From Lysobacter auxotrophicus (lineage in GTDB: Bacteria; Pseudomonadota; Gammaproteobacteria; Xanthomonadales; Xanthomonadaceae): a stretch of 64,000 nt of DNA. The first letter of the stretch is position 1; every line of letters begins with the position of its first letter. Shown here one piece after another: positions 1-64,000 of the stretch. A program made the position numbers and the translations under genes. The stretch covers positions 682,001 through 746,000 of the forward strand of contig NZ_AP027041.1 of NCBI RefSeq assembly GCF_027924565.1, written 5' to 3'. A model generated the notes under the pieces. The model was not told the origin of the DNA. It saw nothing but the letters and a program-made list of their open reading frames with translations, and ran no database searches.

Positions 1-1578
1 TACGACGACCAGGGCAACCTCGGCAACAAGAATGGTCTGGTCCACAAATTCGACTATGACAATCGCCTGCGTGAAGTGGTCGGTCGCGAGACATACCGCT
101 ACGACGGCTACGGACGACGCGTCCTGGCGCGACAACCGACCACGGGCGACATCATGTCGGTCTACGATCAGGGCGGCGTGCTGCGCCATCAGCAGAATCA
201 ACGCGAAGCCAAGTCGTACGACTTCATTACGCTCAACGGCAGCTTGGTGGCGAGGGTCAGCAATGGGGTCTCGCCGAGCGTGCCAGTGATTACTGCGCCG
301 AGCTACAGCACCAGCGGCAGCTATACGGTGCAGTGGAGTGTAGTCCCGGGCACGACCTCGTATGAAGTCCAGGAAGCTGCGAGTGGCGGTGCCTGGCAGA
401 CCCTCTACGTCGGAGCAGGCCTCAGCCAGGCGGTGGCTGGACGGGCGACGGGCAGTTACGGATACCAGGCGCGTGCATGCAATGCCACGGGCTGCAGTGC
501 ATGGAGCGCCGCGTCGACTGTGAGCGTTCAGCTCCCGCCCGCCGGGCCGCCCAGCCTCACCGTCCCGGCTACGGGCATCAATGGCGCATATGCCGTGAGT
601 TGGGGCACTGTGGCAGGGGCCACGAGCTACGCCCTGGAAGAAAGCTTCAATGGTGGTGGATGGACCGCGGCGTACAACGGGGGCGCGCAGAGCACCGCGT
701 TCAGCGGCAGAGCCGTGGGCAGCTACGGGTATCGCATCAAGGCATGCAATCCGGCCGGCTGCAGCGGCTACTCCGCGACGGGTACGGTGCAGGTGATCTA
801 CCCGCCCGCCGCCGCCCCGTCGTTGTCGGCACCAGGCAGCAGCGCTACTGGCACCTTCACGGTGAGCTGGACGTCGGTGGATGGTTCGACCAGCTATCAG
901 CTGGACGAAAGCGCCAACGGAGGGACGTGGAACCAGATCCAGAACACCGCTGCGACCAGCACCGCGCCAACAGGGAAGGTTAACGGCAGCTACGCTTATC
1001 GTGTTCGTGCATGCAACGGCGCAGGCTGTGGGGCGTACTCGGGCACGGCGATCACGACGGTGCTGCTGCCGCCGAGCGCGACGCCTTCTCTCAGTGTGCC
1101 GGCCAGCAGCACGACCGGCAGTTACGCCGTGAGCTGGACGAGCGTTGCTTCGGCGAGCGTTTACCAGCTGGAAGAGCAGGTCAACGGTGGTGGCTGGACT
1201 CTGGTCCAAAACGATGCAAACACCAGCCGCGCCTTCAGCGGCAAGGGAACCGCGAATTTTGGCTACCACGCGCGAGGCTGCAATCCGTCCGGCTGCGGAC
1301 CGTGGAGTGGTGTGGCTACCGTCAGCGTCATCGTGCCTCCGCCAATGCCCGCGAGCGTGAGCGGATACGCTGAGTTCATAGATTCGCGAATGAAGGAATA
1401 CAGCCTCTGGTGGGCCGATTCGGCGGGCGCTACGTACTACGAACTGAGGAGCACCACGACGCACTACTCCGGGCCCAACACCTATTTCGACTTCACCGGA
1501 GTCGGAACCAAGACGTTCTCGGTGCGAGCCTGCAATTCGGCAGGGTGCTCGGACTGGAAGGCCGGACCGACCTTGTAG
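1..1578 (+). CDS. RHS/YD-repeat protein with tandem FN3-like domains, 5'-truncated by the window
   Basis: The reading frame is open from base 1, so the gene begins to the left. The first 80 or so residues contain YD-type RHS repeats (YDDQGNL, FDYDNRLREV, YRYDGYGRRV). They are followed by four clear repeats of about 90 residues and a fifth divergent copy. Each has the pattern G-[ST]-Y-x-V-x-W near its start and an AC-N-x-x-GC-x-x-[YW]-S motif near its end, which is FN3-like and probably forms one disulfide. The frame stops at 1578 just after the fifth repeat, with no RHS core (IGRF...DP) and no variable tip. Xanthomonad RHS proteins of this type normally continue into the core. This copy is therefore either C-terminally truncated or split from the next gene. 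Composition is less GC-rich than the chromosome to the right. Likely a surface or secreted protein; function not known. Confidence 0.8.
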   Translation, partial: YDDQGNLGNKNGLVHKFDYDNRLREVVGRETYRYDGYGRRVLARQPTTGDIMSVYDQGGVLRHQQNQREAKSYDFITLNGSLVARVSNGVSPSVPVITAPSYSTSGSYTVQWSVVPGTTSYEVQEAASGGAWQTLYVGAGLSQAVAGRATGSYGYQARACNATGCSAWSAASTVSVQLPPAGPPSLTVPATGINGAYAVSWGTVAGATSYALEESFNGGGWTAAYNGGAQSTAFSGRAVGSYGYRIKACNPAGCSGYSATGTVQVIYPPAAAPSLSAPGSSATGTFTVSWTSVDGSTSYQLDESANGGTWNQIQNTAATSTAPTGKVNGSYAYRVRACNGAGCGAYSGTAITTVLLPPSATPSLSVPASSTTGSYAVSWTSVASASVYQLEEQVNGGGWTLVQNDANTSRAFSGKGTANFGYHARGCNPSGCGPWSGVATVSVIVPPPMPASVSGYAEFIDSRMKEYSLWWADSAGATYYELRSTTTHYSGPNTYFDFTGVGTKTFSVRACNSAGCSDWKAGPTL

Positions 1579-1661
1579 TGCCAGCGGAATGTGACTGTAG
1601 GAGTCGGCAAAGAAATCGTCGATGCCGGCAATGTGGCGTAGAGCGTGTAATGGGGAATGCT

Positions 1662-2630
1662 ATGGCGACGAACAGGAAGCTCATCCTCGCAGTGCTGTCA
1701 TGTGCTCTGGCATTGAGCGCGAACGCTGCTGCCGCACAAACCGTGGTTTACATCCACACCGATGCGCTTGGCACGCCCGTGGTGATGACCGATGCCAATC
1801 GAAATGTCGTCGAGCGCAGTGAGTACGAACCGTTCGGCAAGGTGCTCAACAGGCCGTTACGCGACGGCCCAGGCTACACCGGCCATGTAGAGGACGCGGC
1901 GACCGGGTTGAGCTACATGCAGCAGCGCTACTACGACCCCGATATCGGACGATTCCTTTCGGTCGACCCCGTTTCGGCCGAAACGAGGATGGGGGGCAAC
2001 TTCAACCGCTACAAGTACGCGAGCAACAATCCCTTCTCTTACACCGACCCGGACGGTCGCTACGACTGCCAGGCACAGGATGATCAATGCGCCCAAACAC
2101 GGCGTGCGATGAGCATCCTTCGTCGCGCACGGCTAAGTTCTACCGGTAATGCGCGAATCGTGCTTAACAACGTCGTCAGGTTGCTGGGGACGGAAGGGGA
2201 TGGGAACGGCGTGGTGATCAGGGATACCTCCGATGCCATTGGGGGTGGGTGGATGAATCTGCAGAAGGGAGGGGTGCTTTCCGTGAATTTCGCAAGCGTA
2301 AACGCTTCTTCAGCTAGTCGCGGGAAGGGTGTTCAAGACTTCATGGTCGCGTCGGTAATCGCGCACGAAGGGTGGCACGGTTCATGGGACAAGTTGACCT
2401 ACGCCGCAGGAGTGAATGATCCGTGGAGCCGATCGTTTGCAATGGACAATGAGCGGCGCGCCAGCATCACGGAAGGCATCGTGGCCCAGGCGATCCAGTT
2501 TGACCACCCGCAGGGATTCTGGACCAAGAAGAATGGCTTCGACATGAAGCCGATAAACAAGCAAGCGGCGGAGTCCGTCGCAATCTATTGTGCTGCTCTG
2601 GCGAGGACGGGTTTGCCATGTTCAAACTGA
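1662..2630 (+). CDS. Detached RHS-core protein with signal peptide and HEGWH metallopeptidase-like C-terminal tip
   Basis: A 322-residue protein. Residues 1-25 are a Sec signal peptide (MATNRKLILAVLSCALALSA, then an AAAAQ cleavage region). Residues 28-130 are the RHS-associated core: YIHTDALGTPV, EPFGK, GYTGHVEDAATGLSYMQQRYY, DIGRFLSVDP, NRYKYASNNP, with YTDPDGR marking the end of the core. The 190-residue tip is unlike the core and carries HEGWH at 235-239, an HExxH zinc signature, with acidic residues at 264 and 271 that could supply a third ligand. Normally such a core ends a very large RHS protein; here it is a free secreted polypeptide. The start at 1662 has GGGG six bases upstream; 1650 is an in-frame alternative. 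The 3' end overlaps the next gene by 13 bases. Inference: a secreted toxin-like metallopeptidase; activity is unproven. Confidence 0.75.
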   Translation: MATNRKLILAVLSCALALSANAAAAQTVVYIHTDALGTPVVMTDANRNVVERSEYEPFGKVLNRPLRDGPGYTGHVEDAATGLSYMQQRYYDPDIGRFLSVDPVSAETRMGGNFNRYKYASNNPFSYTDPDGRYDCQAQDDQCAQTRRAMSILRRARLSSTGNARIVLNNVVRLLGTEGDGNGVVIRDTSDAIGGGWMNLQKGGVLSVNFASVNASSASRGKGVQDFMVASVIAHEGWHGSWDKLTYAAGVNDPWSRSFAMDNERRASITEGIVAQAIQFDHPQGFWTKKNGFDMKPINKQAAESVAIYCAALARTGLPCSN

Positions 2631-3046
2631 GTACGTCAGCTTTGATCGTATTGACGATTGCGTTCTGCGCAGCTTCCTGCAACGGGGTTGCGAAAGACCC
2701 ACCGCACGTAACCGTGGATACGCTGCTTGCCAAGGGCGCGGAGTTCAACGCAACGGACGTGTCGCTCGCCGGCTGCCTACAACCGAGCATGCACGGCCTG
2801 ACCCTCTATACCTGCCCACCAGGAGACACGGGCATTCCGGTGCTATTTGCCAATAGCATGGATTCGGCGCATCGTTCCTGGCTTTACTCAAAGACGATGC
2901 AAGCCGGTCTCGATAAGAAGAAGCCACTCATGGCAACGTTATGCGGCTCTTATCACGCAACCGCCGATGGCAAGGATCGCTGGCTCGAAGTTGTCGCTTT
3001 CACAGTGGGCGCTGAGCATTTCGACACCGGAACGACCTGCCGTTAG
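2618..3046 (+). CDS. Small lipoprotein overlapping the RHS metallopeptidase gene; possible immunity protein
   Basis: A 142-residue protein beginning MFKLSTSALIVLTIAFCAAS-C. This is a lipoprotein signal peptide with lipobox AASC and lipidated Cys21, so the mature protein should be anchored in an envelope membrane facing the periplasm. The mature part has cysteines in GCLQPS, YTCPPG, TLCGSY and at the C-terminus (TTCR), suggesting disulfides. I do not recognise a family. The start codon lies inside the preceding RHS-core gene (overlap 2618-2630), so the two are probably translationally coupled. An exported enzyme followed directly by a lipoprotein made from the same transcript fits a toxin-immunity pair acting in the periplasm. 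That role is inferred only from position and localisation. Confidence 0.7.
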   Translation: MFKLSTSALIVLTIAFCAASCNGVAKDPPHVTVDTLLAKGAEFNATDVSLAGCLQPSMHGLTLYTCPPGDTGIPVLFANSMDSAHRSWLYSKTMQAGLDKKKPLMATLCGSYHATADGKDRWLEVVAFTVGAEHFDTGTTCR

Positions 3047-3460
3047 TAGCAACGAGGGCACGGGCGCGGAGCGTGTGATCGAAGAGCGCGGAACCTTGCG
3101 AGGCTGCGGGCGGCGGCAGGTAGCAACAACCATAACCTTCGGTCCATCTTTTGGTGGAACGGGCATTGTCGTTGCGCTCCCGAATGTGCAGCGTCCGTCG
3201 AAAGGTGCACCGGACTGACGCAGGGAAAGGAGCCTGCCGCAGGACGCCACGTGCGCGGCACCTCTGCGCCGTGCTTGCACAGGCCGAACGCGGCCCGTGC
3301 TGAATCAGGCGCACACTTCCATCCGCCAGTTGCCGCCCCGTGGGTCCACGCCCGCTCCTGGCCGACGAGCGATGCTAACGTCGCCTTTCGCGCCGAAGCG
3401 GATAGTTGCCAGCATGCAGCTGCAGGTTGCTTGTCCGTATCTGGCCCGTGATGTGCGTGT
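3047..3460. other. Intergenic segment without a supported gene
   Basis: This 414-base stretch lies between the lipoprotein gene and the 3' end of the integrase gene. Short open frames on both strands lack ribosome binding sites, sensible starts or recognisable motifs. I see no tRNA, terminator or copy of the dusA 5' end that would serve as the second attachment site. It is probably island spacer or decayed sequence. Confidence 0.5.
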
Positions 3461-4513
3461 TCAGTCCCGATGCAAACTTTCAGGACGGAGCTGTGTATAG
3501 CGCTTCAACTCTTGCCAACTTTCGTGGAGCGTGACGGTTGCAACCTGTTCGATGCTGTAACCCTGTTCGAACAGGCGGGACGTCGCCTCGTGGCGAAGGT
3601 CGTGGAAATGAAGATCTTCTATTCCAAGGGCGACGCATGCGCGCCGGAACGCAGTTCCGATCGAATCTGGCTTGAAGGGGAAGATTCTCTGCCGCTCTTT
3701 CGTAGGCTGGCGATCGACCAGGGGCCACATGTCGCCAAGCAGTGGGAAGCGCTTGTGATTGCCTTCCTTTGCCCGTGGATGCTTTGCATCTCTGAGTAAG
3801 GCCGTCCTGGTGGGCGCGTCTAGATCTTCCCAAAGAAGTCTTGTGATTTCGCCCTCGCGCTTGGCGGTCCCGATGGCGAAATCGACTATGTCTGCCATCG
3901 GCAGCTTCATTCGCCAAGCATTGGTATGGAAATGCGCCTTCAATCTCGAGAGCTCTTCGGGGGTTGGGCGTCGATTGCGCTTGACCGACTTGGCAACCAA
4001 TCTGACTAGGCGCAGCGAAGGACGTGCCTCGGCCACCGGGTCGTGAAGCAAGGTGAGCTTGCCCATCGACTTGGACACCTTGAGCATTTCCGACAGGTAG
4101 CCCAGTTCGACATTCATGGTGGCGCCACTGCAGGCTGGTACGCGGTGCCCGTCCTTGTTGATGTGCTCGCCCTGGCGCCTCTTCCGCGTGTGTTCGATGA
4201 CGTCTGCGGCTGTGAGCTTGCTGGCGACTTTGTCCCCGAGTCCCTCCTTGACCCTCGACAAATTCCCGCGTTGAGTGAGGCTGATTCGTTTCAGTTGGCC
4301 GACGTAGGTGCTGTACCAATCCACGAGGTCCGCGACAGTGGCTCCGTCATGCTCAGCGACACCTCGAGCCTCCTGGTCCGCTAGTTCGCGCTCGATTCGA
4401 TCCGCCCAGGTGCGGGCAGCACTCTTCGTCGGAAAGGTCCGCGATTTGGGCGCGAAGCCTTTTCGGCGGACAATAGCCCTCCACCGATCACCGCGCTGCT
4501 GAAAGGTCGCCAT
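3461..4513 (-). CDS. Tyrosine-type site-specific integrase next to dusA
   Basis: A 350-residue phage-type integrase starting MATFQQRGDRWRAIVRRKGF, an AP2-like arm-binding N-terminus. The catalytic set is intact: Arg219 in TAKREGEITRL, His304-Arg307 in HDLRHEATSRL, His330 in TLHESW and the nucleophile Tyr339 in KRYTQL. An upstream in-frame start (4606) would add 31 residues that do not look like an integrase and would run into the dusA junction; 4513 begins the family's usual first motif. The gene is oriented away from dusA, with its start about 95 bases from the dusA coding frame. That is the known layout of integrases that target the 5' end of dusA. It should catalyse insertion and excision of the element extending to the left. 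Confidence 0.9.
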   Translation of the reverse strand: MATFQQRGDRWRAIVRRKGFAPKSRTFPTKSAARTWADRIERELADQEARGVAEHDGATVADLVDWYSTYVGQLKRISLTQRGNLSRVKEGLGDKVASKLTAADVIEHTRKRRQGEHINKDGHRVPACSGATMNVELGYLSEMLKVSKSMGKLTLLHDPVAEARPSLRLVRLVAKSVKRNRRPTPEELSRLKAHFHTNAWRMKLPMADIVDFAIGTAKREGEITRLLWEDLDAPTRTALLRDAKHPRAKEGNHKRFPLLGDMWPLVDRQPTKERQRIFPFKPDSIGTAFRRACVALGIEDLHFHDLRHEATSRLFEQGYSIEQVATVTLHESWQELKRYTQLRPESLHRD

Positions 4514-4514
4514 C

Positions 4515-4550
4515 GTTGTACCAGATTGAGATGGTACACAAATGGTACAC
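4515..4550. promoter_or_regulatory. Three TGGTACA-like sites at the integrase start / dusA junction
   Basis: ATGGTACAC occurs twice in direct orientation (4531-4539 and 4542-4550). An inverted partial copy, GTTGTACCAG (4515-4524), overlaps the first bases upstream of the integrase start. Clustered short repeats next to an integrase gene at an insertion junction are typical of integrase arm or directionality-factor binding sites, or of an operator for the integrase promoter. Which of these applies cannot be decided from sequence. Confidence 0.45.
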
Positions 4551-4608
4551 CGAGACCAGGAAATGGCGGGAAATTTCGGGAACCCGCGGGATCCATAGAG
4601 ATGCATAA

Positions 4609-5625
4609 GTGGCTGTAGATAAACAGAAATCGTTGAATCCGCAGGGTGTCCGATTGTCGGTTGCGCCCATGATGGACTGGACCGACACGCACTGCCGTGT
4701 CTTCCACCGCCTGCTGGCGCCGCATGCGCGGCTGTACACCGAGATGGTGCATGCGAACGCGGTGATCCATGGCGATCGCGCGCGGTTGCTAGCGATGGAT
4801 CCGGTGGAGCATCCGGTGGCGTTGCAGCTTGGCGGCAGCGAGCCGGAGCTGCTCGGCGCCGCGGCGAAGATCGGCGCGGAGTACGGGTTCGACGAGGTCA
4901 ACCTCAACTGCGGCTGCCCGTCCGACCGCGTGCAGGCGGGGCGTTTCGGCGCGTGCCTGATGCGCGAGCCGCAACTCGTCGCCGATAGCGTCGCGGCGAT
5001 GGTCGAAAGCTGCGACGTGCCGGTCACGGTGAAATGCCGCCTGGGCGTCGACGACGACCACGACTGGGATCGCTTCCTCGCCTTCATCGACACGGTCGCG
5101 AACGCCGGGTGCGGCATGTTCGTGATCCATGCGCGCAACGCGTGGCTGCAGGGACTTTCGCCGAAGGAAAATCGCGAGGTTCCGCCACTGCGTTACGACT
5201 GGGCGTATCGCCTGAAGCAGGAGCGCCCGCACCTGCAGATCGTCGTCAATGGCGGCATCGCGACGCAGGACGAAGCGACAGCGCATCTGGCGCACACCGA
5301 CGGCGCGATGCTCGGCCGGGCTGCCTACCACGATCCGTACCTGCTGCATCGACTCGACGTCGCCTGGTTCGGTGGTGAACTGCGCACGCGCGGCGAACTG
5401 TTGCGCGCGCTTCGACCGTACATCGAGGACCAGCTTGCGCGCGGCGTGTACCTCAAGCACATCACGCGACACCTGCTCGGCCTGTTCGCCGGCGAACGCG
5501 GAGGGCGTGCGTTCCGCCAGGTGCTCAGCGAAGGCGCGCACAAGCCGGGCGCGGACTGGTCGCTGATCGAGCAGGCGATCGCGATCACCGAATCCTTCGC
5601 CGGCGAGCGCGTGGACGCGGCATGA
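4609..5625 (+). CDS. dusA: tRNA-dihydrouridine(20/20a) synthase DusA
   Basis: FMN-dependent reduction of uridine 20/20a in the D-loop of tRNAs. The 338-residue product has the DusA signatures LSVAPMMDWTDTHCR (16-30), LQLGG (73-77), LNCGCPSDRVQAGRFGACLM with catalytic Cys103, HARNAWLQGLSPKENR and VVNGGI. In-frame stop TAA at 4606-4608 forces the start to 4609 (GTG) or a later codon (TTG 4633, GTG 4648). The first dozen codons do not look like a native DusA N-terminus and may be supplied by the integrated element. The integrase gene sits immediately upstream in the opposite direction. The stop overlaps the next gene's start (ATGA), indicating co-translation. Confidence 0.95.
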   Translation: MAVDKQKSLNPQGVRLSVAPMMDWTDTHCRVFHRLLAPHARLYTEMVHANAVIHGDRARLLAMDPVEHPVALQLGGSEPELLGAAAKIGAEYGFDEVNLNCGCPSDRVQAGRFGACLMREPQLVADSVAAMVESCDVPVTVKCRLGVDDDHDWDRFLAFIDTVANAGCGMFVIHARNAWLQGLSPKENREVPPLRYDWAYRLKQERPHLQIVVNGGIATQDEATAHLAHTDGAMLGRAAYHDPYLLHRLDVAWFGGELRTRGELLRALRPYIEDQLARGVYLKHITRHLLGLFAGERGGRAFRQVLSEGAHKPGADWSLIEQAIAITESFAGERVDAA

Positions 5626-6533
5626 TCACGCGCGACACCACCGCGTTCTTCGCGCAGGCACGCACGCTGGCGCCCGATTTCGGCCCGGCGACGCCGCAGG
5701 CGGCGTTCCTCGTCGCGCCGGAAGGTTTCTGCCGTGCCGAGCAGTCCGCGCAGGACAACCGCTACATGGCGCAGGCCTCGCGCTTCGACGCCGAATGCGC
5801 GCTCACGCAGCATCGCGCGCTGCAACGCGCGATGTCGCAAGTGTTGCCGACGGTGTGCTTCGCGGGCGATGCGCAGACACCCGATGCGGTCTTCCCGAAC
5901 AACGTGTTCGCGACGGCGGCGGGGCGCTACGTGGTCGGCCGCATGCGCCATCCCGTGCGCCAGCGCGAAGCCGAACGCGCCGACATCCGCGACTTCCTCG
6001 GCGGCGTGCTGGACTACGCGGAAATCGACCTGTCCACGCAGGCACACCCGTGCGAACTGACCGGCTCGATGGTCATCGATCGCGCGCGAGGCCTCGGGCT
6101 GTGCGGCCTGTCGGAGCGCTGCGACGAGGAGGGCGCCCGCCTCATGCACGACGCGCTCGCGCTTCGGGCGACGCTGATGTTCGATCTCGCCCCCGGCGAA
6201 TACCACGCCAACGTCGTGCTCGCCGTGCTCGCGGGCCGGGCGGCGATCGTGAGCCCGCGCGGATTCGCCGACGCCGCCGTGGCGCAGGCCATCGCCGACT
6301 TCTACGCACCCAACGCCATCGTGCTGTCCGAGGCCGAGCACGCCGCTTTCGCCGGCAACGCCCTCGCGCTGTCCAGCGACACCGTCTGGATGAGCGCCCG
6401 CGCGGCCGCCGCGCTCGACCCGCGCAACCGACAGCTGCTGGCCGCGGCGGGGTTCCAGGTGCGCGACGTCGAGCTGGGTGCCATCGAAGCCGGCGGCGGA
6501 TCGCTGCGGTGCTGCGTTGCCGAGATCTTCTAG
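5622..6533 (+). CDS. Arginine deiminase-related amidinohydrolase (CtlX/DDAH-like)
   Basis: A 303-residue member of the guanidino-group modifying superfamily (beta/alpha propeller). Seen are the N-terminal FPNNVF segment (91-96), ELTGSMV, the catalytic-His region GEYHANVVLAV (His195) and the C-terminal catalytic cysteine in GGGSLRCC (Cys297 or Cys298). These are the hallmarks of arginine deiminase / dimethylarginine dimethylaminohydrolase relatives, including citrulline-utilisation hydrolases. Substrate (arginine, citrulline or a methylarginine) cannot be fixed from sequence. The gene overlaps dusA by four bases, so the two are probably one transcript. An arginase is encoded 8 kb downstream, but there is no direct link. 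Confidence 0.8.
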   Translation: MITRDTTAFFAQARTLAPDFGPATPQAAFLVAPEGFCRAEQSAQDNRYMAQASRFDAECALTQHRALQRAMSQVLPTVCFAGDAQTPDAVFPNNVFATAAGRYVVGRMRHPVRQREAERADIRDFLGGVLDYAEIDLSTQAHPCELTGSMVIDRARGLGLCGLSERCDEEGARLMHDALALRATLMFDLAPGEYHANVVLAVLAGRAAIVSPRGFADAAVAQAIADFYAPNAIVLSEAEHAAFAGNALALSSDTVWMSARAAAALDPRNRQLLAAAGFQVRDVELGAIEAGGGSLRCCVAEIF

Positions 6534-6681
6534 CCGCGCCGCCGCGGGCAAACCTGCTGCCAAGGTCTGAATGGCCGCCGTTTGCAAGCGGAAAAGTTCA
6601 GACCGGATTCACCGCTTCGTTTCGAGAATGCACACTGTCGCACGGTCGTGCGATATTGCCCTGTTCGCCTGCCCAGCCTCG

Positions 6682-7044
6682 ATGAAGATGCCGTCTTCCC
6701 GCTCCCTGTCGCTCGTCCTGCTCGCCGCTGCGCTGTGCGCGTCGGCCGGAGCCGTGTCGGCGCAGGGGCGCGGTGGTCCGCCGGACCGTGGGGACGGCGG
6801 GGATCGTAGCGACCGCGGGCATGGCCGAGGCAACGACCGCCAGGCGTTGTCCGATTCGGTGCGCCGGGTCGAACGCCGTACCGGCGGGCAGGTCCTGAGC
6901 GCCGAGCGGGTTCCCTACGACGGCCGCGACGTCAACCGCGTCAAGGTGGTCGACTCCAGCGGCCGGGTGCGCATCTACATGGACGACCCGCAGGTGCGAG
7001 AGCGCCAGCAGCAGGAAAACCGTACACGCCGCGACGACGACTGA
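6682..7044 (+). CDS. Small secreted PepSY-like protein upstream of phoP
   Basis: A 120-residue protein with a signal peptide (MKMPSSRSLSLVLLAAALCA, cleavage near VSAQ). A Gly/Arg/Asp-rich linker follows, and then a compact segment: VRRVERRTGGQVLSAERVPY, NRVKVVDSSGRVRIYMDDP. The latter resembles a PepSY-type fold, a periplasmic domain often found as an inhibitor or sensor accessory. ATG 6688 is an alternative start two codons later. It lies 64 bases upstream of phoP in the same direction, so it may be co-transcribed with the two-component genes and modulate PhoQ. That role is inference. Confidence 0.7.
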   Translation: MKMPSSRSLSLVLLAAALCASAGAVSAQGRGGPPDRGDGGDRSDRGHGRGNDRQALSDSVRRVERRTGGQVLSAERVPYDGRDVNRVKVVDSSGRVRIYMDDPQVRERQQQENRTRRDDD

Positions 7045-7108
7045 CCCGCCACGCTCTCGGGGGCCCTTCGTTAGTGGCCTAGACAGAACGACAGACATTG
7101 GAGTCCAC

Positions 7109-7792
7109 ATGCGAATTCTGCTGGTCGAAGACGAAGCTCCGCTGCGCGAAACCCTCGCTGCCCGCCTGAAGCGGGAAGGGTTCGCCGTGGATGCCGCCCA
7201 GGACGGCGAAGAAGGCCTCTACATGGGCCGTGAAGTCCCGTTCGACCTGGGCATCATCGACCTGGGCCTGCCGAAAATGTCGGGCATGGAGCTGATCAAG
7301 GCCCTGCGCGACGAAGGCAAGAAATTCCCCGTGCTGATCCTCACCGCCCGCTCCAGCTGGCAGGACAAGGTCGAGGGCCTGAAGCAGGGCGCCGACGACT
7401 ACCTGGTCAAGCCGTTCCACATCGAGGAACTGCTGGCCCGCCTCAACGCACTGGTTCGCCGCGCCGCCGGCTGGAGCAAGCCGACGCTGGAATGCGGTCC
7501 GGTGGTGCTCGACCTTGCCGCGCAGACGGTGAGCGTCAACGGCAGCAACGTCGACCTGACCAGCTATGAGTACAAGGTGCTCGAATACCTGATGATGCAT
7601 GCCGGCGAACTGGTCTCGAAGGCCGACCTCACCGAGCACATCTACCAGCAGGATTTCGACCGCGACTCCAACGTGCTGGAAGTCTTCATCGGCCGCCTGC
7701 GCAAGAAGCTCGATCCGGACGGTTCGCTCAAGCCGATCGAGACCGTGCGCGGTCGCGGTTACCGCTTCGCCATCGCGCGCAGCGGAGACTGA
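7109..7792 (+). CDS. phoP: Response regulator PhoP (OmpR family)
   Basis: A 227-residue two-domain regulator. The receiver domain (1-115) has acidic pocket EDE (7-9), phospho-acceptor Asp51 in IIDLGLP, the LTARSSWQDKVEGL switch region and VKPF lysine. The C-terminal winged helix (130-225) has the OmpR-type LTSYEYKVLEYLMMHAGELVSK and RGRGYRF. The motif DLGLPKMSGMELI and the SWQDKVEG stretch are PhoP-like. The kinase gene phoQ follows after 132 bases. Regulates envelope and divalent-cation or acid stress genes in relatives; in Xanthomonadaceae PhoPQ also affects virulence traits (established for the family, not shown here). Confidence 0.93.
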   Translation: MRILLVEDEAPLRETLAARLKREGFAVDAAQDGEEGLYMGREVPFDLGIIDLGLPKMSGMELIKALRDEGKKFPVLILTARSSWQDKVEGLKQGADDYLVKPFHIEELLARLNALVRRAAGWSKPTLECGPVVLDLAAQTVSVNGSNVDLTSYEYKVLEYLMMHAGELVSKADLTEHIYQQDFDRDSNVLEVFIGRLRKKLDPDGSLKPIETVRGRGYRFAIARSGD

Positions 7793-7924
7793 TCGGGCTG
7801 GTGAGCACCAGCGCACGGATTCGATGAGCCAGCAGCGCCGGGCGTCGGCGAGTCATCGTCAACGCACGGCGCGCTCGTTACCCTTGGCGACGATGCCGTC
7901 GCCCGTTCCTTCCGACTTCTCCCC

Positions 7925-9346
7925 ATGCCGCGCCGACCGCCACAGGTAAGCTGGGGCCAGCCACGCTCGCTCCAGGCGCGCCAGTTGCTGGCGGCAAGCC
8001 TGGGCCTGGTGGCGTTCCTGGCGTTGGCCGGCTATGCGCTCGACCGCGCATTCCTTGAAACGGCCGAAAGCAACATGCGTCAGCGCCTACGCAGCCTCGC
8101 ACTGGCGTATGTCGCCGGCGGCGAGTTCGCGCGCAACGGCGAGTTCATCCCGCCCTACGAAACCGTCGACCCACGCCTGGAACGCCCCGGCAGCGGCCTG
8201 TACGCCGAAGTCGTGCTGCCGAACGGGCATTGGGATTCGACCTCGGCGCAGGGGCCGATCCTGCCCGCCGGGAAGATGCTGGAGCCCAACGAGGAAAGCT
8301 TCGAGCGGGCGCTGCCGATCACCGAGATCAGCGGCGAAGCCGGCGAGGCCTACCGCTATGGTCGCGGCCTGATCTGGAGCGCCGGCAGCGACGACGCGCG
8401 CTCGGAGTTCCCGTACACGATCTACGTGCTGGAAGACACGACCGCGCTGAGCCGGCAGGTCAGCGTGTTCCGACAGGCGCTGTGGCGTTACCTCGGCGGC
8501 GCGGGCCTGATCCTGCTGTTGTTGCAGGCGGTGATCCTGCGCTGGAGCCTGCGCCCGCTCAAGCGCGTGGTGGATGAGCTCAAACGCGTGCAGCGCGGTC
8601 TCGCGTCGCGCATGAGCGGCCGGCATCCACGCGAACTGGAGCCGCTCACCGAAAGCATCAACGCCTTCATCGAAAGCGAGCGCGAGAACCTCGAGCGTCA
8701 GCGCAACACGCTGGCCGATCTCGCGCACAGCCTCAAGACGCCGCTCGCCGTGTTGCGTGCGCGCAGCGGCGAAGACGTGCCCGTGCAGGAACTGCGCGAG
8801 GAGATCGACCTGCAGGTGCGCCGCATGAGCGACCTGGTGTCGTACCAGCTTGCCCGCGCGGCGCGATCGGGCCACGTGCTGTTCGCGGCGCCGCTGGAAA
8901 TCGAGCCCTACGCCGACCAGATCGTGCGCAGCCTCGAAAAGATCTACGCCGCCAAGGGCGTCATCTGCGAGTTCGACATCGACGCGAACGCGCGCTTCTA
9001 CGGCGAGCCGGGCGACCTGCAGGAAGTGCTCGGCAATCTGATCGAGAACGCCTTCAAGTGGGCGCGTTCGCGCGTACTGCTGACGGTGAAGGAAGGCGAG
9101 ATCGCGCCGAACCGTCGCCCGGGGCTGCTGCTCGCGGTCGACGACGACGGCCCGGGCGTGCCGGACGACAAGATCGACCTGGTGCTACAGCGCGGCGTGC
9201 GCGGCGACGAACGCGTGCAGGGCCACGGCATCGGCCTGGCGACGGTGCAGGACGTGGTGCGCAGCTATCGCGGCACCCTGGATGTCAGCCGTTCGACCGA
9301 ACTGGGCGGCGCGCATTTCGAAGTCGTGTTGCCGCCGGGGCTGTAA
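7925..9346 (+). CDS. phoQ: Sensor histidine kinase PhoQ
   Basis: A 473-residue inner-membrane kinase. TM1 is at about 19-38. A periplasmic sensor region (40-185) is rich in acidic residues, including a DDARSEF stretch. TM2 is at about 189-207, followed by HAMP (208-255). HisKA has phospho-acceptor His268 in LADLAHSLKTPLAVLR. The HATPase_c domain has N-box NLIENAFKWA, G1 VDDDGPGVP and G2 GHGIGLATV. The Lys instead of Arg after His-Ser-Leu and the FKWA N-box are typical of PhoQ-type kinases. The sensor is of the same overall plan as enterobacterial PhoQ, but its ligand is not readable from sequence. Phosphorylates the upstream PhoP. Confidence 0.9.
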   Translation: MPRRPPQVSWGQPRSLQARQLLAASLGLVAFLALAGYALDRAFLETAESNMRQRLRSLALAYVAGGEFARNGEFIPPYETVDPRLERPGSGLYAEVVLPNGHWDSTSAQGPILPAGKMLEPNEESFERALPITEISGEAGEAYRYGRGLIWSAGSDDARSEFPYTIYVLEDTTALSRQVSVFRQALWRYLGGAGLILLLLQAVILRWSLRPLKRVVDELKRVQRGLASRMSGRHPRELEPLTESINAFIESERENLERQRNTLADLAHSLKTPLAVLRARSGEDVPVQELREEIDLQVRRMSDLVSYQLARAARSGHVLFAAPLEIEPYADQIVRSLEKIYAAKGVICEFDIDANARFYGEPGDLQEVLGNLIENAFKWARSRVLLTVKEGEIAPNRRPGLLLAVDDDGPGVPDDKIDLVLQRGVRGDERVQGHGIGLATVQDVVRSYRGTLDVSRSTELGGAHFEVVLPPGL

Positions 9347-9380
9347 GTGCCGCTAGCAGGAGCGGCCACACCGTCCCTGT

Positions 9381-9483
9381 CGTCATCCCCGCGCAGGCGG
9401 GGCTCGATGCTTGCGTGCATCAGCGCTCACGAAGGCCGGAATCGAATGGGAGAGATGGATTCCCGTACGCGCGGGAATGACGG
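9381..9483. repeat. Dispersed GTCATCCCG-type palindromic repeat
   Basis: The segment begins CGTCATCCCCGCG and ends CGCGGGAATGACGG, so the two ends are inverted copies around an unrelated centre of about 75 bases. Related GTCATCCCGGCGAAAGCCGG elements occur at 19977, 31498 and 47985. Located between the converging phoQ and mtfA genes, it could act as a transcript-end hairpin or a REP-like element. Confidence 0.6.
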
Positions 9484-9486
9484 CGT

Positions 9487-10236
9487 CTAGGCGAACGGCG
9501 AAGGCCCGTAGAACCGCTCCAGATGCGCCGCCACCTGCGGCATTTCCGCCCGCAACGTGCGCGGATCGCTGAAGTGGTATTCGGTGACGACCGCGAAGAA
9601 CTCCTCCGGCGCTTCGGCGGCGTAACCGTCGATCGCGGTGTCGCGGCCACGGTCCACCTGTTTGGCGAGCCTGTCGTACGCGACCTGGAAATCGCGCGCC
9701 CACTCCTTCTGCCACGCACGCGGCAGCGGTGGGGTTCCATCGAGCGCGCCGTCGAGCGCGTCGATCTTGTGCGCCATCTCGTGCGCGGCCACGCAGAAGC
9801 CCGCTTCGGGATCCTCGCAGTCGGCGACGATGTCGGCCCACGAGAGGATCATCGGCCCGGTTTCCCACGCTTCGCCGATCAGTTCGTCTTCCCATTCGTG
9901 CAGCACGCCGGCGGCGTCGACGTGGGTGCGATTCACGCGGAACGCATCGGGATAGACGATCAGCTGCGACCAGCCGCGCAACCCTTCGGCACCGAACTCC
10001 AGCAGCGGCAGGCAGCACAGTGCGGCGAGGCTGACGCGCTGTTCGTCGTCTAGCGTGAGCTCGCCGATCGGCGTGATGGCTTTTTCGTGCAGGAAGCGCG
10101 CGGCGAGCTCGCGAAGTCGCGCATCGCGTTGCGTATCGAGCGCGCGCAACCAGGGCACGCGCGCTTGCGCCGCGTGCCACAGGTCATCGGGAACAGGCGT
10201 GGGCGAGAGCCGCAGGCGCCGGAAGAAACTCAGCAA
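9487..10236 (-). CDS. mtfA: M90-family zinc peptidase MtfA
   Basis: A 249-residue cytosolic metallopeptidase. The zinc motif HEMAH is at 152-156 (CVAAHEMAHKIDALDG) with the downstream acidic ligand region EEFFAVVTEYHF. Other family blocks are VYPDAFR, WEDELIGEAWETGPMILSW and DTAIDGYAAEAPEEFFA. In E. coli MtfA binds the Mlc repressor and has aminopeptidase activity; whether Mlc exists here is unknown. The longest frame starts with TTG at 10236, with no convincing ATG near the family's usual start, so the first residues are uncertain. The gene converges with phoQ across a repeat element. Confidence 0.9.
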   Translation of the reverse strand: MLSFFRRLRLSPTPVPDDLWHAAQARVPWLRALDTQRDARLRELAARFLHEKAITPIGELTLDDEQRVSLAALCCLPLLEFGAEGLRGWSQLIVYPDAFRVNRTHVDAAGVLHEWEDELIGEAWETGPMILSWADIVADCEDPEAGFCVAAHEMAHKIDALDGALDGTPPLPRAWQKEWARDFQVAYDRLAKQVDRGRDTAIDGYAAEAPEEFFAVVTEYHFSDPRTLRAEMPQVAAHLERFYGPSPFA

Positions 10237-10257
10237 ATCACGACGCCCGCGCAGGAA

Positions 10258-10521
10258 TCAGCGGAACATGCCCGGCAGGAAACTGTGCCAGCGCGGCGAC
10301 TGCATGCGGCTTCCACCGCCGGCATCGCTGTGGACGCTGGGACGTGCGGGTTTGACGTCGCGGACAGGTGCCGTCGCGCGCGGGGTCGCACGCACGTTCT
10401 CGCGTGCGATCGAGGACGCTTCCGGGCAGCTGCCGCTGTTGGCGGAGCTGAGCTTGATCTCGCGCGCAGCCACGGTCGAGCTGGCGACCACGATCAGCAG
10501 GCACAGGCAGATCCGGAGCAT
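10258..10521 (-). CDS. Small secreted protein of unknown function
   Basis: An 87-residue product starting MLRICLCLLIVVASSTVAA with a predicted signal-peptide cleavage before REIKLSS. The mature part is short, basic and Ser/Pro/Arg-rich (CPEASSIARENVRATPRATA), ending FLPGMFR, with no domain I recognise. It lies 21 bases upstream of mtfA on the same strand and may share its transcript. The signal peptide and the plausible internal ATG favour a real gene. An in-frame upstream start at 10614 would hide the signal peptide and is less likely. Confidence 0.5.
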   Translation of the reverse strand: MLRICLCLLIVVASSTVAAREIKLSSANSGSCPEASSIARENVRATPRATAPVRDVKPARPSVHSDAGGGSRMQSPRWHSFLPGMFR

Positions 10522-10941
10522 GGCGGAATCCTCGGACGGACCCGGGGCAGACCCCGGGTAATGCTGGACTATACCGCGAAAAAAGAGCGTCGGCCGGGCG
10601 GTCGGATGGCGCATTGCAACAACTCTCCATGTTCAGGCGGTGCCACCGGCGGGCCGGCAGCGTCGCCGGTCCGGACAACGCCTCGCGACGCCATCATCTC
10701 CTATCGATGCGCCCGCGGAGCAAAGCGTTGCAACGCTTCGGCGCGCCCGGCCATCGTCCCGCCGAAATCCCCCTCGCGGTGTCCCGGAAGCGGCATTCGG
10801 CCCGGCCCAGCGGCCCCCGTCCGCCGTTCGTCGGCTTGGACGGGCTCCCGCATAATTCCCGCCCATGAAGCCCGTCCATTTCCCTTGTGTCCGTCTCGTC
10901 CGCCACGTGGACGCCGGGCCGCGCCCGCTGCGCCCCCGCTG
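10522..10941. other. Divergent intergenic region upstream of birA
   Basis: This 420-base, very GC-rich stretch separates the minus-strand secreted-protein gene from birA. Frames crossing it have no supported start. A CATAAT hexamer at about 10850-10855 could be a birA -10 box, but no good -35 lies at the right distance. No RNA gene, repeat-family member or BirA-type operator was recognised. Confidence 0.4.
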
Positions 10942-11931
10942 ATGGACGAACGCGAACTGCTCCAGCGGCTGATCGCCGGCCCCGTCTCCGGCGATGCGCT
11001 GGCCCGCGAGGGCGGCCAGACGCGCGCTGCCGTCTGGAAGCGCATCGAGGCGCTGCGCGAAGCCGGCGTCCCGATCGAGGCGCGGGCGGGGCGCGGCTAT
11101 GCCCTGGCAGCCCCGATGGACCTGCTGGACGCCGAGGCGATCCGCGCGGCGTTGCCGCCGGCATGCCGGGAGTCGCTGGGCTCGCTCGACACCGTCTGGT
11201 CGATCGATTCCACCAACACCGAGCTGCTCCGTCGCCCGGCGCCCGCACGCGGTGCCGAGGTGCTGCTGGCCGAGCGACAGACCGGCGGACGCGGCCGGCG
11301 CGGCAGGCAATGGGCGTCGCCGCTGGCCGCGCACCTGTACCTGTCGATCTCGCGCCAGTTCGGCGGCGGCCTCGCGCGACTGGGCGGACTCAGCCTCATC
11401 GCCGGCATCGCCGCGGCAGAGGCCCTGTGCGGCACCGGATTCGACGTGCGGCTCAAATGGCCGAACGACCTCGTCGTCCCGGCGGCGGATGGCGCGCTGC
11501 GCAAGCTGGGCGGCATCCTCGTCGAAGGCGGCGGGGAACATGCCGGGCCGGTGCGCGCCGTGATCGGCATGGGCATCAACGTGCGCATGCCGGCGGCGAT
11601 CGCGTCGGGCATCGACCAGCCGTGGTGCGACTTGGGCGGGCTGTCGCAGGCGCCGGTCGATCGCAATCGCATCGCTGCGGCCGTCCTGGCGGCGTTGCTG
11701 CCGGCGCTGGACGAATTCGACGCGGACGGTCTCGCGCCCTTCCGCGCGCGCTATGCCGCGCTCGATGCGCTGGCCGGACGACCGGTCACGCTGCACACCG
11801 CCACGGGCGAACTGCGTGGCGTCGCGCTCGGCCTCGCCGATGACGGCGCGTTGCGTGCGCGGCTCGACGACGGCGAGGAACGCAGTTTCCATTCCGGCGA
11901 GGTGAGCGTGCGAAGCGGGGCATCGGCATGA
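10942..11931 (+). CDS. birA: Bifunctional biotin-protein ligase / biotin operon repressor BirA
   Basis: Activates biotin as biotinyl-AMP and transfers it to the carboxyl carrier of acetyl-CoA carboxylase; the N-terminal domain can repress biotin genes. The 329-residue product has an N-terminal winged helix (1-60, with TRAAVWKRIEALREAGV recognition helix), the biotin/ATP loop GGRGRRGR (115-122), LYLSIS, LKWPNDL (about 173-179), GGILVE and GMGINV. A C-terminal SH3-like domain covers about 275-325. Because the DNA-binding domain is present, this is the repressor-competent form. Start ATG 10942 matches the family start. The stop overlaps coaX (ATGA). Confidence 0.93.
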   Translation: MDERELLQRLIAGPVSGDALAREGGQTRAAVWKRIEALREAGVPIEARAGRGYALAAPMDLLDAEAIRAALPPACRESLGSLDTVWSIDSTNTELLRRPAPARGAEVLLAERQTGGRGRRGRQWASPLAAHLYLSISRQFGGGLARLGGLSLIAGIAAAEALCGTGFDVRLKWPNDLVVPAADGALRKLGGILVEGGGEHAGPVRAVIGMGINVRMPAAIASGIDQPWCDLGGLSQAPVDRNRIAAAVLAALLPALDEFDADGLAPFRARYAALDALAGRPVTLHTATGELRGVALGLADDGALRARLDDGEERSFHSGEVSVRSGASA

Positions 11932-12668
11932 GCGCGTGGCTGTTCGACCTGGGCAATACGCGCCTGAAATGCGCGCCGCTGCTGCCCGACGGACGCATCG
12001 GCGAAGCGATCGCGTTGCCGCATCGCGAAGAGGACGTCGCCGCGGCGATGGCACAGCATCTCCCGGCGCGCATCGACGTCGCCTATCTGGCCAGCGTCGC
12101 GCAACCGACCCTGCGCGTAGCCGTCCTCGATGCGCTGGCCGCACGCTGCGGGCGCATTTCCATCGCGCGCACGCAGTCGCGTTTCGATGAAGTGCGCATC
12201 GCGTACGCCGATCCGCGCAAGCTGGGCGTGGACCGCTTCCTCGCGCTGCTGGGCGCCCGTTTCCGCGTTCGCGGGCCGGCGCTGGTGTGCGGGGTGGGGA
12301 CCGCGCTGACGATCGACCTCATCGACGCCGACGGCCAGCACCTCGGCGGCCGCATCGCGCCGTCGCCGACGCTCATGCGCGAAGCGCTGCATGCGCGCGC
12401 GCCCCAGTTGCCCGAAATCGGCGGCGCGTACGAGGACTTCGCGCGCGACACCGAGGACGCGCTGGCGTCCGGGTGCGAAGGCGCCGGCGTCGCGCTGATC
12501 GAACACAGCCTCGCGACGGCGACCGCGCGCCTGGGCGAAACGCCCGCGGTCCTGCTGCACGGCGGGGGATCGGACGCCCTGTCGTGCCACCTGCGCAACG
12601 CGACCGAGGTCGCAACGCTGGTGCTCGAAGGCCTGGCCCGCTGGGCCTGCGTCGAAACCGCCGCTTAG
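11928..12668 (+). CDS. coaX: Type III pantothenate kinase CoaX
   Basis: First step of coenzyme A synthesis (pantothenate to 4'-phosphopantothenate). The 246-residue ASKHA-fold product shows DLGNTRLK phosphate loop (7-14), the pantothenate/dimer motif LGVDRFLALLGA and the second phosphate motif GVGTALTIDLID, followed by GGRIAPSPTLM and LLHGGGSD. It overlaps birA by four bases and is followed nine bases later by a SPOR-domain gene, so birA-coaX-SPOR is one transcription unit. The birA-coaX pairing is common in proteobacteria with this kinase type. Confidence 0.93.
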   Translation: MSAWLFDLGNTRLKCAPLLPDGRIGEAIALPHREEDVAAAMAQHLPARIDVAYLASVAQPTLRVAVLDALAARCGRISIARTQSRFDEVRIAYADPRKLGVDRFLALLGARFRVRGPALVCGVGTALTIDLIDADGQHLGGRIAPSPTLMREALHARAPQLPEIGGAYEDFARDTEDALASGCEGAGVALIEHSLATATARLGETPAVLLHGGGSDALSCHLRNATEVATLVLEGLARWACVETAA

Positions 12669-12677
12669 AATCGCCCC

Positions 12678-13418
12678 ATGCTCGCTCGCGCCCTGGTCGT
12701 CCTGCTGCTGGTGCTCAATCTCGGTGTGGCCGCCTGGTGGACGCTGCGCGCTCCGCCGGCGACCGCGCCGGACTTCGTGCCGCCTGCCGGCGTCGCGCGG
12801 CTGCAACTGGTGAGCGAGACGAAATCCGCGCCTTCGCTCGCGATCGCCAAGCCATCGCCGCCCGCGCCGTCGCCCGCAACGCCGGCCGCTGCGCCGACGG
12901 TGGCGACGACGAGCGCCACGCCCGCCAACGGCGCGACGCCTGCGAGCGTTCCGGCGCCGGGGCGCTGCTACAGCGTCGGCCCGTTCGCCGACAGCGCCGC
13001 GGCGTCGAATGCGCGCGACGTGCTGCTGGCGGTGGCGACCCGCGTCGTTCCCCGCGAGCAGCGCACCGGTGGCAATGCGCGTGGCTGGCGCGTGTTCCTG
13101 CCACCTGCGGCATCGGCCGAGGACGCCGCCGCCACCGCGCAGCGCATCGCCGCCGCGGGTTTCAACGACTACTTCATCGTGCGCCAGGGCGCCGAGGCCA
13201 ATTCGATCGCGCTCGGCCGCTATCGCAACGAGGACGGCGCGCGCCGTCGTGCCGAAAGCCTGGTCGCCGCCGGTTTCCCGGCGCGCGCCGAACCGCTTGG
13301 CGATGCACGCACCAGCGTGTGGCTCGACCTCGTCGCGCGGCCGGAATTTGACCCCGTTCGCGCCGAGGCCGCGGTGCAGATGCCGGCCCGCGAACTCGAC
13401 TGCGCGCGCATGCGCTGA
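12678..13418 (+). CDS. Membrane-anchored SPOR-domain protein
   Basis: A 246-residue protein with one N-terminal membrane helix (MLARALVVLLLVLNLGVAAWW) and a Pro/Ala-rich periplasmic linker (about 25-95). A C-terminal SPOR-like domain follows, beginning GRCYSVGPFADSAAASNARD and continuing to about residue 225, with the typical RVFLPP and NDYFIVRQG strands. SPOR domains bind denuded glycan strands of septal peptidoglycan. The protein should therefore sit in the inner membrane with the domain in the periplasm, probably at the division site. Last gene of the birA-coaX unit. Confidence 0.85.
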   Translation: MLARALVVLLLVLNLGVAAWWTLRAPPATAPDFVPPAGVARLQLVSETKSAPSLAIAKPSPPAPSPATPAAAPTVATTSATPANGATPASVPAPGRCYSVGPFADSAAASNARDVLLAVATRVVPREQRTGGNARGWRVFLPPAASAEDAAATAQRIAAAGFNDYFIVRQGAEANSIALGRYRNEDGARRRAESLVAAGFPARAEPLGDARTSVWLDLVARPEFDPVRAEAAVQMPARELDCARMR

Positions 13419-13451
13419 CGCGGCGACATGAACCTGCGTCGCCGCGCAGGC

Positions 13452-13457
13452 TAGAAT
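13452..13457 (+). promoter_or_regulatory. -10 hexamer TAGAAT of the tRNA-Thr promoter
   Basis: TAGAAT lies ten bases upstream of the first tRNA nucleotide, the expected distance for a stable-RNA promoter. The -35 region is weak. It sits in the 49-base gap after the SPOR gene. Confidence 0.5.
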
Positions 13458-13467
13458 GCCCCTCTTC

Positions 13468-13543
13468 GCCGGCATAGCTCAGTTGGTAGAGCAACCGCCT
13501 TGTAAGCGGTAGGTCGTCAGTTCGATTCTGACTGCCGGCACCA
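13468..13543 (+). tRNA. tRNA-Thr (anticodon TGT)
   Basis: A 76-nt cloverleaf. Acceptor GCCGGCA pairs with TGCCGGC, followed by discriminator A and an encoded CCA. The D-arm is GCTC-AGTTGGTA-GAGC. The anticodon arm is ACCGC-CTTGTAA-GCGGT, placing TGT at positions 34-36. The T-arm contains GTTCGATTC. Reads ACA threonine codons (and wobble). Confidence 0.96.
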
Positions 13544-13560
13544 GAGGAGGACGCCGTTCG

Positions 13561-14484
13561 ATGAGTCGCACCTATCCCCCCGTTTCGTTGATCGGCGCAC
13601 CCACGGACGTCGGTGCCGGGCATCGCGGGGCGCGCATGGGGCCGGAAGCGCTGCGCATCGCCGGGCTCGGCGAAGCGCTCACCCGGCGCGGCGTGGACGT
13701 GATCGATCGGGGCAATCTCGACGGTCCGCGCAATCCCTGGCAGAAGCCCGTCGAGGGCTATCGCCACCTGGCCGAAGTCGTCGCGTGGAATCGCGCCGTG
13801 ATGGACGCCGTCGGCGCGGAGCTCGACGAAGGCCGGATGCCGATCCTGCTCGGCGGCGACCACTGCCTGGGTTTGGGTTCGATCACCGCCGTCGCCCGCC
13901 ATTGCCGCAAGAACGGCAAGCAGCTGCGCGTGCTCTGGCTGGATGCGCATGCCGACTTCAACACGCACCAGGTCACGCCGTCGGGCAACGTGCACGGCAT
14001 GCCGGTCGCGTGCCTGTGCGGCCTGGGGCCTGAAGCGCTGACGCACCTGGGCGGCGATGCGCCGGCGATGCGTCCGGACGAAATCCGCCAGATCGGCATC
14101 CGTTCCGTCGACGAAGGCGAGAAGCGCCTCGTGCAGGAGTACGGCCTGGACGTGTACGACATGCGCTACATCGACGAGATCGGCATGAAGCGCGTGATGG
14201 AGGAAGCGCTGGAAGGCGTGGACGAGGACACGCATCTGCACGTCAGTTTCGACGTGGATTTCCTCGATCCGAGCATCGCGCCGGGCGTGGGCACCACGGT
14301 GCCGGGCGGCCCGAACTATCGCGAGGCGCAGCTGGTGATGGAGATGATCGCCGACACCGGGCGCATGGCGTCGCTGGACATCGTCGAACTCAACCCGATC
14401 ATCGACAAGCGCAACCGCACCGCGCGCCTGGCGGTGGACCTGGTGGAAAGCCTGTTCGGCAAGTCCACGCTGATGCGCGACTGA
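13561..14484 (+). CDS. rocF: Arginase
   Basis: Hydrolyses L-arginine to ornithine and urea using a binuclear Mn centre. The 307-residue product has all ureohydrolase motifs: GGDHCLGLG (98-106, His101), LDAHADFNT (127-135, Asp128/His130/Asp132), SGNVHGMP and SFDVDFLDP with the two C-terminal metal-binding aspartates. The trailing VPGG and ELNP are also conserved. SGNVHG (rather than agmatinase motifs) supports arginase. A strong ribosome binding site GAGGAGG (13544-13550) immediately follows the tRNA-Thr CCA end, so the gene may share the tRNA transcript or be expressed from it. Confidence 0.93.
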   Translation: MSRTYPPVSLIGAPTDVGAGHRGARMGPEALRIAGLGEALTRRGVDVIDRGNLDGPRNPWQKPVEGYRHLAEVVAWNRAVMDAVGAELDEGRMPILLGGDHCLGLGSITAVARHCRKNGKQLRVLWLDAHADFNTHQVTPSGNVHGMPVACLCGLGPEALTHLGGDAPAMRPDEIRQIGIRSVDEGEKRLVQEYGLDVYDMRYIDEIGMKRVMEEALEGVDEDTHLHVSFDVDFLDPSIAPGVGTTVPGGPNYREAQLVMEMIADTGRMASLDIVELNPIIDKRNRTARLAVDLVESLFGKSTLMRD

Positions 14485-14589
14485 ACCGGATCCGCTCGGC
14501 CGACCCGTTTGCCCGCGTCGGCAGGTGCGGCGTCCACGCGGCCGTGCGATCCTTCCGGCCCATCCGATCACGTCTTTCGGGGAGAGACC

Positions 14590-14724
14590 ATGAAGCGTTC
14601 CATCGCCACGCTGCTGCTCGTCGTCCTGTCGCTCGTCCTGCTCAATGGCTGCAACACCATGGAAGGCCTGGGCAAGGACGTGGAAAAGCTAGGCCAGAAG
14701 ATCGACCAGAAGGCGAGCCAGTAA
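14590..14724 (+). CDS. Entericidin-like small lipoprotein, copy 1
   Basis: A 44-residue lipoprotein (MKRSIATLLLVVLSLVLLNG-C) with lipobox LNGC. The mature peptide NTMEGLGKDVEKLGQKIDQK is a short amphipathic helix of the entericidin A/B (Ecn) family. Entericidins are stress-induced bacteriolytic or membrane-stabilising lipopeptides. GGGGAGAG lies just upstream of the ATG. First of three tandem paralogues, each with its own terminator. This copy is the most divergent (Gly-Leu-Gly instead of Gly-Ala-Gly). Confidence 0.85.
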   Translation: MKRSIATLLLVVLSLVLLNGCNTMEGLGKDVEKLGQKIDQKASQ

Positions 14725-14772
14725 TCGGGCACGACCGTCGGCCCAAGCGGGCGCGACATCGCGAGCGTTGTA

Positions 14773-14802
14773 AAAGGCCGGCACCCGCCGGCCTTTGCTT
14801 TT
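14773..14802 (+). terminator. Rho-independent terminator after entericidin copy 1
   Basis: A perfect 10-bp stem AAAGGCCGGC / GCCGGCCTTT with an ACCC loop (14773-14796), followed by GCTTTT. Confidence 0.85.
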
Positions 14803-14919
14803 CGAACGGCCCCTAACCGCCGATTGCGCGGCATCCACCCGGTTTTCACGCCTCCTCGCGTCGAATGCACGCGCACGCTGCAAGCGTGACCAAGCAGTCC
14901 CACGAATCGAGGTGAACCC

Positions 14920-15051
14920 ATGAAGCGTCTGATGGCCCTGTTGCTGCTCGCCCTGTTCTCCGTTGGCACGCTGAGCGCGTGCAACACCGTTGCCGGCGCC
15001 GGCAAGGACGTGCAGAAGGCGGGCGAGAAGGTCGAGGACGCAGCGAAGTAA
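14920..15051 (+). CDS. Entericidin-like small lipoprotein, copy 2
   Basis: A 43-residue product: signal MKRLMALLLLALFSVGTLSA, lipobox LSAC with Cys21, mature NTVAGAGKDVQKAGEKVED plus AAK. It closely matches entericidin family members, which carry the CNTxAGxGxDxxxxGexxxd pattern. ATG 14920 is preceded by GAGGTG. It differs from copy 3 mainly in the last eight residues, and the two upstream regions also share a GC-rich stretch ending in TTTCACG. That indicates duplication of gene plus promoter. Confidence 0.85.
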   Translation: MKRLMALLLLALFSVGTLSACNTVAGAGKDVQKAGEKVEDAAK

Positions 15052-15077
15052 TCGCTGCGTATCGCACCAACGCATGA

Positions 15078-15107
15078 AGAGGCCGGGCTTGCCCGGCCTT
15101 TTCTTTT
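15078..15107 (+). terminator. Rho-independent terminator after entericidin copy 2
   Basis: The stem GGCCGGGC / GCCCGGCC (15081-15098) with a TT loop, closed further by flanking A-T pairs, is followed by TTTTCTTTT. Confidence 0.85.
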
Positions 15108-15232
15108 GTGGTTCCGCAGTCTTGCCCAGCGCTGAATGCAGGCATCGCGCATCCACCTGCCTTTCACGGCGGCGCGCGTCAGATGCAATCACCGCACGCC
15201 GTCGCGTGCCTGACGAGTCGAGGAGACTTTCG

Positions 15233-15385
15233 ATGAAGCGTTCGATGGCTCTGCTGCTGCTGGCGTTGTTCTCCATGAGCTTCCTCAGCGCGTGCAACAC
15301 GATGGCTGGCGCGGGCAAGGACATCCAGGGCGCCGGCGAGAAGGTCGAAGACACGGCGCAGGACTGCAAGGACGGCAAGTGCTGA
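15233..15385 (+). CDS. Entericidin-like small lipoprotein, copy 3
   Basis: A 50-residue lipoprotein: signal MKRSMALLLLALFSMSFLSA, lipobox LSAC, mature NTMAGAGKDIQGAGEKVEDT and a Cys-containing tail AQDCKDGKC. The tail cysteines distinguish it from copies 1 and 2 and could form a disulfide in the periplasm. The ribosome binding site is GAGGAGA. It ends the tandem array and is followed by its own terminator and then a CsbD stress gene. Confidence 0.85.
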   Translation: MKRSMALLLLALFSMSFLSACNTMAGAGKDIQGAGEKVEDTAQDCKDGKC

Positions 15386-15417
15386 TGATGTGGGCGTGGA
15401 AAGGGTGATGGATGGAC

Positions 15418-15449
15418 GAGGGGCCGGAGCGATCCGGCCCCTTGTTTTT
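15418..15449 (+). terminator. Rho-independent terminator after entericidin copy 3
   Basis: The stem AGGGGCCGGA / TCCGGCCCCT (15419-15442) with a GCGA tetraloop is followed by TGTTTTTC. Confidence 0.85.
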
Positions 15450-15607
15450 CAGGGGTTCCGCGCGCCGCACGGATGCCCGGTTTGCATGCATTCACCGACA
15501 TCAAACCGCCTCTAACACCATCGCGACCTTCCTCTAATGAGCTCGCTGCGATGCTGTCCCCGCGGTACACACACGGGCCGCATCCCACGACAAGAGGAAT
15601 GCAACGG

Positions 15608-15808
15608 ATGAATAAAGACATCATCGCCGGCAAGTGGACCCAGCTGAAGGGCAAGGCCCAGGCACGTTGGGGCGATCTGACCGATGACGACTTCGATGTC
15701 GCCGAAGGCAATGCCGAATACCTCGCCGGCAAGCTGCAGGAGCGTTATGGCTGGGAACGCGATCGTGCCCAGCAGGAAGTCCGCGACTTCGAGAAGTCGC
15801 TGAACTGA
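15608..15808 (+). CDS. CsbD-family stress protein
   Basis: A 66-residue, highly charged cytosolic protein beginning [20 protein letters not shown] with the CsbD pattern KGKxxxxWGxLTDDD and [13 protein letters not shown]. CsbD/YjbJ-like proteins are abundant in general stress or stationary phase; their biochemical role is unknown. AAGAGG lies upstream of the ATG. Its position beside three entericidin genes suggests a shared stress regime, though each gene has separate signals. Confidence 0.85.
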
Positions 15809-16066
15809 TGCGTTGAATGCGGCGCGCGCGCCGGCCAGGGCGAACCCTCGCCACCGGCGCGCGCAACCGGTCGCCGGCCGGGTTCGTGAGGTTCGAATGC
15901 AGGCGGACGCGCAAGCGGGCCGCCTTTTTCATTGCCTGCCGCCCGTGGCCCGCCGCCCGCGGAGCACTGGACGCCGCGGGCTTGCCGATCCGGCTGTGGG
16001 CCAGCGTCCCCGGCGCATCCCGCGCGGCGGGTACACTGTGGAGCCGTTTACCGCAGTCAGCGTTCC

Positions 16067-17383
16067 ATGAGCCCCACGCGCGTCCTTACCGGCATCACCA
16101 CCTCGGGTACCCCGCATCTGGGCAACTACGTCGGCGCGATCCGCCCGGCGGTCGCCGCAAGCCGCACGCCCAACGTGGAGAGCTTCTACTTCCTCGCCGA
16201 CTACCACGCGCTGATCAAGGTGCAGGATCCGGCGCGCGTGCAGCGCTCGACACTGGAGATCGCCGCGACGTGGCTCGCCTGCGGGCTGGAACCGGACAAG
16301 GTGTGGTTCTACCGCCAGAGCGACGTGCCCGAGGTGCAGGAGCTGACGTGGTTCCTGACCTGCGTTGCCGGCAAGGGTCTGCTCAACCGCGCGCATGCGT
16401 ACAAGGCCGCGGTGGACAAGAACCGCGAGGCCGGCGAGGACGACGACGCCGGCGTAAGCGCGGGGCTTTTCATGTACCCGGTGCTGATGGCCGCCGACAT
16501 CCTGCTGTTCAACGCCAACCAGGTACCGGTCGGTCGCGACCAGATCCAGCACATCGAAATGGCGCGCGATTTCGGCCAGCGCTTCAACCATCTCTACGGC
16601 GAGCACTTCGCGATGCCCGAGGCGGTGATCGACGAGAACGTCGCGACGCTGCCCGGCCTTGACGGCCGCAAGATGAGCAAGAGCTACGACAACACCATCC
16701 CGCTGTTCGCACCGCGCGAAACGCTGAAGAAACTGATCTACTCGATCGTCACCGATTCGCGCGCGCCGGGCGAGGCCAAGGACGCCGATACCTCGAACGT
16801 GTTCCAGCTGTACCAGGCGTTCGCGTCGAACGAGGAAACCGCGGCGATGCGCCGCGCCTTCGCCGATGGCATCGCCTGGGGCGATGCGAAGCAGGCGCTT
16901 TTCGAACGCATCGATCGCGAGATCTCGCCGCTGCGCGAGAAGTACGACGCGCTGATCGCACAGCCCGCGCACATCGAGGCCATCCTGCGCGATGGTGCCC
17001 GACGCCTTCGCGAGCGTTACGCGCGACCGACGCTGGACGCGCTGCGCTCCGCGGTCGGCCTGCGCGACCTGTCGCAGGCACAGCTGGGCGGCAAGGCGAA
17101 AGTGGCCCGCACCACCGTGCCGACGTTCAAGCAGTACCGCGAGGCCGACGGCCGCTTCTACTTCAAGTTCGTCGATGGCGATCGCGTGCTGCTGCAGAGC
17201 GGCGCGTTCGATTCCGCGCGCGACGCGGGCACGCTGATCTCGAGCCTGAAATCCGGCGCCGCCGGCTTCGAAACGCTTGCGGGCGTCGCGTCGCCCGGCG
17301 AGGGTGTCACCGGCGATGAAGTGCGCGAGGCGCTGATCGCGGTGGTGGACGCCGAACGGGAAAGGAGCGCTCAGAAAGCATGA
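16067..17383 (+). CDS. trpS: Tryptophanyl-tRNA synthetase with C-terminal extension
   Basis: Charges tRNA-Trp. Class I signatures are TGITTSGTPHLGNYVGA (HIGH-type TPHLGN) and KMSKS in GRKMSKSYDN. The product is 438 residues, about 100 longer than the E. coli enzyme. From residue 348 it carries a separate module (VPTFKQYREADGRFYFKF, LLQSGAFDSARDAG) that resembles the DUF1508/YegP-type beta-beta-alpha fold, then an acidic tail. Such long forms are my recollection for Xanthomonadaceae; the module's role is unknown. A TACACT hexamer at about 16032 may be its -10. The stop overlaps the next gene (ATGA). Confidence 0.92.
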   Translation: MSPTRVLTGITTSGTPHLGNYVGAIRPAVAASRTPNVESFYFLADYHALIKVQDPARVQRSTLEIAATWLACGLEPDKVWFYRQSDVPEVQELTWFLTCVAGKGLLNRAHAYKAAVDKNREAGEDDDAGVSAGLFMYPVLMAADILLFNANQVPVGRDQIQHIEMARDFGQRFNHLYGEHFAMPEAVIDENVATLPGLDGRKMSKSYDNTIPLFAPRETLKKLIYSIVTDSRAPGEAKDADTSNVFQLYQAFASNEETAAMRRAFADGIAWGDAKQALFERIDREISPLREKYDALIAQPAHIEAILRDGARRLRERYARPTLDALRSAVGLRDLSQAQLGGKAKVARTTVPTFKQYREADGRFYFKFVDGDRVLLQSGAFDSARDAGTLISSLKSGAAGFETLAGVASPGEGVTGDEVREALIAVVDAERERSAQKA

Positions 17384-17691
17384 ATCCGTTCGTCGAACTC
17401 AACCTCGCGCTGATCCTGTTCCTGCCGTGGTTCGCCATTCTCGGCGTGCTCTACTGGATGTTCCCGCGCCAGCCGCGCACCGCATCGCGCAAGCTGTTCG
17501 ATGGCGTATCGCTGCTGCTGGCGTTCACGGCGTTCCTGCTGAGCCTGTACTGGTCGCACGCCAACGCCGATCCCGTCTACGGCAAGATGTGGCAGCAGAT
17601 CCTCGCCACCGCGGTGGGCTACGGCGTGTTCCTCGCGGTGCTGACGGTGGCGTTCTTCGTGCGGCGTCGCTGGTTGCTGCGCACGCATTGA
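17380..17691 (+). CDS. Three-TM inner-membrane protein of unknown function
   Basis: A 103-residue protein with three predicted membrane helices, near residues 5-28, 42-60 and 72-95. It ends in a basic cytosolic tail (RRRWLLRTH). It overlaps trpS by four bases, so the two genes are co-translated. I recognise no family. The middle loop is HANADPVYGKMWQQ. Confidence 0.75.
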   Translation: MNPFVELNLALILFLPWFAILGVLYWMFPRQPRTASRKLFDGVSLLLAFTAFLLSLYWSHANADPVYGKMWQQILATAVGYGVFLAVLTVAFFVRRRWLLRTH

Positions 17692-17783
17692 GCGTGCGGT
17701 AGCGCGTTCCGACCAAAGCCGCATCGCCGCATCACGTCCGGCGTCCTAGACTGCGCGGACGACCCACGAGGGAGCCGCACGGC

Positions 17784-18761
17784 ATGAACGACGCGCACGG
17801 CATCGTCACCATCGACACTGGATTCCAGCGGCCGAATTTCGATGCCGCCTACCTCATCGTCGAGCACGGTCGCGGCGCGTACGTCGATTGCGGCACGCAG
17901 CATTCGGTGCCCGCGATGCTCGATGCGTTGTCGTGGCAGGGATTGCAGCCGCAGGACGTCGACTGGCTGATCCTCACGCACGTGCACCTGGACCACGCCG
18001 GCGGCGCCGGCGCGCTGATGCGCGCGCTGCCCAACGCGACGCTGGCGGTGCATCCGCGCGGCGCGCCGCACATGATCGATCCCGAACGCCTCGTGGCCGG
18101 CGCGACCGCCGTCTACGGCGAGGAGGAAATCGCCCGCAGCTACGGCGAAATCGCGCCGGTCGACGCCGCGCGCGTGCGCGAGGTGCGCGACGGCGAGACG
18201 CTCGAGCTGGCCGGTCGCCCCCTGCTGTGCATCGACACGCCGGGGCACGCGAAGCATCACCTGTGCGTGTGGGACGAGCGCAGCCGCAGCTGGTTCACCG
18301 GCGACACCTTCGGCCTGTCGTACCGCGAGTTCGACAACGCCCACGGCGAGCCGTTCGTGATCCCGACGAGCTCGCCGGTGCAGTTCGAACCCGAACCGCT
18401 GAAGGCGTCGATCCGCACCATGCTCGCGCGCGATCCCGCGGCGATGCATCTCACCCATTACGGCCGCGTCGGCGACGTGGCGAGACTGGGGCAGGATCTC
18501 ATCGAGCAGATCGATGCGATGGTCGCACTCGCGCACCAGGCCCACGGCCATGCCGATCGCCACGAGCGGCTGGTGGAGGCGCTCGCCGCGCTCTACATCG
18601 AGCGGGCGCGCGTGCACGGCGCTCCGTTGACGCCGGAGGAGGTGCGCGCGCTGCTGGCGATCGACATCGAGCTCAACGCGCAGGGGCTGGAGGTCTGGCT
18701 CGCGCGCGAGCACGCCGCGGCGCGCCCTGTTCAGGTTCGCCCGGCGCCCACGGAAGGCTGA
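17784..18761 (+). CDS. Metallo-beta-lactamase-fold hydrolase
   Basis: A 325-residue cytosolic protein with the MBL zinc motif THVHLDHAGG, further ligands in TPGHAKHHLC, FTGDTFG (bridging Asp) and HLTHYGR. The MBL core spans about 1-230. A helical C-terminal extension (about 240-310) rich in Ala/Leu/Glu follows. Substrate is not identifiable; the fold covers thioesterases, lactonases, RNases and others, and there is no glyoxalase II or RNase Z specific motif. Stands alone between the trpS unit and the GGDEF gene. Confidence 0.82.
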   Translation: MNDAHGIVTIDTGFQRPNFDAAYLIVEHGRGAYVDCGTQHSVPAMLDALSWQGLQPQDVDWLILTHVHLDHAGGAGALMRALPNATLAVHPRGAPHMIDPERLVAGATAVYGEEEIARSYGEIAPVDAARVREVRDGETLELAGRPLLCIDTPGHAKHHLCVWDERSRSWFTGDTFGLSYREFDNAHGEPFVIPTSSPVQFEPEPLKASIRTMLARDPAAMHLTHYGRVGDVARLGQDLIEQIDAMVALAHQAHGHADRHERLVEALAALYIERARVHGAPLTPEEVRALLAIDIELNAQGLEVWLAREHAAARPVQVRPAPTEG

Positions 18762-18852
18762 ACACGGTTCGGCAGGCGCGCAGGTTGTGGGCGCCATCAC
18801 GGGTCGGCAGGCTGGCCGGGAGTAGCCTTAGCGACCTTTTTTGGCGCCGACC

Positions 18853-19953
18853 ATGTCCGCCCTGCGCTCTCTTCCCCCGCCGCCGTCCGACGAAGCGCGC
18901 CGCCAGGCCGCGCTGGACGCGTATGCGGTCGTGGGTTCGGTGCCCGAGCAGCCGTACGACGACATCGTCCGCCTCGCGGTGACGCTGTGCGACGTGCCGG
19001 CCGCGGCGATCTCGCTGATCGACCACGACCGCCAATGGTTCAAGGCGCAGATCGGCCTGGACGTGCGCGAGACCGCCCGCAGCGAGGCGATCTGCGACCG
19101 CGCGATCCAGCAGCCCGGCCGCACGCTGGTGATCGAGGACCTCCACCAGCATCCCGAGCTGCCGCGCCCGAGCATGCGCGTGGACGGCGATCCGCTGCGT
19201 TTCTACGCGGGCGTGCCGCTGCTCAGCCCGGACGGCCAGCCGCTGGGGGTGGTGTGCGTGCTCGACAACAAGCCGCGCACGCTCACCGACGCGCAGCGCG
19301 AGGGCCTGGAAGTGCTCGCGCGGCAGACGCAGCATCTGTTCGAACTACGCCGTTACGCGATGGAGCAGCGTCGCCTGCTCAGCGAACGCGAGGCCTTCGC
19401 GCAGCGGCTCGAGGACGCGCGCGCCGACCTGCAACGCCGACACGACCTGCTCGAACACAGCGCCACGCACGACGCGCTCACCGGCCTGCTCAATCGCGCC
19501 GCGCTCGCGCAGCTGCGTGACAACGCCGACGCCATGCGGCTGCTGCAGCAGGCGCCGTACACGCTGATCCTGCTGGACGTGGACCACTTCAAGGATGTGA
19601 ACGACCGCTACGGGCACCTGCTCGGCGATCGCGCGCTGCGTGCGGTGGCCGATGCGGTGAATGCGTCGATCCGCGACGGCGACATCGCCGTGCGCTATGG
19701 CGGCGAGGAATTCCTCATCCTGTTGCCGGACACGCGCCTCGCGCAGGCCGCGCAGGTCGCCGAGCGCATCCGCCAGCGGATTTCGGTGGCGCCGTTGCCG
19801 TTCACGCTGACGGTGTCGATGGGCATCGCCGCGGGCGAGCCGACGCGCGACTGGTCGGAGCAGGTGTTCGATCGCGCCGACCAGGCGCTGTATCGCGCCA
19901 AGGCGACGGGGCGTAACCGCGTGGTCGTGGACGATACGCCGATACACGATTGA
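18853..19953 (+). CDS. GAF-GGDEF diguanylate cyclase
   Basis: A 366-residue cytosolic signalling protein. A GAF domain covers about 25-165 (ISLIDHDRQWFKAQIGLD, FYAGVPLLSPDGQPLGVVCV), then a coiled-coil linker (170-200). The GGDEF domain has DALTGLLNR, DVDHFKDVNDRYGHLLGD and an intact active site GGEEF, followed by ADQALYRAKATGRNR. An intact signature predicts synthesis of cyclic di-GMP from GTP; no RxxD inhibitory site is obvious five residues upstream (sequence there is DIAVRYGGEEF). No membrane segment, so the GAF domain senses an intracellular signal. The Clp regulator encoded in this window belongs to a family that binds c-di-GMP in Xanthomonas. Confidence 0.9.
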   Translation: MSALRSLPPPPSDEARRQAALDAYAVVGSVPEQPYDDIVRLAVTLCDVPAAAISLIDHDRQWFKAQIGLDVRETARSEAICDRAIQQPGRTLVIEDLHQHPELPRPSMRVDGDPLRFYAGVPLLSPDGQPLGVVCVLDNKPRTLTDAQREGLEVLARQTQHLFELRRYAMEQRRLLSEREAFAQRLEDARADLQRRHDLLEHSATHDALTGLLNRAALAQLRDNADAMRLLQQAPYTLILLDVDHFKDVNDRYGHLLGDRALRAVADAVNASIRDGDIAVRYGGEEFLILLPDTRLAQAAQVAERIRQRISVAPLPFTLTVSMGIAAGEPTRDWSEQVFDRADQALYRAKATGRNRVVVDDTPIHD

Positions 19954-19976
19954 GCGAAGCGTCGCATCCTTGAGGC

Positions 19977-20079
19977 CGTCATCCCGACGAAAGCCGGGAT
20001 CAGGCCATCAAGATCGAAAGCGACGGCGCACTTTCGGTAACGCCTCCGCCCGGATCCCGGCCTTCGCAAGGATGACGGC
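19977..20079. repeat. Dispersed GTCATCCCG-type palindromic repeat
   Basis: Starts CCGTCATCCCGACGAAAGCC and ends with the inverted version GGCCTTCGCAAGGATGACGG. The two arms of about 25 bases surround a centre of about 50. It separates the converging GGDEF and VOC genes and belongs to the same family as those at 9381, 31498 and 47985. Confidence 0.7.
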
Positions 20080-20088
20080 CGTGTGGAC

Positions 20089-20475
20089 TCACGCCCACTC
20101 GTTGGGCTTGGACCGCTTCTCCGGCTCCTTCATCCGCACCACGCAGAAGCGCTGCCCGGTGGGCGCTTCCATCACCCACCAGCGCTTCACGAACGCCACC
20201 TTCTTCGCGCCGAGTTTTTCCAGGCGCTCGGCCTCCGCGTCGATGTCGTCGGCTTCGATATCCAGGTGCACGCGGGAAGGGTGGTCGACCTTCTGCACTT
20301 CGATGTACAGATCGCCCGGCGTGTCGCCGAAATACTGGTATTGCGCCGTATCGTCGCCGGCGTTGCGGTCGGCGATGGTGACGCCCAGCGCCTGCGCCCA
20401 GAAATCGGCGGCGGCGTCGAGGTCGTCGGTCTTGCAGTCGATGATGAAACCGGCGAGGCGGCTGCGGTGGGCCAT
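20089..20475 (-). CDS. VOC/glyoxalase-like domain protein
   Basis: A 128-residue single-domain protein starting MAHRSRLAGFIIDCKTDDLD, the usual start of the bacterial 'glyoxalase-like' subfamily. ADFWAQALGV, YIEVQKVDHPSRVHLDIEAD and the C-terminal APTGQRFCVV fit a betaalphabetabetabeta VOC fold. Such proteins act as dimers in isomerase, dioxygenase or binding roles; the reaction here is unknown. Upstream in-frame sequence to 20616 runs through a palindrome and a dispersed repeat and is not coding. Confidence 0.8.
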   Translation of the reverse strand: MAHRSRLAGFIIDCKTDDLDAAADFWAQALGVTIADRNAGDDTAQYQYFGDTPGDLYIEVQKVDHPSRVHLDIEADDIDAEAERLEKLGAKKVAFVKRWWVMEAPTGQRFCVVRMKEPEKRSKPNEWA

Positions 20476-20517
20476 GGCGGGACTCCCTTCGAATGCGGTG
20501 GGTCCAGCTTGTACAGC

Positions 20518-20545
20518 AGCTGCTGACAACCTGTTGTCAGCAGCT
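20518..20545. promoter_or_regulatory. Perfect 13-bp inverted repeat with 2-nt spacer
   Basis: AGCTGCTGACAAC, then CT, then GTTGTCAGCAGCT. It lies 43 bases upstream of the VOC start and 115 bases beyond the E2 stop. Read on either strand there is no proper run of U, so it is not a standard terminator. It could be an operator for the VOC gene, a processing hairpin, or a small palindromic insertion. Confidence 0.5.
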
Positions 20546-20570
20546 TTCACGTGCTGTCGATGTCGCTCCT

Positions 20571-20646
20571 GTAGCCCGGGTAAGCGGAGCGAACCCGGGG
20601 TTTCGGTGCCGTGCATCCCGGGTGCGGCTTCGCGTGACCCGGGCCG
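20571..20646. repeat. Dispersed GTAGCCCGGGTAAGCG-type palindromic repeat
   Basis: Begins GTAGCCCGGGTAAGCGGAGC and ends GGCTTCGCGTGACCCGGGCC, imperfect inverted arms around a short centre. Further copies of the family are at 31625 and 62251, and a half copy is near 41618. Lies immediately downstream of the 2-oxoacid dehydrogenase operon. Confidence 0.7.
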
Positions 20647-20659
20647 TAAACGCTGCGGA

Positions 20660-22072
20660 TTACTGGGGAAGCGCCATGTCGTCCAGCAGCGCCTTCAGGA
20701 AGCGCGCCGCTTCGCCGCCCGTGCAGGCGCGGTGGTCGAAGGTCAGCGAGATCGGCATGCGGCGATGCACTTCGATGCCGCCCATCACCGCGACCACGTC
20801 GTGGCTGAGCTTGCCTGCGCCGACGATCGCCACGCACGGCGGCACCACGACCGGCGTCGCGTAGCGGCCGGCGAACATGCCGAAGTTCGACAGCGAGATC
20901 GTGTAACCGCTCAGTTCCGTCGCGGGAATCGTGCGGTCCTCGACCTGCGCGCGCAGGCGCTGGATCGCGCCGCGCACGCCGGTGCCATCGAGCATGTCGG
21001 CGTTGCGCAGCGCCGGGACGAACAGGCCGTCCTCGGTGTCCACCGCGATGCCGATGTCCACGTGCGGGTGCAGCGTGCGCGTCAGCGTCTCGCCGTCGAA
21101 CCACGCGTTGAGCGCCGGCACGGTCTTGCACGCGGCGACGATCGCGCGCACCAGTCGCGCGGTGATGTCCTGCTTGCCGAGCCATGCGTGCAGGTCGGCG
21201 TCATCGCACAGCGTCGTCGGCACGACCTTCGCGTGTGCGTCGGCCATCACGCGCGCCATGTTGCGGCGCACGCCCTTGAGCTGTTCCGGCTGGCCGCTGG
21301 CGGAGGCGCCCGGCGGCTGCGTGCGCATCGGCTTGCCGGCCTGCGAGAGCGTGCTGCGCTGCGCGGGAGCCGGCGCTGCGGCAGGGGCCGGAGCCGGCGC
21401 GCGATCGGCCGCACGCGAGACCGGTGCGGCGCCCGGCTTCGCCGAACCATCGGCCGCCGCGCGCTTCACGTCGTCCATCGTCACCACGCCGTCCGCGCCG
21501 GACGCACGCACGCGTGCGATGTCGACACCGAGCTTGCGCGCCATCGCGCGTACCGCCGGCATGGCCTTTACGCCGCCGACCGCGACAGCCTGTTCGCTGC
21601 GCACCGCATCGGAGCTCTGCATCGCGCCGACCACCGTGCCCGAATCCGCGCGGGCCTCGCCCCCCGATCGGGTCGGGGGCAGGCTCTTCGGCGCTTCCTC
21701 GCCAGCATCGCTGATCACGCCGCCCTCGTCGGATGCGACCACCTTGTCGCCGTCTTCCGGCGCATGGCTGCCGGCGCCGTGGTGATGGCCGGTGTCCTGG
21801 CCTTCGGCGCGCTGCGGCATCGACGGATCGATCTCGAACTCGGCCAGCATCTTGCCGGTAACGATCACGTCGCCCGCGGCGCCGGCGAGCCTGATCACCT
21901 TGCCGGACACGGGCGAGGGCACGTCGACGACCGCCTTGGCGGTTTCCATCGACACCAGGTTGTCGTCGAGGCGGATCGTGTCGCCTTCCTTCACGTACCA
22001 CTCGACGATCGTCGCGTCGGGCAAGCCTTCGCCGAGGTCGGGGAGCAGGAAGGTCTTCTTCGTGTTGGCCAT
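20660..22072 (-). CDS. Dihydrolipoamide acyltransferase (E2) of a 2-oxoacid dehydrogenase complex
   Basis: A 470-residue E2. The N-terminal lipoyl domain has the lipoylated Lys46 in SMETAKAVVDV. A Pro/Ala/Glu-rich linker follows, with the peripheral subunit-binding domain at about 165-205 (KAMPAVRAMARKLGVDIARV) and a second Ala/Pro linker. The catalytic domain covers about 245-470 (RRNMARVMADAH, VDIGIAVDTEDGLFVPALRN, GYTISLSNFGMF). The active-site motif usually written HxxxDG reads DHRACTGGEAA here, with Thr in place of the conserved Asp. It transfers acyl groups from the E1 alpha/beta pair to CoA. The substrate (branched-chain 2-oxoacids or pyruvate) is not certain. Final gene of a four-gene operon; no E3 gene lies nearby. 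Confidence 0.88.
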   Translation of the reverse strand: MANTKKTFLLPDLGEGLPDATIVEWYVKEGDTIRLDDNLVSMETAKAVVDVPSPVSGKVIRLAGAAGDVIVTGKMLAEFEIDPSMPQRAEGQDTGHHHGAGSHAPEDGDKVVASDEGGVISDAGEEAPKSLPPTRSGGEARADSGTVVGAMQSSDAVRSEQAVAVGGVKAMPAVRAMARKLGVDIARVRASGADGVVTMDDVKRAAADGSAKPGAAPVSRAADRAPAPAPAAAPAPAQRSTLSQAGKPMRTQPPGASASGQPEQLKGVRRNMARVMADAHAKVVPTTLCDDADLHAWLGKQDITARLVRAIVAACKTVPALNAWFDGETLTRTLHPHVDIGIAVDTEDGLFVPALRNADMLDGTGVRGAIQRLRAQVEDRTIPATELSGYTISLSNFGMFAGRYATPVVVPPCVAIVGAGKLSHDVVAVMGGIEVHRRMPISLTFDHRACTGGEAARFLKALLDDMALPQ

Positions 22073-22180
22073 ACGGTCGTTGTCTCGTTGGAGTGCGGTG
22101 GTCGGCCCTCGCGCGGCGCGCGGCAGGACCGGGTGTGTCAGGGCTTCAATGCTGGAACGCGGAAAACGCGGCGACGGCGG

Positions 22181-22543
22181 TCATGCATCCTCGCCCTCGT
22201 CGTCGTCGAGCAGTTCGAGCGAGCGGGCGGGGATCCAGCCCTGGTGGCCGAGCGCGTTGCGCGCCCACCACCAGCCGGCGAGTTCGTACTCCAGCGTCAG
22301 CACTTCGTCGGCGGTCGCGTCGAGCTCGCGCGTGTCGTAATCGTCGAGCACGCTGGCCGGCCCCTGTTCGCGATCGAACAGCTTCGCCGGCACCCAGCCC
22401 TCGTGGCCATCGGCGATCGTGGTCCACACGAACTCCGGCCAGTCGGTATCCCGCTCGCCCAGGTGCACGGCGTCGCCACGCGCGAGCCGGATCGGCGAGC
22501 GATCCGGTGCGTTGTGCGAGACGACGACGCGTGCGTGGCGCAT
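22181..22543 (-). CDS. Tandem SH3-like protein inside the 2-oxoacid dehydrogenase operon
   Basis: A 120-residue acidic protein made of two SH3-like repeats: VVVSHNAPDRSPIRLARGD...GHEGWVPAKLF (1-58) and the second around LTLEYELAGWWWARNALGHQ to GWIPARSLELL (75-113). The repeats share the W-x-x-x-x-x-x-x-G-x-x-GW[VI]PA pattern. It has no signal peptide, so it is probably cytosolic. It starts four bases after the E1-beta stop and is followed by E2, so it is made with the complex subunits. A role in complex assembly or regulation is inferred only from its position. Confidence 0.72.
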   Translation of the reverse strand: MRHARVVVSHNAPDRSPIRLARGDAVHLGERDTDWPEFVWTTIADGHEGWVPAKLFDREQGPASVLDDYDTRELDATADEVLTLEYELAGWWWARNALGHQGWIPARSLELLDDDEGEDA

Positions 22544-22547
22544 GCAG

Positions 22548-23576
22548 TCAGCTCGCTTCCAGCGTGCGCCTGGCCGCGGCGACGATGCGATCGACGCTCG
22601 GCAGGTACTTCATTTCCAGGCGGAACAGCGGGATGTGCGTGTCGTAGCCGGTCACGCGTTCCACCGGCGCGAGCAGGTCGAACATCGATTCCTCGGCCAG
22701 GCGCGCAGCGATTTCCGCGCCGAAACCGGCCGTCTTCGGCGCTTCGTGCACGATCACGCAGCGGCCGGTGCGGCTCACCGACTCGGCGATGGTGTCGAAG
22801 TCCAGCGGACGCAGCGTGGCGACGTCGATGACTTCGGCGCTGATGCCTTCGGCGGCGAGCTTCTCCGCCGCTTCCAGCGATTCCTTGACCTGCGCGCCCC
22901 ACGTCACCAGCGTCACGTCGGTGCCGTCGCGCAGCACGTAGCACACGTCCAGCGGCAGCGCTTCGCCGTCGTCGGGCACGACTTCCTTGTACTGGCGATA
23001 GATGCGCTTGGGCTCCATGAAGATCACCGGATCCGGGTCGCGGATCGCGGCGAGCAGCAGGCCGTACGCACGCGCGGGCGAGGAGGGCATGACCACGCGC
23101 AGGCCGGGCACGTTGGTGAAGATCGCCTCGTTCGCTTCGGAGTGATGCTCCGGCGCGCGGATGCCGCCGCCCCACGGCACGCGCAGCACCATCGGGCAGG
23201 TGAGGCGGCCGCGCGTGCGGTAACGGAAACGCGCCGCGTGGCAGATGATGTGGTCGACCATCGGATACACGAAGCCGTCGAACTGCGACTCGGCCACTGG
23301 CTTCATGCCCTGCGACGCGAGGCCGACGGTGAGGCCGGCGATGGTGGTTTCGTCCAGCGGCGTATCGAGCACGCGCTCCGGGCCGAACTGCTGCTGCAGG
23401 CCGGCGGTGGCGCGGAACACGCCGCCGTTGACACCGACGTCCTCGCCGAGCACCAGCACCTTGTCGTCCACGCGCATCTCGTAGGCGAGCGCCTGCGTGA
23501 TGGCTTCGATCAGCGTGATCGCCGTCGGGGTCGCGGCCTTGGCCGCTTCGATTTTCTTCTTGTCTTCCGCGTTCAT
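22548..23576 (-). CDS. 2-oxoacid dehydrogenase E1 component, beta subunit
   Basis: A 342-residue transketolase-type pyrimidine-binding subunit. ITLIEAITQALAYEM, LGEDVGVNGGVFRAT, FGPERVLDTPLDE, GMKPVAESQFDGFV, PWGGGIRAPEHHSEANEAIF and GLRVVMPSSP match the E1-beta family, with the C-terminal domain VIDVATLRPLD. Works with E1 alpha as an alpha2beta2 heterotetramer to decarboxylate 2-oxoacids. ATG overlaps the E1-alpha stop (TGATG), giving equal coupled expression. Confidence 0.92.
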   Translation of the reverse strand: MNAEDKKKIEAAKAATPTAITLIEAITQALAYEMRVDDKVLVLGEDVGVNGGVFRATAGLQQQFGPERVLDTPLDETTIAGLTVGLASQGMKPVAESQFDGFVYPMVDHIICHAARFRYRTRGRLTCPMVLRVPWGGGIRAPEHHSEANEAIFTNVPGLRVVMPSSPARAYGLLLAAIRDPDPVIFMEPKRIYRQYKEVVPDDGEALPLDVCYVLRDGTDVTLVTWGAQVKESLEAAEKLAAEGISAEVIDVATLRPLDFDTIAESVSRTGRCVIVHEAPKTAGFGAEIAARLAEESMFDLLAPVERVTGYDTHIPLFRLEMKYLPSVDRIVAAARRTLEAS

Positions 23577-24646
23577 CAGCGGCCCTCCTGTGCGAGCGCG
23601 AAGGCGCGTTGCGCCAGCAGGTCCGGCGGCGGATCGGCGTAGAGGTAATCGAACATCGCCTCGACCGGCTGCACCGGCGTTTCGAGGTAGGCGTTGATCT
23701 CGACGTCGACCTGCTTGCCGCATTCCTCGGCCCAGGCCTTTTCCTCATCCTCGCTCCACACGCCCTGCGCGGTGAGGTAAGCACGCAGGCGCGCGATCGG
23801 TTCGCGCGTCCAGGCGTCCTTCACTTCGCTCTCGTCGCGATAACGGCGCGCGTCGTCGGCGGTGGTGTGGTCGTGCAGGCGATAGGTCATGAACTCGATC
23901 ACGCTGCCGCCTTCGCCGCTGCGCGCGCGTTCGCTGGCGCGGCGCATGCCTTCGAGCACGGCGATCAGGTCGTTGCCATCCACCTGCAGGCAGTGCAGCC
24001 CGCCGGCCAGACCCTTCTGCGCGAGGGTTTTCGCGCCGGTCTGCGCCGAACGCGGGACGGAGATCGCCCAGCCGTTGTTCACCACGCACAGGATCAGCGG
24101 CAGCTGGTACGCGCCGGCGGAATTGAGCGCGGCGTAGAAGTCGGTCTTCGACGAACCGCCGTCGCCGCAGCACGCCACCGCTAGCTGCTTCTGCTTCATC
24201 AGCTTGAACTTCAGCGCGGCGCCGGCGGCGTGCAGGCACTGCGTGGAGATCGGCACGCACCAGGCGTAGTCCTGCTTCGGGCCGGAGAAGTCGTTGCCGC
24301 GTTCGTCGCCGCCCCAGTACAGCAGCACTTCGCGCGGCTTCACGCCACGCATGAACTGCGCGCCGTATTCGCGATAGCTCGGCGCGAACACGTCGTCGGG
24401 CTGCATCGAGGCGCCGATGCCCACGTGCGTGGCTTCGTGGCCCAGGCAGCTGGCGTAGGTGCCCAGCTTGCCGGTGCGCTGCAGCGCGATGGCCTTCGCA
24501 TCGAAGGTGCGCACGTACAGCATCTGCTTGAACAGCGGCAGCAGCGCCTTGGGATCGCGGAATGCGGGAGGGAGTTCGGCGACGGGCTTGCCGTCCGCGC
24601 CGAGGTATTGCAGGTATTCGATTTCGAAGGTCGCGGCGACCGTCAT
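23576..24646 (-). CDS. 2-oxoacid dehydrogenase E1 component, alpha subunit
   Basis: A 356-residue ThDP-binding subunit. The thiamine diphosphate motif runs from CCGDGGSSKTDFYAALNSAG to PLILCVVNNGW. The phosphorylation-loop region is YRLHDHTTADDARRYRDESE, and the N-terminal part has LYVRTFDAKAIALQRTGKLG. The DHTTADD loop and the short NNGWAIS segment place it with the branched-chain (BCKDH-like) E1-alpha group, although xanthomonad members are often labelled pyruvate dehydrogenase. First gene of the operon: E1 alpha, E1 beta, SH3 protein, E2. The start at 24646 matches the family start; longer frames upstream are spurious. Confidence 0.9.
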   Translation of the reverse strand: MTVAATFEIEYLQYLGADGKPVAELPPAFRDPKALLPLFKQMLYVRTFDAKAIALQRTGKLGTYASCLGHEATHVGIGASMQPDDVFAPSYREYGAQFMRGVKPREVLLYWGGDERGNDFSGPKQDYAWCVPISTQCLHAAGAALKFKLMKQKQLAVACCGDGGSSKTDFYAALNSAGAYQLPLILCVVNNGWAISVPRSAQTGAKTLAQKGLAGGLHCLQVDGNDLIAVLEGMRRASERARSGEGGSVIEFMTYRLHDHTTADDARRYRDESEVKDAWTREPIARLRAYLTAQGVWSEDEEKAWAEECGKQVDVEINAYLETPVQPVEAMFDYLYADPPPDLLAQRAFALAQEGR

Positions 24647-24996
24647 CGCGGGAGTCCTGACTGGGTGTCGGGTGACAGGGAGCCGAAGCGGCCGCGTCCC
24701 GGATCCAGTGCCGGCGCAGGACCGTTCGGAGGGCTGGGCCGGCGCGTGTCCGACCTGGCTCCGAGGCGCGCTGGCAGCCGGAAAACCGGGCCGGAGCAGC
24801 GCGCTGTTGGCCGCGATGATACCCAAGGCCGCGTCAAGGCCCGTTGCGCGGTGCGGCATGCAACTTTGCGGAAAAGACGCTAGATGCCGCCGGACGCGGC
24901 GGTATGGAGCGCGGCTGAATGCGGGGCTCGTGCCGTGTCGCGCAAAAGGAAAGGGCGCGGGATCGCCGCGCCCTTTCGCCAGTGCCGGAGCCGATC
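24647..24996. other. Intergenic region upstream of the E1-alpha gene
   Basis: A 350-base GC-rich stretch between the 3' end of the nuclease gene and the E1-alpha start, both on the minus strand. It holds the nuclease terminator (24944-24978) and must hold the operon promoter, but I cannot pick convincing -35/-10 boxes. No other feature seen. Confidence 0.4.
24944..24978 (-). terminator. Rho-independent terminator of the nuclease gene
   Basis: An 11-bp stem AAAGGGCGCGG / CCGCGCCCTTT with a 5-base loop (24950-24976). Read on the minus strand it is followed by CCTTTTGCG. Confidence 0.8.
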
Positions 24997-27900
24997 TCAG
25001 CGGCGGATCGCCACCCGCAACGTGTCCGTGTTGTCGGACGCATCCGGATCGGGCGTGTCCGAAGCGACGCGCGCGGCGAACTCCAGCTCGGTGCCCACCC
25101 GCGGGCGCTCGGGAACGACGATCGCGAAGGCGAACCACTGCACGCCCTGCGCCATGTCCACGATGCGCGAGCACTGCGCGCGGAAGCCCGTGGCGGTCGC
25201 CACGCGCGTGCAGGTCCAGCCCGACGGAGCCGCCACCGCCGCGGCGGACGCCGCGACGTTGCCGTCGATCGTCAGCGTGGGCTTCTGCGCGGCGTCCGGG
25301 CCCGCATTGCGTACCGGCACGAGGAACGTGGCGATCGCGCCGCGGCGCACCGGCAGCACGCCGCCTTCGATCCGCACGGACAGGTCGGCCGCGGTGACGA
25401 TCGTGACCTGCGCCACCGTGTCGTTGTCGGCGTTGGCAGGATCGCGCGTCTGCGAGCGCGCGGCGACCGCCATGCGCACGACGGTGCCGTTCGACAATGC
25501 CGGCATCGGCGTGCGAAGCGTGAACGTCGCGTCCTGCTGCGATGCCAGCGACGCGAGCGTGCACGCAACCGATGTCGTCGTCGCCTCGTGCACGGGCGCG
25601 GCGCAGGTCCAGCCGGCGGGCACGTCGATTGCCGGCGTCACATTGGCATCGAACGCGAAGGCGGCGGCCGTGGCATCGGCGGCATCCGGTCCGGCGTTAC
25701 GCACGGTGGCGGTCCACGTCGCGGTTTCGCCGGCGCGCAGCGTGGCCGGCGTCGCAGATGCGGTGACGGAGAGGTCCGCGCTGCGGAACTGCGGCACGCG
25801 GATCGCGATGCGCACCGGATCGTGGTCGGACACGCGCAGCGGCACCGACGCGTCGCCGTAGTGCGTCACGGCGAAACCGGCGTTGATGCGCGCGTGTTCC
25901 ACGGTCACGGCGGAGGCGTCCATCACGACCGCCTCGTTCACCAGCGCATGGTCGAGCGTCTGCGCGTTGCCGCCGAACACGTACGACCAGCGCTGCGCGG
26001 GATCGGCGATCAGTTCCGAGCCGTCGATCAGCGGCGTCGTCACCGGGCTGTCGACGTAGGTCAGCACCTGGTCTTCCGGCGCCTGCGTGCCCTTGATCAC
26101 GCCGAGCACGTCGACGTAGCCGTCGTTGAACTCGAACGCGTTGAAGTCGCCGACCAGCACGATCTTCCCGGCGGGATCGTTCGCCTGCCACTGCTGCACG
26201 AGGCCGGCCAGGTACGCCGCCTGCGCGCCGCGCTTGGCACGCACGCGCGCGCCATCGGTGCTCCAGCCGTTGCTGCCGGGCGCGACCGAATCGATGTCGC
26301 CCAGCGAGCGCAGGTGGTTCACCACGACGCTCACCGGATACACCGCGCCATTGGCGTGGTGCACGTTGGCGCGCAGCCGCAGCGGCGGGCGGTCGTTGAG
26401 CAGGCTGGTGCTGCCGTCGGGATTGGCGAGCGTCGCGTCCTTGCCGAATTGCACGACGTCGCGCACCTCGACGCGCGACACACCGGCGCCCACCGCGCGC
26501 GTGGCGACGAGGAAGCCGACGTTGATGCCGCCGACGTCGTTGCCCTGCGACAGGTAGGGCACGTACTGCGGCGCGCTCGCGCAGTTCGCGTTGATGCGCT
26601 CGGCGAGCAGGCCCAGCACGCGCAGGTTTTCGACCTCGACCACGCCGAGGATGTCGGGCGTCTTGAGGTAGTCGCAGATCGCGCCGGCCGTCTTGGTCAG
26701 GCGTTTGTCGAGCGCTTCGGGCTTGATCGTCGGCGCGCCGTTGTTGTCGTCGATCTCGTCGAAGAAGCGCAGCAGGTTGAAGCCGCCGATGGTGACTTCA
26801 TCGCCCAGCGCATCGTTCACGGCCTGCGGCAGGCGGCCGCCCCCGGCGGTCGGCGGCGTCGCAGTGTCGGGCAGCAGCGCCCAGGTACCGCCGAAATAGT
26901 CTAGCACGCCGAGCAGGCCCGCGACGTCCGCGCCGGTGTCGACCGACAGCGCGAACGCGCCGACCTGCCCGCGGCTGCGGACCATCAGGCGTTCCGGGTT
27001 GGTGTCGAACAGCGGCGGGTTCTTGCCCTGCGGCAACGTCGCCAGCGCCGCGTCCATCACGCCGATGCCGGGCTCGCGGAACGGCGTCGGCACGTCCGGC
27101 AGCGTCACGTAGAACACGCCGTCGCTGCTCGCGGTGGCGTCGTCCTCGTCGATGCGGCCTTCGGACGGCCCGACGACGACGGCATTGCCGACGCTGACGC
27201 GCATGCCTTCCAGGCGTTCGAGCGTGCCGGGCGTGGCGTTGGGCGAAAGATCGGCGGCGGTGAGTTCCACCGGTGCGGGCAGGGCGATGCCGGTTTCGAG
27301 CAACTCGACCGTTGGCCCGGTGATTTCGGTGATCGTGAGCTGGTTGACGTTGGAGGCCGGGACGAATTCCTCGACCTTGCCCGTCACGCGCACGCGGTTG
27401 CCGACGGCCGCCGACGCCGGCGGCGCCGAACTGGTGAAGACGAACACGCCATCGGACGTCGCCGCGTCGCCGTCGTCGTTCGCGGCCTGCAGGAAGAAGC
27501 CGTTGTTGAATTTCAGCGCGGTGACGATGCCCTCGGTGACGACGCGTTCGCCCTCGTGCGGCGAACGAAGGCCGCTGCCCTGGATCTGCGCGATCGTGCG
27601 GGGCGTCGCGGGCTCCGGTTCCGGCGTGGTCGAGCCGCTGTTGCGTGGCGTCGGCGTGCCGGCGGTGAAATCCGCGTTGTTCTGGTCGGTGTCGGTCGCG
27701 CCGTTGCCGTTGCGCAGCGCGGCGGTGGCGGCGGTAAGCGTGGGCGCGGCGCCCGCGCCTTCGAAGAAGTTCGCGTTGCCGTAGCCGACCAGATCGGCGA
27801 TGAGCGCGCGCTGTTCGGTCGAACACGGCACGCTGCCGCCGTTGCACGCCAGCGCGGTGGCCTGGCGCACGAGCGCGACCTTGCCGGCGCCGGCGGCCAT

Positions 27901-28251
27901 TGCGGCGGGGCCGGTGGCGTCCGGCGTCGGGAGCGGTGCGCCGGCCGAGCCGCCGCTCATCGCGACGAGGAAATACTTGCCCGGTTGCACCGTCACCGAC
28001 GGCAGCACCGCGACGCCGCCGAACGTGCCGGTGCCGGTCGCGCTGGCGTACTGCACCGACATGCCGGCCAGCGATGCGGGCGTCGCGCCGCGGTTGTAGA
28101 GCTCGACGTAATCGTTCGCGAAGACGGCCGTGCCGCCTCCGCCGCCGCCGTAGACCTGGCTGATGACGACCTGCGCCTGCGCGGCGCCGGTGGCGAGCAG
28201 CGATGCGAAACAGAACAACGCGGCCGCGCAGCGGCCCCTGACCCTGTCCAT
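24997..28251 (-). CDS. Secreted ExeM/NucH-type extracellular nuclease with LTD and DUF11-like domains
   Basis: A 1084-residue exported protein. The signal peptide MDRVRGRCAAALFCFASLLA is cleaved near AQA-Q. A lamin-tail domain (about 25-150) has VVISQVYGGGGG, YVELYNRG and PGKYFLVA. An OB-fold region (about 200-400) is followed by an endonuclease/exonuclease/phosphatase domain (about 490-830) with NLLRFFDE, VVEVEN, VNHLRS, LVGDFNAFE and the terminal SDHDP. Two C-terminal DUF11-like beta modules (about 845-1084) start ADLSVTASATPATLRAGETA and ADLSVRIEGG. The catalytic E, N, D and H residues of the EEP fold are present. Predicted metal-dependent DNA/RNA degradation outside the cell, with the C-terminal repeats for surface attachment or secretion. 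An upstream in-frame extension to 28464 lacks a signal peptide and is rejected. Confidence 0.88.
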   Translation of the reverse strand: MDRVRGRCAAALFCFASLLATGAAQAQVVISQVYGGGGGGTAVFANDYVELYNRGATPASLAGMSVQYASATGTGTFGGVAVLPSVTVQPGKYFLVAMSGGSAGAPLPTPDATGPAAMAAGAGKVALVRQATALACNGGSVPCSTEQRALIADLVGYGNANFFEGAGAAPTLTAATAALRNGNGATDTDQNNADFTAGTPTPRNSGSTTPEPEPATPRTIAQIQGSGLRSPHEGERVVTEGIVTALKFNNGFFLQAANDDGDAATSDGVFVFTSSAPPASAAVGNRVRVTGKVEEFVPASNVNQLTITEITGPTVELLETGIALPAPVELTAADLSPNATPGTLERLEGMRVSVGNAVVVGPSEGRIDEDDATASSDGVFYVTLPDVPTPFREPGIGVMDAALATLPQGKNPPLFDTNPERLMVRSRGQVGAFALSVDTGADVAGLLGVLDYFGGTWALLPDTATPPTAGGGRLPQAVNDALGDEVTIGGFNLLRFFDEIDDNNGAPTIKPEALDKRLTKTAGAICDYLKTPDILGVVEVENLRVLGLLAERINANCASAPQYVPYLSQGNDVGGINVGFLVATRAVGAGVSRVEVRDVVQFGKDATLANPDGSTSLLNDRPPLRLRANVHHANGAVYPVSVVVNHLRSLGDIDSVAPGSNGWSTDGARVRAKRGAQAAYLAGLVQQWQANDPAGKIVLVGDFNAFEFNDGYVDVLGVIKGTQAPEDQVLTYVDSPVTTPLIDGSELIADPAQRWSYVFGGNAQTLDHALVNEAVVMDASAVTVEHARINAGFAVTHYGDASVPLRVSDHDPVRIAIRVPQFRSADLSVTASATPATLRAGETATWTATVRNAGPDAADATAAAFAFDANVTPAIDVPAGWTCAAPVHEATTTSVACTLASLASQQDATFTLRTPMPALSNGTVVRMAVAARSQTRDPANADNDTVAQVTIVTAADLSVRIEGGVLPVRRGAIATFLVPVRNAGPDAAQKPTLTIDGNVAASAAAVAAPSGWTCTRVATATGFRAQCSRIVDMAQGVQWFAFAIVVPERPRVGTELEFAARVASDTPDPDASDNTDTLRVAIRR

Positions 28252-28463
28252 AGTCTTCCCCGTTGTCGGCCGCCCGGATGGGCCGGCCTGTGTAAGCACC
28301 CGGTGCCCGCCAACGCCCCTGTCGCGGACCGGCCGAGTCTGCCGCATCGTCCGTCGCGGGTATTTCACGCCGGTGACCACACCGCCTGCGCGGGGCGCCA
28401 AGCCCCGATGCGCTACCCTTTTGGCCCCCTGGCCGGAAGCCTCCGGCGCAACCCGAGCCTGCA

Positions 28464-29354
28464 ATGACGGTCGAGAAGAACGAGCGCGAACTGGAATCGA
28501 GCATCCACACCGATTTCGAAGGGCGGATGAGCTATTCCGGTTACCTGCAGCTCGACACGCTGCTGTCGGCGCAGCAGCGGCTGTCCAGTCCGCCGCACCA
28601 CGACGAGATGCTGTTCATCGTGCAGCACCAGGTCGCCGAGCTGTGGATGAAGCTGATGATCCATGAGCTCAAGGCGGCCACCGCGAACCTGCGCGAGGAC
28701 CGCCTGGGCGAGTGCCAGAAGATCTTCGCGCGGTGCAAGAACATCCTGCGCCAGCTCACCGAGATGTGGTCGGTGCTGGAAACGCTGACGCCGTCGGAAT
28801 ACATGGAATTCCGCGAGATCCTGGGCCCGTCGTCGGGCTTCCAGTCGCTGCAGTACCGCACCATCGAATTCCTGCTCGGCAACAAGAACGCGTCGATGCT
28901 CAAGGTGTTCTCGCACGACGCGAAAGCCGAGGCCGCGCTGCGCGAGGTGCTGGAATCGCCGAGCCTGTACGACGAAGTGCTGCGTTACCTCGCGCGCCAC
29001 GGGCACGCGGTGCCGGCGCGTCATGTCGAACGCGACTGGTCGATCGCCCACGTGGCCGACCCGGAACTGCTGCCGGTGTTCGAGCGCATCTACGAGGACA
29101 CCGACGCGCACTGGGACGCCTACCACCTGTGCGAGGACCTGGTCGACCTGGAAAGCCAGTTCCAGCTGTGGCGCTTCCGCCACATGCGCACGGTGATGCG
29201 CATCATCGGCTTCAAGCGCGGCACGGGCGGTTCCAGCGGCGTGGGCTTCCTCAAGCAGGCGCTGGAGCTGACCTTCTTCCCGGAACTGTTCGACGTGCGC
29301 ACGATGATCGGCGGCGGTCCGGCCTACCACTCGCCGGCGGCGCCGACGCCGTAA
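28464..29354 (+). CDS. kynA: Tryptophan 2,3-dioxygenase
   Basis: Heme enzyme that opens the indole ring of L-tryptophan to N-formylkynurenine, the first step of the kynurenine route. The 296-residue product has [31 protein letters not shown] (distal side), [18 protein letters not shown], the proximal heme ligand His240 in [14 protein letters not shown] and the flexible [13 protein letters not shown] loop. Length and motifs are typical. Divergent from the nuclease gene (212-base gap) and followed five bases later by a Nudix gene. No kynB/kynU genes are in the window. Confidence 0.95.
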
Positions 29355-29359
29355 CGCCG

Positions 29360-29788
29360 ATGGCGCGCCGCATGCACGACTGCGTCGGTGCGTTGCTGGT
29401 GCGCGACGGCGCGATCCTGCTCGGGAAGCGCCGCGACGATTGCGACTGGCTCGCGGGCGCGTGGGACGTGTTCGGTGGCCATGTCGAAGAAGGCGAGAGC
29501 GGCGAGCAGGCGATCGCGCGCGAGCTGGCCGAGGAGCTCGGCATCGTCGTCGAGGTCGACGACCTGTGCCGGCTCGGCCAGCTCGAAGGCGAGGCGCCCG
29601 AACCGTGGCGGCTGCGGCTGTACCGCGTCGCGAGCTGGAACGGCGAGCCGGCGAACCTCGCCGAGCATTCGGAACTGCGCTGGTGCGCGCTGGACGACGC
29701 CCAGGACAAGCTGCGCGGCGCCCATGTCGACTTCCCGCGTTTGCTCGCTTTGGCGGTGGAAGCGGCCGCCGCGACCGGCCGGCCCTGA
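29360..29788 (+). CDS. Nudix hydrolase
   Basis: A 142-residue single-domain Nudix protein. The complete Nudix box reads GHVEEGESGEQAIAREL followed by AEELGI (GX5EX7REUXEEXGU), with metal-binding glutamates intact. Upstream is VGALLVRDGAILLGKRRDDC, the family's first strands. Substrate is unknown; the subfamily includes house-cleaning nucleoside diphosphate hydrolases. Starts five bases after kynA, so it is probably on the same mRNA. Confidence 0.85.
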   Translation: MARRMHDCVGALLVRDGAILLGKRRDDCDWLAGAWDVFGGHVEEGESGEQAIARELAEELGIVVEVDDLCRLGQLEGEAPEPWRLRLYRVASWNGEPANLAEHSELRWCALDDAQDKLRGAHVDFPRLLALAVEAAAATGRP

Positions 29789-29945
29789 TCGCGCCTGTTC
29801 AGCAACGATGCTGCGCCGCAGCACGGCTTTTCCGCATTCACGCACGTTTGACGGATCGGGCGCCGCCCGGTAATCCTCCCCGGTCCCGTGCCGCCCGGCG
29901 TGGGTTTTCCTTTGTCAGTACTTGATCCACCACGGGGGACACCGC

Positions 29946-31454
29946 ATGAGCGGAACCGCTACACCGACGCCCGGCCAGGCCGCGCCTCTTCCCGCATTCC
30001 CGCAGACCATGGGCCATCCGCGCCCGCTGTGGATGCTCTTTATGACGGAGTTCTGGGAACGCTTCGCTTTCTACGGCATCCGCTGGGCGCTGGTGCTCTA
30101 CATCGTCGCCCAGTTCTACGACGGCAGCGGCACCGGCGAGACGCCCGCCAACCAGCTCTACGGCGCGTACCTCGCGCTGGTCTACGCCGCGGCGATCTTC
30201 GGCGGCTACGTCGCCGACCGGGTGATCGGTTACCAGCGGTCGATCCTGCTGGGCGCGGTGATCATGGCGGCCGGTCTGTTCATGATCGCGATGCCGAACC
30301 ATGAGGTGTTCAAGCTGGGCCTGGCGACGATCATCGCCGGCAACGGCCTGTTCAAGCCGAACATCTCGACGATGGTCGGCAAGCTCTACGCCGTCGGCGA
30401 CGAGCGCCGCGACTCGGGCTTCACCCTGTTCTACATGGGCATCAACCTGGGCGCGATGATCTCGCCGCTGATCACCGGCTGGTTCGCCGAGAACGTGTTC
30501 GGCTCGCCCGACATGCCGGCGTACAAGGTGGTGTTCATCACCTCGGGCATCGGCATGCTGATCAGCCTGGTGTGGTTCTGGATCGGCCGCAGCCAGTTGC
30601 AGGGTATCGGCCGTCCGCCGGTCGGCAGCGAGAGCCGCGCGCGTCTTGCCATCACCGCGCTGTGCGCGATCGTCGCGATCCCGGGCATCTACTTCCTGCT
30701 GAGCATGGGCGCCGATTCGCTGCAGTGGGTGCTCACCGCGATGTTCATCGCGCTGGCGATCCTGCTGCTGGTCGAGGGCATCCGCGAAGGTCCGCGCCAG
30801 CGCGACATGGTGATCGCGATGCTGATCATCTTCGCCTTCAACGTGCTGTTCTGGTGCTTCTTCGAGCAGGCCGGCAGCTCCTTCAGCTTCCTGGCCGAGA
30901 AGATCGTCAACCGCGACTTCGGCGGCTGGACGTTCCCGGTGGGCTGGTTCCAGTCGGTGAACTCGGTGGCGATCATCACGCTGGCGCCGATCATCGCGTG
31001 GATCTGGGTGAAGATGGGCCGCCACAACCCGTCGATCCCGCGCAAGTTCAGCCTGGGCCTGATCTTCAACGGCCTGGCGTTCCTGCTGCTGATGTTCGCG
31101 CTGTCCACGCTGGTGGATCCGCAGACGCTGAAGATCCCGTTCTGGACGCTCTTCGCGGTGTACTGGATCCAGTCCATCGGCGAGCTGTGCCTGTCGCCGA
31201 TCGGCCTGTCGATGGTGACCAAGCTGGCGCCTGTGCGTCTGGTCGGCTTCGGCATGGGCGGCTGGTTCCTGTCGACCGGCATCGGCAACAACCTGTCGGG
31301 CATCTTCGCCAGCCACGTGTCGGGCGAAACCGGCATGAACGTGCAGTCCGCGCTGTCGGGCTACACCTTCGGCTTCTGGGCGCTGGTGATCCCGGGCGTG
31401 CTGCTGTTCCTCATCGCCCCGCTCGTGCAGCGGTTGATGCACGGGGTGAAGTGA
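29946..31454 (+). CDS. Proton-dependent oligopeptide transporter (POT/PTR family)
   Basis: A 502-residue inner-membrane protein with about 12-14 hydrophobic helices. POT signatures are the ExxER-type TEFWERFAFYGIRWALVLYI at 35-54, GGYVADRVIGYQRSI, GNGLFKPNISTMVG and FTLFYMGINLGAMISPLI. The C-terminal half has SIGELCLSPIGLSMVTKLAP. Takes up di- and tripeptides with protons. Start ATG 29946 is preceded by GGGGG; 29922 is a less likely alternative. A strong bidirectional terminator follows at 31555. Confidence 0.9.
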   Translation: MSGTATPTPGQAAPLPAFPQTMGHPRPLWMLFMTEFWERFAFYGIRWALVLYIVAQFYDGSGTGETPANQLYGAYLALVYAAAIFGGYVADRVIGYQRSILLGAVIMAAGLFMIAMPNHEVFKLGLATIIAGNGLFKPNISTMVGKLYAVGDERRDSGFTLFYMGINLGAMISPLITGWFAENVFGSPDMPAYKVVFITSGIGMLISLVWFWIGRSQLQGIGRPPVGSESRARLAITALCAIVAIPGIYFLLSMGADSLQWVLTAMFIALAILLLVEGIREGPRQRDMVIAMLIIFAFNVLFWCFFEQAGSSFSFLAEKIVNRDFGGWTFPVGWFQSVNSVAIITLAPIIAWIWVKMGRHNPSIPRKFSLGLIFNGLAFLLLMFALSTLVDPQTLKIPFWTLFAVYWIQSIGELCLSPIGLSMVTKLAPVRLVGFGMGGWFLSTGIGNNLSGIFASHVSGETGMNVQSALSGYTFGFWALVIPGVLLFLIAPLVQRLMHGVK

Positions 31455-31497
31455 CGCATCGGCCGGCTCGCGCAGCGCGCGAGCCGCTTTGCCGATG

Positions 31498-31527
31498 CGT
31501 CATCCCGGCGAAAGCCGGGATCCAGGC
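31498..31527. repeat. Half copy of the GTCATCCCG-type repeat
   Basis: CGTCATCCCGGCGAAAGCCG followed by GGATCCAGG, closely matching one arm of the elements at 19977 and 47985, but without the facing arm. It lies 44 bases after the transporter stop. Confidence 0.6.
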
Positions 31528-31554
31528 CCGTAGCCTGGCAAATTGCGATGCTCC

Positions 31555-31593
31555 AAAAACAACGGCGACCTCAAGGTCGCCGTTGTTGTTTTT
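31555..31593. terminator. Strong bidirectional terminator after the peptide transporter
   Basis: An 11-bp perfect stem CAACGGCGACC / GGTCGCCGTTG with a TCAA loop (31560-31585), flanked by AAAAA upstream and TTGTTTTT downstream. It therefore works on both strands and ends both the transporter (+) and marR (-) transcripts. Confidence 0.85.
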
Positions 31594-31624
31594 CGAATCG
31601 CCAAGTTGAAGCACTACACGCCTT

Positions 31625-31703
31625 TGTAGCCCGGGTAAGCGAAGCGCACCCGGGTCAGGCGTGACAGCCCCCGGGTGCGGCCTGCGGCCTTATCCGGGCT
31701 ACA
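31625..31703. repeat. Dispersed GTAGCCCGGGTAAGCG-type palindromic repeat
   Basis: TGTAGCCCGGGTAAGCGAAG at the left and the imperfect inverse GCGGCCTTATCCGGGCTACA at the right. The right arm ends six bases from the marR stop. Confidence 0.75.
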
Positions 31704-31709
31704 AAAGCT

Positions 31710-32231
31710 TCACGACATCCCTTCCGCCTCGGCCCGCAACTCCAGCTCGTCCAGCTTGTCCAGCAGCCGGAACAGCACTGCACGCTCCTGGTCGTCGATC
31801 CCGTCGAGCAACCGCCGCTCGAACTCCAGCGCCAGCGGCGCCACTTCGTCGTAGATGCGATACCCGCCCTCGGACAGTTTGAGCACCGAACGCCGCCGGT
31901 CGTCGCCATGGATCTCGCGATCCAGCCGCCCGGCATCCAGCAGGCGCGCGACCGCGCGGCTCACGGCGACCTTGTCCATCGCAGTGCGCTGCGCGACTTC
32001 GTTCGCCGACAGGCCCGGGTAGCGGCCCAGCACCGCCATCACCCGCCATTCGGTGATGCTGAGCTGGAATCGCTCGGTATAGATGCGCGCGATCGTGCCG
32101 CTCACGCGGTTGCTCAGCACCGACAGCCGATAGGGCAGGAAATGCTCCAGGTCGAGCTGGGCGTGGCCGGGCAGCGGCTGGCCCAGCGGGCCTTGGTTGA
32201 GCTTGGGAATTCCGGGGTCGCGCGCATTCAT
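31710..32231 (-). CDS. MarR-family regulator divergent from hppD
   Basis: A 173-residue winged-helix regulator. Helices include LEHFLPYRLSVLSNRVSG. The wHTH spans about 65-125: FQLSITEWRVMAVLGRYPGL, SANEVAQRTAMDKVAVSRAV and the wing REIHGDDRRRSVLKLSEGG. Start ATG 32231 gives the usual family length; longer in-frame sequence runs through the promoter. A perfect palindrome lies 23 bases upstream, inside the divergent hppD promoter. The likely role is repression of hppD/hmgA and of itself, with a tyrosine-pathway intermediate as possible effector (inference). Confidence 0.88.
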   Translation of the reverse strand: MNARDPGIPKLNQGPLGQPLPGHAQLDLEHFLPYRLSVLSNRVSGTIARIYTERFQLSITEWRVMAVLGRYPGLSANEVAQRTAMDKVAVSRAVARLLDAGRLDREIHGDDRRRSVLKLSEGGYRIYDEVAPLALEFERRLLDGIDDQERAVLFRLLDKLDELELRAEAEGMS

Positions 32232-32244
32232 GATGCGATGTGCC

Positions 32245-32273
32245 TTGATTATGGTTTCAGCTGAAACTATAAA
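32245..32273 (+). promoter_or_regulatory. hppD promoter with MarR-type palindromic operator in the spacer
   Basis: -35 TTGATT (32245-32250), a 17-bp spacer and -10 TATAAA (32268-32273). The spacer contains the perfect palindrome GTTTCAGCTGAAAC (32254-32267). On the opposite strand CATAAT (32253-32248) may be the marR -10. A repressor on this site would block both promoters. A near-identical palindrome overlaps the fahA promoter at 60454. Confidence 0.7.
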
Positions 32274-32340
32274 GTTCGTTTCCGAATGGCCTGGCCGGAA
32301 GTCCGTCCCCACAGCCGGGCCGCTATCTGAGAACAATGCC

Positions 32341-33435
32341 ATGAATGCGCAGCCCAACCTCGGCATGCAGGTCACCACGTTCGAGAACCCGCTCGGCATC
32401 GACGGTTTCGAGTTCGTCGAATTCGCCGCTCCCGCCGGCCAGGGCGAGGCCCTGCACGATTATTTCCGCAAACTCGGCTTCAGCGCCGTGCTGCGCCACA
32501 AGACCCGTCCGATCACCGTCTATCGCCAGGGCGATGTGAACTTCCTGGTCAACGAGGATCCGGACAGCTTTGCGGCCGAGTTCGCCGCCCAGCACGGTCC
32601 GTGCGCATGCGGTTTCGCGATCCGGTTCAAGGAGAGCGCGCAGAAGGTGTTCGACACCGTCGTCGGCAACGGCGGCGAAGCCATCGTCGACAAGGCCGAC
32701 ACGCGCGCGGTCGCGGCGCCGGTGGTGAAGGGCATCGGCGACTGCATGCTCTACCTGGTCGACCGCTACGGTGCCGCCGGTTCCATCTACGACGGCGACT
32801 ACCTGCCGGTGCAGGGCGCGCAGGCCAATCCGAAGGGATTCGGCCTGACCTTCATCGACCACCTCACGCACAACCTCTACTTCGGCAACATGCAGAAGTG
32901 GTCGGACTATTACGAGCGCCTGTTCAACTTCCGCGAGATCCGCTACTTCGACATCAAGGGCGCGAAGACCGGCCTGGTGTCCAAGGCGATGACCGCGCCG
33001 GACGGCATCGTGCGCATCCCGTTGAACGAGTCGAACGATCCCAAGTCGCAGATCAACGAATACCTCGACGCGTACAAGGGCGAGGGCATCCAGCACATCG
33101 CCTGCTTCACCGACAACATCTACGACACCGTCGAAGCGATGCGCGAGCAGGGCGTCGAGTTCCTCGATACGCCGGACACGTATTTCGAAGTGATCGACCA
33201 GCGCGTGCCGGGCCACAACGAGGACGTCGCGCGCCTGCAGAAGAACAAGATCCTGATCGACGCAGACCGCGAAACGCACCAGCGCAAGCTGCTGCAGATC
33301 TTCACGCAGAACGCCATCGGCCCGATCTTCTTCGAGATCATCCAGCGCAAGGGCAACGAAGGCTTCGGCGAGGGCAACTTCCAGGCGCTGTTCGAAAGCA
33401 TCGAGCGTGACCAGATGCGGCGCGGGGTGTTGTAA
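32341..33435 (+). CDS. hppD: 4-hydroxyphenylpyruvate dioxygenase
   Basis: Converts 4-hydroxyphenylpyruvate to homogentisate, the second step of tyrosine catabolism (homogentisate is also the precursor of pyomelanin). The 364-residue product has two VOC-type halves. The iron ligands are all in the C-terminal half: His174 (IDHLTHN), His252 (IQHIACFT) and Glu332 (PIFFEIIQRKG). The C-terminal FGEGNFQALFESIERDQ helix that closes the active site is present. ATG 32341 follows a well-formed promoter. Downstream, a DUF559 gene is interposed before hmgA. Confidence 0.96.
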   Translation: MNAQPNLGMQVTTFENPLGIDGFEFVEFAAPAGQGEALHDYFRKLGFSAVLRHKTRPITVYRQGDVNFLVNEDPDSFAAEFAAQHGPCACGFAIRFKESAQKVFDTVVGNGGEAIVDKADTRAVAAPVVKGIGDCMLYLVDRYGAAGSIYDGDYLPVQGAQANPKGFGLTFIDHLTHNLYFGNMQKWSDYYERLFNFREIRYFDIKGAKTGLVSKAMTAPDGIVRIPLNESNDPKSQINEYLDAYKGEGIQHIACFTDNIYDTVEAMREQGVEFLDTPDTYFEVIDQRVPGHNEDVARLQKNKILIDADRETHQRKLLQIFTQNAIGPIFFEIIQRKGNEGFGEGNFQALFESIERDQMRRGVL

Positions 33436-33475
33436 GGCACAGGACATCTGCAGGTTTCGCAGCCTGCGCGGTTTA

Positions 33476-33514
33476 GCCCCTCTCCCACCGGGAGAGGGGT
33501 TGGGGTGAGGGTAG
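33476..33514. repeat. Left inverted repeat of the DUF559 cassette
   Basis: Reads GCCCCTCTCCCACCGGGAGA then GGGGTTGGGGTGAGGGTAG. It contains its own small hairpin (CCTCTCCC / GGGAGAGG). The inverted partner is at 33872-33910, with about three mismatches over 37 bases. Confidence 0.8.
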
Positions 33515-33522
33515 GGAAGCCC

Positions 33523-33936
33523 ATGACGTCCAAGCCGCCGTTGCCGACAAAAACCCGCGTGCAGGCACGTGAATTGCGCCGCGGCATGACGGATTCGGAG
33601 CAAGCGCTTTGGCAACGACTCAGGAGTGGGCAACTGGGCGGATACAAATTCCGTCGCCAGCACCCCTTCATACCCTACGTGGTCGATTTCTTCTGTGAGC
33701 GTGCAGGCTTGGTCGTGGAGATCGATGGGTCGCAGCACTCCGCGCAGAACGATGCGACGCGTACGAGATTCATCGAATCGAAGGGCGTGAGAATCGTGCG
33801 CTTTCACAGCAACGAAGTTCTGCTGTACATGGATGCAGTGCTCGAGGCGATCGTGAACCACCTCGACACCCCGACCCTCACCCCAACCCCTGTCCCGGAG
33901 GGAGAGGGGCTCAAAGCAAAAGCGGACCCGTCATGA
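33523..33936 (+). CDS. DUF559 endonuclease-like protein (VSR/PD-(D/E)xK type)
   Basis: A 137-residue protein. [20 protein letters not shown]-type N-terminus (here [20 protein letters not shown]), then [20 protein letters not shown] and [10 protein letters not shown]: Asp in VVDFFC and ExD in VEIDG form a nuclease-like metal site as in VSR-related folds. The last 20 residues ([11 protein letters not shown]) are encoded by the right inverted repeat itself, so the repeat is part of the gene. It lies between hppD and hmgA, overlapping hmgA by four bases (ATGA). Cellular role is unknown; the repeat-bracketed layout suggests a small domesticated or mobile cassette. ATG 33523 has GTAGGGA upstream; GTG 33505 is an alternative. 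Confidence 0.8.
33872..33910. repeat. Right inverted repeat of the DUF559 cassette
   Basis: Reads CGACCCTCACCCCAACCCCT then GTCCCGGAGGGAGAGGGGC, the reverse complement of the left copy with few differences. It lies within the 3' coding end of the DUF559 gene. Confidence 0.8.
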
Positions 33937-35237
33937 CCATCACCACCAACGGCTACCAATCCGGTTTCGGCAACGAGTTCGCGACGGAGGCGGTTGCGGG
34001 CGCGCTGCCGGTCGGGCGCAACTCGCCGCAGCGGGTCGCGCACGGCCTGTATGCTGAGCAGATTTCCGGCACCGCGTTCACCGCGCCGCGGCATGCGAAC
34101 CGCCGCAGCTGGCTGTACCGCATCCGTCCGGCGGCGATGCATGGTGCGTTCGAGGCGTACACGGGCGCGCCGCGCTTCCACAACGATTTCCACGACGCGC
34201 CGATCTCGCCCGACCAGCTGCGCTGGAGTCCGTTGCCGTTGCCCGCCGAGGGCGTCGATTTCGTGGACGGGCTGTTCACCATGGCCGGCAACGGTTCGCC
34301 TGCCGCGCAGGGCGGCGTGGCGATCCACCTGTATGCCGCGAACCGCGACATGCACGGCCGCTGGTTCTACGACGCCGACGGCGAACTGCTGATCGTGCCG
34401 CAGCAGGGCCGGCTGCATATCGAAACCGAACTGGGCGTGCTCGACGTCGAGCCGCAGGAGATCGCGGTGATTCCGCGCGGCATCCGTTTTGCGGTGACGC
34501 TGCCCGACGGCCAGGCGCGCGGCTACGTCTGCGAGAACTTCGGCGCGATGCTGCGGCTGCCCGACCTCGGGCCGATCGGCAGCAACGGTCTGGCCAATCC
34601 GCGCGACTTCCTCGCGCCGCATGCTGCCTTTGAAGACGTCGACGGCGATTTCGAACTGGTCGCCAAATTCCAGGGCCACCTGTGGCGCGCGGCGATCGGC
34701 CATTCGCCGATCGACGTGGTCGCCTGGCACGGCAACTACGCGCCGTACAAATACGACCTGCGCCATTTCAACACGATCGGATCGATCAGCTACGACCATC
34801 CCGATCCGTCGATCTTCCTCGTGCTGCATTCGCCCAGCGATACCGCCGGCACCAGCAACATGGATTTCGTGATCTTCCCGCCGCGCTGGCTCGTGGCGCA
34901 GGACACGTTCCGTCCGCCGTGGTTCCACCGCAACATCGCCAGCGAGTTCATGGGCCTGGTGCATGGTGCGTACGACGCGAAGGCGGAAGGCTTCGTGCCG
35001 GGTGGCGCATCGCTGCACAACTCGATGACCGGCCACGGCCCGGATGCGGCGACGTTCGAGAAGGCGAGCGCGGCCGATCTGTCCAAGCCGGACGTGATCC
35101 GCGACACGATGGCTTTCATGTTCGAAACGCGCGCCGTGATCCGCCCGACCAAACAGGCCCTCGACGCCGCGCATCGCCAGCGCGATTACCAGGCGTGCTG
35201 GGCCGGGCTGCAGAAGCATTTCGACGCGGGGCGCTGA
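33933..35237 (+). CDS. hmgA: Homogentisate 1,2-dioxygenase
   Basis: Opens the ring of homogentisate to maleylacetoacetate. The 434-residue cupin-type enzyme begins with the characteristic [13 protein letters not shown] and ends with the iron site. [20 protein letters not shown] provides His and Glu ligands, and [19 protein letters not shown] the further His. [20 protein letters not shown] and [20 protein letters not shown] are also family blocks. Length matches human and Pseudomonas enzymes. Its start overlaps the DUF559 stop, so its translation is now coupled to that gene rather than to hppD. Confidence 0.96.
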
Positions 35238-35317
35238 GCTCTGCGATTGCATTTGCGCGACGTTAACAACGGTCCGGAGTAGGCTGCCCGCCAGTTGCTT
35301 GTGAGGGAGCGGGTGCG

Positions 35318-35965
35318 ATGAGGATGGCGATCGCGGCGGTGTGGTTGCTGGCACTGTCCGCCTGTGGCGAACGCGAGGCGCCTCGCGCACCGACCGTTGC
35401 GCCCGCGCCTGCAGCGCCCGCGACGTCGCCTCCCTCGAACGCGCCCGGGTCCACCGCGCCCGCGCCGGCCGCTTCCGCAAACCCGACGCCTACCGGCGCG
35501 ATGCCCGCGCCGGGCACGATCGGCTATGCGGGCTTCGGGCCGGCGCCTTTCGGCGCGACCGAGGAAGACGTCCGCATGGCATGGGGCAAGGACCTCACCG
35601 GTCCGAAGCCCGACACGCCCGAAGGCTGTTACTACCTGATGCCGCAGCCGCGCACGCAGGCGGGCTACCGCATCGCTTTCATGTTCGAGGACGCGCGGTT
35701 CGTGCGCATCGACGTGGACACGCCGGACATCGAGGCGCCCGGCGGCGGCCGCGTCGGCATGACGACGCAGGACATCCAGCGCCTCTACGCCGGCCATGTG
35801 CAGATGCAGAACCACAAATACGTCGATGGCGGCCATTACCTGCGCGTCCCGAATCCCGGCGGCGGGTCGGGCGTGGTGCTGTTCGAGACCGATGCGGCCG
35901 GGCGCGTGACGGCGTGGCGCATCGGCGAGCCGCCGCAGGTGGATTACGTGGAAGGCTGTTCTTGA
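35318..35965 (+). CDS. Lipoprotein of unknown function
   Basis: A 215-residue lipoprotein: signal MRMAIAAVWLLALSA with lipobox LSAC (Cys16). A Pro/Ala/Thr-rich spacer (20-65) follows, then a globular domain, IGYAGFGPAPFGATEEDVRM to DYVEGCS. The domain has two cysteines, in PEGCYYLMPQ and at VEGC near the C-terminus, likely bridged. The AGFGPAPFGATEEDVR segment resembles periplasmic proteins that bind small ligands, but I assign no family. ATG 35318 is preceded by a purine-rich GAGGGAG. Stands alone after hmgA. Confidence 0.75.
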   Translation: MRMAIAAVWLLALSACGEREAPRAPTVAPAPAAPATSPPSNAPGSTAPAPAASANPTPTGAMPAPGTIGYAGFGPAPFGATEEDVRMAWGKDLTGPKPDTPEGCYYLMPQPRTQAGYRIAFMFEDARFVRIDVDTPDIEAPGGGRVGMTTQDIQRLYAGHVQMQNHKYVDGGHYLRVPNPGGGSGVVLFETDAAGRVTAWRIGEPPQVDYVEGCS

Positions 35966-36036
35966 GACCCCGTGCTGTACGCCGCACGTCGCCTCGGGCA
36001 TAGAATTTAGGGATTGAGAACGTGGAGGGGGACACG

Positions 36037-36990
36037 ATGCTCGAGGCGATAGGCTGGTTCGTACTGGGACTGGTGCTGCTTGCACTCGGTGGGGATTCGA
36101 TCGTGAAGGGCGCTTCGGGGCTCGCGCAGCGCCTGGGCGCATCGCCGTTCGTGGCCGGCCTGGTGCTCGTGGCGTTCGGCACCTCGCTGCCGGAGCTGGC
36201 GGTCAACTGGCAGGCCGTCGCGCGGGACCAGCCCGCGCTGGCGCTGGGCAACGCGGTCGGCAGCAACGTCGCCAACGTGGGCCTGACGCTCGGCGCTGCC
36301 GCGCTCGTCGCGCCGCTGACGGTGCGATGGCGCGCGCTGTCACCGCTGCTGCTGGTGCTGCTGCTGGGTACGCTGCTGACGATGCTGCTCGGCTCCGACG
36401 GCACGCTTACGCGCGTGGAAGGCATCGGTCTGCTGGTCGCGTTCGTCGCGGTGGTGACGGTCGCCGCGATCCGCACGCGTCGCGAATCGCCGGAACTGCA
36501 GGACGCCATCGCGGCGTTCGCGCGCACCAGCACCGACCTGTGGGTCAACCTGATCCGCTTCGCCATCGCCGCGGTGCTGCTGTATTTCGGCTCGCGCATG
36601 ATCGTGCGCGCCGCGCCGACGATCGGCGAAGGCATCGGCATGGCGCCGCTGCTCACCGGCCTGGTCCCGGTCGCCATCGGCACCGCGCTGCCGGAAATGG
36701 CCGCCGCGATTTCCGCCGCACGCAAGGGCCACGGCGACATCGTGGTCGGCCACGTCATCGGCTCCAGCCTGTTCAACGTGCTGGTGGTGCTCGGCGGCAT
36801 GGCGGTGATCGGCGGCGCGGTGGCGTTCCCGGCCTCGTTCGTGATGTTCGAGCTGCCGGCGGCATGCGTGTTCGGCCTGATGCTGTATCCGATGCTGCGC
36901 GGCGACCTGCACATCAGCAAGGGCGAAGGCGCGGGGCTGCTGATCGCGTTCCTCGCGTGGGTCGCGTTCGAGCTGCTCACGATGCATTGA
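36037..36990 (+). CDS. CaCA-family calcium/sodium antiporter (YrbG-like)
   Basis: A 317-residue inner-membrane protein with about ten helices in two inverted halves. The two ion-binding alpha repeats are seen: VAFGTSLPELAVNWQA with GNAVGSNVANVGL in the first half, and IGTALPEMAAAISAARKGHG with GHVIGSSLFNVLVV in the second. Exchanges Ca2+ (or related cations) for Na+/H+. ATG 36037 has a strong GGAGGGG upstream; GTG 36022 would add five residues and bury that site. Confidence 0.9.
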   Translation: MLEAIGWFVLGLVLLALGGDSIVKGASGLAQRLGASPFVAGLVLVAFGTSLPELAVNWQAVARDQPALALGNAVGSNVANVGLTLGAAALVAPLTVRWRALSPLLLVLLLGTLLTMLLGSDGTLTRVEGIGLLVAFVAVVTVAAIRTRRESPELQDAIAAFARTSTDLWVNLIRFAIAAVLLYFGSRMIVRAAPTIGEGIGMAPLLTGLVPVAIGTALPEMAAAISAARKGHGDIVVGHVIGSSLFNVLVVLGGMAVIGGAVAFPASFVMFELPAACVFGLMLYPMLRGDLHISKGEGAGLLIAFLAWVAFELLTMH

Positions 36991-37048
36991 ACGCATCGCC
37001 GCGGCGCACTCGCCGGATGCGCAGGACGCCGCCCGATATACTTCGGTG

Positions 37049-38296
37049 ATGACGCAATCCCCGAACGCTACCCAGCGACCTTCCCCGCGCGCATTGCGCG
37101 GCCTGGCCGAGTTCTTCCGTTATGAGGCGGCCGGCGGCATCGTGCTCATCGCCGCCGCGGTGCTGGCGATGGTCGCGGCCAATTCGCCGCTGGTGGCGTA
37201 CTACGAGGGCTTCCGCGAGCTGCCCGTGCAGGTGCGCGTGGGCGCGCTGGACATCGCCAAGCCGCTGCTGCTGTGGATCAACGACGGCCTGATGGCGGTG
37301 TTCTTCCTGCTGGTCGCGCTGGAGATCAAGCGCGAGGCGCTCACCGGGCAGCTCGCCAGCCGTTCGCAACTCGTGCTGCCACTGATATGCGCCGCTGCCG
37401 GCGTCGCGATGCCGGCCATCCTGTTCGTCACGTTGAACCACCACGACGCGCAGGCGATGCGCGGCTGGGCCGTGCCGACGGCGACCGACATCGCCTTCGC
37501 GCTGGGCGTGCTCGCGCTGTTGGGTTCCCGCGTGCCGACCGGCATGAAGCTGCTGCTGTCGACGATCGCCGTCGTCGACGATCTCATCGCGATCCTGATC
37601 ATCGCGCTGTTCTATTCGCACGGGCTGTCGATCACCGCGCTGGTGTGGGCCGCGGCCGCCATCGCCGGCATGTGGCTGCTCAATCGCCGCGGCGTGATGC
37701 GCCTGGCGCCCTACCTGCTGCTCGGCGTGGTGCTGTGGGTGTGCGTGCTGAAGTCAGGCGTGCACGCGACGCTCGCCGGCGTGGTGACGGGGCTGATGAT
37801 TCCGCACGGCCGTCGCACGGACGACGCGCACGAGGCGGCCGATCCGCTCGCGCGTTCGCATTCGCCGCTCGAATCGCTCGAACACGCCCTGCATCCGTGG
37901 GTCGCCTACGCGATCCTGCCGCTGTTCGCGTTCGTCAACGCCGGGCGCGTGCTCGACGGCATGCGCCTGGACGATCTGCTGGCACCGCTGCCGATGGGCG
38001 TCGTGCTGGGCCTGGTCGTCGGCAAGCCGATCGGCATCGTCGGCGCCGCGGTGCTCTTGCGCGCGCTGGGTTGGGCGCGATTCCCCGACGGCATGGACCT
38101 GCGCGCGATGATCGGCCTTGGCCTGATGTGCGGCATCGGCTTCACGATGAGCCTGTTCATCGCATCGCTCGCCTACCACGACACCGACGCCTACGGCTCG
38201 GCGGTGCTGGGTGTGCTGCTGGCGTCGCTGGTGTCGGCGGTGATCGGCTGGCTGTGGTTGCGCGCCACCTTGCCGCACACGACGAAGGTGGACTGA
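37049..38296 (+). CDS. nhaA: Na+/H+ antiporter NhaA
   Basis: A 415-residue, 12-helix inner-membrane antiporter for sodium export and pH homeostasis. Key residues are conserved: the paired aspartates Asp177-Asp178 in STIAVVDDLIAILII (equivalent to E. coli D163/D164) and Asp147 in TATDIAFALG (E. coli D133). GIGFTMSLFIASLAY contains the helix XI segment. N-terminal cytosolic extension of about 20 residues. The gene follows the calcium antiporter by 58 bases in the same direction, making a possible ion-homeostasis pair. Confidence 0.95.
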   Translation: MTQSPNATQRPSPRALRGLAEFFRYEAAGGIVLIAAAVLAMVAANSPLVAYYEGFRELPVQVRVGALDIAKPLLLWINDGLMAVFFLLVALEIKREALTGQLASRSQLVLPLICAAAGVAMPAILFVTLNHHDAQAMRGWAVPTATDIAFALGVLALLGSRVPTGMKLLLSTIAVVDDLIAILIIALFYSHGLSITALVWAAAAIAGMWLLNRRGVMRLAPYLLLGVVLWVCVLKSGVHATLAGVVTGLMIPHGRRTDDAHEAADPLARSHSPLESLEHALHPWVAYAILPLFAFVNAGRVLDGMRLDDLLAPLPMGVVLGLVVGKPIGIVGAAVLLRALGWARFPDGMDLRAMIGLGLMCGIGFTMSLFIASLAYHDTDAYGSAVLGVLLASLVSAVIGWLWLRATLPHTTKVD

Positions 38297-38300
38297 ACGC

Positions 38301-39173
38301 ATGCGGCACGCACTGGTGTTCGGCGCGACCGGACAAATCGGTTTTCCTTTGCTCGGGCTGTTGCGCAACGATGGATGGCGCGTCACGGCGCTGTCGCGTT
38401 CGGAGCAATCCGACGAACCCGGCCTGGAGTGGCTGCGCGGCGAACTTCCCACGGCGAAGGGCCTGCCCGCGCGCGTGGATGCCATCTTCAGCTGCGGACC
38501 GCTGGACGGCTTTGCGAGCTGGTATGCGAAAGCGCCGATCGAGACGTCGCGCGTGATCGCCTTCGGGTCGACCAGCGTGGACGTGAAGCGCGGTTCGGCC
38601 GATGCCGCGGAGCGCGACGTCGCACGCCGCCTGCGCGAGGGCGAGGAGCTCGTGTTCGCAACCGCCGCGCAACGCGGCGCGACGGCGACGCTGCTGCGCC
38701 CCACGCTGATCTACGGCGCCGGCCGCGATGCGACGCTCACACGCATCGCGCAGCTCGCGAGCCGGTGGGGGCGCTTTCCGCTGCCGCGTGGCGCGACGGG
38801 GCTGCGCCAGCCGGTGCATGCGGACGACCTCGCCGCGGCGGCATTCGCCTGCGCCAGCACGGCCGCGACGCAAGGCAACACGTATGCGCTGCCGGGCGGG
38901 GAAACGCTGACGTACCGCGACATGGTCGCGCGCGTGCTCGCGTCGCTGACGCCGCCGCCGACGCTGATCGAATTGCCGTCGCCGATGTTCAATGCGGCGC
39001 TGTTCCTCGCGCAGCTCACCGGTCGCGCGACGGGGCTGGGCGAGGCGGCGGTGCGCCGCATGCGCAGCGATCTGACCTTCGACATCGGCCCGGCGCAGCG
39101 CGATTTCGGCTACGCGCCGCGCGCGTTCCGGCCGCGCGCGCAGATGTTCCAGCCGCGCAGCGACGAAAGCTGA
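38301..39173 (+). CDS. NAD(P)-dependent epimerase/dehydratase-like protein
   Basis: A 290-residue atypical SDR. The Rossmann motif HALVFGATGQIGFPLLGLL (TGxxGxxG variant) is at the N-terminus. It has a serine/threonine cluster at FGSTSVDVK and LRPTLIYGAGRD, where YxxxK catalytic Tyr/Lys are not obvious. A substrate-binding C-terminal half follows (RQPVHADDLAAAAF, GGETLTYRDMVARVL). It could be a sugar-nucleotide or quinone-type reductase relative; missing YxxxK makes enzymatic activity uncertain. Starts four bases after nhaA. Confidence 0.78.
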   Translation: MRHALVFGATGQIGFPLLGLLRNDGWRVTALSRSEQSDEPGLEWLRGELPTAKGLPARVDAIFSCGPLDGFASWYAKAPIETSRVIAFGSTSVDVKRGSADAAERDVARRLREGEELVFATAAQRGATATLLRPTLIYGAGRDATLTRIAQLASRWGRFPLPRGATGLRQPVHADDLAAAAFACASTAATQGNTYALPGGETLTYRDMVARVLASLTPPPTLIELPSPMFNAALFLAQLTGRATGLGEAAVRRMRSDLTFDIGPAQRDFGYAPRAFRPRAQMFQPRSDES

Positions 39174-39174
39174 G

Positions 39175-40062
39175 TCAGATTTCCTCGGCTGGCGGCGCCG
39201 GGCGCTGCCGGCTCAGCGCTCGTAGCGCGATCAGCAGCACGCCGCCGAGCACCATCGCGCCGCCGATGAGCAGTCGCGGCCCCGGACGGTCGCCCCAGAA
39301 CGCGATCCCCAGCCCCATCGCGAGCACCGGCACCAGCAGCAGCCACGGCATCACGCGCGCGACCGGATAGCGCTGCACGAGCACGTAGTACAGCCCGTGG
39401 CCGAGCAGCGAGGAAACGAAGGCCGCGTAGAGCGCGCCGGCCCAGGCGACCCAGCTCCACGTCGGCAGCGTCGCGATCGCGCCCGGTTCCAGCACGGCGC
39501 TGATCGCCAGCAGCGGCAGCACGCTGAACAACGCCGTCCAGCCCTGCTGGCTGTACACGTCCATCCCGCGTAGGCCCTTCATCAGCACGGTGCCGACGGC
39601 CAGGAACGCCGCGGAAACCAGCATCAGCACGAGCGACAGCGGATGGTCCATCACGGTCGGGTCCAGCCCCAGCACCAGCACGCCGGCGAAGCTGATTCCG
39701 ATCGCCAGGCCCGTGCGCCAGGCGAAACGCTCGCCCAGCCACCACCACGCCAGCAGCGTCGTCATCGGCACGTAGCTCTGCATCACGATGGCGGGCGAGG
39801 AGAGGTCGCCGGCGAGCTTCAGCGCGGTGAAGCTCAGCCCGAAATGCAGCACGCCGATGCACAGGCACACGGCGAGCAGGCGCGGCCACTGGCCGGCGGC
39901 GGGCCGCTTCACCAGCCACGCCAGCGGCAACGCGAGCAGCGCGAACCGCATCGCCGTGAACAGGAACGGTGGGATCTCGCGCATCGCCAGCGCGGAGGTG
40001 AGGAAGTTCACCGCCCAGGCCACGACGACGAGAAGGACCAGCAGGAGATCGCGCGGGGACAT
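39175..40062 (-). CDS. EamA/DMT-family transporter
   Basis: A 295-residue ten-helix membrane protein with two EamA repeats. MSPRDLLLVLLVVVAWAVNF opens the first, with FLFTAMRFALLALPLAW. The second has LVLMLVSAAFLAVGTVLMKG and SSLLGHGLYYVLVQRYPVAR. Drug/metabolite exporters of this type (RhtA/YdcZ/RarD relatives) move amino acids or small metabolites; the substrate is unknown. Converges with the epimerase gene, with one base between stops. ATG 40062 is chosen because sequence further upstream is not membrane-like. Confidence 0.85.
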   Translation of the reverse strand: MSPRDLLLVLLVVVAWAVNFLTSALAMREIPPFLFTAMRFALLALPLAWLVKRPAAGQWPRLLAVCLCIGVLHFGLSFTALKLAGDLSSPAIVMQSYVPMTTLLAWWWLGERFAWRTGLAIGISFAGVLVLGLDPTVMDHPLSLVLMLVSAAFLAVGTVLMKGLRGMDVYSQQGWTALFSVLPLLAISAVLEPGAIATLPTWSWVAWAGALYAAFVSSLLGHGLYYVLVQRYPVARVMPWLLLVPVLAMGLGIAFWGDRPGPRLLIGGAMVLGGVLLIALRALSRQRPAPPAEEI

Positions 40063-40232
40063 GTCGCTCCACGGACGCGAGGGTGAGGGAAGCGTCCGGC
40101 ACGGCCATTGTCGCCGGTGCGCCGTGAGCGCGGCCAGACCTCGCTCGTATCGCGACGCGGATCGTTTGATCCGACTCAAGCGGGCAGCGGGCCCGCGTTC
40201 GCACAATGGCCGCTCGTGCAAAGGGGAAAACC

Positions 40233-41000
40233 ATGGCGACGATCCTGTTCGAGCAGCCCGGCCACCGCTGCATCGCCTTCAGCGACCTGGTGCGCGGCGA
40301 CGACGGCGTGCAGGCGAACCAGTTCCTGATCCAGCATGGTGACAGGAGCGCGCTGCTCGATCCCGGCGGCGCGCTGCTCTACAACCCGCTGATCCTGGCG
40401 ATCGGCGAGTACGTCGCGCCCACGGATGTCACCTGGCTGCTGTGCTCCCACCAGGATCCGGACATCATCGGTTCGGTCGACAAGTGGCTGCTGTACACCA
40501 ACACGACGGTGGTCTGCTCGAAGCTGTGGGGCCGTTTCGTGCCGCACGTGGTGCCGGGGTATCTGCGCAATGCCGGCAGCGATCGTTACCTGCTGCTGCC
40601 CGACGAAGGCGGCCACGTGCCGATGGGCGACAGCTTCGTGCGCGCGCTGCCGGCGCATTTCATGCACTCGGTGGGGAATTTCAGCTTCTACGATCCGGTG
40701 AGCCGGATCCTGTTCTCGGGCGACGTCGGCGCCTCGATGGTGCCCAGCCGCACGCCGTACGCGTTCGTCGACGACTTCGACCTGCACGTGCCGCGAATGG
40801 AAGGGTTCCATCGCCGCTACATGGCGTCCAATCGCGCCACGGCGTTGTGGGCGCGGATGGTGCGCGAACTGGCGCCGTCGATGATCGTCCCGCAGCACGG
40901 GCTGCCGATGCGCGGCGGGACGATGGCGCGTTTCCTCGACTGGCTCGAACGCCTGGAGTGCGGCGTGGACCTGATCGGGCCGGAGCACTACAGGCTGTGA
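40233..41000 (+). CDS. MBL-fold, flavodiiron-like oxygen-binding (ODP) protein
   Basis: A 255-residue protein with the di-iron MBL variant of flavodiiron proteins. SHQDPDIIGSVDKWL (HxDxD instead of HxHxDH), HFMHSVGNFSFYDP, LFSGDVGASM and PQHGLPMRGG supply the remaining ligands. There is no flavodoxin domain, so it is a stand-alone ODP protein as in some two-component oxygen sensors or NO/O2 reductases. No partner gene is nearby. ATG 40233 follows AAGGGGA; the alternative 40206 start is poorer. Confidence 0.82.
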   Translation: MATILFEQPGHRCIAFSDLVRGDDGVQANQFLIQHGDRSALLDPGGALLYNPLILAIGEYVAPTDVTWLLCSHQDPDIIGSVDKWLLYTNTTVVCSKLWGRFVPHVVPGYLRNAGSDRYLLLPDEGGHVPMGDSFVRALPAHFMHSVGNFSFYDPVSRILFSGDVGASMVPSRTPYAFVDDFDLHVPRMEGFHRRYMASNRATALWARMVRELAPSMIVPQHGLPMRGGTMARFLDWLERLECGVDLIGPEHYRL

Positions 41001-41028
41001 AGTCCGCTGTGAGGCCGGCGGTGACCGC

Positions 41029-41535
41029 TCAGTAGCGCAGGCCGATCCGGCGATACAGCTTCGACAGCACCCACGCGGGGCCGATGAGCAGGTAGGTGAG
41101 GTCGGTGAGGAAGCTGGGGCGCTTGTTCTCGTAGCGCGCGCTGTGGCCGATGAACTGGCCGACCCACGCCACCACGAACACACCGATCGCCAGCCACAGC
41201 AGCGTGCCGGTGCCGTAGGTGTCGTGGATCCACTTGGTCAGCAGGCCCATCAGCACGTAGATCGCAAGCATGCCGAGCCCGAGCATGCGCGAGGCGCGGT
41301 AGTAGAACAGCACGGTGGCGAGCATCGCCACGCCTGCCCAGAAGCCGTCGTTCATCCACGACGCGGGCGTCGGGATGCACCACAACAGCGCGATCACGCT
41401 CCACAGGATCGCCGGCACGCAGATCACGTGGATGCGCTGGTTGGTCTGGTTGCGATGGTCGGCGGAGTAGTGCGCGAACCAGCGGTCGATCGGGCGCTGC
41501 GTGGCGTGCTGCGAAGACTCGGCGGCGGTGTTCAT
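41029..41535 (-). CDS. DUF962/Mpo1-like membrane protein
   Basis: A 168-residue protein with four or five hydrophobic helices. The family pattern is RPIDRWFAHYSADHRNQTNQ then IHVICVPAILWSVIALLW, with WVGQFIGHSARYENKRPSFL towards the end. Yeast Mpo1 (YGL010w) of this family is a 2-hydroxy fatty acid dioxygenase using iron-binding histidines. The H..H.N...H and FIGH residues are present here. Bacterial function is not established. ATG 41535 is chosen over 41550, five codons upstream. Confidence 0.85.
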   Translation of the reverse strand: MNTAAESSQHATQRPIDRWFAHYSADHRNQTNQRIHVICVPAILWSVIALLWCIPTPASWMNDGFWAGVAMLATVLFYYRASRMLGLGMLAIYVLMGLLTKWIHDTYGTGTLLWLAIGVFVVAWVGQFIGHSARYENKRPSFLTDLTYLLIGPAWVLSKLYRRIGLRY

Positions 41536-41652
41536 GTCGACCCCTCCCAAGGCGCATGACGGGCCGCGCTCGATGCGCGGGTGTAGGGAGGATAGCGGGA
41601 TCGGAGGGGAGGCGCTGACCCGGGCTACAGCGGCGTGGCGATCAGCGCCGCC

Positions 41653-42573
41653 TCAATCGACCGAAATCCCCGCCAGCTTCATCAACGCCTCGGCGTACTT
41701 CGCGCGGGTGCGGTCGATGACCTCGGCCGGCAGGTTCGGACCGGGCGGCGTCTTGTCCCAGTCGAGCGTTTCCAGGTAGTCGCGCACGAACTGCTTGTCG
41801 TAGCTCGGCGGGCTGGTGCCGACCTGGTACTCGTCGGCCGGCCAGTAGCGCGAGGAGTCCGGCGTGAGCATCTCGTCCATCACGTAGAGGCGGCCGTCGG
41901 CATCCAGGCCGAACTCGAACTTCGTGTCCGCCAGGATGATGCCGCGCTGCGCCGCGTAGTCGCGCGCGAACTTGTACAGCCGCAGCGTCGCGTCGCGCAC
42001 CTGTTCGGCGAGGTCCGCGCCGACCGTGCGCACGGCCGTGTCGAAGTCGATGTTCTCGTCGTGGACGCCCACGGCGGCCTTGGTCGAGGGCGTGAAGATC
42101 GGCTCGGCGAGCTGCTCGGCCTGGCGCAGGCCATCCGGCAGCGCGATGCCGCTGACGCGCCCGGTGCGCTGGTAGTCCTTCCAGCCGCTGCCGATGAGGT
42201 AGCCGCGCGCGATGCATTCCACCGGCACCGGCTTGAGTTTCTTCGTCACCACCGCGCGCTTGCCGTACAGCGACGCGTCCACGCCTTCCGGCAGCACGGA
42301 GGCGACGTCGATGCCGGTGAGGTGGTTGCGGATGAGGTGGTCGGTCTTGCCGAACCAGAAATTGCTGATCTGGCAGAGCATCTCGCCCTTGCCGGGAATC
42401 GGGTCGGGCAGCACCACGTCGAAGGCCGAGAGGCGATCGGTGGCCACCATCAGCAGGCAGTCGCCGGCACCGGCGGGCAGACGATCGGCGGGCAGGTCGA
42501 AGACGTCGCGGACCTTGCCGCGATGGCGCAGGTGGAGGCCGGGCAGGTCGGACTGGAGCAGGGTCGTGGACAA
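41653..42573 (-). CDS. purC: SAICAR synthetase (phosphoribosylaminoimidazole-succinocarboxamide synthase)
   Basis: Step 7 of de novo purine synthesis: CAIR + aspartate + ATP to SAICAR. The 306-residue eukaryote-like long form shows [73 protein letters not shown] and [13 protein letters not shown]. The start is TTG at 42573 with GGGGATT upstream; no suitable ATG precedes the conserved N-terminus. Single-gene unit, divergent from the J-domain gene. Confidence 0.95.
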
Positions 42574-42733
42574 CGCAGGAATCCCCGATGGGTGCGATGG
42601 AGCCCCCGCCCGACGCTCGCCTTGACTCGCGCGCGTGCGCGACAGGGCCGGCCAGTGTACGCCGGCCGGCGGCGACGTGCAGGTACACTGTCCAAGGACC
42701 TAAACAGGCGACCGCGAGCCCGCGGGGAGGACG

Positions 42734-43069
42734 ATGAAACGCTGGTACGGCAAGCTGCTGGGCTTCTTCGCGGGTGCCGCACTGTTCCGCACCAACCCGC
42801 TGTTCGGCGCCCTCATCGGGCTGCTCATCGGCCATGCCTTCGACACCGACTGGTTCAAGCTGCGCCGGGACAACCCGTATGCCGCGCTGGGCCTGACCCC
42901 GGACGCGACCGACGCCGAAGTCGACCAGGCCTATCGCCGGCTGATGTCGCAGTACCACCCCGACCGCGTCGCCGGCGCCGCCGCCGAGCTGCGCGAGCAG
43001 GCCGAGGTCCGCGCCCGCGAGATCAACCAGGCCTACGACCGCATCAAGACGCTGCGCAAGCGGCGCTGA
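42734..43069 (+). CDS. Small membrane-associated J-domain protein
   Basis: A 111-residue protein. An N-terminal hydrophobic, glycine-rich segment ([20 protein letters not shown], residues 8-27) resembles the membrane part of DjlA. A C-terminal J domain (about 46-111) has [20 protein letters not shown] and the essential HPD in YHPDRV. It should recruit and stimulate DnaK at the inner membrane. It lacks the TerB-like middle of full DjlA. A GGCCGGC/GCCGGCC hairpin (42646-42667) and a TACACT -10-like box are upstream. Confidence 0.85.
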
Positions 43070-43094
43070 CCCCCTCCGAACCCGAGCACTGCCC

Positions 43095-43769
43095 ATGCAA
43101 TCCACCGTCATCGCCCCGTCCATCCTCTCGGCCAACTTCGCCAGGCTCGGCGAGGAAGTCGACAACGTGCTCAAGGCCGGTGCCGACTGGGTGCACTTCG
43201 ACGTGATGGACAACCACTACGTGCCCAACCTCACCATCGGGCCGATGGTGTGCGAGGCGCTGCGCAAGCACGGCATCACCGCGCCGATCGACGTGCACCT
43301 GATGGTGGAACCGGTGGATCGCATCGTTCCCGATTTCGCCAAGGCCGGCGCCACGCTGATCAGCTTCCATCCCGAGGCCAGCGCGCATGTGCACCGCACG
43401 ATCCAGCTGATCAGGTCGCACGGTTGCCAGGCTGGCCTGGTGCTCAATCCGGCCACGCCGGTCGACGTGCTCGAATGGGTGCTCGATGAGCTCGACATGG
43501 TGCTGCTGATGTCGGTCAACCCCGGTTTCGGCGGCCAGAGTTTCATTCCGTCCGCGCTGGAAAAACTGCGTCGCGTGCGACAGATGATCGATGCGAGCGG
43601 CAAGCCGATCCGCCTGGAAATCGACGGTGGCGTGAAGGCCGACAACATCGCCGAGATCGCCGCCGCCGGTGCCGACACCTTCGTCGCGGGCTCGGCCATC
43701 TTCAATGCGCCCGATTACGCGGACGTCATCTCGCGCATGAAGGACGCGGTGTCGAAGGTGCGCGGATGA
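43095..43769 (+). CDS. rpe: Ribulose-phosphate 3-epimerase
   Basis: Interconverts ribulose-5-phosphate and xylulose-5-phosphate (pentose phosphate pathway). The 224-residue TIM barrel has [17 protein letters not shown], the metal site [41 protein letters not shown] and the phosphate-binding [11 protein letters not shown] and GSAIF. Catalytic Asp in FDVMD and DGG are intact. Overlaps rraA by four bases. Confidence 0.96.
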
Positions 43770-44239
43770 AAACCTGCGACCTGTGCGATCTCCACGACGC
43801 GCAGGTGCGCGTGCTCGAGCTGCCGCTGCAGGATTTCGGCGGCCGCATCGCGTTCAACGGGATGGTCAGCACGGTGCGCGCCATCGAGGACAACTCGCGC
43901 GTGCGCGAGGCGGTCGAAGAACCGGGGCAGGGCCGCGTGCTGGTGATCGACGGCGGTGGTTCGATGCGCCGCGCGATGATCGGCGACCTCCTTGCCGCGA
44001 AGGCCGCGGAAAACGGCTGGGCCGGCGTGCTCGTGTTCGGTGCGATCCGCGACAGCGACGCGATCGCGACCATCGCGCTGGGCGTGAAGGCGCTGGGCAC
44101 CTGCCCGCGCAAGACCGACAAGCTCGGTGCGGGCGAGCGCGATGTCGAAGTGGAATTCGGCGGCGTGCGCATCCGCCCGGGCGACTGGCTGTGCGCGGAC
44201 GAGGACGGCGTCGTCCTCGCCGACACGGACCTGCGCTGA
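43766..44239 (+). CDS. rraA: RraA-family protein (regulator of RNase E activity / HMG-aldolase-like)
   Basis: A 157-residue protein of the RraA fold. [40 protein letters not shown] and [17 protein letters not shown] include the GGS and GDxLAxxA signature, and [14 protein letters not shown] closes it. E. coli RraA binds RNase E as a trimer and inhibits it. Some relatives instead act as 4-hydroxy-4-methyl-2-oxoglutarate aldolases, so the activity is not certain. Co-translated with rpe (ATGA overlap). Confidence 0.88.
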
Positions 44240-44261
44240 CCGCGTTCAGCGGGTGCGTTAA

Positions 44262-44293
44262 AGCAGAAAGGGCAGGCCATCGCTGGCCTGCCC
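44262..44293. terminator. Possible terminator hairpin after rraA
   Basis: A perfect 10-bp stem GGGCAGGCCA / TGGCCTGCCC with a TCGC loop (44270-44293), 30 bases after the rraA stop. The U-rich side (CTTTCTGCTT) is on the minus-strand reading. On the plus strand it lacks a U run, so termination efficiency for rpe-rraA is uncertain. Confidence 0.4.
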
Positions 44294-44474
44294 CGGAAGG
44301 CTTGGAGGCAATCCCGCCTCCGTCCGTCGTCCCTGAGAATGGACTCTGATTCTCCGGACGTTCGATGACGGATGTGTGACGCGATCGCCGGTCGCTTTCG
44401 TCTCCCTCGCCTGTTCACGATGACTCACGCGGCGGATGTTTAGCCTGCACGCGGACTCCCCACACGACACGACG

Positions 44475-45419
44475 ATGGCGACGCACTGGCGCCTGATCCT
44501 CAACGGAAAATCCGCCGGAAACGACGAGGTGCGCGACGCCGTCGAGGCGATGCGCGCCGGCGGCGTCACGCTGGACGTGCGTGTCACCTGGGAACGCGGC
44601 GACGCCTTGCGTTACGTCGACGAGGCGATCGATGACGGCGTGCGATGCGTGATCGCCGCCGGCGGCGACGGCACGCTGGGCGAAGTCGCCGCGGCGCTTT
44701 CCGAGCGCCACGAGGAGGCCGACGCATTGCCTGCGCTCGCGGCGATGCCGCTGGGCACGGCGAACGATTTCGCCACCGCGGCGACGATCCCGACCTATCC
44801 GCGCGAAGCGTTGCAGCTGATCGCCGATTCCAAAGCGCACGCCATCGACATGCTGCGTGTGGAAGCCGACGGCGAGCGCCACTGGTGCGTCAATCTCGCC
44901 AGTGGCGGTTTCGGCACGGAAGTGACGGTGGAAACCGACGACGGCCTCAAGAAACTCCTGGGCGGGCTCGCCTACCTGGTGACCGGCATCGCGCGGATGG
45001 GGCGCATCGAACCCATTACCGCGCACATCCACGGCGAAGGCTTCGACTGGCGCGGCGCGCTCATCGCGCTGGGCATCGGCAACGGACGGCAGGCGGGCGG
45101 CGGGCAGATCCTGTGCCCGGATGCGCGCATCGACGATGGCCTGCTCGATCTCACCGTGATTCCCGAACTCGAAGGCGAGCTGGGCACGACCGTCGCCACG
45201 CTGATGCGCGAAGGACGCGGCGCCGCGCTCGAACGCGTCGGCGAACGCGGCCGCATGCGCGCGGTCACGGTCGAGTCCGACGAGCCGATGGCGTTGAACC
45301 TCGATGGCGAGCCGGTGCAGGCGAGTCGTTTCGCCATTGCCTGCGTGCCGGCGCGGCTGCGCATGCACCTGCCCGAACACTGTCCGCTGCTGGCGCCGGC
45401 TCGCCTCGCGCTGCGCTGA
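44475..45419 (+). CDS. YegS/BmrU-type diacylglycerol (lipid) kinase
   Basis: A 314-residue DAGK-catalytic protein. [10 protein letters not shown] near the start, [15 protein letters not shown] with the catalytic [14 protein letters not shown] and the C-terminal beta-sandwich up to LNLDGEPV. YegS phosphorylates lipids such as phosphatidylglycerol in vitro; the physiological substrate is unclear. ATG 44475 ([11 protein letters not shown]) matches the family start; 44436 adds 13 unrelated residues. Confidence 0.88.
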
Positions 45420-45552
45420 ACCGGTACAGTAAGGGCGATGAGCGCCGTGCCCTGCCTCCGTCAGACGAAACCGCATTTCCGCCTCGGTGCGGAGGGGCGA
45501 TGGCGACCGTGCGTCGCCTGCCGCCTCCCATCGAATCCAAAGGAAATGCCGC

Positions 45553-47052
45553 GTGACCTCCGATCCGTTTTCGCCTGACACCGCCTCGCAAACCGCCAAC
45601 GCCCACACCCTCGTCCCCGTCGTCCGCGAAGTCCTGAGCGACCTCGACACGCCGCTGTCGGTCTACCTCAAACTCGCCGACGGCCCGCACACCTACCTGT
45701 TCGAATCGGTCGAAGGCGGCGAGCGTTTCGGCCGCTATTCGATCATCGGCCTGCCTGCGCGCCGGGTGTACGCGTTCGCCGGGCACACGCTGTTCGTCAC
45801 CGAAGACGGCGAACTGGTCGAAAGCCGCGTCGTCGAGGATCCGTTCGCCGAAGTCGAACGCCTGCGCGCGATGCACAGCGTGCCGACGATCCCGGGCCTG
45901 CCGGGATTCACCGGTGGCCTGGTGGGCTGGTTCGGTTTCGAGTCGATCCAGTACATCGAGCCGCGTTTCGCGAGGGGCGAGAAGGAAGACGAGCTCGGCA
46001 CGCCCGACATCCTGCTGATGCAGAGCGACGAGCTGGCGGTGTTCGACAACCTCAAGGGGCGGCTGTACCTGATCGTGCACGCCGATCCGTCCGAACCGCG
46101 TGCGATGGCGCGCGCGAACCGCCGCCTGGACGAACTGGTGCATCGCCTTCGACAGGGCGGTCCGGGGTACCCCGAAACGCTGGAAGGCCGCCTGCTGGAC
46201 GAGGCCGATTTCGTTTCCGGCTTCACGCGCGAAGGCTTCATCGACGCGGTGGAGAAGTCCAAGGAATACATCCGCGCCGGCGACATCTTCCAGGTCGTGC
46301 TGAGCCAGCGGCTGTCGGTGCCGTTCAAGGCGCGCCCCGTCGACGTGTATCGCGCGCTGCGTGCGCTGAATCCGTCGCCGTACATGTACTACCTCGACGT
46401 GGGCGGCACGCAGGTCGTGGGTTCCTCGCCGGAAATCCTCGTGCGCCTGCAAAACGGCACCGTCACCGTGCGCCCGATCGCCGGCACGCGTCCGCGTGGC
46501 GACACGCCGGAGCGCGATGCGGAACTGGAGGCCGAACTGCTGGCCGATCCGAAGGAGCGCGCCGAGCACCTGATGCTGATCGACCTGGGGCGCAACGACG
46601 TCGGCCGCGTGTCCGAAGCGGGCACGGTGGAAGTCGGCGAGCAGTTCGTGATCGAGCGCTACAGCCACGTCATGCACATCGTCAGCGAAGTGACCGGCAC
46701 GCTGAAGCCGGGCCTGAGCTACGCCGACGTGCTGCGCGCGACGTTCCCGGCGGGCACCGTCAGCGGCGCGCCGAAGATCCGCGCGCTGGAAGTGATCCGC
46801 GAACTGGAGCCGATCAAGCGCAACGTCTACGCCGGTTCCATCGGCTATCTCGGCTGGGGCGAACCCGGTCGCAGCGGCGATGCCGACACCGCGATCGCGA
46901 TCCGCACCGCCGTCATCCAGGACGGCCGCCTGTACGTGCAGGCCGGCGCCGGCATCGTCTACGACTCCGATCCCGCGATGGAATGGGAGGAGACGATGAA
47001 CAAGGGGCGCGCGCTGTTCCGCGCCGTCGCGCAGGCGGCCAAGGGGCTGTAG
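45553..47052 (+). CDS. trpE: Anthranilate synthase component I
   Basis: Chorismate + ammonia (from TrpG) to anthranilate, the committed step of tryptophan synthesis. The 499-residue product has an N-terminal region carrying the feedback-inhibition motif ([19 protein letters not shown]). The chorismate-binding domain has [49 protein letters not shown]-type [10 protein letters not shown] and [13 protein letters not shown]. Start GTG 45553 follows AAAGGAAA. Its partner trpG is 3.9 kb downstream, separated by unrelated genes. Confidence 0.95.
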
Positions 47053-47226
47053 GGCGGCGGTGTCCGTGCGCCGCGCTAAGAGGCCGCGGCGCATTCTCAC
47101 GCGGCATTCACCCGTCGAACGCGGATGCGGCCGTGTGTTGGCGCCCGCAACGTTATGTTCACAAACGGCGCGCTTCACTGCCGTGCACGGTGTCACCGAC
47201 ATCGACAACGCGGGAAGGAGACGGCC

Positions 47227-47928
47227 ATGCAGCTCGTCCACGACGCTCTCGTCCAGTCGCGTTTTTCCAACACGTTCCCGCGCACGGTCGAGATGCTCTG
47301 CCCGCACTGCCTGAAGGAGGCGGTGTTCGAGGCGCGGCCGTGGCAGGAACACGGCCGGCAACTGGCGGCGAGCGAATTGGAATGCACGCGTTGCGAGCAC
47401 ACGGTGCTGTTCGTGCAACTGCTCGCCGATGACGGCACCAACAAGTCCGGCGGACTGTTCTGTCATCCCGGGTTCGGCGGACGCGAACCGATGGCTGGCG
47501 TCGAACACCTGCATGCGATGTCGGCGCCGCTCGCGCGCAGTTACGAGTCGGCGCTGAAGCTGTACAACCACGCCGAGTGGGGCGCGAGTTCGCTGATCGT
47601 GCGGCATCTGCTTGGCGGGTTGACCGCGCGCATGCTCGCGGAGGAGAAGGCCGAGCTGTCGCTCACGCGCAAGCTCGAAGCGCTGCCGCACGACGTCGAC
47701 CTGTCGCGACCGCTGCAGGACATCGCGCAGCTGCTCGCGCCCAGCGGCACGTTCGGACGGCAGTTCGAGGACGAGACGACGATCGACAAGGCCAACGCCG
47801 AACTGCTGCTGGAGCTGGCGGAGCAGCTGATCACCTACCTCGTCGTGCTGCCCGGCACGATGGCGGACCTGAAGGCGCGCATCGCGACCGCGCCGGTGCC
47901 GCTGCGGCGGGGGAGTGGGGTGGCGTAG
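47227..47928 (+). CDS. DUF4145-like protein with N-terminal zinc ribbon
   Basis: A 233-residue cytosolic protein. An N-terminal ribbon has MLCPHC and ECTRC pairs (about 24-27 and 53-57). The remainder is all-helical, with YNHAEWGASSLIVRHLLGGL and LAPSGTFGRQFEDE and an ANAELLLELAEQLITYLVVL helix. The architecture of zinc ribbon plus helical domain, with the 'E.....RhlLgg' core, is DUF4145-like, a domain often fused to or accompanying defence nucleases and prophage genes. Here it stands alone and its function is unknown. ATG 47227 has GAAGGAGA upstream. Confidence 0.65.
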   Translation: MQLVHDALVQSRFSNTFPRTVEMLCPHCLKEAVFEARPWQEHGRQLAASELECTRCEHTVLFVQLLADDGTNKSGGLFCHPGFGGREPMAGVEHLHAMSAPLARSYESALKLYNHAEWGASSLIVRHLLGGLTARMLAEEKAELSLTRKLEALPHDVDLSRPLQDIAQLLAPSGTFGRQFEDETTIDKANAELLLELAEQLITYLVVLPGTMADLKARIATAPVPLRRGSGVA

Positions 47929-48289
47929 GGCGGTTCGCTGCTGGCGCGCTGATCGAAGGCGTATTGCGCCGATCCCACCCCACACGTCATCCCGGCGAAG
48001 GCCGGGACCCAGGCTGGCGGCGGATCTTCTTACGGTGCGCGCTTCTGTCGGACGGCGTGACGGCCTGGATCCCGGCCTTCGCCGGGTGACGGTCCTTCGA
48101 GGCTGCCGTTGAACTGACGCTTCTCGATGCGTCACCCAGCGCTCGCCTTCATAACATTACCGATAGTTAATCCCCCGGAAATCCTCCGGTGAGGCGCGTG
48201 GGCGCAGTCTGATCCTGCGGTCGGGAAGACAGACCCGACCGGCACAGATCCTCGTCCGCATCATCCCGCGTCTTACCAAGGAGTCACCC
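47929..48289. other. Intergenic region carrying a dispersed repeat
   Basis: This 361-base region contains the GTCATCCCG-type repeat at 47985-48092. An AT-richer stretch (CATAACATTACCGATAGTTA, near 48150-48170) follows and probably contains the promoter of the small secreted-protein gene. No other gene is supported on either strand. Confidence 0.5.
47985..48092. repeat. Dispersed GTCATCCCG-type palindromic repeat
   Basis: Left arm CGTCATCCCGGCGAAGGCCG, right arm inverse CGGCCTTCGCCGGGTGACGG, with about 60 bases between. This is the most symmetrical member of the family also found at 9381, 19977 and 31498. Confidence 0.75.
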
Positions 48290-48484
48290 ATGAACCTGCG
48301 CAAGTCCCTGTTCGCCGTCGCCCTGACCGCACTGGCCGGTTCCGCCCTGGCCGCACCGCCGAGCACCGCGCCGGCCGCGCCCGCGTCGTCGACCGCCCCG
48401 GCCAAGGGCACCGTCTCCAAGCACAAGCATGCCGGCAAGAAGGCCGCCGCCCCCGCCACCAAGAGCGACGCCAAGAAGGGCTGA
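48290..48484 (+). CDS. Small secreted Ala/Lys/His-rich protein (acid-shock Asr-like composition)
   Basis: A 64-residue protein with a signal peptide (MNLRKSLFAVALTALAGSAL, cleavage after ALA-A). The mature chain is disordered, made of Ala/Pro/Thr then KGTVSKHKHAGKKAAAPATK and SDAKKG. This composition resembles the periplasmic acid-shock protein Asr of enterobacteria, though similarity may be compositional only. AAGGAG lies upstream of the ATG. Directly followed by a very strong terminator and a response regulator gene. Confidence 0.7.
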   Translation: MNLRKSLFAVALTALAGSALAAPPSTAPAAPASSTAPAKGTVSKHKHAGKKAAAPATKSDAKKG

Positions 48485-48520
48485 TCGCTCCAACGTCCCC
48501 GGAGCCCGTGCAATGCGGGC

Positions 48521-48561
48521 GGATACCCCGGCGGTGAGCACCGTCGGGGTATCCTTTTTTT
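48521..48561 (+). terminator. Strong terminator or attenuator immediately before the response regulator
   Basis: A 16-bp stem with one G-T pair: GGATACCCCGGCGGTG / CACCGTCGGGGTATCC with a 2-base loop (48521-48554), followed by seven T (48555-48561). Only 16 bases separate the T run from the next start codon. Confidence 0.9.
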
Positions 48562-48577
48562 GCCTTCCGGAGTTGCC

Positions 48578-49255
48578 ATGCGCGTCCTGCTGATCGAAGA
48601 CGATCCCCACACCGCCGCCTTCATCGGCAAGGGGCTGCGCGAGGACGGACACACCGTCGAACACGCCGGCGACGGCAAGCAGGGGTTGTTCCTCGCGACG
48701 ACGGAAAACTTCGACGCCATCGTGCTCGATCGCCTGCTTCCCGCCCTCGATGGCCTGGTGCTGCTGCAGACCCTGCGCGGCGCCGGAAACCGTACGCCGC
48801 TGCTGCTGCTCACCGCGCTGGGCGAAGTGGACCATCGCGTCGAGGGCCTGCGCGCCGGCGCCGACGATTACCTCGTCAAACCCTTCGCCTATTCGGAACT
48901 GAGCGCGCGGCTGGACAGCATCGCGCGCCGGCAGCGCGAGGACGCGCAGCGCGAACCAACGCGGTTGGCGGTGGGCGATCTCGAACTGGACCTGCTCGGC
49001 CGCGATGCACGACGTGCCGGCAAGCGCATCGAGCTGCAGCCGCGCGAATTCCGCCTGCTCGAATACCTGATGCGCCAGGCCGGTCGCGTCGTCACGCGCA
49101 CGATGCTGCTGGAAGCGGTGTGGGACTACCACTTCGATCCGCAGACCAACGTCATCGACGTGCACATCAGCCGGCTGCGGCAGAAGATCGACCACGGCTT
49201 CGAGCGCCCGCTGCTGCACACCGTGCGCGGCGCCGGCTACCGGCTGGGCGAATGA
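48578..49255 (+). CDS. OmpR-family response regulator
   Basis: A 225-residue regulator. The receiver has EDDP (7-10), phospho-acceptor Asp51 in VLDRLLPALDG, LTALGEVDHRVEGLRAGADD and VKPFAYSEL. The winged-helix output domain (about 130-225) has LQPREFRLLEYLMRQAGRVV, LLEAVWDYHFDPQTNVIDVH and RGAGYRLG. The YHFDPQTNVIDVHISRLRQK block is typical of the CusR/PcoR/TctD-like branch. Overlaps its kinase gene by four bases. Nothing in the window identifies targets. The upstream terminator leaves no space for a private promoter. Confidence 0.92.
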   Translation: MRVLLIEDDPHTAAFIGKGLREDGHTVEHAGDGKQGLFLATTENFDAIVLDRLLPALDGLVLLQTLRGAGNRTPLLLLTALGEVDHRVEGLRAGADDYLVKPFAYSELSARLDSIARRQREDAQREPTRLAVGDLELDLLGRDARRAGKRIELQPREFRLLEYLMRQAGRVVTRTMLLEAVWDYHFDPQTNVIDVHISRLRQKIDHGFERPLLHTVRGAGYRLGE

Positions 49256-50667
49256 CGCGGCCGCTGCGCTCCACCAGCACGCGCCTGGCGCTCGCGGTGA
49301 TGGGCGCGTTCCTGCTCGCCTTCGTGTTGCTCGGCACCGGCGTGTACGTCGCGGTGTCGACGCTGCTGCTGCAGGACGCGCGCGAACTCGTGCGCACCGA
49401 CGCCGCCGGGCTGCTGCAGCTGCAGCGCGACAGCGGCCGCGCGGCGCTCGTGCAGGAACTGCGCGACCGCCTGGAAGCGCCGGACGATCCCGACGCGGTG
49501 TACGCACTGATTGCCGCCGACGGGCGCGTCGAGGTTGGCGATGCGGTGTCGACGAACGCGCACGCGATGCGCGCGGGTCGAAGCGTGCGCTGGATGACGT
49601 TCGAACTCGTAGGCGACGCGGTGCCCGACGACGGCGTGCAGTCGCGCCGCGTGCTCGCGCAGCTGCAGCCGCTGCCGGGCGGCGAGACCTTGCTGACCGG
49701 ACTGCGCCTGCAATCGCAGGATCGCTTCCTTGCGTTGATGCTGCGCACGGCGATGGTCGCGCTGGCGGTCGCCGCGACGTTGGGCGCGCTCGCCGGCTGG
49801 CTCACGTCGCGCTGGGTCTCGCACCGGTTGAGTCATCTGGACCGGACGGCCGCGCGCGTGGGTGCCGGCGAACTCGGCCTGCGCGTGCCGCTGGACGGCA
49901 GCGGCGACGCGTTCGACCGCCTCGGACGCCGCTTCAACGCCATGCTCGACCGCATCGAGGAACTGCTCGGCGGTGTGCGCCACGCGACCGACCACATCGC
50001 GCACGACCTGCGGACGCCGCTCACGCGATTGCGCAATCGGCTGGAAGACCTGCGCCATCGCAGCGACGCGTCGCCCGCCGGACGCGCGGCGCTCGACGGC
50101 GCCGTGCAGGAAACCGACCAGCTGCTCACCACCTTCGGTGCCCTGCTGCGCCTGGCGCGCATCGAGGCCCAACCGCCGGCGGGCGAGGGCCCGGAGCTGG
50201 ATCTCTCGGCGCTGGTCGCCGACGCGGCCGAGCTCTACACGCCGATCGGCGCGGAGCGTTCGGTGCGCCTGGCGCTGACGCTGTCGCCCGCACTCGTGCG
50301 GGGCGATCGCGACCAGTTGTTCCAGATGCTGGTGAACCTGCTCGACAACGCGCTGAAGCATGCGCCGGAAGGCAGCCGGGTCGGGCTGACGCTGCAGGCG
50401 GGCGTGGCGGCCGTGCTGTGCGTGGACGACGAAGGGCCGGGCATTCCCGAGGCCGATCGCGAACGGGTCTTCGACCGGTTCCAGCGGCTGGAGACCCATC
50501 GCGGTACGCCCGGCAGCGGCCTGGGCCTGAGCCTGGTGCGCGCGATCGTGCACCGCCATGGCGGCCGCATCGCACTGATCGACCGCGCGCCGGGCCTGCG
50601 CGTGCAGGTGACGCTGCCGCTCGCCGGCGATGCGGGTCGCATCGGGCGGGCCGAGCCGCTAGAGTAG
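49252..50667 (+). CDS. Sensor histidine kinase partner of the OmpR-type regulator
   Basis: A 471-residue kinase. TM1 is at 12-34, a periplasmic domain at about 40-155, TM2 at about 163-183. HAMP is at 184-240. HisKA has phospho-His251 in IAHDLRTPLTRLRNRLEDL. HATPase_c has N-box NLLDNALKHAPEGS, G1 VDDEGPGIP, F-box VFDRFQRLE and G2 GSGLGLSLVRAI. Signal unknown. The start overlaps the regulator stop (ATGA). Just after its stop, a Trp-rich leader frame for trpG begins (50672). Confidence 0.92.
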   Translation: MTRPLRSTSTRLALAVMGAFLLAFVLLGTGVYVAVSTLLLQDARELVRTDAAGLLQLQRDSGRAALVQELRDRLEAPDDPDAVYALIAADGRVEVGDAVSTNAHAMRAGRSVRWMTFELVGDAVPDDGVQSRRVLAQLQPLPGGETLLTGLRLQSQDRFLALMLRTAMVALAVAATLGALAGWLTSRWVSHRLSHLDRTAARVGAGELGLRVPLDGSGDAFDRLGRRFNAMLDRIEELLGGVRHATDHIAHDLRTPLTRLRNRLEDLRHRSDASPAGRAALDGAVQETDQLLTTFGALLRLARIEAQPPAGEGPELDLSALVADAAELYTPIGAERSVRLALTLSPALVRGDRDQLFQMLVNLLDNALKHAPEGSRVGLTLQAGVAAVLCVDDEGPGIPEADRERVFDRFQRLETHRGTPGSGLGLSLVRAIVHRHGGRIALIDRAPGLRVQVTLPLAGDAGRIGRAEPLE

Positions 50668-50671
50668 GGCC

Positions 50672-50794
50672 ATGATCGTGCGTCCCTCCCAGTTCCGAAA
50701 AGCCGACCAGGGTTGGCGATGGTGGCCGTTGGCTGCCGTCCGCCCCTCGATGTCGTCCAAGGAACTGCCGAGTGTTTCCCGCCCCACGCACTGA
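50672..50794 (+). CDS. Candidate tryptophan leader peptide upstream of trpG
   Basis: A 40-codon frame, ATG 50672 to TGA 50792-50794, with TAGGG five bases upstream. Codons 15, 17 and 18 are all Trp (tgg at 50714, 50720 and 50723) in the context GWRWWPL. Three Trp codons within four codons is far beyond expectation for the rarest amino acid and is the hallmark of attenuation leaders. GCGATGG (50716-50722), covering Trp codons, can pair with CCATCGC (50832-50838). A second stem CGGCCCG / CGGGCCG (50850-50871) follows. I see no U-run terminator, so the mechanism may not be classical attenuation. The stop is 119 bases before trpG. Confidence 0.55.
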
Positions 50795-50913
50795 CCATCC
50801 GCCGGCCCCCCGGCCGCGCACCACGCCACCCCATCGCACCGCTCCTGCCGGCCCGACGCCGAGCGGGCCGATCGCGCTGCGTCCACGTCGAACCCGAACC
50901 CGAGCCCGCGCCG

Positions 50914-51504
50914 ATGCTGTTGATGATCGACAACTACGACAGCTTTACCTACAACCTCGTGCAGTACCTCCAGGCGCTGGGCGCCGAGGTGAAGGTGATC
51001 CGCAACGATGAGCTGAGCGTGGCGCAGATCGATGCGCTGGCGCCGGAGCGCATCGTCGTCTCGCCGGGCCCGTGCACGCCGAACGAAGCCGGCGTCTGCG
51101 TCGAGGTGATCCGCGAGCTCGGCCCGCGCATCCCGGTGTTCGGCGTGTGCCTGGGGCACCAGAGCCTGGGGCAGGCGTACGGCGGCGACGTCGTCCGCGC
51201 CAAGCGGATCATGCACGGCAAGACCTCGCGCATCCGCCACGAGGGCCGCGGGGTGTTCGCCGGGCTGCCCGACGGCTACGAGGCCACGCGCTACCACTCG
51301 CTGGTGGTCTCGCGCGACACGCTGCCCGACTGCCTGGAAATCACCGCCTGGACCGAGGTCGAAGGCGAGGACGGCGCGCCCGCCTTCGACGAGATCATGG
51401 GGCTGCGCCATCGCGAACACCCGGTGGAAGGCGTGCAGTTCCACCCCGAGTCCATCCTCACCGAACACGGCCACGCGCTGCTGAAGAACTTCCTGGACCG
51501 ATGA
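50914..51504 (+). CDS. trpG: Anthranilate synthase component II (glutamine amidotransferase)
   Basis: Supplies ammonia from glutamine to TrpE. The 196-residue class I GATase has [18 protein letters not shown] at the start, [13 protein letters not shown], the nucleophile Cys79 in [17 protein letters not shown] and His/Glu of the triad in [14 protein letters not shown]. Because many bacteria use one such subunit for folate as well (PabA), it may be amphibolic. Start ATG 50914 has only a weak ribosome binding site, in line with leader-controlled expression. Confidence 0.95.
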
Positions 51505-51608
51505 GGGCCAAGTGCGGGTTGCGAAACGCCACGGCGTGCCCGCCACAGCTGCTATCGTTTCGTTCTTCCCGGCCCCGAGACGCCCGTCCACCGCCTGCCA
51601 CCACGCCC

Positions 51609-52655
51609 ATGCCCATCACCCCGCAAGAAGCCCTGCAACGCACCATCGAGCATCGTGAAATCTTCCACGACGAGATGGTCGAGCTGATGCGCATGATCAT
51701 GCGCGGCGAGGTCTCGCCGACGATGACCGCGGCAATCCTCACCGGCCTGCGCGTGAAGAAGGAAACCGTCGGCGAGATCGCCGGCGCGGCGACGGTGCTG
51801 CGCGAGTTCGCACGGCCCGTGGACGTCGCCGATCGCGAGCACCTCGTCGACATCGTCGGCACCGGCGGTGACGGCGCGAACACCTTCAACATCTCGACGG
51901 CGAGCATGTTCGTGGTCGCCGCGGCAGGCGCGAAGGTCGCCAAGCACGGCAACCGCAGCGTGTCGTCGAAGTCCGGCAGCGCCGACGCGCTGGAAGCGCT
52001 GGGTGCGTCGATCGAACTGCAGCCCGCGCAGGTCGCGCGCTGCATCGAGCGCTGCGGCATCGGCTTCATGTTCGCGCCGATCCACCATCCGGCGATGAAG
52101 GTCGTCTCGCCCGTGCGTCGCGAGATGGGCGTGCGCACGATGTTCAACATCCTCGGGCCGCTGACCAATCCCGCCGGCGCGCCGAGCATCCTGATGGGCG
52201 TGTTCCATCCCGACCTGGTGGGCATCCAGGTGCGCGTGCTGCAGGAACTGGGCGCCAAGCGCGCGCTGGTGGTGTGGGGCCGCGACGGCATGGACGAGCT
52301 GTCGCTCGGCGCCGGCAGCCTCGTGGGCGAGCTGCGCGACGGCGTCGTGCGCGAGTACGAGGTGCATCCGGAGGATTTCGGCATCGCGATGGCCGCCAGC
52401 CGGAACCTGCGCGTCAACGATGCGGCCGAGTCGAAGGTGCTGCTGATGCAGGCGCTCAACGACGAGGCCGGGCTGCCGCGCGAGATCGTCGCGTTCAACG
52501 CCGGCGCGGCGATCTACGCCGCCGGCGTGGCCGACAGCATCGCCGAAGGCATCGAGCGCGCGCGTGCGGCGCTCGCCTCCGGCGCGGCCAGGCGCAAGCT
52601 GGAGGAGTTCGTCGCCACCACGCGCGAACTCGCCAGCGAAGCGGTGGACGCCTGA
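51609..52655 (+). CDS. trpD: Anthranilate phosphoribosyltransferase
   Basis: Anthranilate + PRPP to phosphoribosylanthranilate. The 348-residue product has an N-terminal helical domain with [20 protein letters not shown]. The PRPP site is [20 protein letters not shown], with [30 protein letters not shown] and GMDELSLGA. Length and motifs are normal. Separated from trpG by 104 bases; its stop shares bases with the next start (TGATG). Confidence 0.95.
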
Positions 52656-53011
52656 TGGACAACGCGTTCGCCCGCCTGCCGGCCCCGCCGTACTACGCGG
52701 TGATCTTCTCCTCACTCCGCAACGGCGACGACGACGCCGGCTACGGAGAAGCGGCGGACCGCATGGTGGAACTCGCCGCCGGGCAACCGGGATTCCTCGG
52801 CGTGGAGTCCACGCGCGGCGCGGACGGTTTCGGCATCACCGTCTCGTACTGGGACAGCGAAGCGGCGATCGCCGCGTGGCGACAGCACGCCGAGCACGCC
52901 GCCACGCGCAAGTACGGCCGCGTGCACTGGTACGAACATTTCGAACTGCGCGTGGCGAAAGTCGAACGCGCGTATGGCAAGCCTGCAATGCACTCCAAGC
53001 CTTCCGAATGA
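52655..53011 (+). CDS. ABM/dimeric alpha-beta barrel protein between trpD and trpC
   Basis: A 118-residue protein with the antibiotic-biosynthesis-monooxygenase-like ferredoxin fold. [59 protein letters not shown] and [18 protein letters not shown] match the small family. Members are heme- or cofactor-independent oxygenases, or house-keeping proteins of unknown function. It overlaps both trpD (TGATG) and trpC (ATGA), so it is fixed within the trp operon. A direct role in tryptophan synthesis is not known. Confidence 0.82.
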
Positions 53012-53799
53012 GCGACATCCTCAACACGATCCTGGCCCGCAAGGTCGAGGAGATCCAGCAGCGCAGCCGCGTGCGGCCGCTCGAAGACATGCGCGCCCGC
53101 GCGCTGCAGCAACCGCCCACGCGCGGTTTCGTCGACGCGATCCGTCGCAAGCACGCCGCGGGCGAGGCGGCGGTGATCGCGGAAGTGAAGAAGGCGAGCC
53201 CGTCGAAGGGGCTGATCCGCAAGGACTTCAATCCCGCGCAGATCGCCCGCAGTTACGAGGCCGGCGGCGCGGCGTGCCTGTCGGTCCTGACCGACGTCGA
53301 TTTCTTCCAGGGCAGCAACCTCTACCTGGGCGAAGCGCGCGCCGCGTGTTCGTTGCCGGTGCTGCGCAAGGATTTCACCATCGACCCGTACCAGGTGTAC
53401 GAAGCGCGCGTGATCGGCGCCGACGCGATCCTGCTGATCGTCGCCGCGCTGGAGGACGGCCCGATGGTGGAGATGGCCAACCTCGCCATGGAGCTCGGCA
53501 TGGACGTACTGGTGGAAGTGCACGACATCGACGAACTCGAGCGCGCGTTGCAGACGGACTGCGAGCTCATCGGCGTGAACAACCGCAACCTGCGCACGTT
53601 CGAGGTGTCGCTCGACACCACGCTCGCGCTGAAGGGCGCCGTGCCGCGCGACCGCACGCTGGTCACCGAGAGCGGCATCGCCAAGCAGGCCGACGTCGCG
53701 AAAATGCGCGAGGCGGGTGTGCAGACGTTCCTGGTCGGCGAATCCTTCATGCGCGAAGCCGAGCCCGGCGCCGCGCTCCAGCGCCTGTTCGCCGCATGA
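53008..53799 (+). CDS. trpC: Indole-3-glycerol phosphate synthase
   Basis: Ring closure of CdRP to indole-3-glycerol phosphate. The 263-residue TIM barrel has [101 protein letters not shown] and FLVGESFM. Catalytic Lys and Glu ([19 protein letters not shown]) are present. Monofunctional, without a fused TrpF. Overlaps the ABM gene upstream and the HAD gene downstream by four bases each. Confidence 0.96.
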
Positions 53800-54584
53800 A
53801 CACGACCGGACCCGCGCCCGAAGGCATCGAGCACCTGCCCGGTGCGGCCGCCGTTGCCACGACCGGCGACGCCGGCAGCGCCGAACGCCCGTACGCGCCG
53901 CTGGTGGTGTTCGATTTCGACCACACGCTGTACGACGGCGACTCCGGCAGCCACCTGGTGCTGTGGCTGATCAAGCGCCACTGGGCGCGTGTCGCCGCGG
54001 CCATCGCGCTGTCGCCGGTGTTGCTGCCGCTGATCGCGTGGCTGCCGACGCGCCGCCATGCGATCTCGGTGTACCTGTGGATCGCGACCTTCGGCACGCA
54101 TCGCCGGCACGAGATGGACCGGCTGATCGACCTTTACGTGCGCAAGCACGCGAAGGAGATCCGGGCGCGGCTGCTGCCGATCGCGCTGAAGGTGCTGCAG
54201 AAGCATCGCGACGCGGGCGATCGCGTGATCATCGCCACCGGCGCGTCGCCTGAACTGGCGCGCGCGATCCTCGATTTCGTCGCGCACGAGGACCTGCCGG
54301 TGATCGGCAGCATCGGCGGACCGTTCCTCGGCGGCATGATCACCGTCGAGCACTGCCACCACGAGAACAAGATGCGGATGATCTGGGACGCCGGTTACGA
54401 CCAGATCGCCGTCGCGTATTCGGACAGCAGCGCGGACCTGCCGCTGCTCAAGGCCGCGCGCAAGCCGGTGGTGGTCAATCCGAAGCGTCGGCGCGTGGCG
54501 ATGTTCCGGCGCGTGCTGCCGCCGGGCACGCCGATCCTCAACTGGGGATGCGTGGGGCGCGGCGGAGACCCCGTCCGGGGCTGA
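53796..54584 (+). CDS. HAD-superfamily (subclass IB, SerB-like) phosphatase at the end of the trp operon
   Basis: A 262-residue protein. After a low-complexity N-terminus (1-35), motif I is [15 protein letters not shown] with nucleophile Asp in DFDHT. A hydrophobic stretch ([16 protein letters not shown]) could contact the membrane. Motif II is [17 protein letters not shown], and the later motifs lie around [28 protein letters not shown]. The layout resembles phosphoserine phosphatase and related HAD-IB enzymes; the substrate is not known. Translationally coupled to trpC, and the last gene of the operon. Confidence 0.85.
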
Positions 54585-54599
54585 GCCGCCGCGCGCGGC

Positions 54600-54974
54600 T
54601 CACACGCGCTCGGGCGCGTCGAGGTTGCGAAGGAACTCGGCGATGGTGTGCTCGGCGGTGTCGCGCAGTTCTCCGGCGTCGTAGAAGCGGCCGAAGCAGA
54701 CGCCGCAGCTTTCGAACCAGATGTGCGGCTGCGCGGCGTCGACCATGCGGATCAGCTGCGTGTCGCCGGTGCAGCTCGGGCAGGTGATGCGGTCGATGCC
54801 GTTGTAGTGCGCGCCGACGGCGACATCGCCGGTGTCGACCTGTGCGGCGGAGGCGACCAGCTCACGCTCCTCGCCGACGGCGACCCACAGGCCGTGGCAC
54901 TGCGAGCAGCGGAGCGAGCGGACGTACGGAAGTTCGAGCGACTGCATGGTCGCGTCGCATTTCGGGCACAGCAT
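54600..54974 (-). CDS. Double zinc-ribbon (zf-TFIIB-like) protein
   Basis: A 124-residue protein with two CxxC...CxxC ribbons: MLCPKCDATM with RCSQCHGLWV (1-35), and ITCPSCTGD with ESCGVCFGRFYDAGEL (63-105). The WF-E-C-x-x-C-x-G-x-[WF]-[FY]-D-A-G-E-L ending is the zf-TFIIB pattern. Likely binds zinc; nucleic acid or protein partner unknown. Third gene of the clp-GNAT-ribbon series (25-base gap). Confidence 0.8.
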   Translation of the reverse strand: MLCPKCDATMQSLELPYVRSLRCSQCHGLWVAVGEERELVASAAQVDTGDVAVGAHYNGIDRITCPSCTGDTQLIRMVDAAQPHIWFESCGVCFGRFYDAGELRDTAEHTIAEFLRNLDAPERV

Positions 54975-54999
54975 CGAGTTTTCCCCCTGGTGGATCGTG

Positions 55000-55464
55000 T
55001 CAGTCGCCGAGCGCCTTCACGAAGCGCAGCGAGCGGTCAATGTAACCGCACTGGCGATAGAAGGCATGGGCCTCGGTGCGGCTCGCGTTGCTGGTGACTT
55101 CGATGCGGCGCACGCCGTAGCGGCGGCAGATCGATTCGACTTCGCGCAACAGGCGACGGCCGACGCCCTTTCCCTGTTCCTCCGGCATCACGACCAGACC
55201 GGTGATGCGCGCGACTTCGTAGCCGTGCACGACCGAGTAGAGGGTGTAGAGGGAAATCAGCCCGCTGGCGTCGCCATCGATCTCGGCCAGCAGCAGATGC
55301 TGGCGCGGGTCGTGGCGGACGACGGCGATGCGCTCGGCGGCTTCGTCCCGGGAACAGGGGTAGCCCAGTTCGCCGAGGAGCCGGGCAACATCGCTCGCAT
55401 CGCCCAGTTCGGCCTGGCGCACCCGGGCCGTTACGGCATCGTCGGGTGCGCCGGCGCGGCCCAC
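55000..55464 (-). CDS. GNAT-family N-acetyltransferase
   Basis: A 154-residue single-domain acetyltransferase. VRQAELGDASDVARLLGELG opens the fold. The acetyl-CoA pyrophosphate loop is LVVMPEEQGKGVGRRLLREV (QGKGVG), followed by IEVTSNASRTEAHAFYRQCG and Y. Substrate unknown. Start is GTG at 55464, four bases after the clp stop, so it belongs to the clp transcript. Confidence 0.85.
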   Translation of the reverse strand: MGRAGAPDDAVTARVRQAELGDASDVARLLGELGYPCSRDEAAERIAVVRHDPRQHLLLAEIDGDASGLISLYTLYSVVHGYEVARITGLVVMPEEQGKGVGRRLLREVESICRRYGVRRIEVTSNASRTEAHAFYRQCGYIDRSLRFVKALGD

Positions 55465-55468
55465 GCGG

Positions 55469-56158
55469 TCAGCGCGTGCCGTAGAGGACGACGGTCTTGC
55501 CGCGGGCGTGCAGCTTGCCGTCGGCCTGCAGCTTCTTGAGCACGCGGCCGGCCATTTCGCGCGAGCAGCCCACCAGGCGCGAAAGCTCCTGGCGCGAGAC
55601 GCGGATCTGGGTGCCCTGCGGATGGCTCATCGCCTCGGGTTCCTTCGCCAGGTCGTGCAGGGCGCGGACGATGCGGTCGGTCACGTCGAGGAATGCCAGG
55701 CGGCCGGCTTTCCTGCTGGTGTCCAGTAAACGGCGGGAGATCTGCGCGCCGATGGCGTACAGGAGCTTCGGCGCGTCCAGCGAGAGGCGGGTCAGAAGCA
55801 GGTCGTAGAGGCGCTCGTGGCCGATTTCGGCCAGCTCGCAGGTGCTGCGCGTGCGCAGGATCACTTCCCGCTGGTCGCTGGCGATGAACAGGCCCAGCTC
55901 GCCGACGAACTCGCCGGGGCCGAAGTAGCCCAGCACCAGCTCGCGGCCGTCATCTTCTTCCGTAATTATGCTGACCGAGCCCGACACGATGTAGTACAGC
56001 GTGCTGGCCGGGTCGCCCGGGCGGAAGACGTCGGTCCGCGAGGGATAGCGGCGGCGGTGGCAGTGGGCCAGGAAGCGTTCGATGGTGGCACCGTCCGGCA
56101 GCAGCGGGCTGTTGGTGCGACGCATGACGGACGAGGATGCAGCCGGATTTGCGGACAT
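55469..56158 (-). CDS. clp: CAP-like global regulator Clp
   Basis: A 229-residue CRP/FNR-family regulator. The cyclic-nucleotide-binding domain (about 25-140) has YPSRTDVFRPGDPASTLYYI, GELGLF and EVILRTRSTCELAEI. The C-helix region is KLLYAIGAQISRRLLDTSRK. The helix-turn-helix (about 180-210) is RVSRQELSRLVGCSREMAGR with the CAP-like RExxGR recognition helix. The sequence strongly resembles Xanthomonas Clp as remembered. Clp responds to c-di-GMP rather than cAMP and controls extracellular enzymes, exopolysaccharide and, in Lysobacter, antibiotic production. First gene of the clp-GNAT-zinc ribbon unit. Confidence 0.92.
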   Translation of the reverse strand: MSANPAASSSVMRRTNSPLLPDGATIERFLAHCHRRRYPSRTDVFRPGDPASTLYYIVSGSVSIITEEDDGRELVLGYFGPGEFVGELGLFIASDQREVILRTRSTCELAEIGHERLYDLLLTRLSLDAPKLLYAIGAQISRRLLDTSRKAGRLAFLDVTDRIVRALHDLAKEPEAMSHPQGTQIRVSRQELSRLVGCSREMAGRVLKKLQADGKLHARGKTVVLYGTR

Positions 56159-56252
56159 GGTCGTGAACGTTGTGTGATCGGTCGAGCTTAGGATGAAGTA
56201 ACGCGTTGGGCAAATATTCGCCCCAGTACGTCACCTACCTTGAACTCTAACC

Positions 56253-56268
56253 TGTGACGGGAATCAGA
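56253..56268. promoter_or_regulatory. Candidate Clp/CRP binding site
   Basis: TGTGACGGGAATCAGA matches the CRP/Clp consensus TGTGA-N6-TCACA at nine of ten defined positions (TGTGA and TCAGA). It lies 95 bases upstream of the clp start and 132 bases upstream of speD, in the divergent intergenic region, so it could serve autoregulation or speD control. Confidence 0.45.
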
Positions 56269-56400
56269 TTCAGCCCGGTCTTCACACGCGATCGGTCAGC
56301 TTGGGCCCCGTAGGGCCCCTCGCGGGCCGAACGCGTTCCCCCTCGGGGCTTTGTGCCTCATAATCGCGGCCCTCCGCCGCCCTACCGGGATCTCACTGCC

Positions 56401-57195
56401 GTGGTCAAGCCGTTGCCTCGCCTGAGGTTGCAAGGTTTCAACAACCTCACCAAGGCCCTCTCGTTCAATATTTACGACGTCTGCTTCGCGGCGTCGGAGG
56501 ACGAGCGTCGTCGCTACATCGAATACATCGACGAGGCGTACAACGCCGACCGCCTGACGCAGATCCTGACGGATGTCGCCGAGATCATCGGCGCGAACAT
56601 CCTCAACATCGCCCGCCAGGACTACGACCCGCAGGGCGCTTCGGTGACCATCCTCATCTCCGAGGAGCCCGTGATCGACAAGAAGGATGCCGGCAAGGAG
56701 ATCATCTCCGACGCCGTCGTCGCGCACATGGACAAGTCGCACATCACGGTGCACACCTATCCGGAGACGCATCCGGACAACGGCATCGCGACCTTCCGCG
56801 CCGACATCGACGTGGCGACGTGCGGCGTGATCTCGCCGCTGAAGGCGTTGAACTACCTGATCGAAAGCCTCGAGTCGGACATCGTGATCATGGACTACCG
56901 CGTCCGTGGCTTCACGCGCGACATCAAGGGCAAGAAGCACTACATCGACCACAAGATCAATTCGATCCAGGACTACCTGGCCAAGAACATCAAGTCGCGC
57001 TACGAGATGCTCGACGTGAACGTCTACCAGGAAAACATCTTCCACACGAAGATGCACCTGAAGGAGTTCGACCTCGACACGTACCTGTTCGAGGAGAAGG
57101 CCAAGAACCTGTCGTTCAAGGAGCGCATGAAGATCGAAGCGCGCCTGAAGCGGGAGATCGAGGAGCTTTACCACGGGCGCAACCTGGCCGATTAA
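56401..57195 (+). CDS. speD: S-adenosylmethionine decarboxylase proenzyme
   Basis: Makes decarboxylated SAM, the aminopropyl donor for spermidine. The 264-residue product equals the E. coli-type enzyme in length when started at GTG 56401 ([20 protein letters not shown]). The self-cleavage site is in [14 protein letters not shown], with Ser113 becoming the pyruvoyl group. [20 protein letters not shown] and [18 protein letters not shown] are also conserved. An upstream in-frame GTG at 56353 would add 16 unrelated residues. Terminated by a strong hairpin. No speE is seen in the window. Confidence 0.95.
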
Positions 57196-57222
57196 CGGTC
57201 GTGATTCGTGATTCGGTAAAGC

Positions 57223-57252
57223 AAAGGGCCCGCAACGCGGGCCCTTTCTTTT
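57223..57252 (+). terminator. Rho-independent terminator after speD
   Basis: An 11-bp stem AAAGGGCCCGC / GCGGGCCCTTT with an AAC loop, followed by CTTTTTG. Confidence 0.9.
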
Positions 57253-57296
57253 TGCCTCGGCGCATTTGCGCCGTCCGGATCCCGAATCTGGAAAGC

Positions 57297-57941
57297 TCAG
57301 ATCCGGTACGCCACCGCTTTCATCACCTTTGAAGCGGCCGCCATCAATGTCGGCACCGGGGGCGGCAGCACGCGCGCGCCAGCGGCTTCGGCGTGGTCGG
57401 CATGGCGGGCTTCGTCGGCCTTCATTACCTGCAGGATCGCGCGGCTGCGCGCGTCGGCGGCGGGAAGCGAGTCGAGGTGTTCGTCGATATGCGCCTCGAC
57501 CTGGCGTTCGGTTTCCACCACGAAGCCGAGGTTCCAGCCGTCGCCGCGCAGGCCGGCGAGCGCGCCGATCGCGAAGCTGCCGGCGTACCACACCGGGTTG
57601 AGCAGGCTCGGCCGGCTGTCGAGTTCGCGAAGCCGGTCGGCGCACCACGCAAGGTGGTCGGTCTCTTCCTGCGCGGCCGCAAGCAGGTGCGCGCGCGTCG
57701 CGTCGTCGCGGGCAACTGCCGCCTGCCCGCAATAAAGCGCCTGCGCGCAGACTTCGCCGACATGGTTGATGCGCATCAGGCCGCTCGCGTGGCGGCGCTC
57801 GTCTTCGTCGAGTTCGATCTGCGCGACGTCACGCGCGGGATTGTCACGTTGCGCGCCGGGTGCGCCGAAGACGGTGTCGAGCGCGCGCTGGGTGTCGGTG
57901 AGGAAACGGTCGAGGGGCGTGAGCTGGCGGGTCGTGTCCAT
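57297..57941 (-). CDS. coq7: Demethoxyubiquinone hydroxylase
   Basis: Di-iron monooxygenase for the C6 hydroxylation in ubiquinone synthesis. The 214-residue protein has [15 protein letters not shown] (first Glu), [20 protein letters not shown] (ExxH), [20 protein letters not shown] (membrane-facing), [19 protein letters not shown] and [12 protein letters not shown] (second ExxH). The DEARH and EETDH pairs complete the iron site. Start ATG 57941. It lies nine bases downstream of the glcF stop, so the two may be co-transcribed. Confidence 0.94.
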
Positions 57942-57950
57942 GCCGCCAGT

Positions 57951-59150
57951 TTACGCGGAGGGGGAAACCGTCCGCGGTGAAGGCACCGCTTCGATGCGCG
58001 CCGCCAGGAACTCCAGTGGATGTTCCACCGGAACCGGCGTGCCGTTGGCCAGATGCAACCGGCAGCCCAGGTTCGCGCTGAGCAGCCGCGTCGCGCCACT
58101 TTCCTCGACCTGGCGCAGAAGCGGCGCGCGGAATGTCGCCGCACGCACGGGATCTTCGAGCATCTGCGTGCCGGAGGCGCCGCAACAGCCGGAGGCGTTC
58201 AATTCCACGACCTCCAGCTCCGGCACCATCGACAGCAACGCACGCAACGTGCCCGCCGAACGCACGACGTTGCGCTGCGTGCACGGCAGGTGCAGCGCGA
58301 CGCGCTCGGGGGCGCCGCGCCAGCGCCAGCGTTCGGGACGGGCACGAAGCTGCCCGGCGAGGAATTCGATCGCGTCGACGGAACGGTTGCGATCGCCCTC
58401 CAGCGCCTGCGAAACGGCCTCGTGGCAGCCGCTGGCGAAGGTGAGGACCGTCCCGGCCGGGCCGAACGCGTCGCGGTTGCGGCGGGCGAGGCGCTGCGCG
58501 CCTTCGAGGTCGCCGGCGTGTGCGTGCACGGAGCCGCAGCATGTCTGTCCGGGCGGCGCGTCGACGCGGACGCCCAGCATCGCGAGGCATTGGACCACCG
58601 CGGATCGAAGGCCCGCCTCGTACGCGGACGCCGCACAGCCGACGAACATGGACACGCGCTCCGCTTCCGCTTGAGGCGTCGGGATCGCGCCGGACGGTGG
58701 GGCCGGTGGCGGCGGCAACAGGCGCCATCGCGCAGGCAGCCACGGATGCAGGCGCCCATACGTGCGCAGCAGGACATGCAGGAGGCGGGGGTGCGACACC
58801 AGCGACTCGATCGCCCGCTGCCGCCAGCCCGCCGGCCGCCGTTCGCGCTGCCGCGCGCGGGCCTGCACCAGCAGGGCGCCGTACTCGACGCCCGCCGGGC
58901 AGACGGCCTCGCAGCTGCGGCAGCCCAGGCACTGGTCCAGATGGGTTTCGCCCGTGGCCGTGGCCGCCACGGTGCCCAGCGCCCAGGCGCGCGCGAGGGC
59001 AATCCGGCCGCGGGGAGACTCCGCTTCGAGCCGGGATTCGGCGTAAGTGGGGCAGGGCGGAAGGCACAATCCGCATTGCACGCAGCGATCGGCCAGCGCC
59101 ACCAGCGGATCGGGCGCGGCGGGGCGGGGCGAGGGAGCGGCGGGCGGCAT
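57951..59150 (-). CDS. glcF: Glycolate oxidase iron-sulfur subunit GlcF-like protein
   Basis: A 399-residue protein with two 4Fe-4S motifs near the N-terminus: [12 protein letters not shown] (23-34) and [12 protein letters not shown] (about 74-85). Two CCG (cysteine-rich) domains follow, SGCHEAVS and [13 protein letters not shown], with [11 protein letters not shown]. This is the GlcF/LutA/heterodisulfide-reductase-like layout that passes electrons from a flavin 2-hydroxyacid dehydrogenase to the membrane quinone pool. No glcD or glcE is adjacent, so the flavin partner must be elsewhere and the exact substrate is uncertain. Confidence 0.85.
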
Positions 59151-59181
59151 GGCGCGATTCTAGCGGCCCCGACCCCGCGAC

Positions 59182-59210
59182 TTGCAGCGGGACCACGAGC
59201 CGGCTATCAT
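59182..59210 (+). promoter_or_regulatory. Promoter of the rplM-rpsI operon
   Basis: -35 TTGCAG (59182-59187), a 17-bp spacer and -10 TATCAT (59205-59210), giving an untranslated leader of about 105 bases before rplM. It starts 32 bases from the divergent glcF start. Confidence 0.65.
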
Positions 59211-59321
59211 TCCGCCTCTTCGTTTTACCCCCTCTACAACGCGTGGCGAAGTTCCGCCGGTCCGGCCTTGCCGGAAACGAGTACGGAACCAGCCCGACCG
59301 GAACACCATCAAAGACCAGTC

Positions 59322-59750
59322 ATGAAGACTTTTACCGCCAAGAACGAGACCGTCCAGCGTGACTGGTACGTCGTAGACGCCGAAGGCAAGACCCTCGGTC
59401 GCCTCGCTTCCGAACTCGCCCGCCGTCTGCGCGGCAAGCACAAGCCGGTGTTCACCCCGCACGTCGATACGGGTGACTACCTCATCGTGATCAATGCCGA
59501 GAAGGTTGCCGTCACCGGCAAGAAGCTGCAGGACAAGCAGTACCACCGCTTCACCGGCTACATCGGCAACCTCAAGACCGAGACCCTCGCCCAGGCGCTC
59601 GAGCGCCATCCGGAGCGCGTCATCGAGATCGCCGTGAAGGGCATGCTGCCGAAGAATCCGCTCGGCCGCGCCATGTACCGCAAGCTCAAGGTCTACAAGG
59701 GCTCCGAGCACCCGCACGCCGCCCAGCAGCCGCAGGCGCTGGACTTCTGA
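59322..59750 (+). CDS. rplM: 50S ribosomal protein L13
   Basis: A 142-residue large-subunit protein, normal length. [57 protein letters not shown] and [20 protein letters not shown] match the family throughout. Forms the universal rplM-rpsI pair, with 26 bases to rpsI. Expressed from the promoter at 59182. Confidence 0.98.
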
Positions 59751-59776
59751 TTCGGACCCTTTTCTAGAGACATCCC

Positions 59777-60169
59777 ATGGCAATCCAGCAGAACTACGGC
59801 ACCGGCCGCCGCAAGTCCTCCACCGCCCGCGTGTTCCTGCGCAAGGGCGCTGGCAACATCACCGTCAACCAGCGTCCGCTGGATGAGTTCTTCGGTCGCG
59901 AAACCGCGCGCATGATCGTGCGCCAGCCGCTCGAACTCACCCAGTCGACCGACAAGTTCGACGTCGTCGTCACCGTCGCCGGCGGCGGCATCACCGGCCA
60001 GGCCGGTGCGATCCGCCTGGGCATCGCCCGCGCGCTGGTCGAGTACGACGAAACCCTGAAGACCGACCTGCGCAAGGCCGGCTTCATGACCCGCGACGCG
60101 CGTGAAGTCGAGCGTAAGAAGGTCGGTCTGCACAAGGCCCGCCGCGCTACGCAGTTCTCGAAGCGCTAA
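59777..60169 (+). CDS. rpsI: 30S ribosomal protein S9
   Basis: A 130-residue small-subunit protein. [60 protein letters not shown] and the C-terminal [11 protein letters not shown] tail that reaches the P-site tRNA are all typical. Followed after 27 bases by tRNA-Gln, probably in the same transcript. Confidence 0.98.
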
Positions 60170-60196
60170 TCGTTTTTGGGTTACAATTTGTTCCAT

Positions 60197-60271
60197 AGCC
60201 CCGTCGCCAAGCGGTAAGGCACCTGACTCTGACTCAGGCATTCGGTGGTTCGAATCCATCCGGGGCTGCCA
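60197..60271 (+). tRNA. tRNA-Gln (anticodon CTG)
   Basis: A 75-nt cloverleaf. Acceptor AGCCCCG pairs with CGGGGCT, followed by discriminator G and an encoded CCA. The anticodon arm is CCTGA-CTCTGAC-TCAGG, placing CTG at 34-36. The T-arm contains GGTTCGAATCC. Reads CAG codons. Confidence 0.95.
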
Positions 60272-60282
60272 GACAAAACAAG

Positions 60283-60308
60283 AAACCCGCCGCAAGGCGG
60301 GTTTTTTG
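60283..60308 (+). terminator. Rho-independent terminator after tRNA-Gln
   Basis: A 9-bp stem AAACCCGCC / GGCGGGTTT with a GCAA tetraloop, continuing into TTTTTGTT. Ends the rplM-rpsI-tRNA transcript. Confidence 0.9.
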
Positions 60309-60453
60309 TTGCCTGCAGTTTGTTGGTCGCTACGACCCGCATCGTGACGCATCGATGACACGCGACTTCCAATGTGCCGCCGGTCGCGCACGCTGTCAGA
60401 ATCCGCGCTCGGTTTGCGTTCTGATGACATGTCTCGCCAGGCCGCGCGCAGTC

Positions 60454-60467
60454 GTTACAATTGAAAC
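60454..60467. promoter_or_regulatory. MarR-type operator overlapping the fahA -10 box
   Basis: GTTACAATTGAAAC is a 14-bp palindrome with one mismatch. It follows the same pattern as GTTTCAGCTGAAAC in the hppD promoter (GTTnCA-NN-TGAAAC), and both have the reverse-strand extension ATG before GTTTCA. The internal TACAAT (60456-60461) is a good -10 for fahA, so a bound protein would repress it. Confidence 0.6.
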
Positions 60468-60502
60468 CATCGCGCGGCAGCGCTGGAAATCCGGGAGTTT
60501 CG

Positions 60503-61492
60503 ATGAAGCTTGGTTCTCTGAAGGAAGGCGGTCGCGACGGCACGCTGATCGTGGTCTCGCGCGACTTGTCGCGCGGCGTGCGCGCCACCGGCATCGCTGA
60601 CACGCTGCAGCGCGCGCTGGAAGACTGGTCGAACACCGCGCCGCGCCTCAATGCGCTGTACGACGCGCTCAACGAGGGCAGCGCCGATGGCGCATTCGAT
60701 CTCGACATGGTCGCGCTCGCCGCACCGCTGCCGCGCGCGTACGAGTTCGTCGACGGTTCCGCGTACCTGCCGCACGTCGAGCGCGTGCGCCGCGCGCGCG
60801 GCGCGGAAGTGCCCGAAAGCTTCTACACCGATCCGCTGATGTACCAGGCGGTGAGCGCCGGCTTCTACGGTCCGCGCGATCCGGTGCGCGTGCCGAGCGA
60901 GGAGTACGGCATCGACCTGGAAGCCGAAGTGGTCGTCGTCACCGATGACGTTCCCATGGCGGCGACGCCCGAACAGGCCGCATCGCACATCCAGCTCGTC
61001 GGTCTGGTCAACGATGTCTCGCTGCGCAATCTGATCCCGAACGAACTCGCGAAGGGCTTCGGCTTCCTGCAGTCCAAGCCGCGTTCGGCGCTGAGCCCGG
61101 TGTTCGTGACGCCGGACGAGCTCGGCGACGCGTGGAAGGGCAGCAAGGTGCACCTGCCGCTGACCACGCACATCAATGGCGAGTGGTTCGGCGCGCCGGA
61201 AGCAGGCGTGGACATGCAGTTCGATTTCGCGCAGCTGGTCGCGCATGCGGCGAAGACGCGTCCGCTGTCGGCCGGCACGATCGTCGGCTCCGGCACCGTC
61301 GCCAACGAGGACACGTCGCTGGGTGCGTCGTGCTTCGCGGAAAAGCGCACGGTCGAGACGCTGGAAACCGGCAAGCCGATCACGCCGTTCATGAGCTTCG
61401 GCGATACGGTCCGCATCGAAATGCTGTCGCGCGACGGCGAGAGCGTGTTCGGCGCGATCGAGCAGCGCATCGAGAAGGGCGGCAACGCGTAA
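60503..61492 (+). CDS. fahA: Fumarylacetoacetate hydrolase-family protein
   Basis: A 329-residue FAH-fold enzyme. Metal and substrate motifs are PSEEYGIDLEAEVVVVTDDV (Glu/Asp ligands), LVGLVNDVSLRN and GFGFLQSKPRSALSPVFVTP, with the C-terminal GTIVGSGTVANED. Paired with maleylacetoacetate isomerase downstream, it most likely hydrolyses fumarylacetoacetate to fumarate and acetoacetate, the last tyrosine catabolism step. It belongs to the shorter bacterial FAH subgroup rather than the 420-residue animal type. ATG 60503 is chosen over an upstream ATG at 60461, which lies inside the promoter palindrome. Confidence 0.9.
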   Translation: MKLGSLKEGGRDGTLIVVSRDLSRGVRATGIADTLQRALEDWSNTAPRLNALYDALNEGSADGAFDLDMVALAAPLPRAYEFVDGSAYLPHVERVRRARGAEVPESFYTDPLMYQAVSAGFYGPRDPVRVPSEEYGIDLEAEVVVVTDDVPMAATPEQAASHIQLVGLVNDVSLRNLIPNELAKGFGFLQSKPRSALSPVFVTPDELGDAWKGSKVHLPLTTHINGEWFGAPEAGVDMQFDFAQLVAHAAKTRPLSAGTIVGSGTVANEDTSLGASCFAEKRTVETLETGKPITPFMSFGDTVRIEMLSRDGESVFGAIEQRIEKGGNA

Positions 61493-61551
61493 CGCACACA
61501 GCGTGCACGGCCAGTCCGTGCACGATCCAGGTCCACTTCGCGGGGAACGGC

Positions 61552-62217
61552 ATGGCGGCTGAGCATCTGCGGTTGTATTCGTACTGGCGTTCGAGCGCGG
61601 CGTACCGCGTTCGCATCGGGTTGAACCTGAAGTCGCTGCCGTACGAGACGGTGCCGGTGCACCTGATCCGCGACGGCGGCGAGCAGCACTCGGCCGCGTT
61701 CAAGGACGTCAATCCGCAGGAACTCGTTCCGGTGCTGCAGCACGGCGACCGCGTGATGCGGCAGTCGGTCGCGATCCTGGAATACCTCGACGAAACCTGG
61801 CCGGAGCCGCCGCTGTTGCCGGCCGCGGCACGCGATCGCCAGCGCGTGCGCGCACTGGCGCAGGTGATTGCCTGCGACATCCATCCGCTGAACAACCTGC
61901 GCGTGTTGCAGCACTTCGACCGCAACTGGCACGTGCCGCAGCCCGAGCGCGATGCGTGGGTACAGCACTGGGTGCAGGAGGGCTTCGCCGCGCTGGAGGC
62001 GATGCTGGCCGACCATCCGTCGACAGGAACCTTCTGCGAGGGGAATTCGCCGACGCTGGCCGATTGCTGCCTGGTGCCGCAGGTCTACAACGCGCGACGC
62101 TTCGCGGTGGACCTGTCGGCGTACCCGACGATCATGCGCATCGAAAAAGCGTGTTTGGCGTTGCCGGCGTTCGATGCCGCGCGGCCGGAGAAGCAGCCGG
62201 ATGCGCCGGTGACATAA
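61552..62217 (+). CDS. maiA: Maleylacetoacetate isomerase (GST zeta class)
   Basis: Glutathione-dependent isomerisation of maleylacetoacetate to fumarylacetoacetate. The 221-residue GST fold starts LRLYSYWRSSAAYRVRIGLN; the SSAAYRVRI motif defines zeta-class MAAI. NPQELVPVLQ, RQSVAILEYLDETWP and CDIHPLNNLRVLQHF follow, with TLADCCLVPQVYNARRF in the C-terminal domain. Same direction as fahA with a 59-base gap, so the two form the lower half of the homogentisate pathway. Confidence 0.95.
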   Translation: MAAEHLRLYSYWRSSAAYRVRIGLNLKSLPYETVPVHLIRDGGEQHSAAFKDVNPQELVPVLQHGDRVMRQSVAILEYLDETWPEPPLLPAAARDRQRVRALAQVIACDIHPLNNLRVLQHFDRNWHVPQPERDAWVQHWVQEGFAALEAMLADHPSTGTFCEGNSPTLADCCLVPQVYNARRFAVDLSAYPTIMRIEKACLALPAFDAARPEKQPDAPVT

Positions 62218-62250
62218 CCGCTTCGGCGTCTGCAGGCAATTGCTGCTTTG

Positions 62251-62330
62251 GTAGCCCGGGTAAGCGAAGCGCACCCGGGTGGCCGCCGTGATGGTGCATT
62301 CCCGGGTGCGCTTCGCTTACCCGGGCTACA
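62251..62330. repeat. Near-perfect GTAGCCCGGGTAAGCG-type palindromic repeat
   Basis: Left arm GTAGCCCGGGTAAGCGAAGC plus GCACCCGGG and right arm its exact reverse complement, 29 bases each, around a 22-base centre. It lies between the converging maiA and pilU genes and is the best-preserved member of its family in the window. Confidence 0.85.
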
Positions 62331-62370
62331 ACCGCCGAAGCGTTGCTCCGCAACGGCGATTCTGGCGACC

Positions 62371-63483
62371 TTACTGCGTCGCCGTGTCGTAGATGTCCGC
62401 GTACGGATCGTGCTCGCCGGTGGAGCCTTCCGACAGGCGGAACTTGAGCGCCAGGCCTTCGCGGGAGTCGGCGGCCTTGAGCGCCTCTTCCATGTCGATG
62501 CGGCCTTCCTTGTGCAGGCGGAACAGGCACTGGTCGAACGACTCCATGCCTTCCTCCAGCGACTCCTCCATCGCCTGCTTGATCTCGTGCACCTGGCCGC
62601 GACGCATGAGGTCGCGGATGTGCGGCGTGTTGATCAGCACTTCCGCCGCCGGCACGCGACGGCCATCGGTGCCGACGACCAGTCGCTGGCTGACCACCGC
62701 GCGCAGGTTCAGCGCGAGGTTCATCAGCACGTTCTTGTGCGCGGCTTCCGGGAAGAAGTTGAGGATGCGTTCCAGCGTCTGGTCGGCGTTGTTGGAGTGC
62801 AGCGTCGCCAGGCACAGGTGGCCGGTTTCGGCGAACGCGATCGCGGCTTCCATCGTCGTGGCGTCGAGGATTTCGCCGATGAGGATGACGTCCGGTGCCT
62901 CGCGCATCGCGTTCTTCAGCGCGTTGTGGAAGGCGTGCGTGTCCAGGCCGACTTCGCGCTGGTTCACGATCGACTTCTTGTGCTTGTGCAGATATTCGAT
63001 CGGATCCTCGATGGTGAGGATGTGACCGGAAATATTGCTGTTGCGGTAGTCGATCATCGACGCGAGCGTGGTCGACTTGCCCGAGCCGGTGGAGCCGACG
63101 ATCAGCACCAGGCCGCGCGGGGCCATGATGATGTCCTTGAGCACCTGCGGCAGCTGCAGTTCCTCGATCGACGGGATCACGCTGCGGATGGCACGGATCA
63201 CCATGCCGACTTCGCCGCGCTGCTTGAACACGTTGATGCGGAACCGGCCGGCTTCGGGCAGCGCGAGCGCCATGTTCAGTTCGAGGTCACGCTCGAAAAG
63301 CGGAACCTGTCCCTCGTCCATCAGGGAGTAGGCGATCTTCTTGACCATGCCCGGAGGCAGGCCCGTATTGCCGAGGGGGTACAGCTTGCCTTCGACCTTG
63401 ATATAAACCGGTGCGCCCGTCGTCAGGAACATGTCCGACGCGTTCTTTTCCGTCATCAGCTTCAGGAAATAGCCGATGTCCAT
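62371..63483 (-). CDS. pilU: Twitching motility ATPase PilU
   Basis: A 370-residue retraction-type ATPase of type IV pili. The N-terminal domain begins MDIGYFLKLMTEKNASDMFL. The Walker A motif is GSTGSGKST (130-138), with Asp-box TIEDPIEYLHKHKKSIVNQR, Walker B DVILIGEI, and the His box ATLHSNNADQTLERILNFFP. Its start and length match PilU rather than PilT (PilT has KMSDLHLS-type start). Cooperates with PilT, usually encoded just upstream; PilT is not in this window. Divergent from the DUF4398 gene. Confidence 0.92.
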   Translation of the reverse strand: MDIGYFLKLMTEKNASDMFLTTGAPVYIKVEGKLYPLGNTGLPPGMVKKIAYSLMDEGQVPLFERDLELNMALALPEAGRFRINVFKQRGEVGMVIRAIRSVIPSIEELQLPQVLKDIIMAPRGLVLIVGSTGSGKSTTLASMIDYRNSNISGHILTIEDPIEYLHKHKKSIVNQREVGLDTHAFHNALKNAMREAPDVILIGEILDATTMEAAIAFAETGHLCLATLHSNNADQTLERILNFFPEAAHKNVLMNLALNLRAVVSQRLVVGTDGRRVPAAEVLINTPHIRDLMRRGQVHEIKQAMEESLEEGMESFDQCLFRLHKEGRIDMEEALKAADSREGLALKFRLSEGSTGEHDPYADIYDTATQ

Positions 63484-63592
63484 GCAAGCAACCCCTATTC
63501 TTGCGCCGTCACGCCCGGAACCCTTCCCGTTGCAAGCGTGGCTGCGGCTTTACGACAATGGCCGGGTACCTATCTCAGGCACGGCCTCCCCA

Positions 63593-63970
63593 ATGCGTCC
63601 AAGCTTCGCACAAATCCGATTTCCGCTGCTGGCTGCAGTTCTCGCTTCCGCACTCTGCTCGTGCGCGTCGCTACCCCCGCCGACCGGCGAGCTGGCATCG
63701 GCCCGCCAGGCCGTGACCCGCGCCGAAGACGCCGACGCCGACCAGTACGCGCCGCAGGAACTGGGCACGGCTCGCACCGAGCTGTCGCAGGCCCAGGCCG
63801 CGATGAGCGCCGGCGACCAGGACGAGGCGCGTCGCCTCTCGCTCGCCGCCGCCGCCGATGCCGACCTCGCCTACGCCAGGAGCCGCGAGGCGCTGGCCAC
63901 GGCCGAACTCAACCAGCGCCGCGCGGAAGTCGACGAGCTGCGCCGCCGTCTCCAGGAGGCCCAGCCGTGA
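63593..63970 (+). CDS. DUF4398 lipoprotein
   Basis: A 125-residue lipoprotein: signal MRPSFAQIRFPLLAAVLASA and lipobox LCSC. A long alpha-helical hairpin follows, with TGELASARQAVTRAEDADAD, YAPQELGTARTELSQAQAAM and heptad-rich RSREALATAELNQRRAEVDE. The 'ADQYAP-EL..A...L..A' pattern is DUF4398. Proteins of this type usually precede an OmpA-like lipoprotein or outer membrane protein, and the stop here overlaps such a candidate start (GTGA). Confidence 0.85.
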   Translation: MRPSFAQIRFPLLAAVLASALCSCASLPPPTGELASARQAVTRAEDADADQYAPQELGTARTELSQAQAAMSAGDQDEARRLSLAAAADADLAYARSREALATAELNQRRAEVDELRRRLQEAQP

Positions 63971-64000
63971 ACCTTCGCCCGATGCTCCTGGCGGCCGCGC
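63967..64000 (+). CDS. Start of a gene truncated by the window edge
   Basis: GTG 63967 overlaps the preceding stop by four bases and reads VNLRPMLLAAA, the beginning of a signal peptide. It is co-translated with the DUF4398 gene. By precedent it probably encodes an OmpA-domain protein, but only 11 codons are visible. Confidence 0.5.
   Translation, partial: MNLRPMLLAAA

Follow-up and report, generated by a model that had tools for sequence, protein, structure and literature searches.

The locus at the left end of the window (the whole stretch of DNA analysed, 64,000 nucleotides) probably encodes a split RHS toxin. Its cage would be exported in pieces, the shell being closed by a separate chain that also carries an interchangeable warhead. 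The locus comprises a shell gene devoid of the RHS core, a gene coding for the core and a variable tip (protein P0001), and a gene coding for a lipoprotein-like protein (P0002). The features are the following.

1..1578, + strand: RHS shell gene, C-terminal part; the whole gene is L031:10362-15578 (1738 aa)
1662..1736, + strand: predicted Sec signal peptide, residues 1-25 of the core-tip protein, read from the sequence; equivalent leaders in relatives
1737..2066, + strand: RHS core, residues 26-135; TIGR03696 match, aligns with the end of solved RHS cages
2067..2627, + strand: tip, predicted metallopeptidase toxin, residues 136-322; six-sequence alignment and tip-family collection
2364..2378, + strand: HEGWH motif, residues 235-239, seen in the sequence; invariant in the six-sequence alignment
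2451-2453, + strand: candidate third ligand, E264; invariant in the six-sequence alignment
2618..3046, + strand: lipoprotein-like exported small protein, 142 aa, candidate immunity protein; 13-base overlap with the tip gene
3461..4606, - strand: phage-type integrase gene (Pfam Phage_integrase), between the toxin element and the dus-like gene
4609-5625: dus-like gene (tRNA-dihydrouridine synthase), named by eye

The core-tip protein and its coreless shell

The core-tip ORF starts with an ATG at 1662 and its stop codon ends at 2630, within the window. The protein has 322 residues. Its hydrophobic leader, read from the sequence, reaches ...SANAAAA|Q26. Here as elsewhere in this work, leaders were recognized with simple hydrophobicity rules or by eye. 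The mature part begins with the RHS core, matched by Pfam RHS (residues 29-63, E = 2.6e-9) and by TIGR03696, Rhs_assc_core (residues 55-132, E = 1.1e-22). This confirms the preliminary description of a 322-residue protein with a Sec-type leader and a complete RHS core. The Rhs_assc_core match is the only one in the whole 4.16-Mb genome. The C-terminal autocleavage motif of RHS toxins, PxxxxDPxGL (PMC8765631), is partly present as P124xxxxD129PxG132, with an arginine in place of the leucine.

The same description called this core an orphan. This was wrong: the gene directly upstream encodes an RHS shell that lacks the core and carries a leader of its own. The shell protein has 1738 residues. 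Its YD shell extends to about residue 1299 and is followed by FN3-like repeats, without RHS core. Only the last 1578 bases of the gene are inside the window, and an 83-base gap separates its stop (1578) from the core-tip start (1662). The shell strand '...YVYLGGSLVA...' of one-chain relatives continues directly into '...YxHTDALGSP...'. At the window's locus, the first stretch closes the shell ahead of the FN3-like repeats and the second comes after the leader of the next gene.

Alignments with solved RHS cages place the two parts side by side. Residues 27-132 of P0001 align with the C-terminal part of these cages (ca 105 residues), and a profile built from 15 coreless shells aligns directly before this segment, with positions 1826-2003 of 9pt5 (core at 2038-2148) and 1760-1924 of 8r54 (core at 1980-2084). 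As the alignments are consecutive, the shell and the core-tip chain look like successive parts of one known fold. The two chains would join in trans. In RhsA, the C-terminal conserved region has 14 repeats, and is thus longer than the core considered here; it spirals into the cocoon and seals it (PMC8765631).

Structure predictions bear little on this point. The AlphaFold model of the core-tip chain has a mean pLDDT of 58. In a model of the one-chain relative L155, the shell is confident and matches RHS cages, and confidence is low in the later core (residues 801-840). Comparison of the core alone and in the one-chain context shows fair confidence for the first 40-50 residues or so and low confidence afterwards in both cases. 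Hence, the models do not discriminate between the split and the one-chain arrangement.

The arrangement is conserved in relatives

P0001 has matches in 118 of 148 relative genomes, mostly through the core among the matches listed. We surveyed 59 loci from the hit lists, mostly chosen for short cores or shells, together with 80 named loci, the best 80 of 567 matches. A coreless shell was counted when an ORF of more than 500 residues reached shell position 1290 or beyond. After removal of copies with identical last 150 residues, 40 coreless shells and 65 shell plus core ORFs were kept. These are related by descent, and the counts below are of non-independent cases.

The FN3-like part was matched by BLAST in 39 of the 40 distinct coreless shells (the exception is L143) versus none of the 65 shell plus core ORFs. 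An ORF with leader, core and tip is found at most 3.5 kb downstream of 39 of the 40 coreless shells. The hydrophobicity rule detects 38 of these leaders; L057 was counted although it is below the rule (1.61 for a threshold of 1.8). In L124, 3.2 kb separate the shell from the leader-core ORF. In 21 of the 40 cases, a possible start of the core ORF (in-frame ATG or GTG) overlaps the shell stop by 4 nucleotides. The shells themselves carry a leader-like segment in 31 of the 32 coreless cases matching from near the shell N-terminus (all but L162, with a lenient rule). Newly fetched coreless FN3 shells, obtained from a shell search, are followed by a leader-core gene in eight of nine cases. Two observations count against a split cage: L082 is a coreless shell without downstream core, and for L039_68, L045_39, L053_65 and L054_35 no shell is in view upstream of the leader-core gene.

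Within the best 80 of 567 loci, 109 core ORFs are found: 51 are one-chain, 22 are leader-cores that have an FN3 shell close by, 20 were flagged as leader-cores without FN3 shell and 16 are of other types. Among the 20 flagged, L126 and L172 have false leaders and L143 has a coreless shell of non-FN3 type; others are at locus edges.

The core of the leader-core genes is mostly 56-74% identical to that of the window, and the leader joins it at a near-constant core residue. All 33 core-tip proteins compared (the window's and 32 relatives) match TIGR03696, and their tips fall into 26 similarity groups. Pfam recognizes TseH-like, M23, Tox-GHH and HNH domains among these tips, with one member each, the last two perhaps in the same member.

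These data bear on the proposal, made in the preliminary description, of a free-standing exported toxin. The 322-residue protein would act alone, its core would be a remnant and the lipoprotein would be the immunity protein. The protein does have its own leader and an exported-looking partner downstream, and some leader-core genes are far from any shell. However, a remnant would hardly explain that the core is kept while the tips diverge so widely, that such a gene is found behind 39 of 40 coreless shells and that the same segment ends the shell in solved cages. The proposal is thus not supported, and we consider it unlikely. The protein is better described as the missing C-terminal core of the neighboring coreless shell.

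Leader-core genes away from a shell

The complete chromosome of S. maltophilia SJTL3 has a single match to a shell-plus-FN3 query, and this match is a coreless shell. No core ORF was found in ca 8.4 kb downstream of it. Core matches on the chromosome number 11. Intact leader-core genes account for five of them (three upstream in an array, two far away) and interrupted leader-cores for another three. A further match is partial, in a frame of 299 aa, and the last two are distant matches inside larger ORFs.

Sixteen named loci had been flagged as having a leader-core but no FN3 shell. Twelve of these, from 11 genomes, were examined. A shell match is present in all 11, and a clear coreless shell in eight. 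In the other three, an FN3 shell ends at a contig end (G464), the sequence is cut before the shell can be judged (G458) or only a weak match is seen (G466).

A wider reading is that a family-wide class of RHS weapons is built outside the cytoplasm from two or three chains, each exported by Sec on its own. The open ends would be recognizable by their FN3-like tails, and a single coreless shell would be loaded in trans by any of several exported core-warhead chains, some of them encoded at a distance. We give this wider reading barely better than an even chance.

Arrays and unlinked copies, as in SJTL3 with its five intact and three interrupted leader-cores for one coreless FN3 shell, would also be expected of silent cassettes, in which tip and immunity genes form a reservoir for recombination into an RHS gene, as described for rhs orphans. 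The short cores of one-chain type L041, L042, L050, L061, L063 and L068 look as true orphan tips would: they are leaderless and begin inside the shell. The leader-core genes, on the other hand, each have a leader at the near-constant position described above, and the gene beside the shell has remained a distinct ORF, whose possible start often overlaps the stop of the shell gene. Silent storage is distinctly unlikely as an explanation of the window's locus.

The tip and its exported-looking partner

Among 397 genomes of the order, 25 have the tip family of P0001, which occurs on both one-chain and split RHS proteins. We collected 28 distinct tips, fragments included. HExxH is present in 24 of them. 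The fragments L113 and L120 miss the site, and L105 and the fragment L118 lack the motif. A later ExxA/G/S follows in all 24 HExxH tips, although so loose a pattern may also arise by chance. In the window's tip, the motif is HEGWH at residues 235-239 (bases 2364-2378), as first noticed. An alignment of six sequences, including the window's, shows H235, E236, H239 and E264 to be invariant, a pattern expected of a gluzincin-like metallopeptidase. This invariance and the 24 HExxH tips out of 28 argue that HEGWH is not a chance occurrence. Four cysteines of the tip are also invariant in this alignment, which fits an oxidizing compartment.

No Pfam tip-family model matches the P0001 tip at E<=1. 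Fold searches with the low-confidence model (pLDDT 58) gave no zincin match and no clear fold for the tip; HEGWH and E264 are carried by two successive helices in this model. Profile sequence searches of the PDB with the tip and its partner returned nothing credible.

The gene downstream overlaps the tip gene by 13 bases (2618-2630), again as first noticed. P0002 has a hydrophobic leader and a lipobox-like site, AASC21. One crude automatic rule was applied to the ORFs downstream of HExxH tips and of the other tips among the 33 core-tip proteins, whose carriers are of the same kind, the denominators being the tips that have a downstream ORF. An exported-looking ORF was found for 26 of 27 HExxH tips versus 14 of 28 other tips. 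In the first set, the partner of L119 is not exported-looking and L120 has no ORF; in the second, L045_39 has no ORF and the interrupted L037 was omitted. Such a partner suggests that the toxin acts in the periplasm.

The 24 partners of HExxH tips that were written out (23 distinct) have 8-21% identity with P0002. Pfam OmpA, a peptidoglycan-binding family, matches four of the 23 distinct partners. A potempin or OB fold is conceivable for the lipoprotein. A search for P0002 relatives by sequence in 99 genomes found only a second copy in its own genome and one weak hit elsewhere. The link between tip and partner rests on position and not on similarity, and P0002 is a putative immunity protein.

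The second copy is 37% identical to P0002 (G000:C1:3089710-3090111, i.e. L092:9711-10112). It adjoins integrase-like and DNA-methylase-like ORFs, named by eye, in a genome without a second RHS core match. It may represent an orphan immunity gene carried by a mobile element.

These observations support the prediction of a metallopeptidase toxin acting in the periplasm, with an exported immunity protein. Of the earlier proposal of an exported toxin with a periplasmic immunity partner, what stands is that the tip resembles a toxin module and has an exported-looking partner; the part that falls is a toxin acting alone. In the tip family, 24 of 28 tips keep the motif and 26 of 27 the exported-looking neighbor.

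Instead of being a toxin, the tip could serve the producer as a processing or matrix protease. It sits, however, where interchangeable tips sit, and an exported-looking downstream protein is far commoner than for other tips. A protease serving the producer appears very unlikely.

Further break points

A second split occurs near shell residue 551 in several elements. Among the 28 second pieces listed (at least 3 of them copies), 19 have a leader-like segment (value of at least 1.8) just before the shell resumes. In the second piece of L037, a leader-like segment was recognized by eye. Three pieces follow each other in order in L037, L065, L079 and L160, the core-tip gene being interrupted in L037. 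In L084 and L085, the first piece also terminates in FN3-like repeats. A third break is seen near shell residue 898 or so in L034 and L087, where the second piece opens with ca 350 residues, including bacterial Ig (Big_7) domains, before the shell resumes.

In the Frateuria flava genome that contains L191, an array of leader-core genes is interspersed with FN3-like fragments (L226:1-14000). The same genome has, on a separate contig (L225), a coreless shell with its own leader-core gene.

In a shell tree of 81 sequences, 38 of them split, the split state requires 11 changes by a quick method, at least four of which are forced by strong branches, versus 27 with shuffled labels. That the pair is simply a broken one-chain RHS gene is hardly credible: interrupted copies do exist at some loci (L037, L221), but FN3-like repeats and a new leader are found at the break in many genomes, the reading frames are separate and intact across genera, and split shells are spread over the tree in this way.

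Genomic context

Beyond the integrase gene lies the dus-like gene, and dus genes are known to serve as integration sites. A search for exact 14-mer repeats flanking the integrase found none in a 19-kb stretch. The adjacent integrase suggests, at most, that the element is mobile. Concerning secretion, the genome has no match to VipA, the one type VI marker searched. The type II marker PF03934 does hit the genome, but the model is non-specific, as it also rings in 8 of 14 controls.

Proposed assembly

According to the split-toxin reading that we favor, the first gene would produce an exported YD shell of 1738 residues with FN3-like repeats at its end. The second would produce another chain, exported on its own and 297 residues long once the leader is removed, made of the shell-closing core and the toxic tip. 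The third would give an immunity protein that is exported and probably anchored to lipid. Sec would carry both chains through the inner membrane; they would then meet in the periplasm, the core closing the shell around the tip. The complex would finally be released from the producer, its probable route being type II secretion, which is reported for the bacteriocin Bcn-A discussed below. In the target cell, the tip may be freed and act as a zinc metallopeptidase on a periplasmic substrate, and the lipoprotein would shield the producing cell and its kin.

The usual description of an RHS cage is a single chain folded around its toxin, or the TcB/TcC pair. If Sec can export a cage in pieces that are then closed in the periplasm, a single shell could be combined with many warheads and no DNA would have to be rearranged; bacteria lacking a type VI secretion system would also possess a secreted RHS weapon.

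Comparison with known systems

In the literature searched, mostly at overview level, we noticed no split exported RHS cage. T6SS Rhs effectors (RhsA, Tse5, Tse15) have the same C-terminal core segment. They are one chain carried by T6SS parts, whereas here both chains have leaders and the genome has no VipA match. RHS/YD polymorphic toxins also share the core and the variable tip; instead of their single chain, two ORFs are found here, each with a leader. Orphan rhs-CT modules consist of a short core, a tip and an immunity gene; such modules are named in PMC11067744. The core-tip gene resembles them, but here it has a leader of its own and a partner shell that lacks the core.

TcB/TcC is also an RHS cage made of two polypeptides, the second of which (YenC in the YenB/YenC pair) is composed of a core and a variable toxin, and YenC3, encoded at an orphan locus, forms a complex with the same YenB (excerpts of PMC11067744). 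Differences are that YenC proteins share ca 680 conserved residues, against ca 107 here, and that each chain here has its own leader.

HExxH peptidase domains are known at RHS C-termini, as HopH1-like, Tox-MPTase1-5 and PVC-metallopeptidase domains (listed in part of PMC3482391); the window's tip was compared with them by Pfam only, with no model at E<=1. PAAR-Tse2 of Stenotrophomonas rhizophila, as described in part of PMC13340143, combines a predicted metalloproteinase effector with a PotempinA-like immunity protein having a signal peptide. The likeness is in the predicted metalloproteinase and the exported immunity protein. The carrier differs, since it is PAAR/T6SS.

The closest system is Bcn-A of Xanthomonas perforans, taken here from excerpts of its report (PMC7259588). 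Its locus encodes a 1398-residue RHS protein (ORFA), ORF2 (124 residues), ORF3 (100 residues), ORF4 (290 residues) and the immunity protein ORF5 (145 residues). ORF4 has a signal peptide and, according to the discussion, some identity to WapA/RhsA. Activity is abolished by deletion of ORFA, ORF2 or ORF4 and reduced by deletion of ORF3. It is found in the supernatant and lost in an xpsD mutant, showing dependence on type II secretion. The active material is mostly above 100 kDa in a figure legend, the text also giving 50 kDa and higher. Some statements of these excerpts count against parts of the split-cage reading: the bcnA product is described as devoid of signal sequence, its residues 1309-1398 are modeled as a barrel cap, and ORF4 is predicted to have two transmembrane helices and assigned to delivery or processing. 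In the excerpts, ORF4 is not described as a missing cage core.

A large RHS protein, a signal-peptide protein of ca 290 residues with RHS similarity and a small downstream gene are common to Bcn-A and to the window's locus. That ORFA is coreless is deduced from the layout. A segment of ORF4 printed in the report shares 11 of 18 residues (E 0.002) with the tip of L081, a split relative. Bcn-A differs by ORF2 and ORF3, located between shell and ORF4; the window's locus has the 83-base gap and an HExxH tip.

Relatives of Xanthomonas type were also inspected: L143 and L156, named Xanthomonas, and L033, L038, L055 and L083, which are near them in the tree. Their shells have 1401-1443 residues from stop to stop and leader-like N-termini. 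Five of the gaps between shell and core were read. Those of L038, L055, L143 and L156 contain two small leader-bearing ORFs of 101-126 residues, and that of L033 contains one. In size and place, the pairs at L038:7718-8412, L143:8163-8841 and L156:8129-8823 correspond to ORF2 and ORF3.

The window's element is probably a relative of the proven bacteriocin Bcn-A, without ORF2 and ORF3. If the split-cage reading is correct, it offers a testable mechanism for Bcn-A, in which ORF4 would provide cage closure and warhead instead of being a delivery helper.
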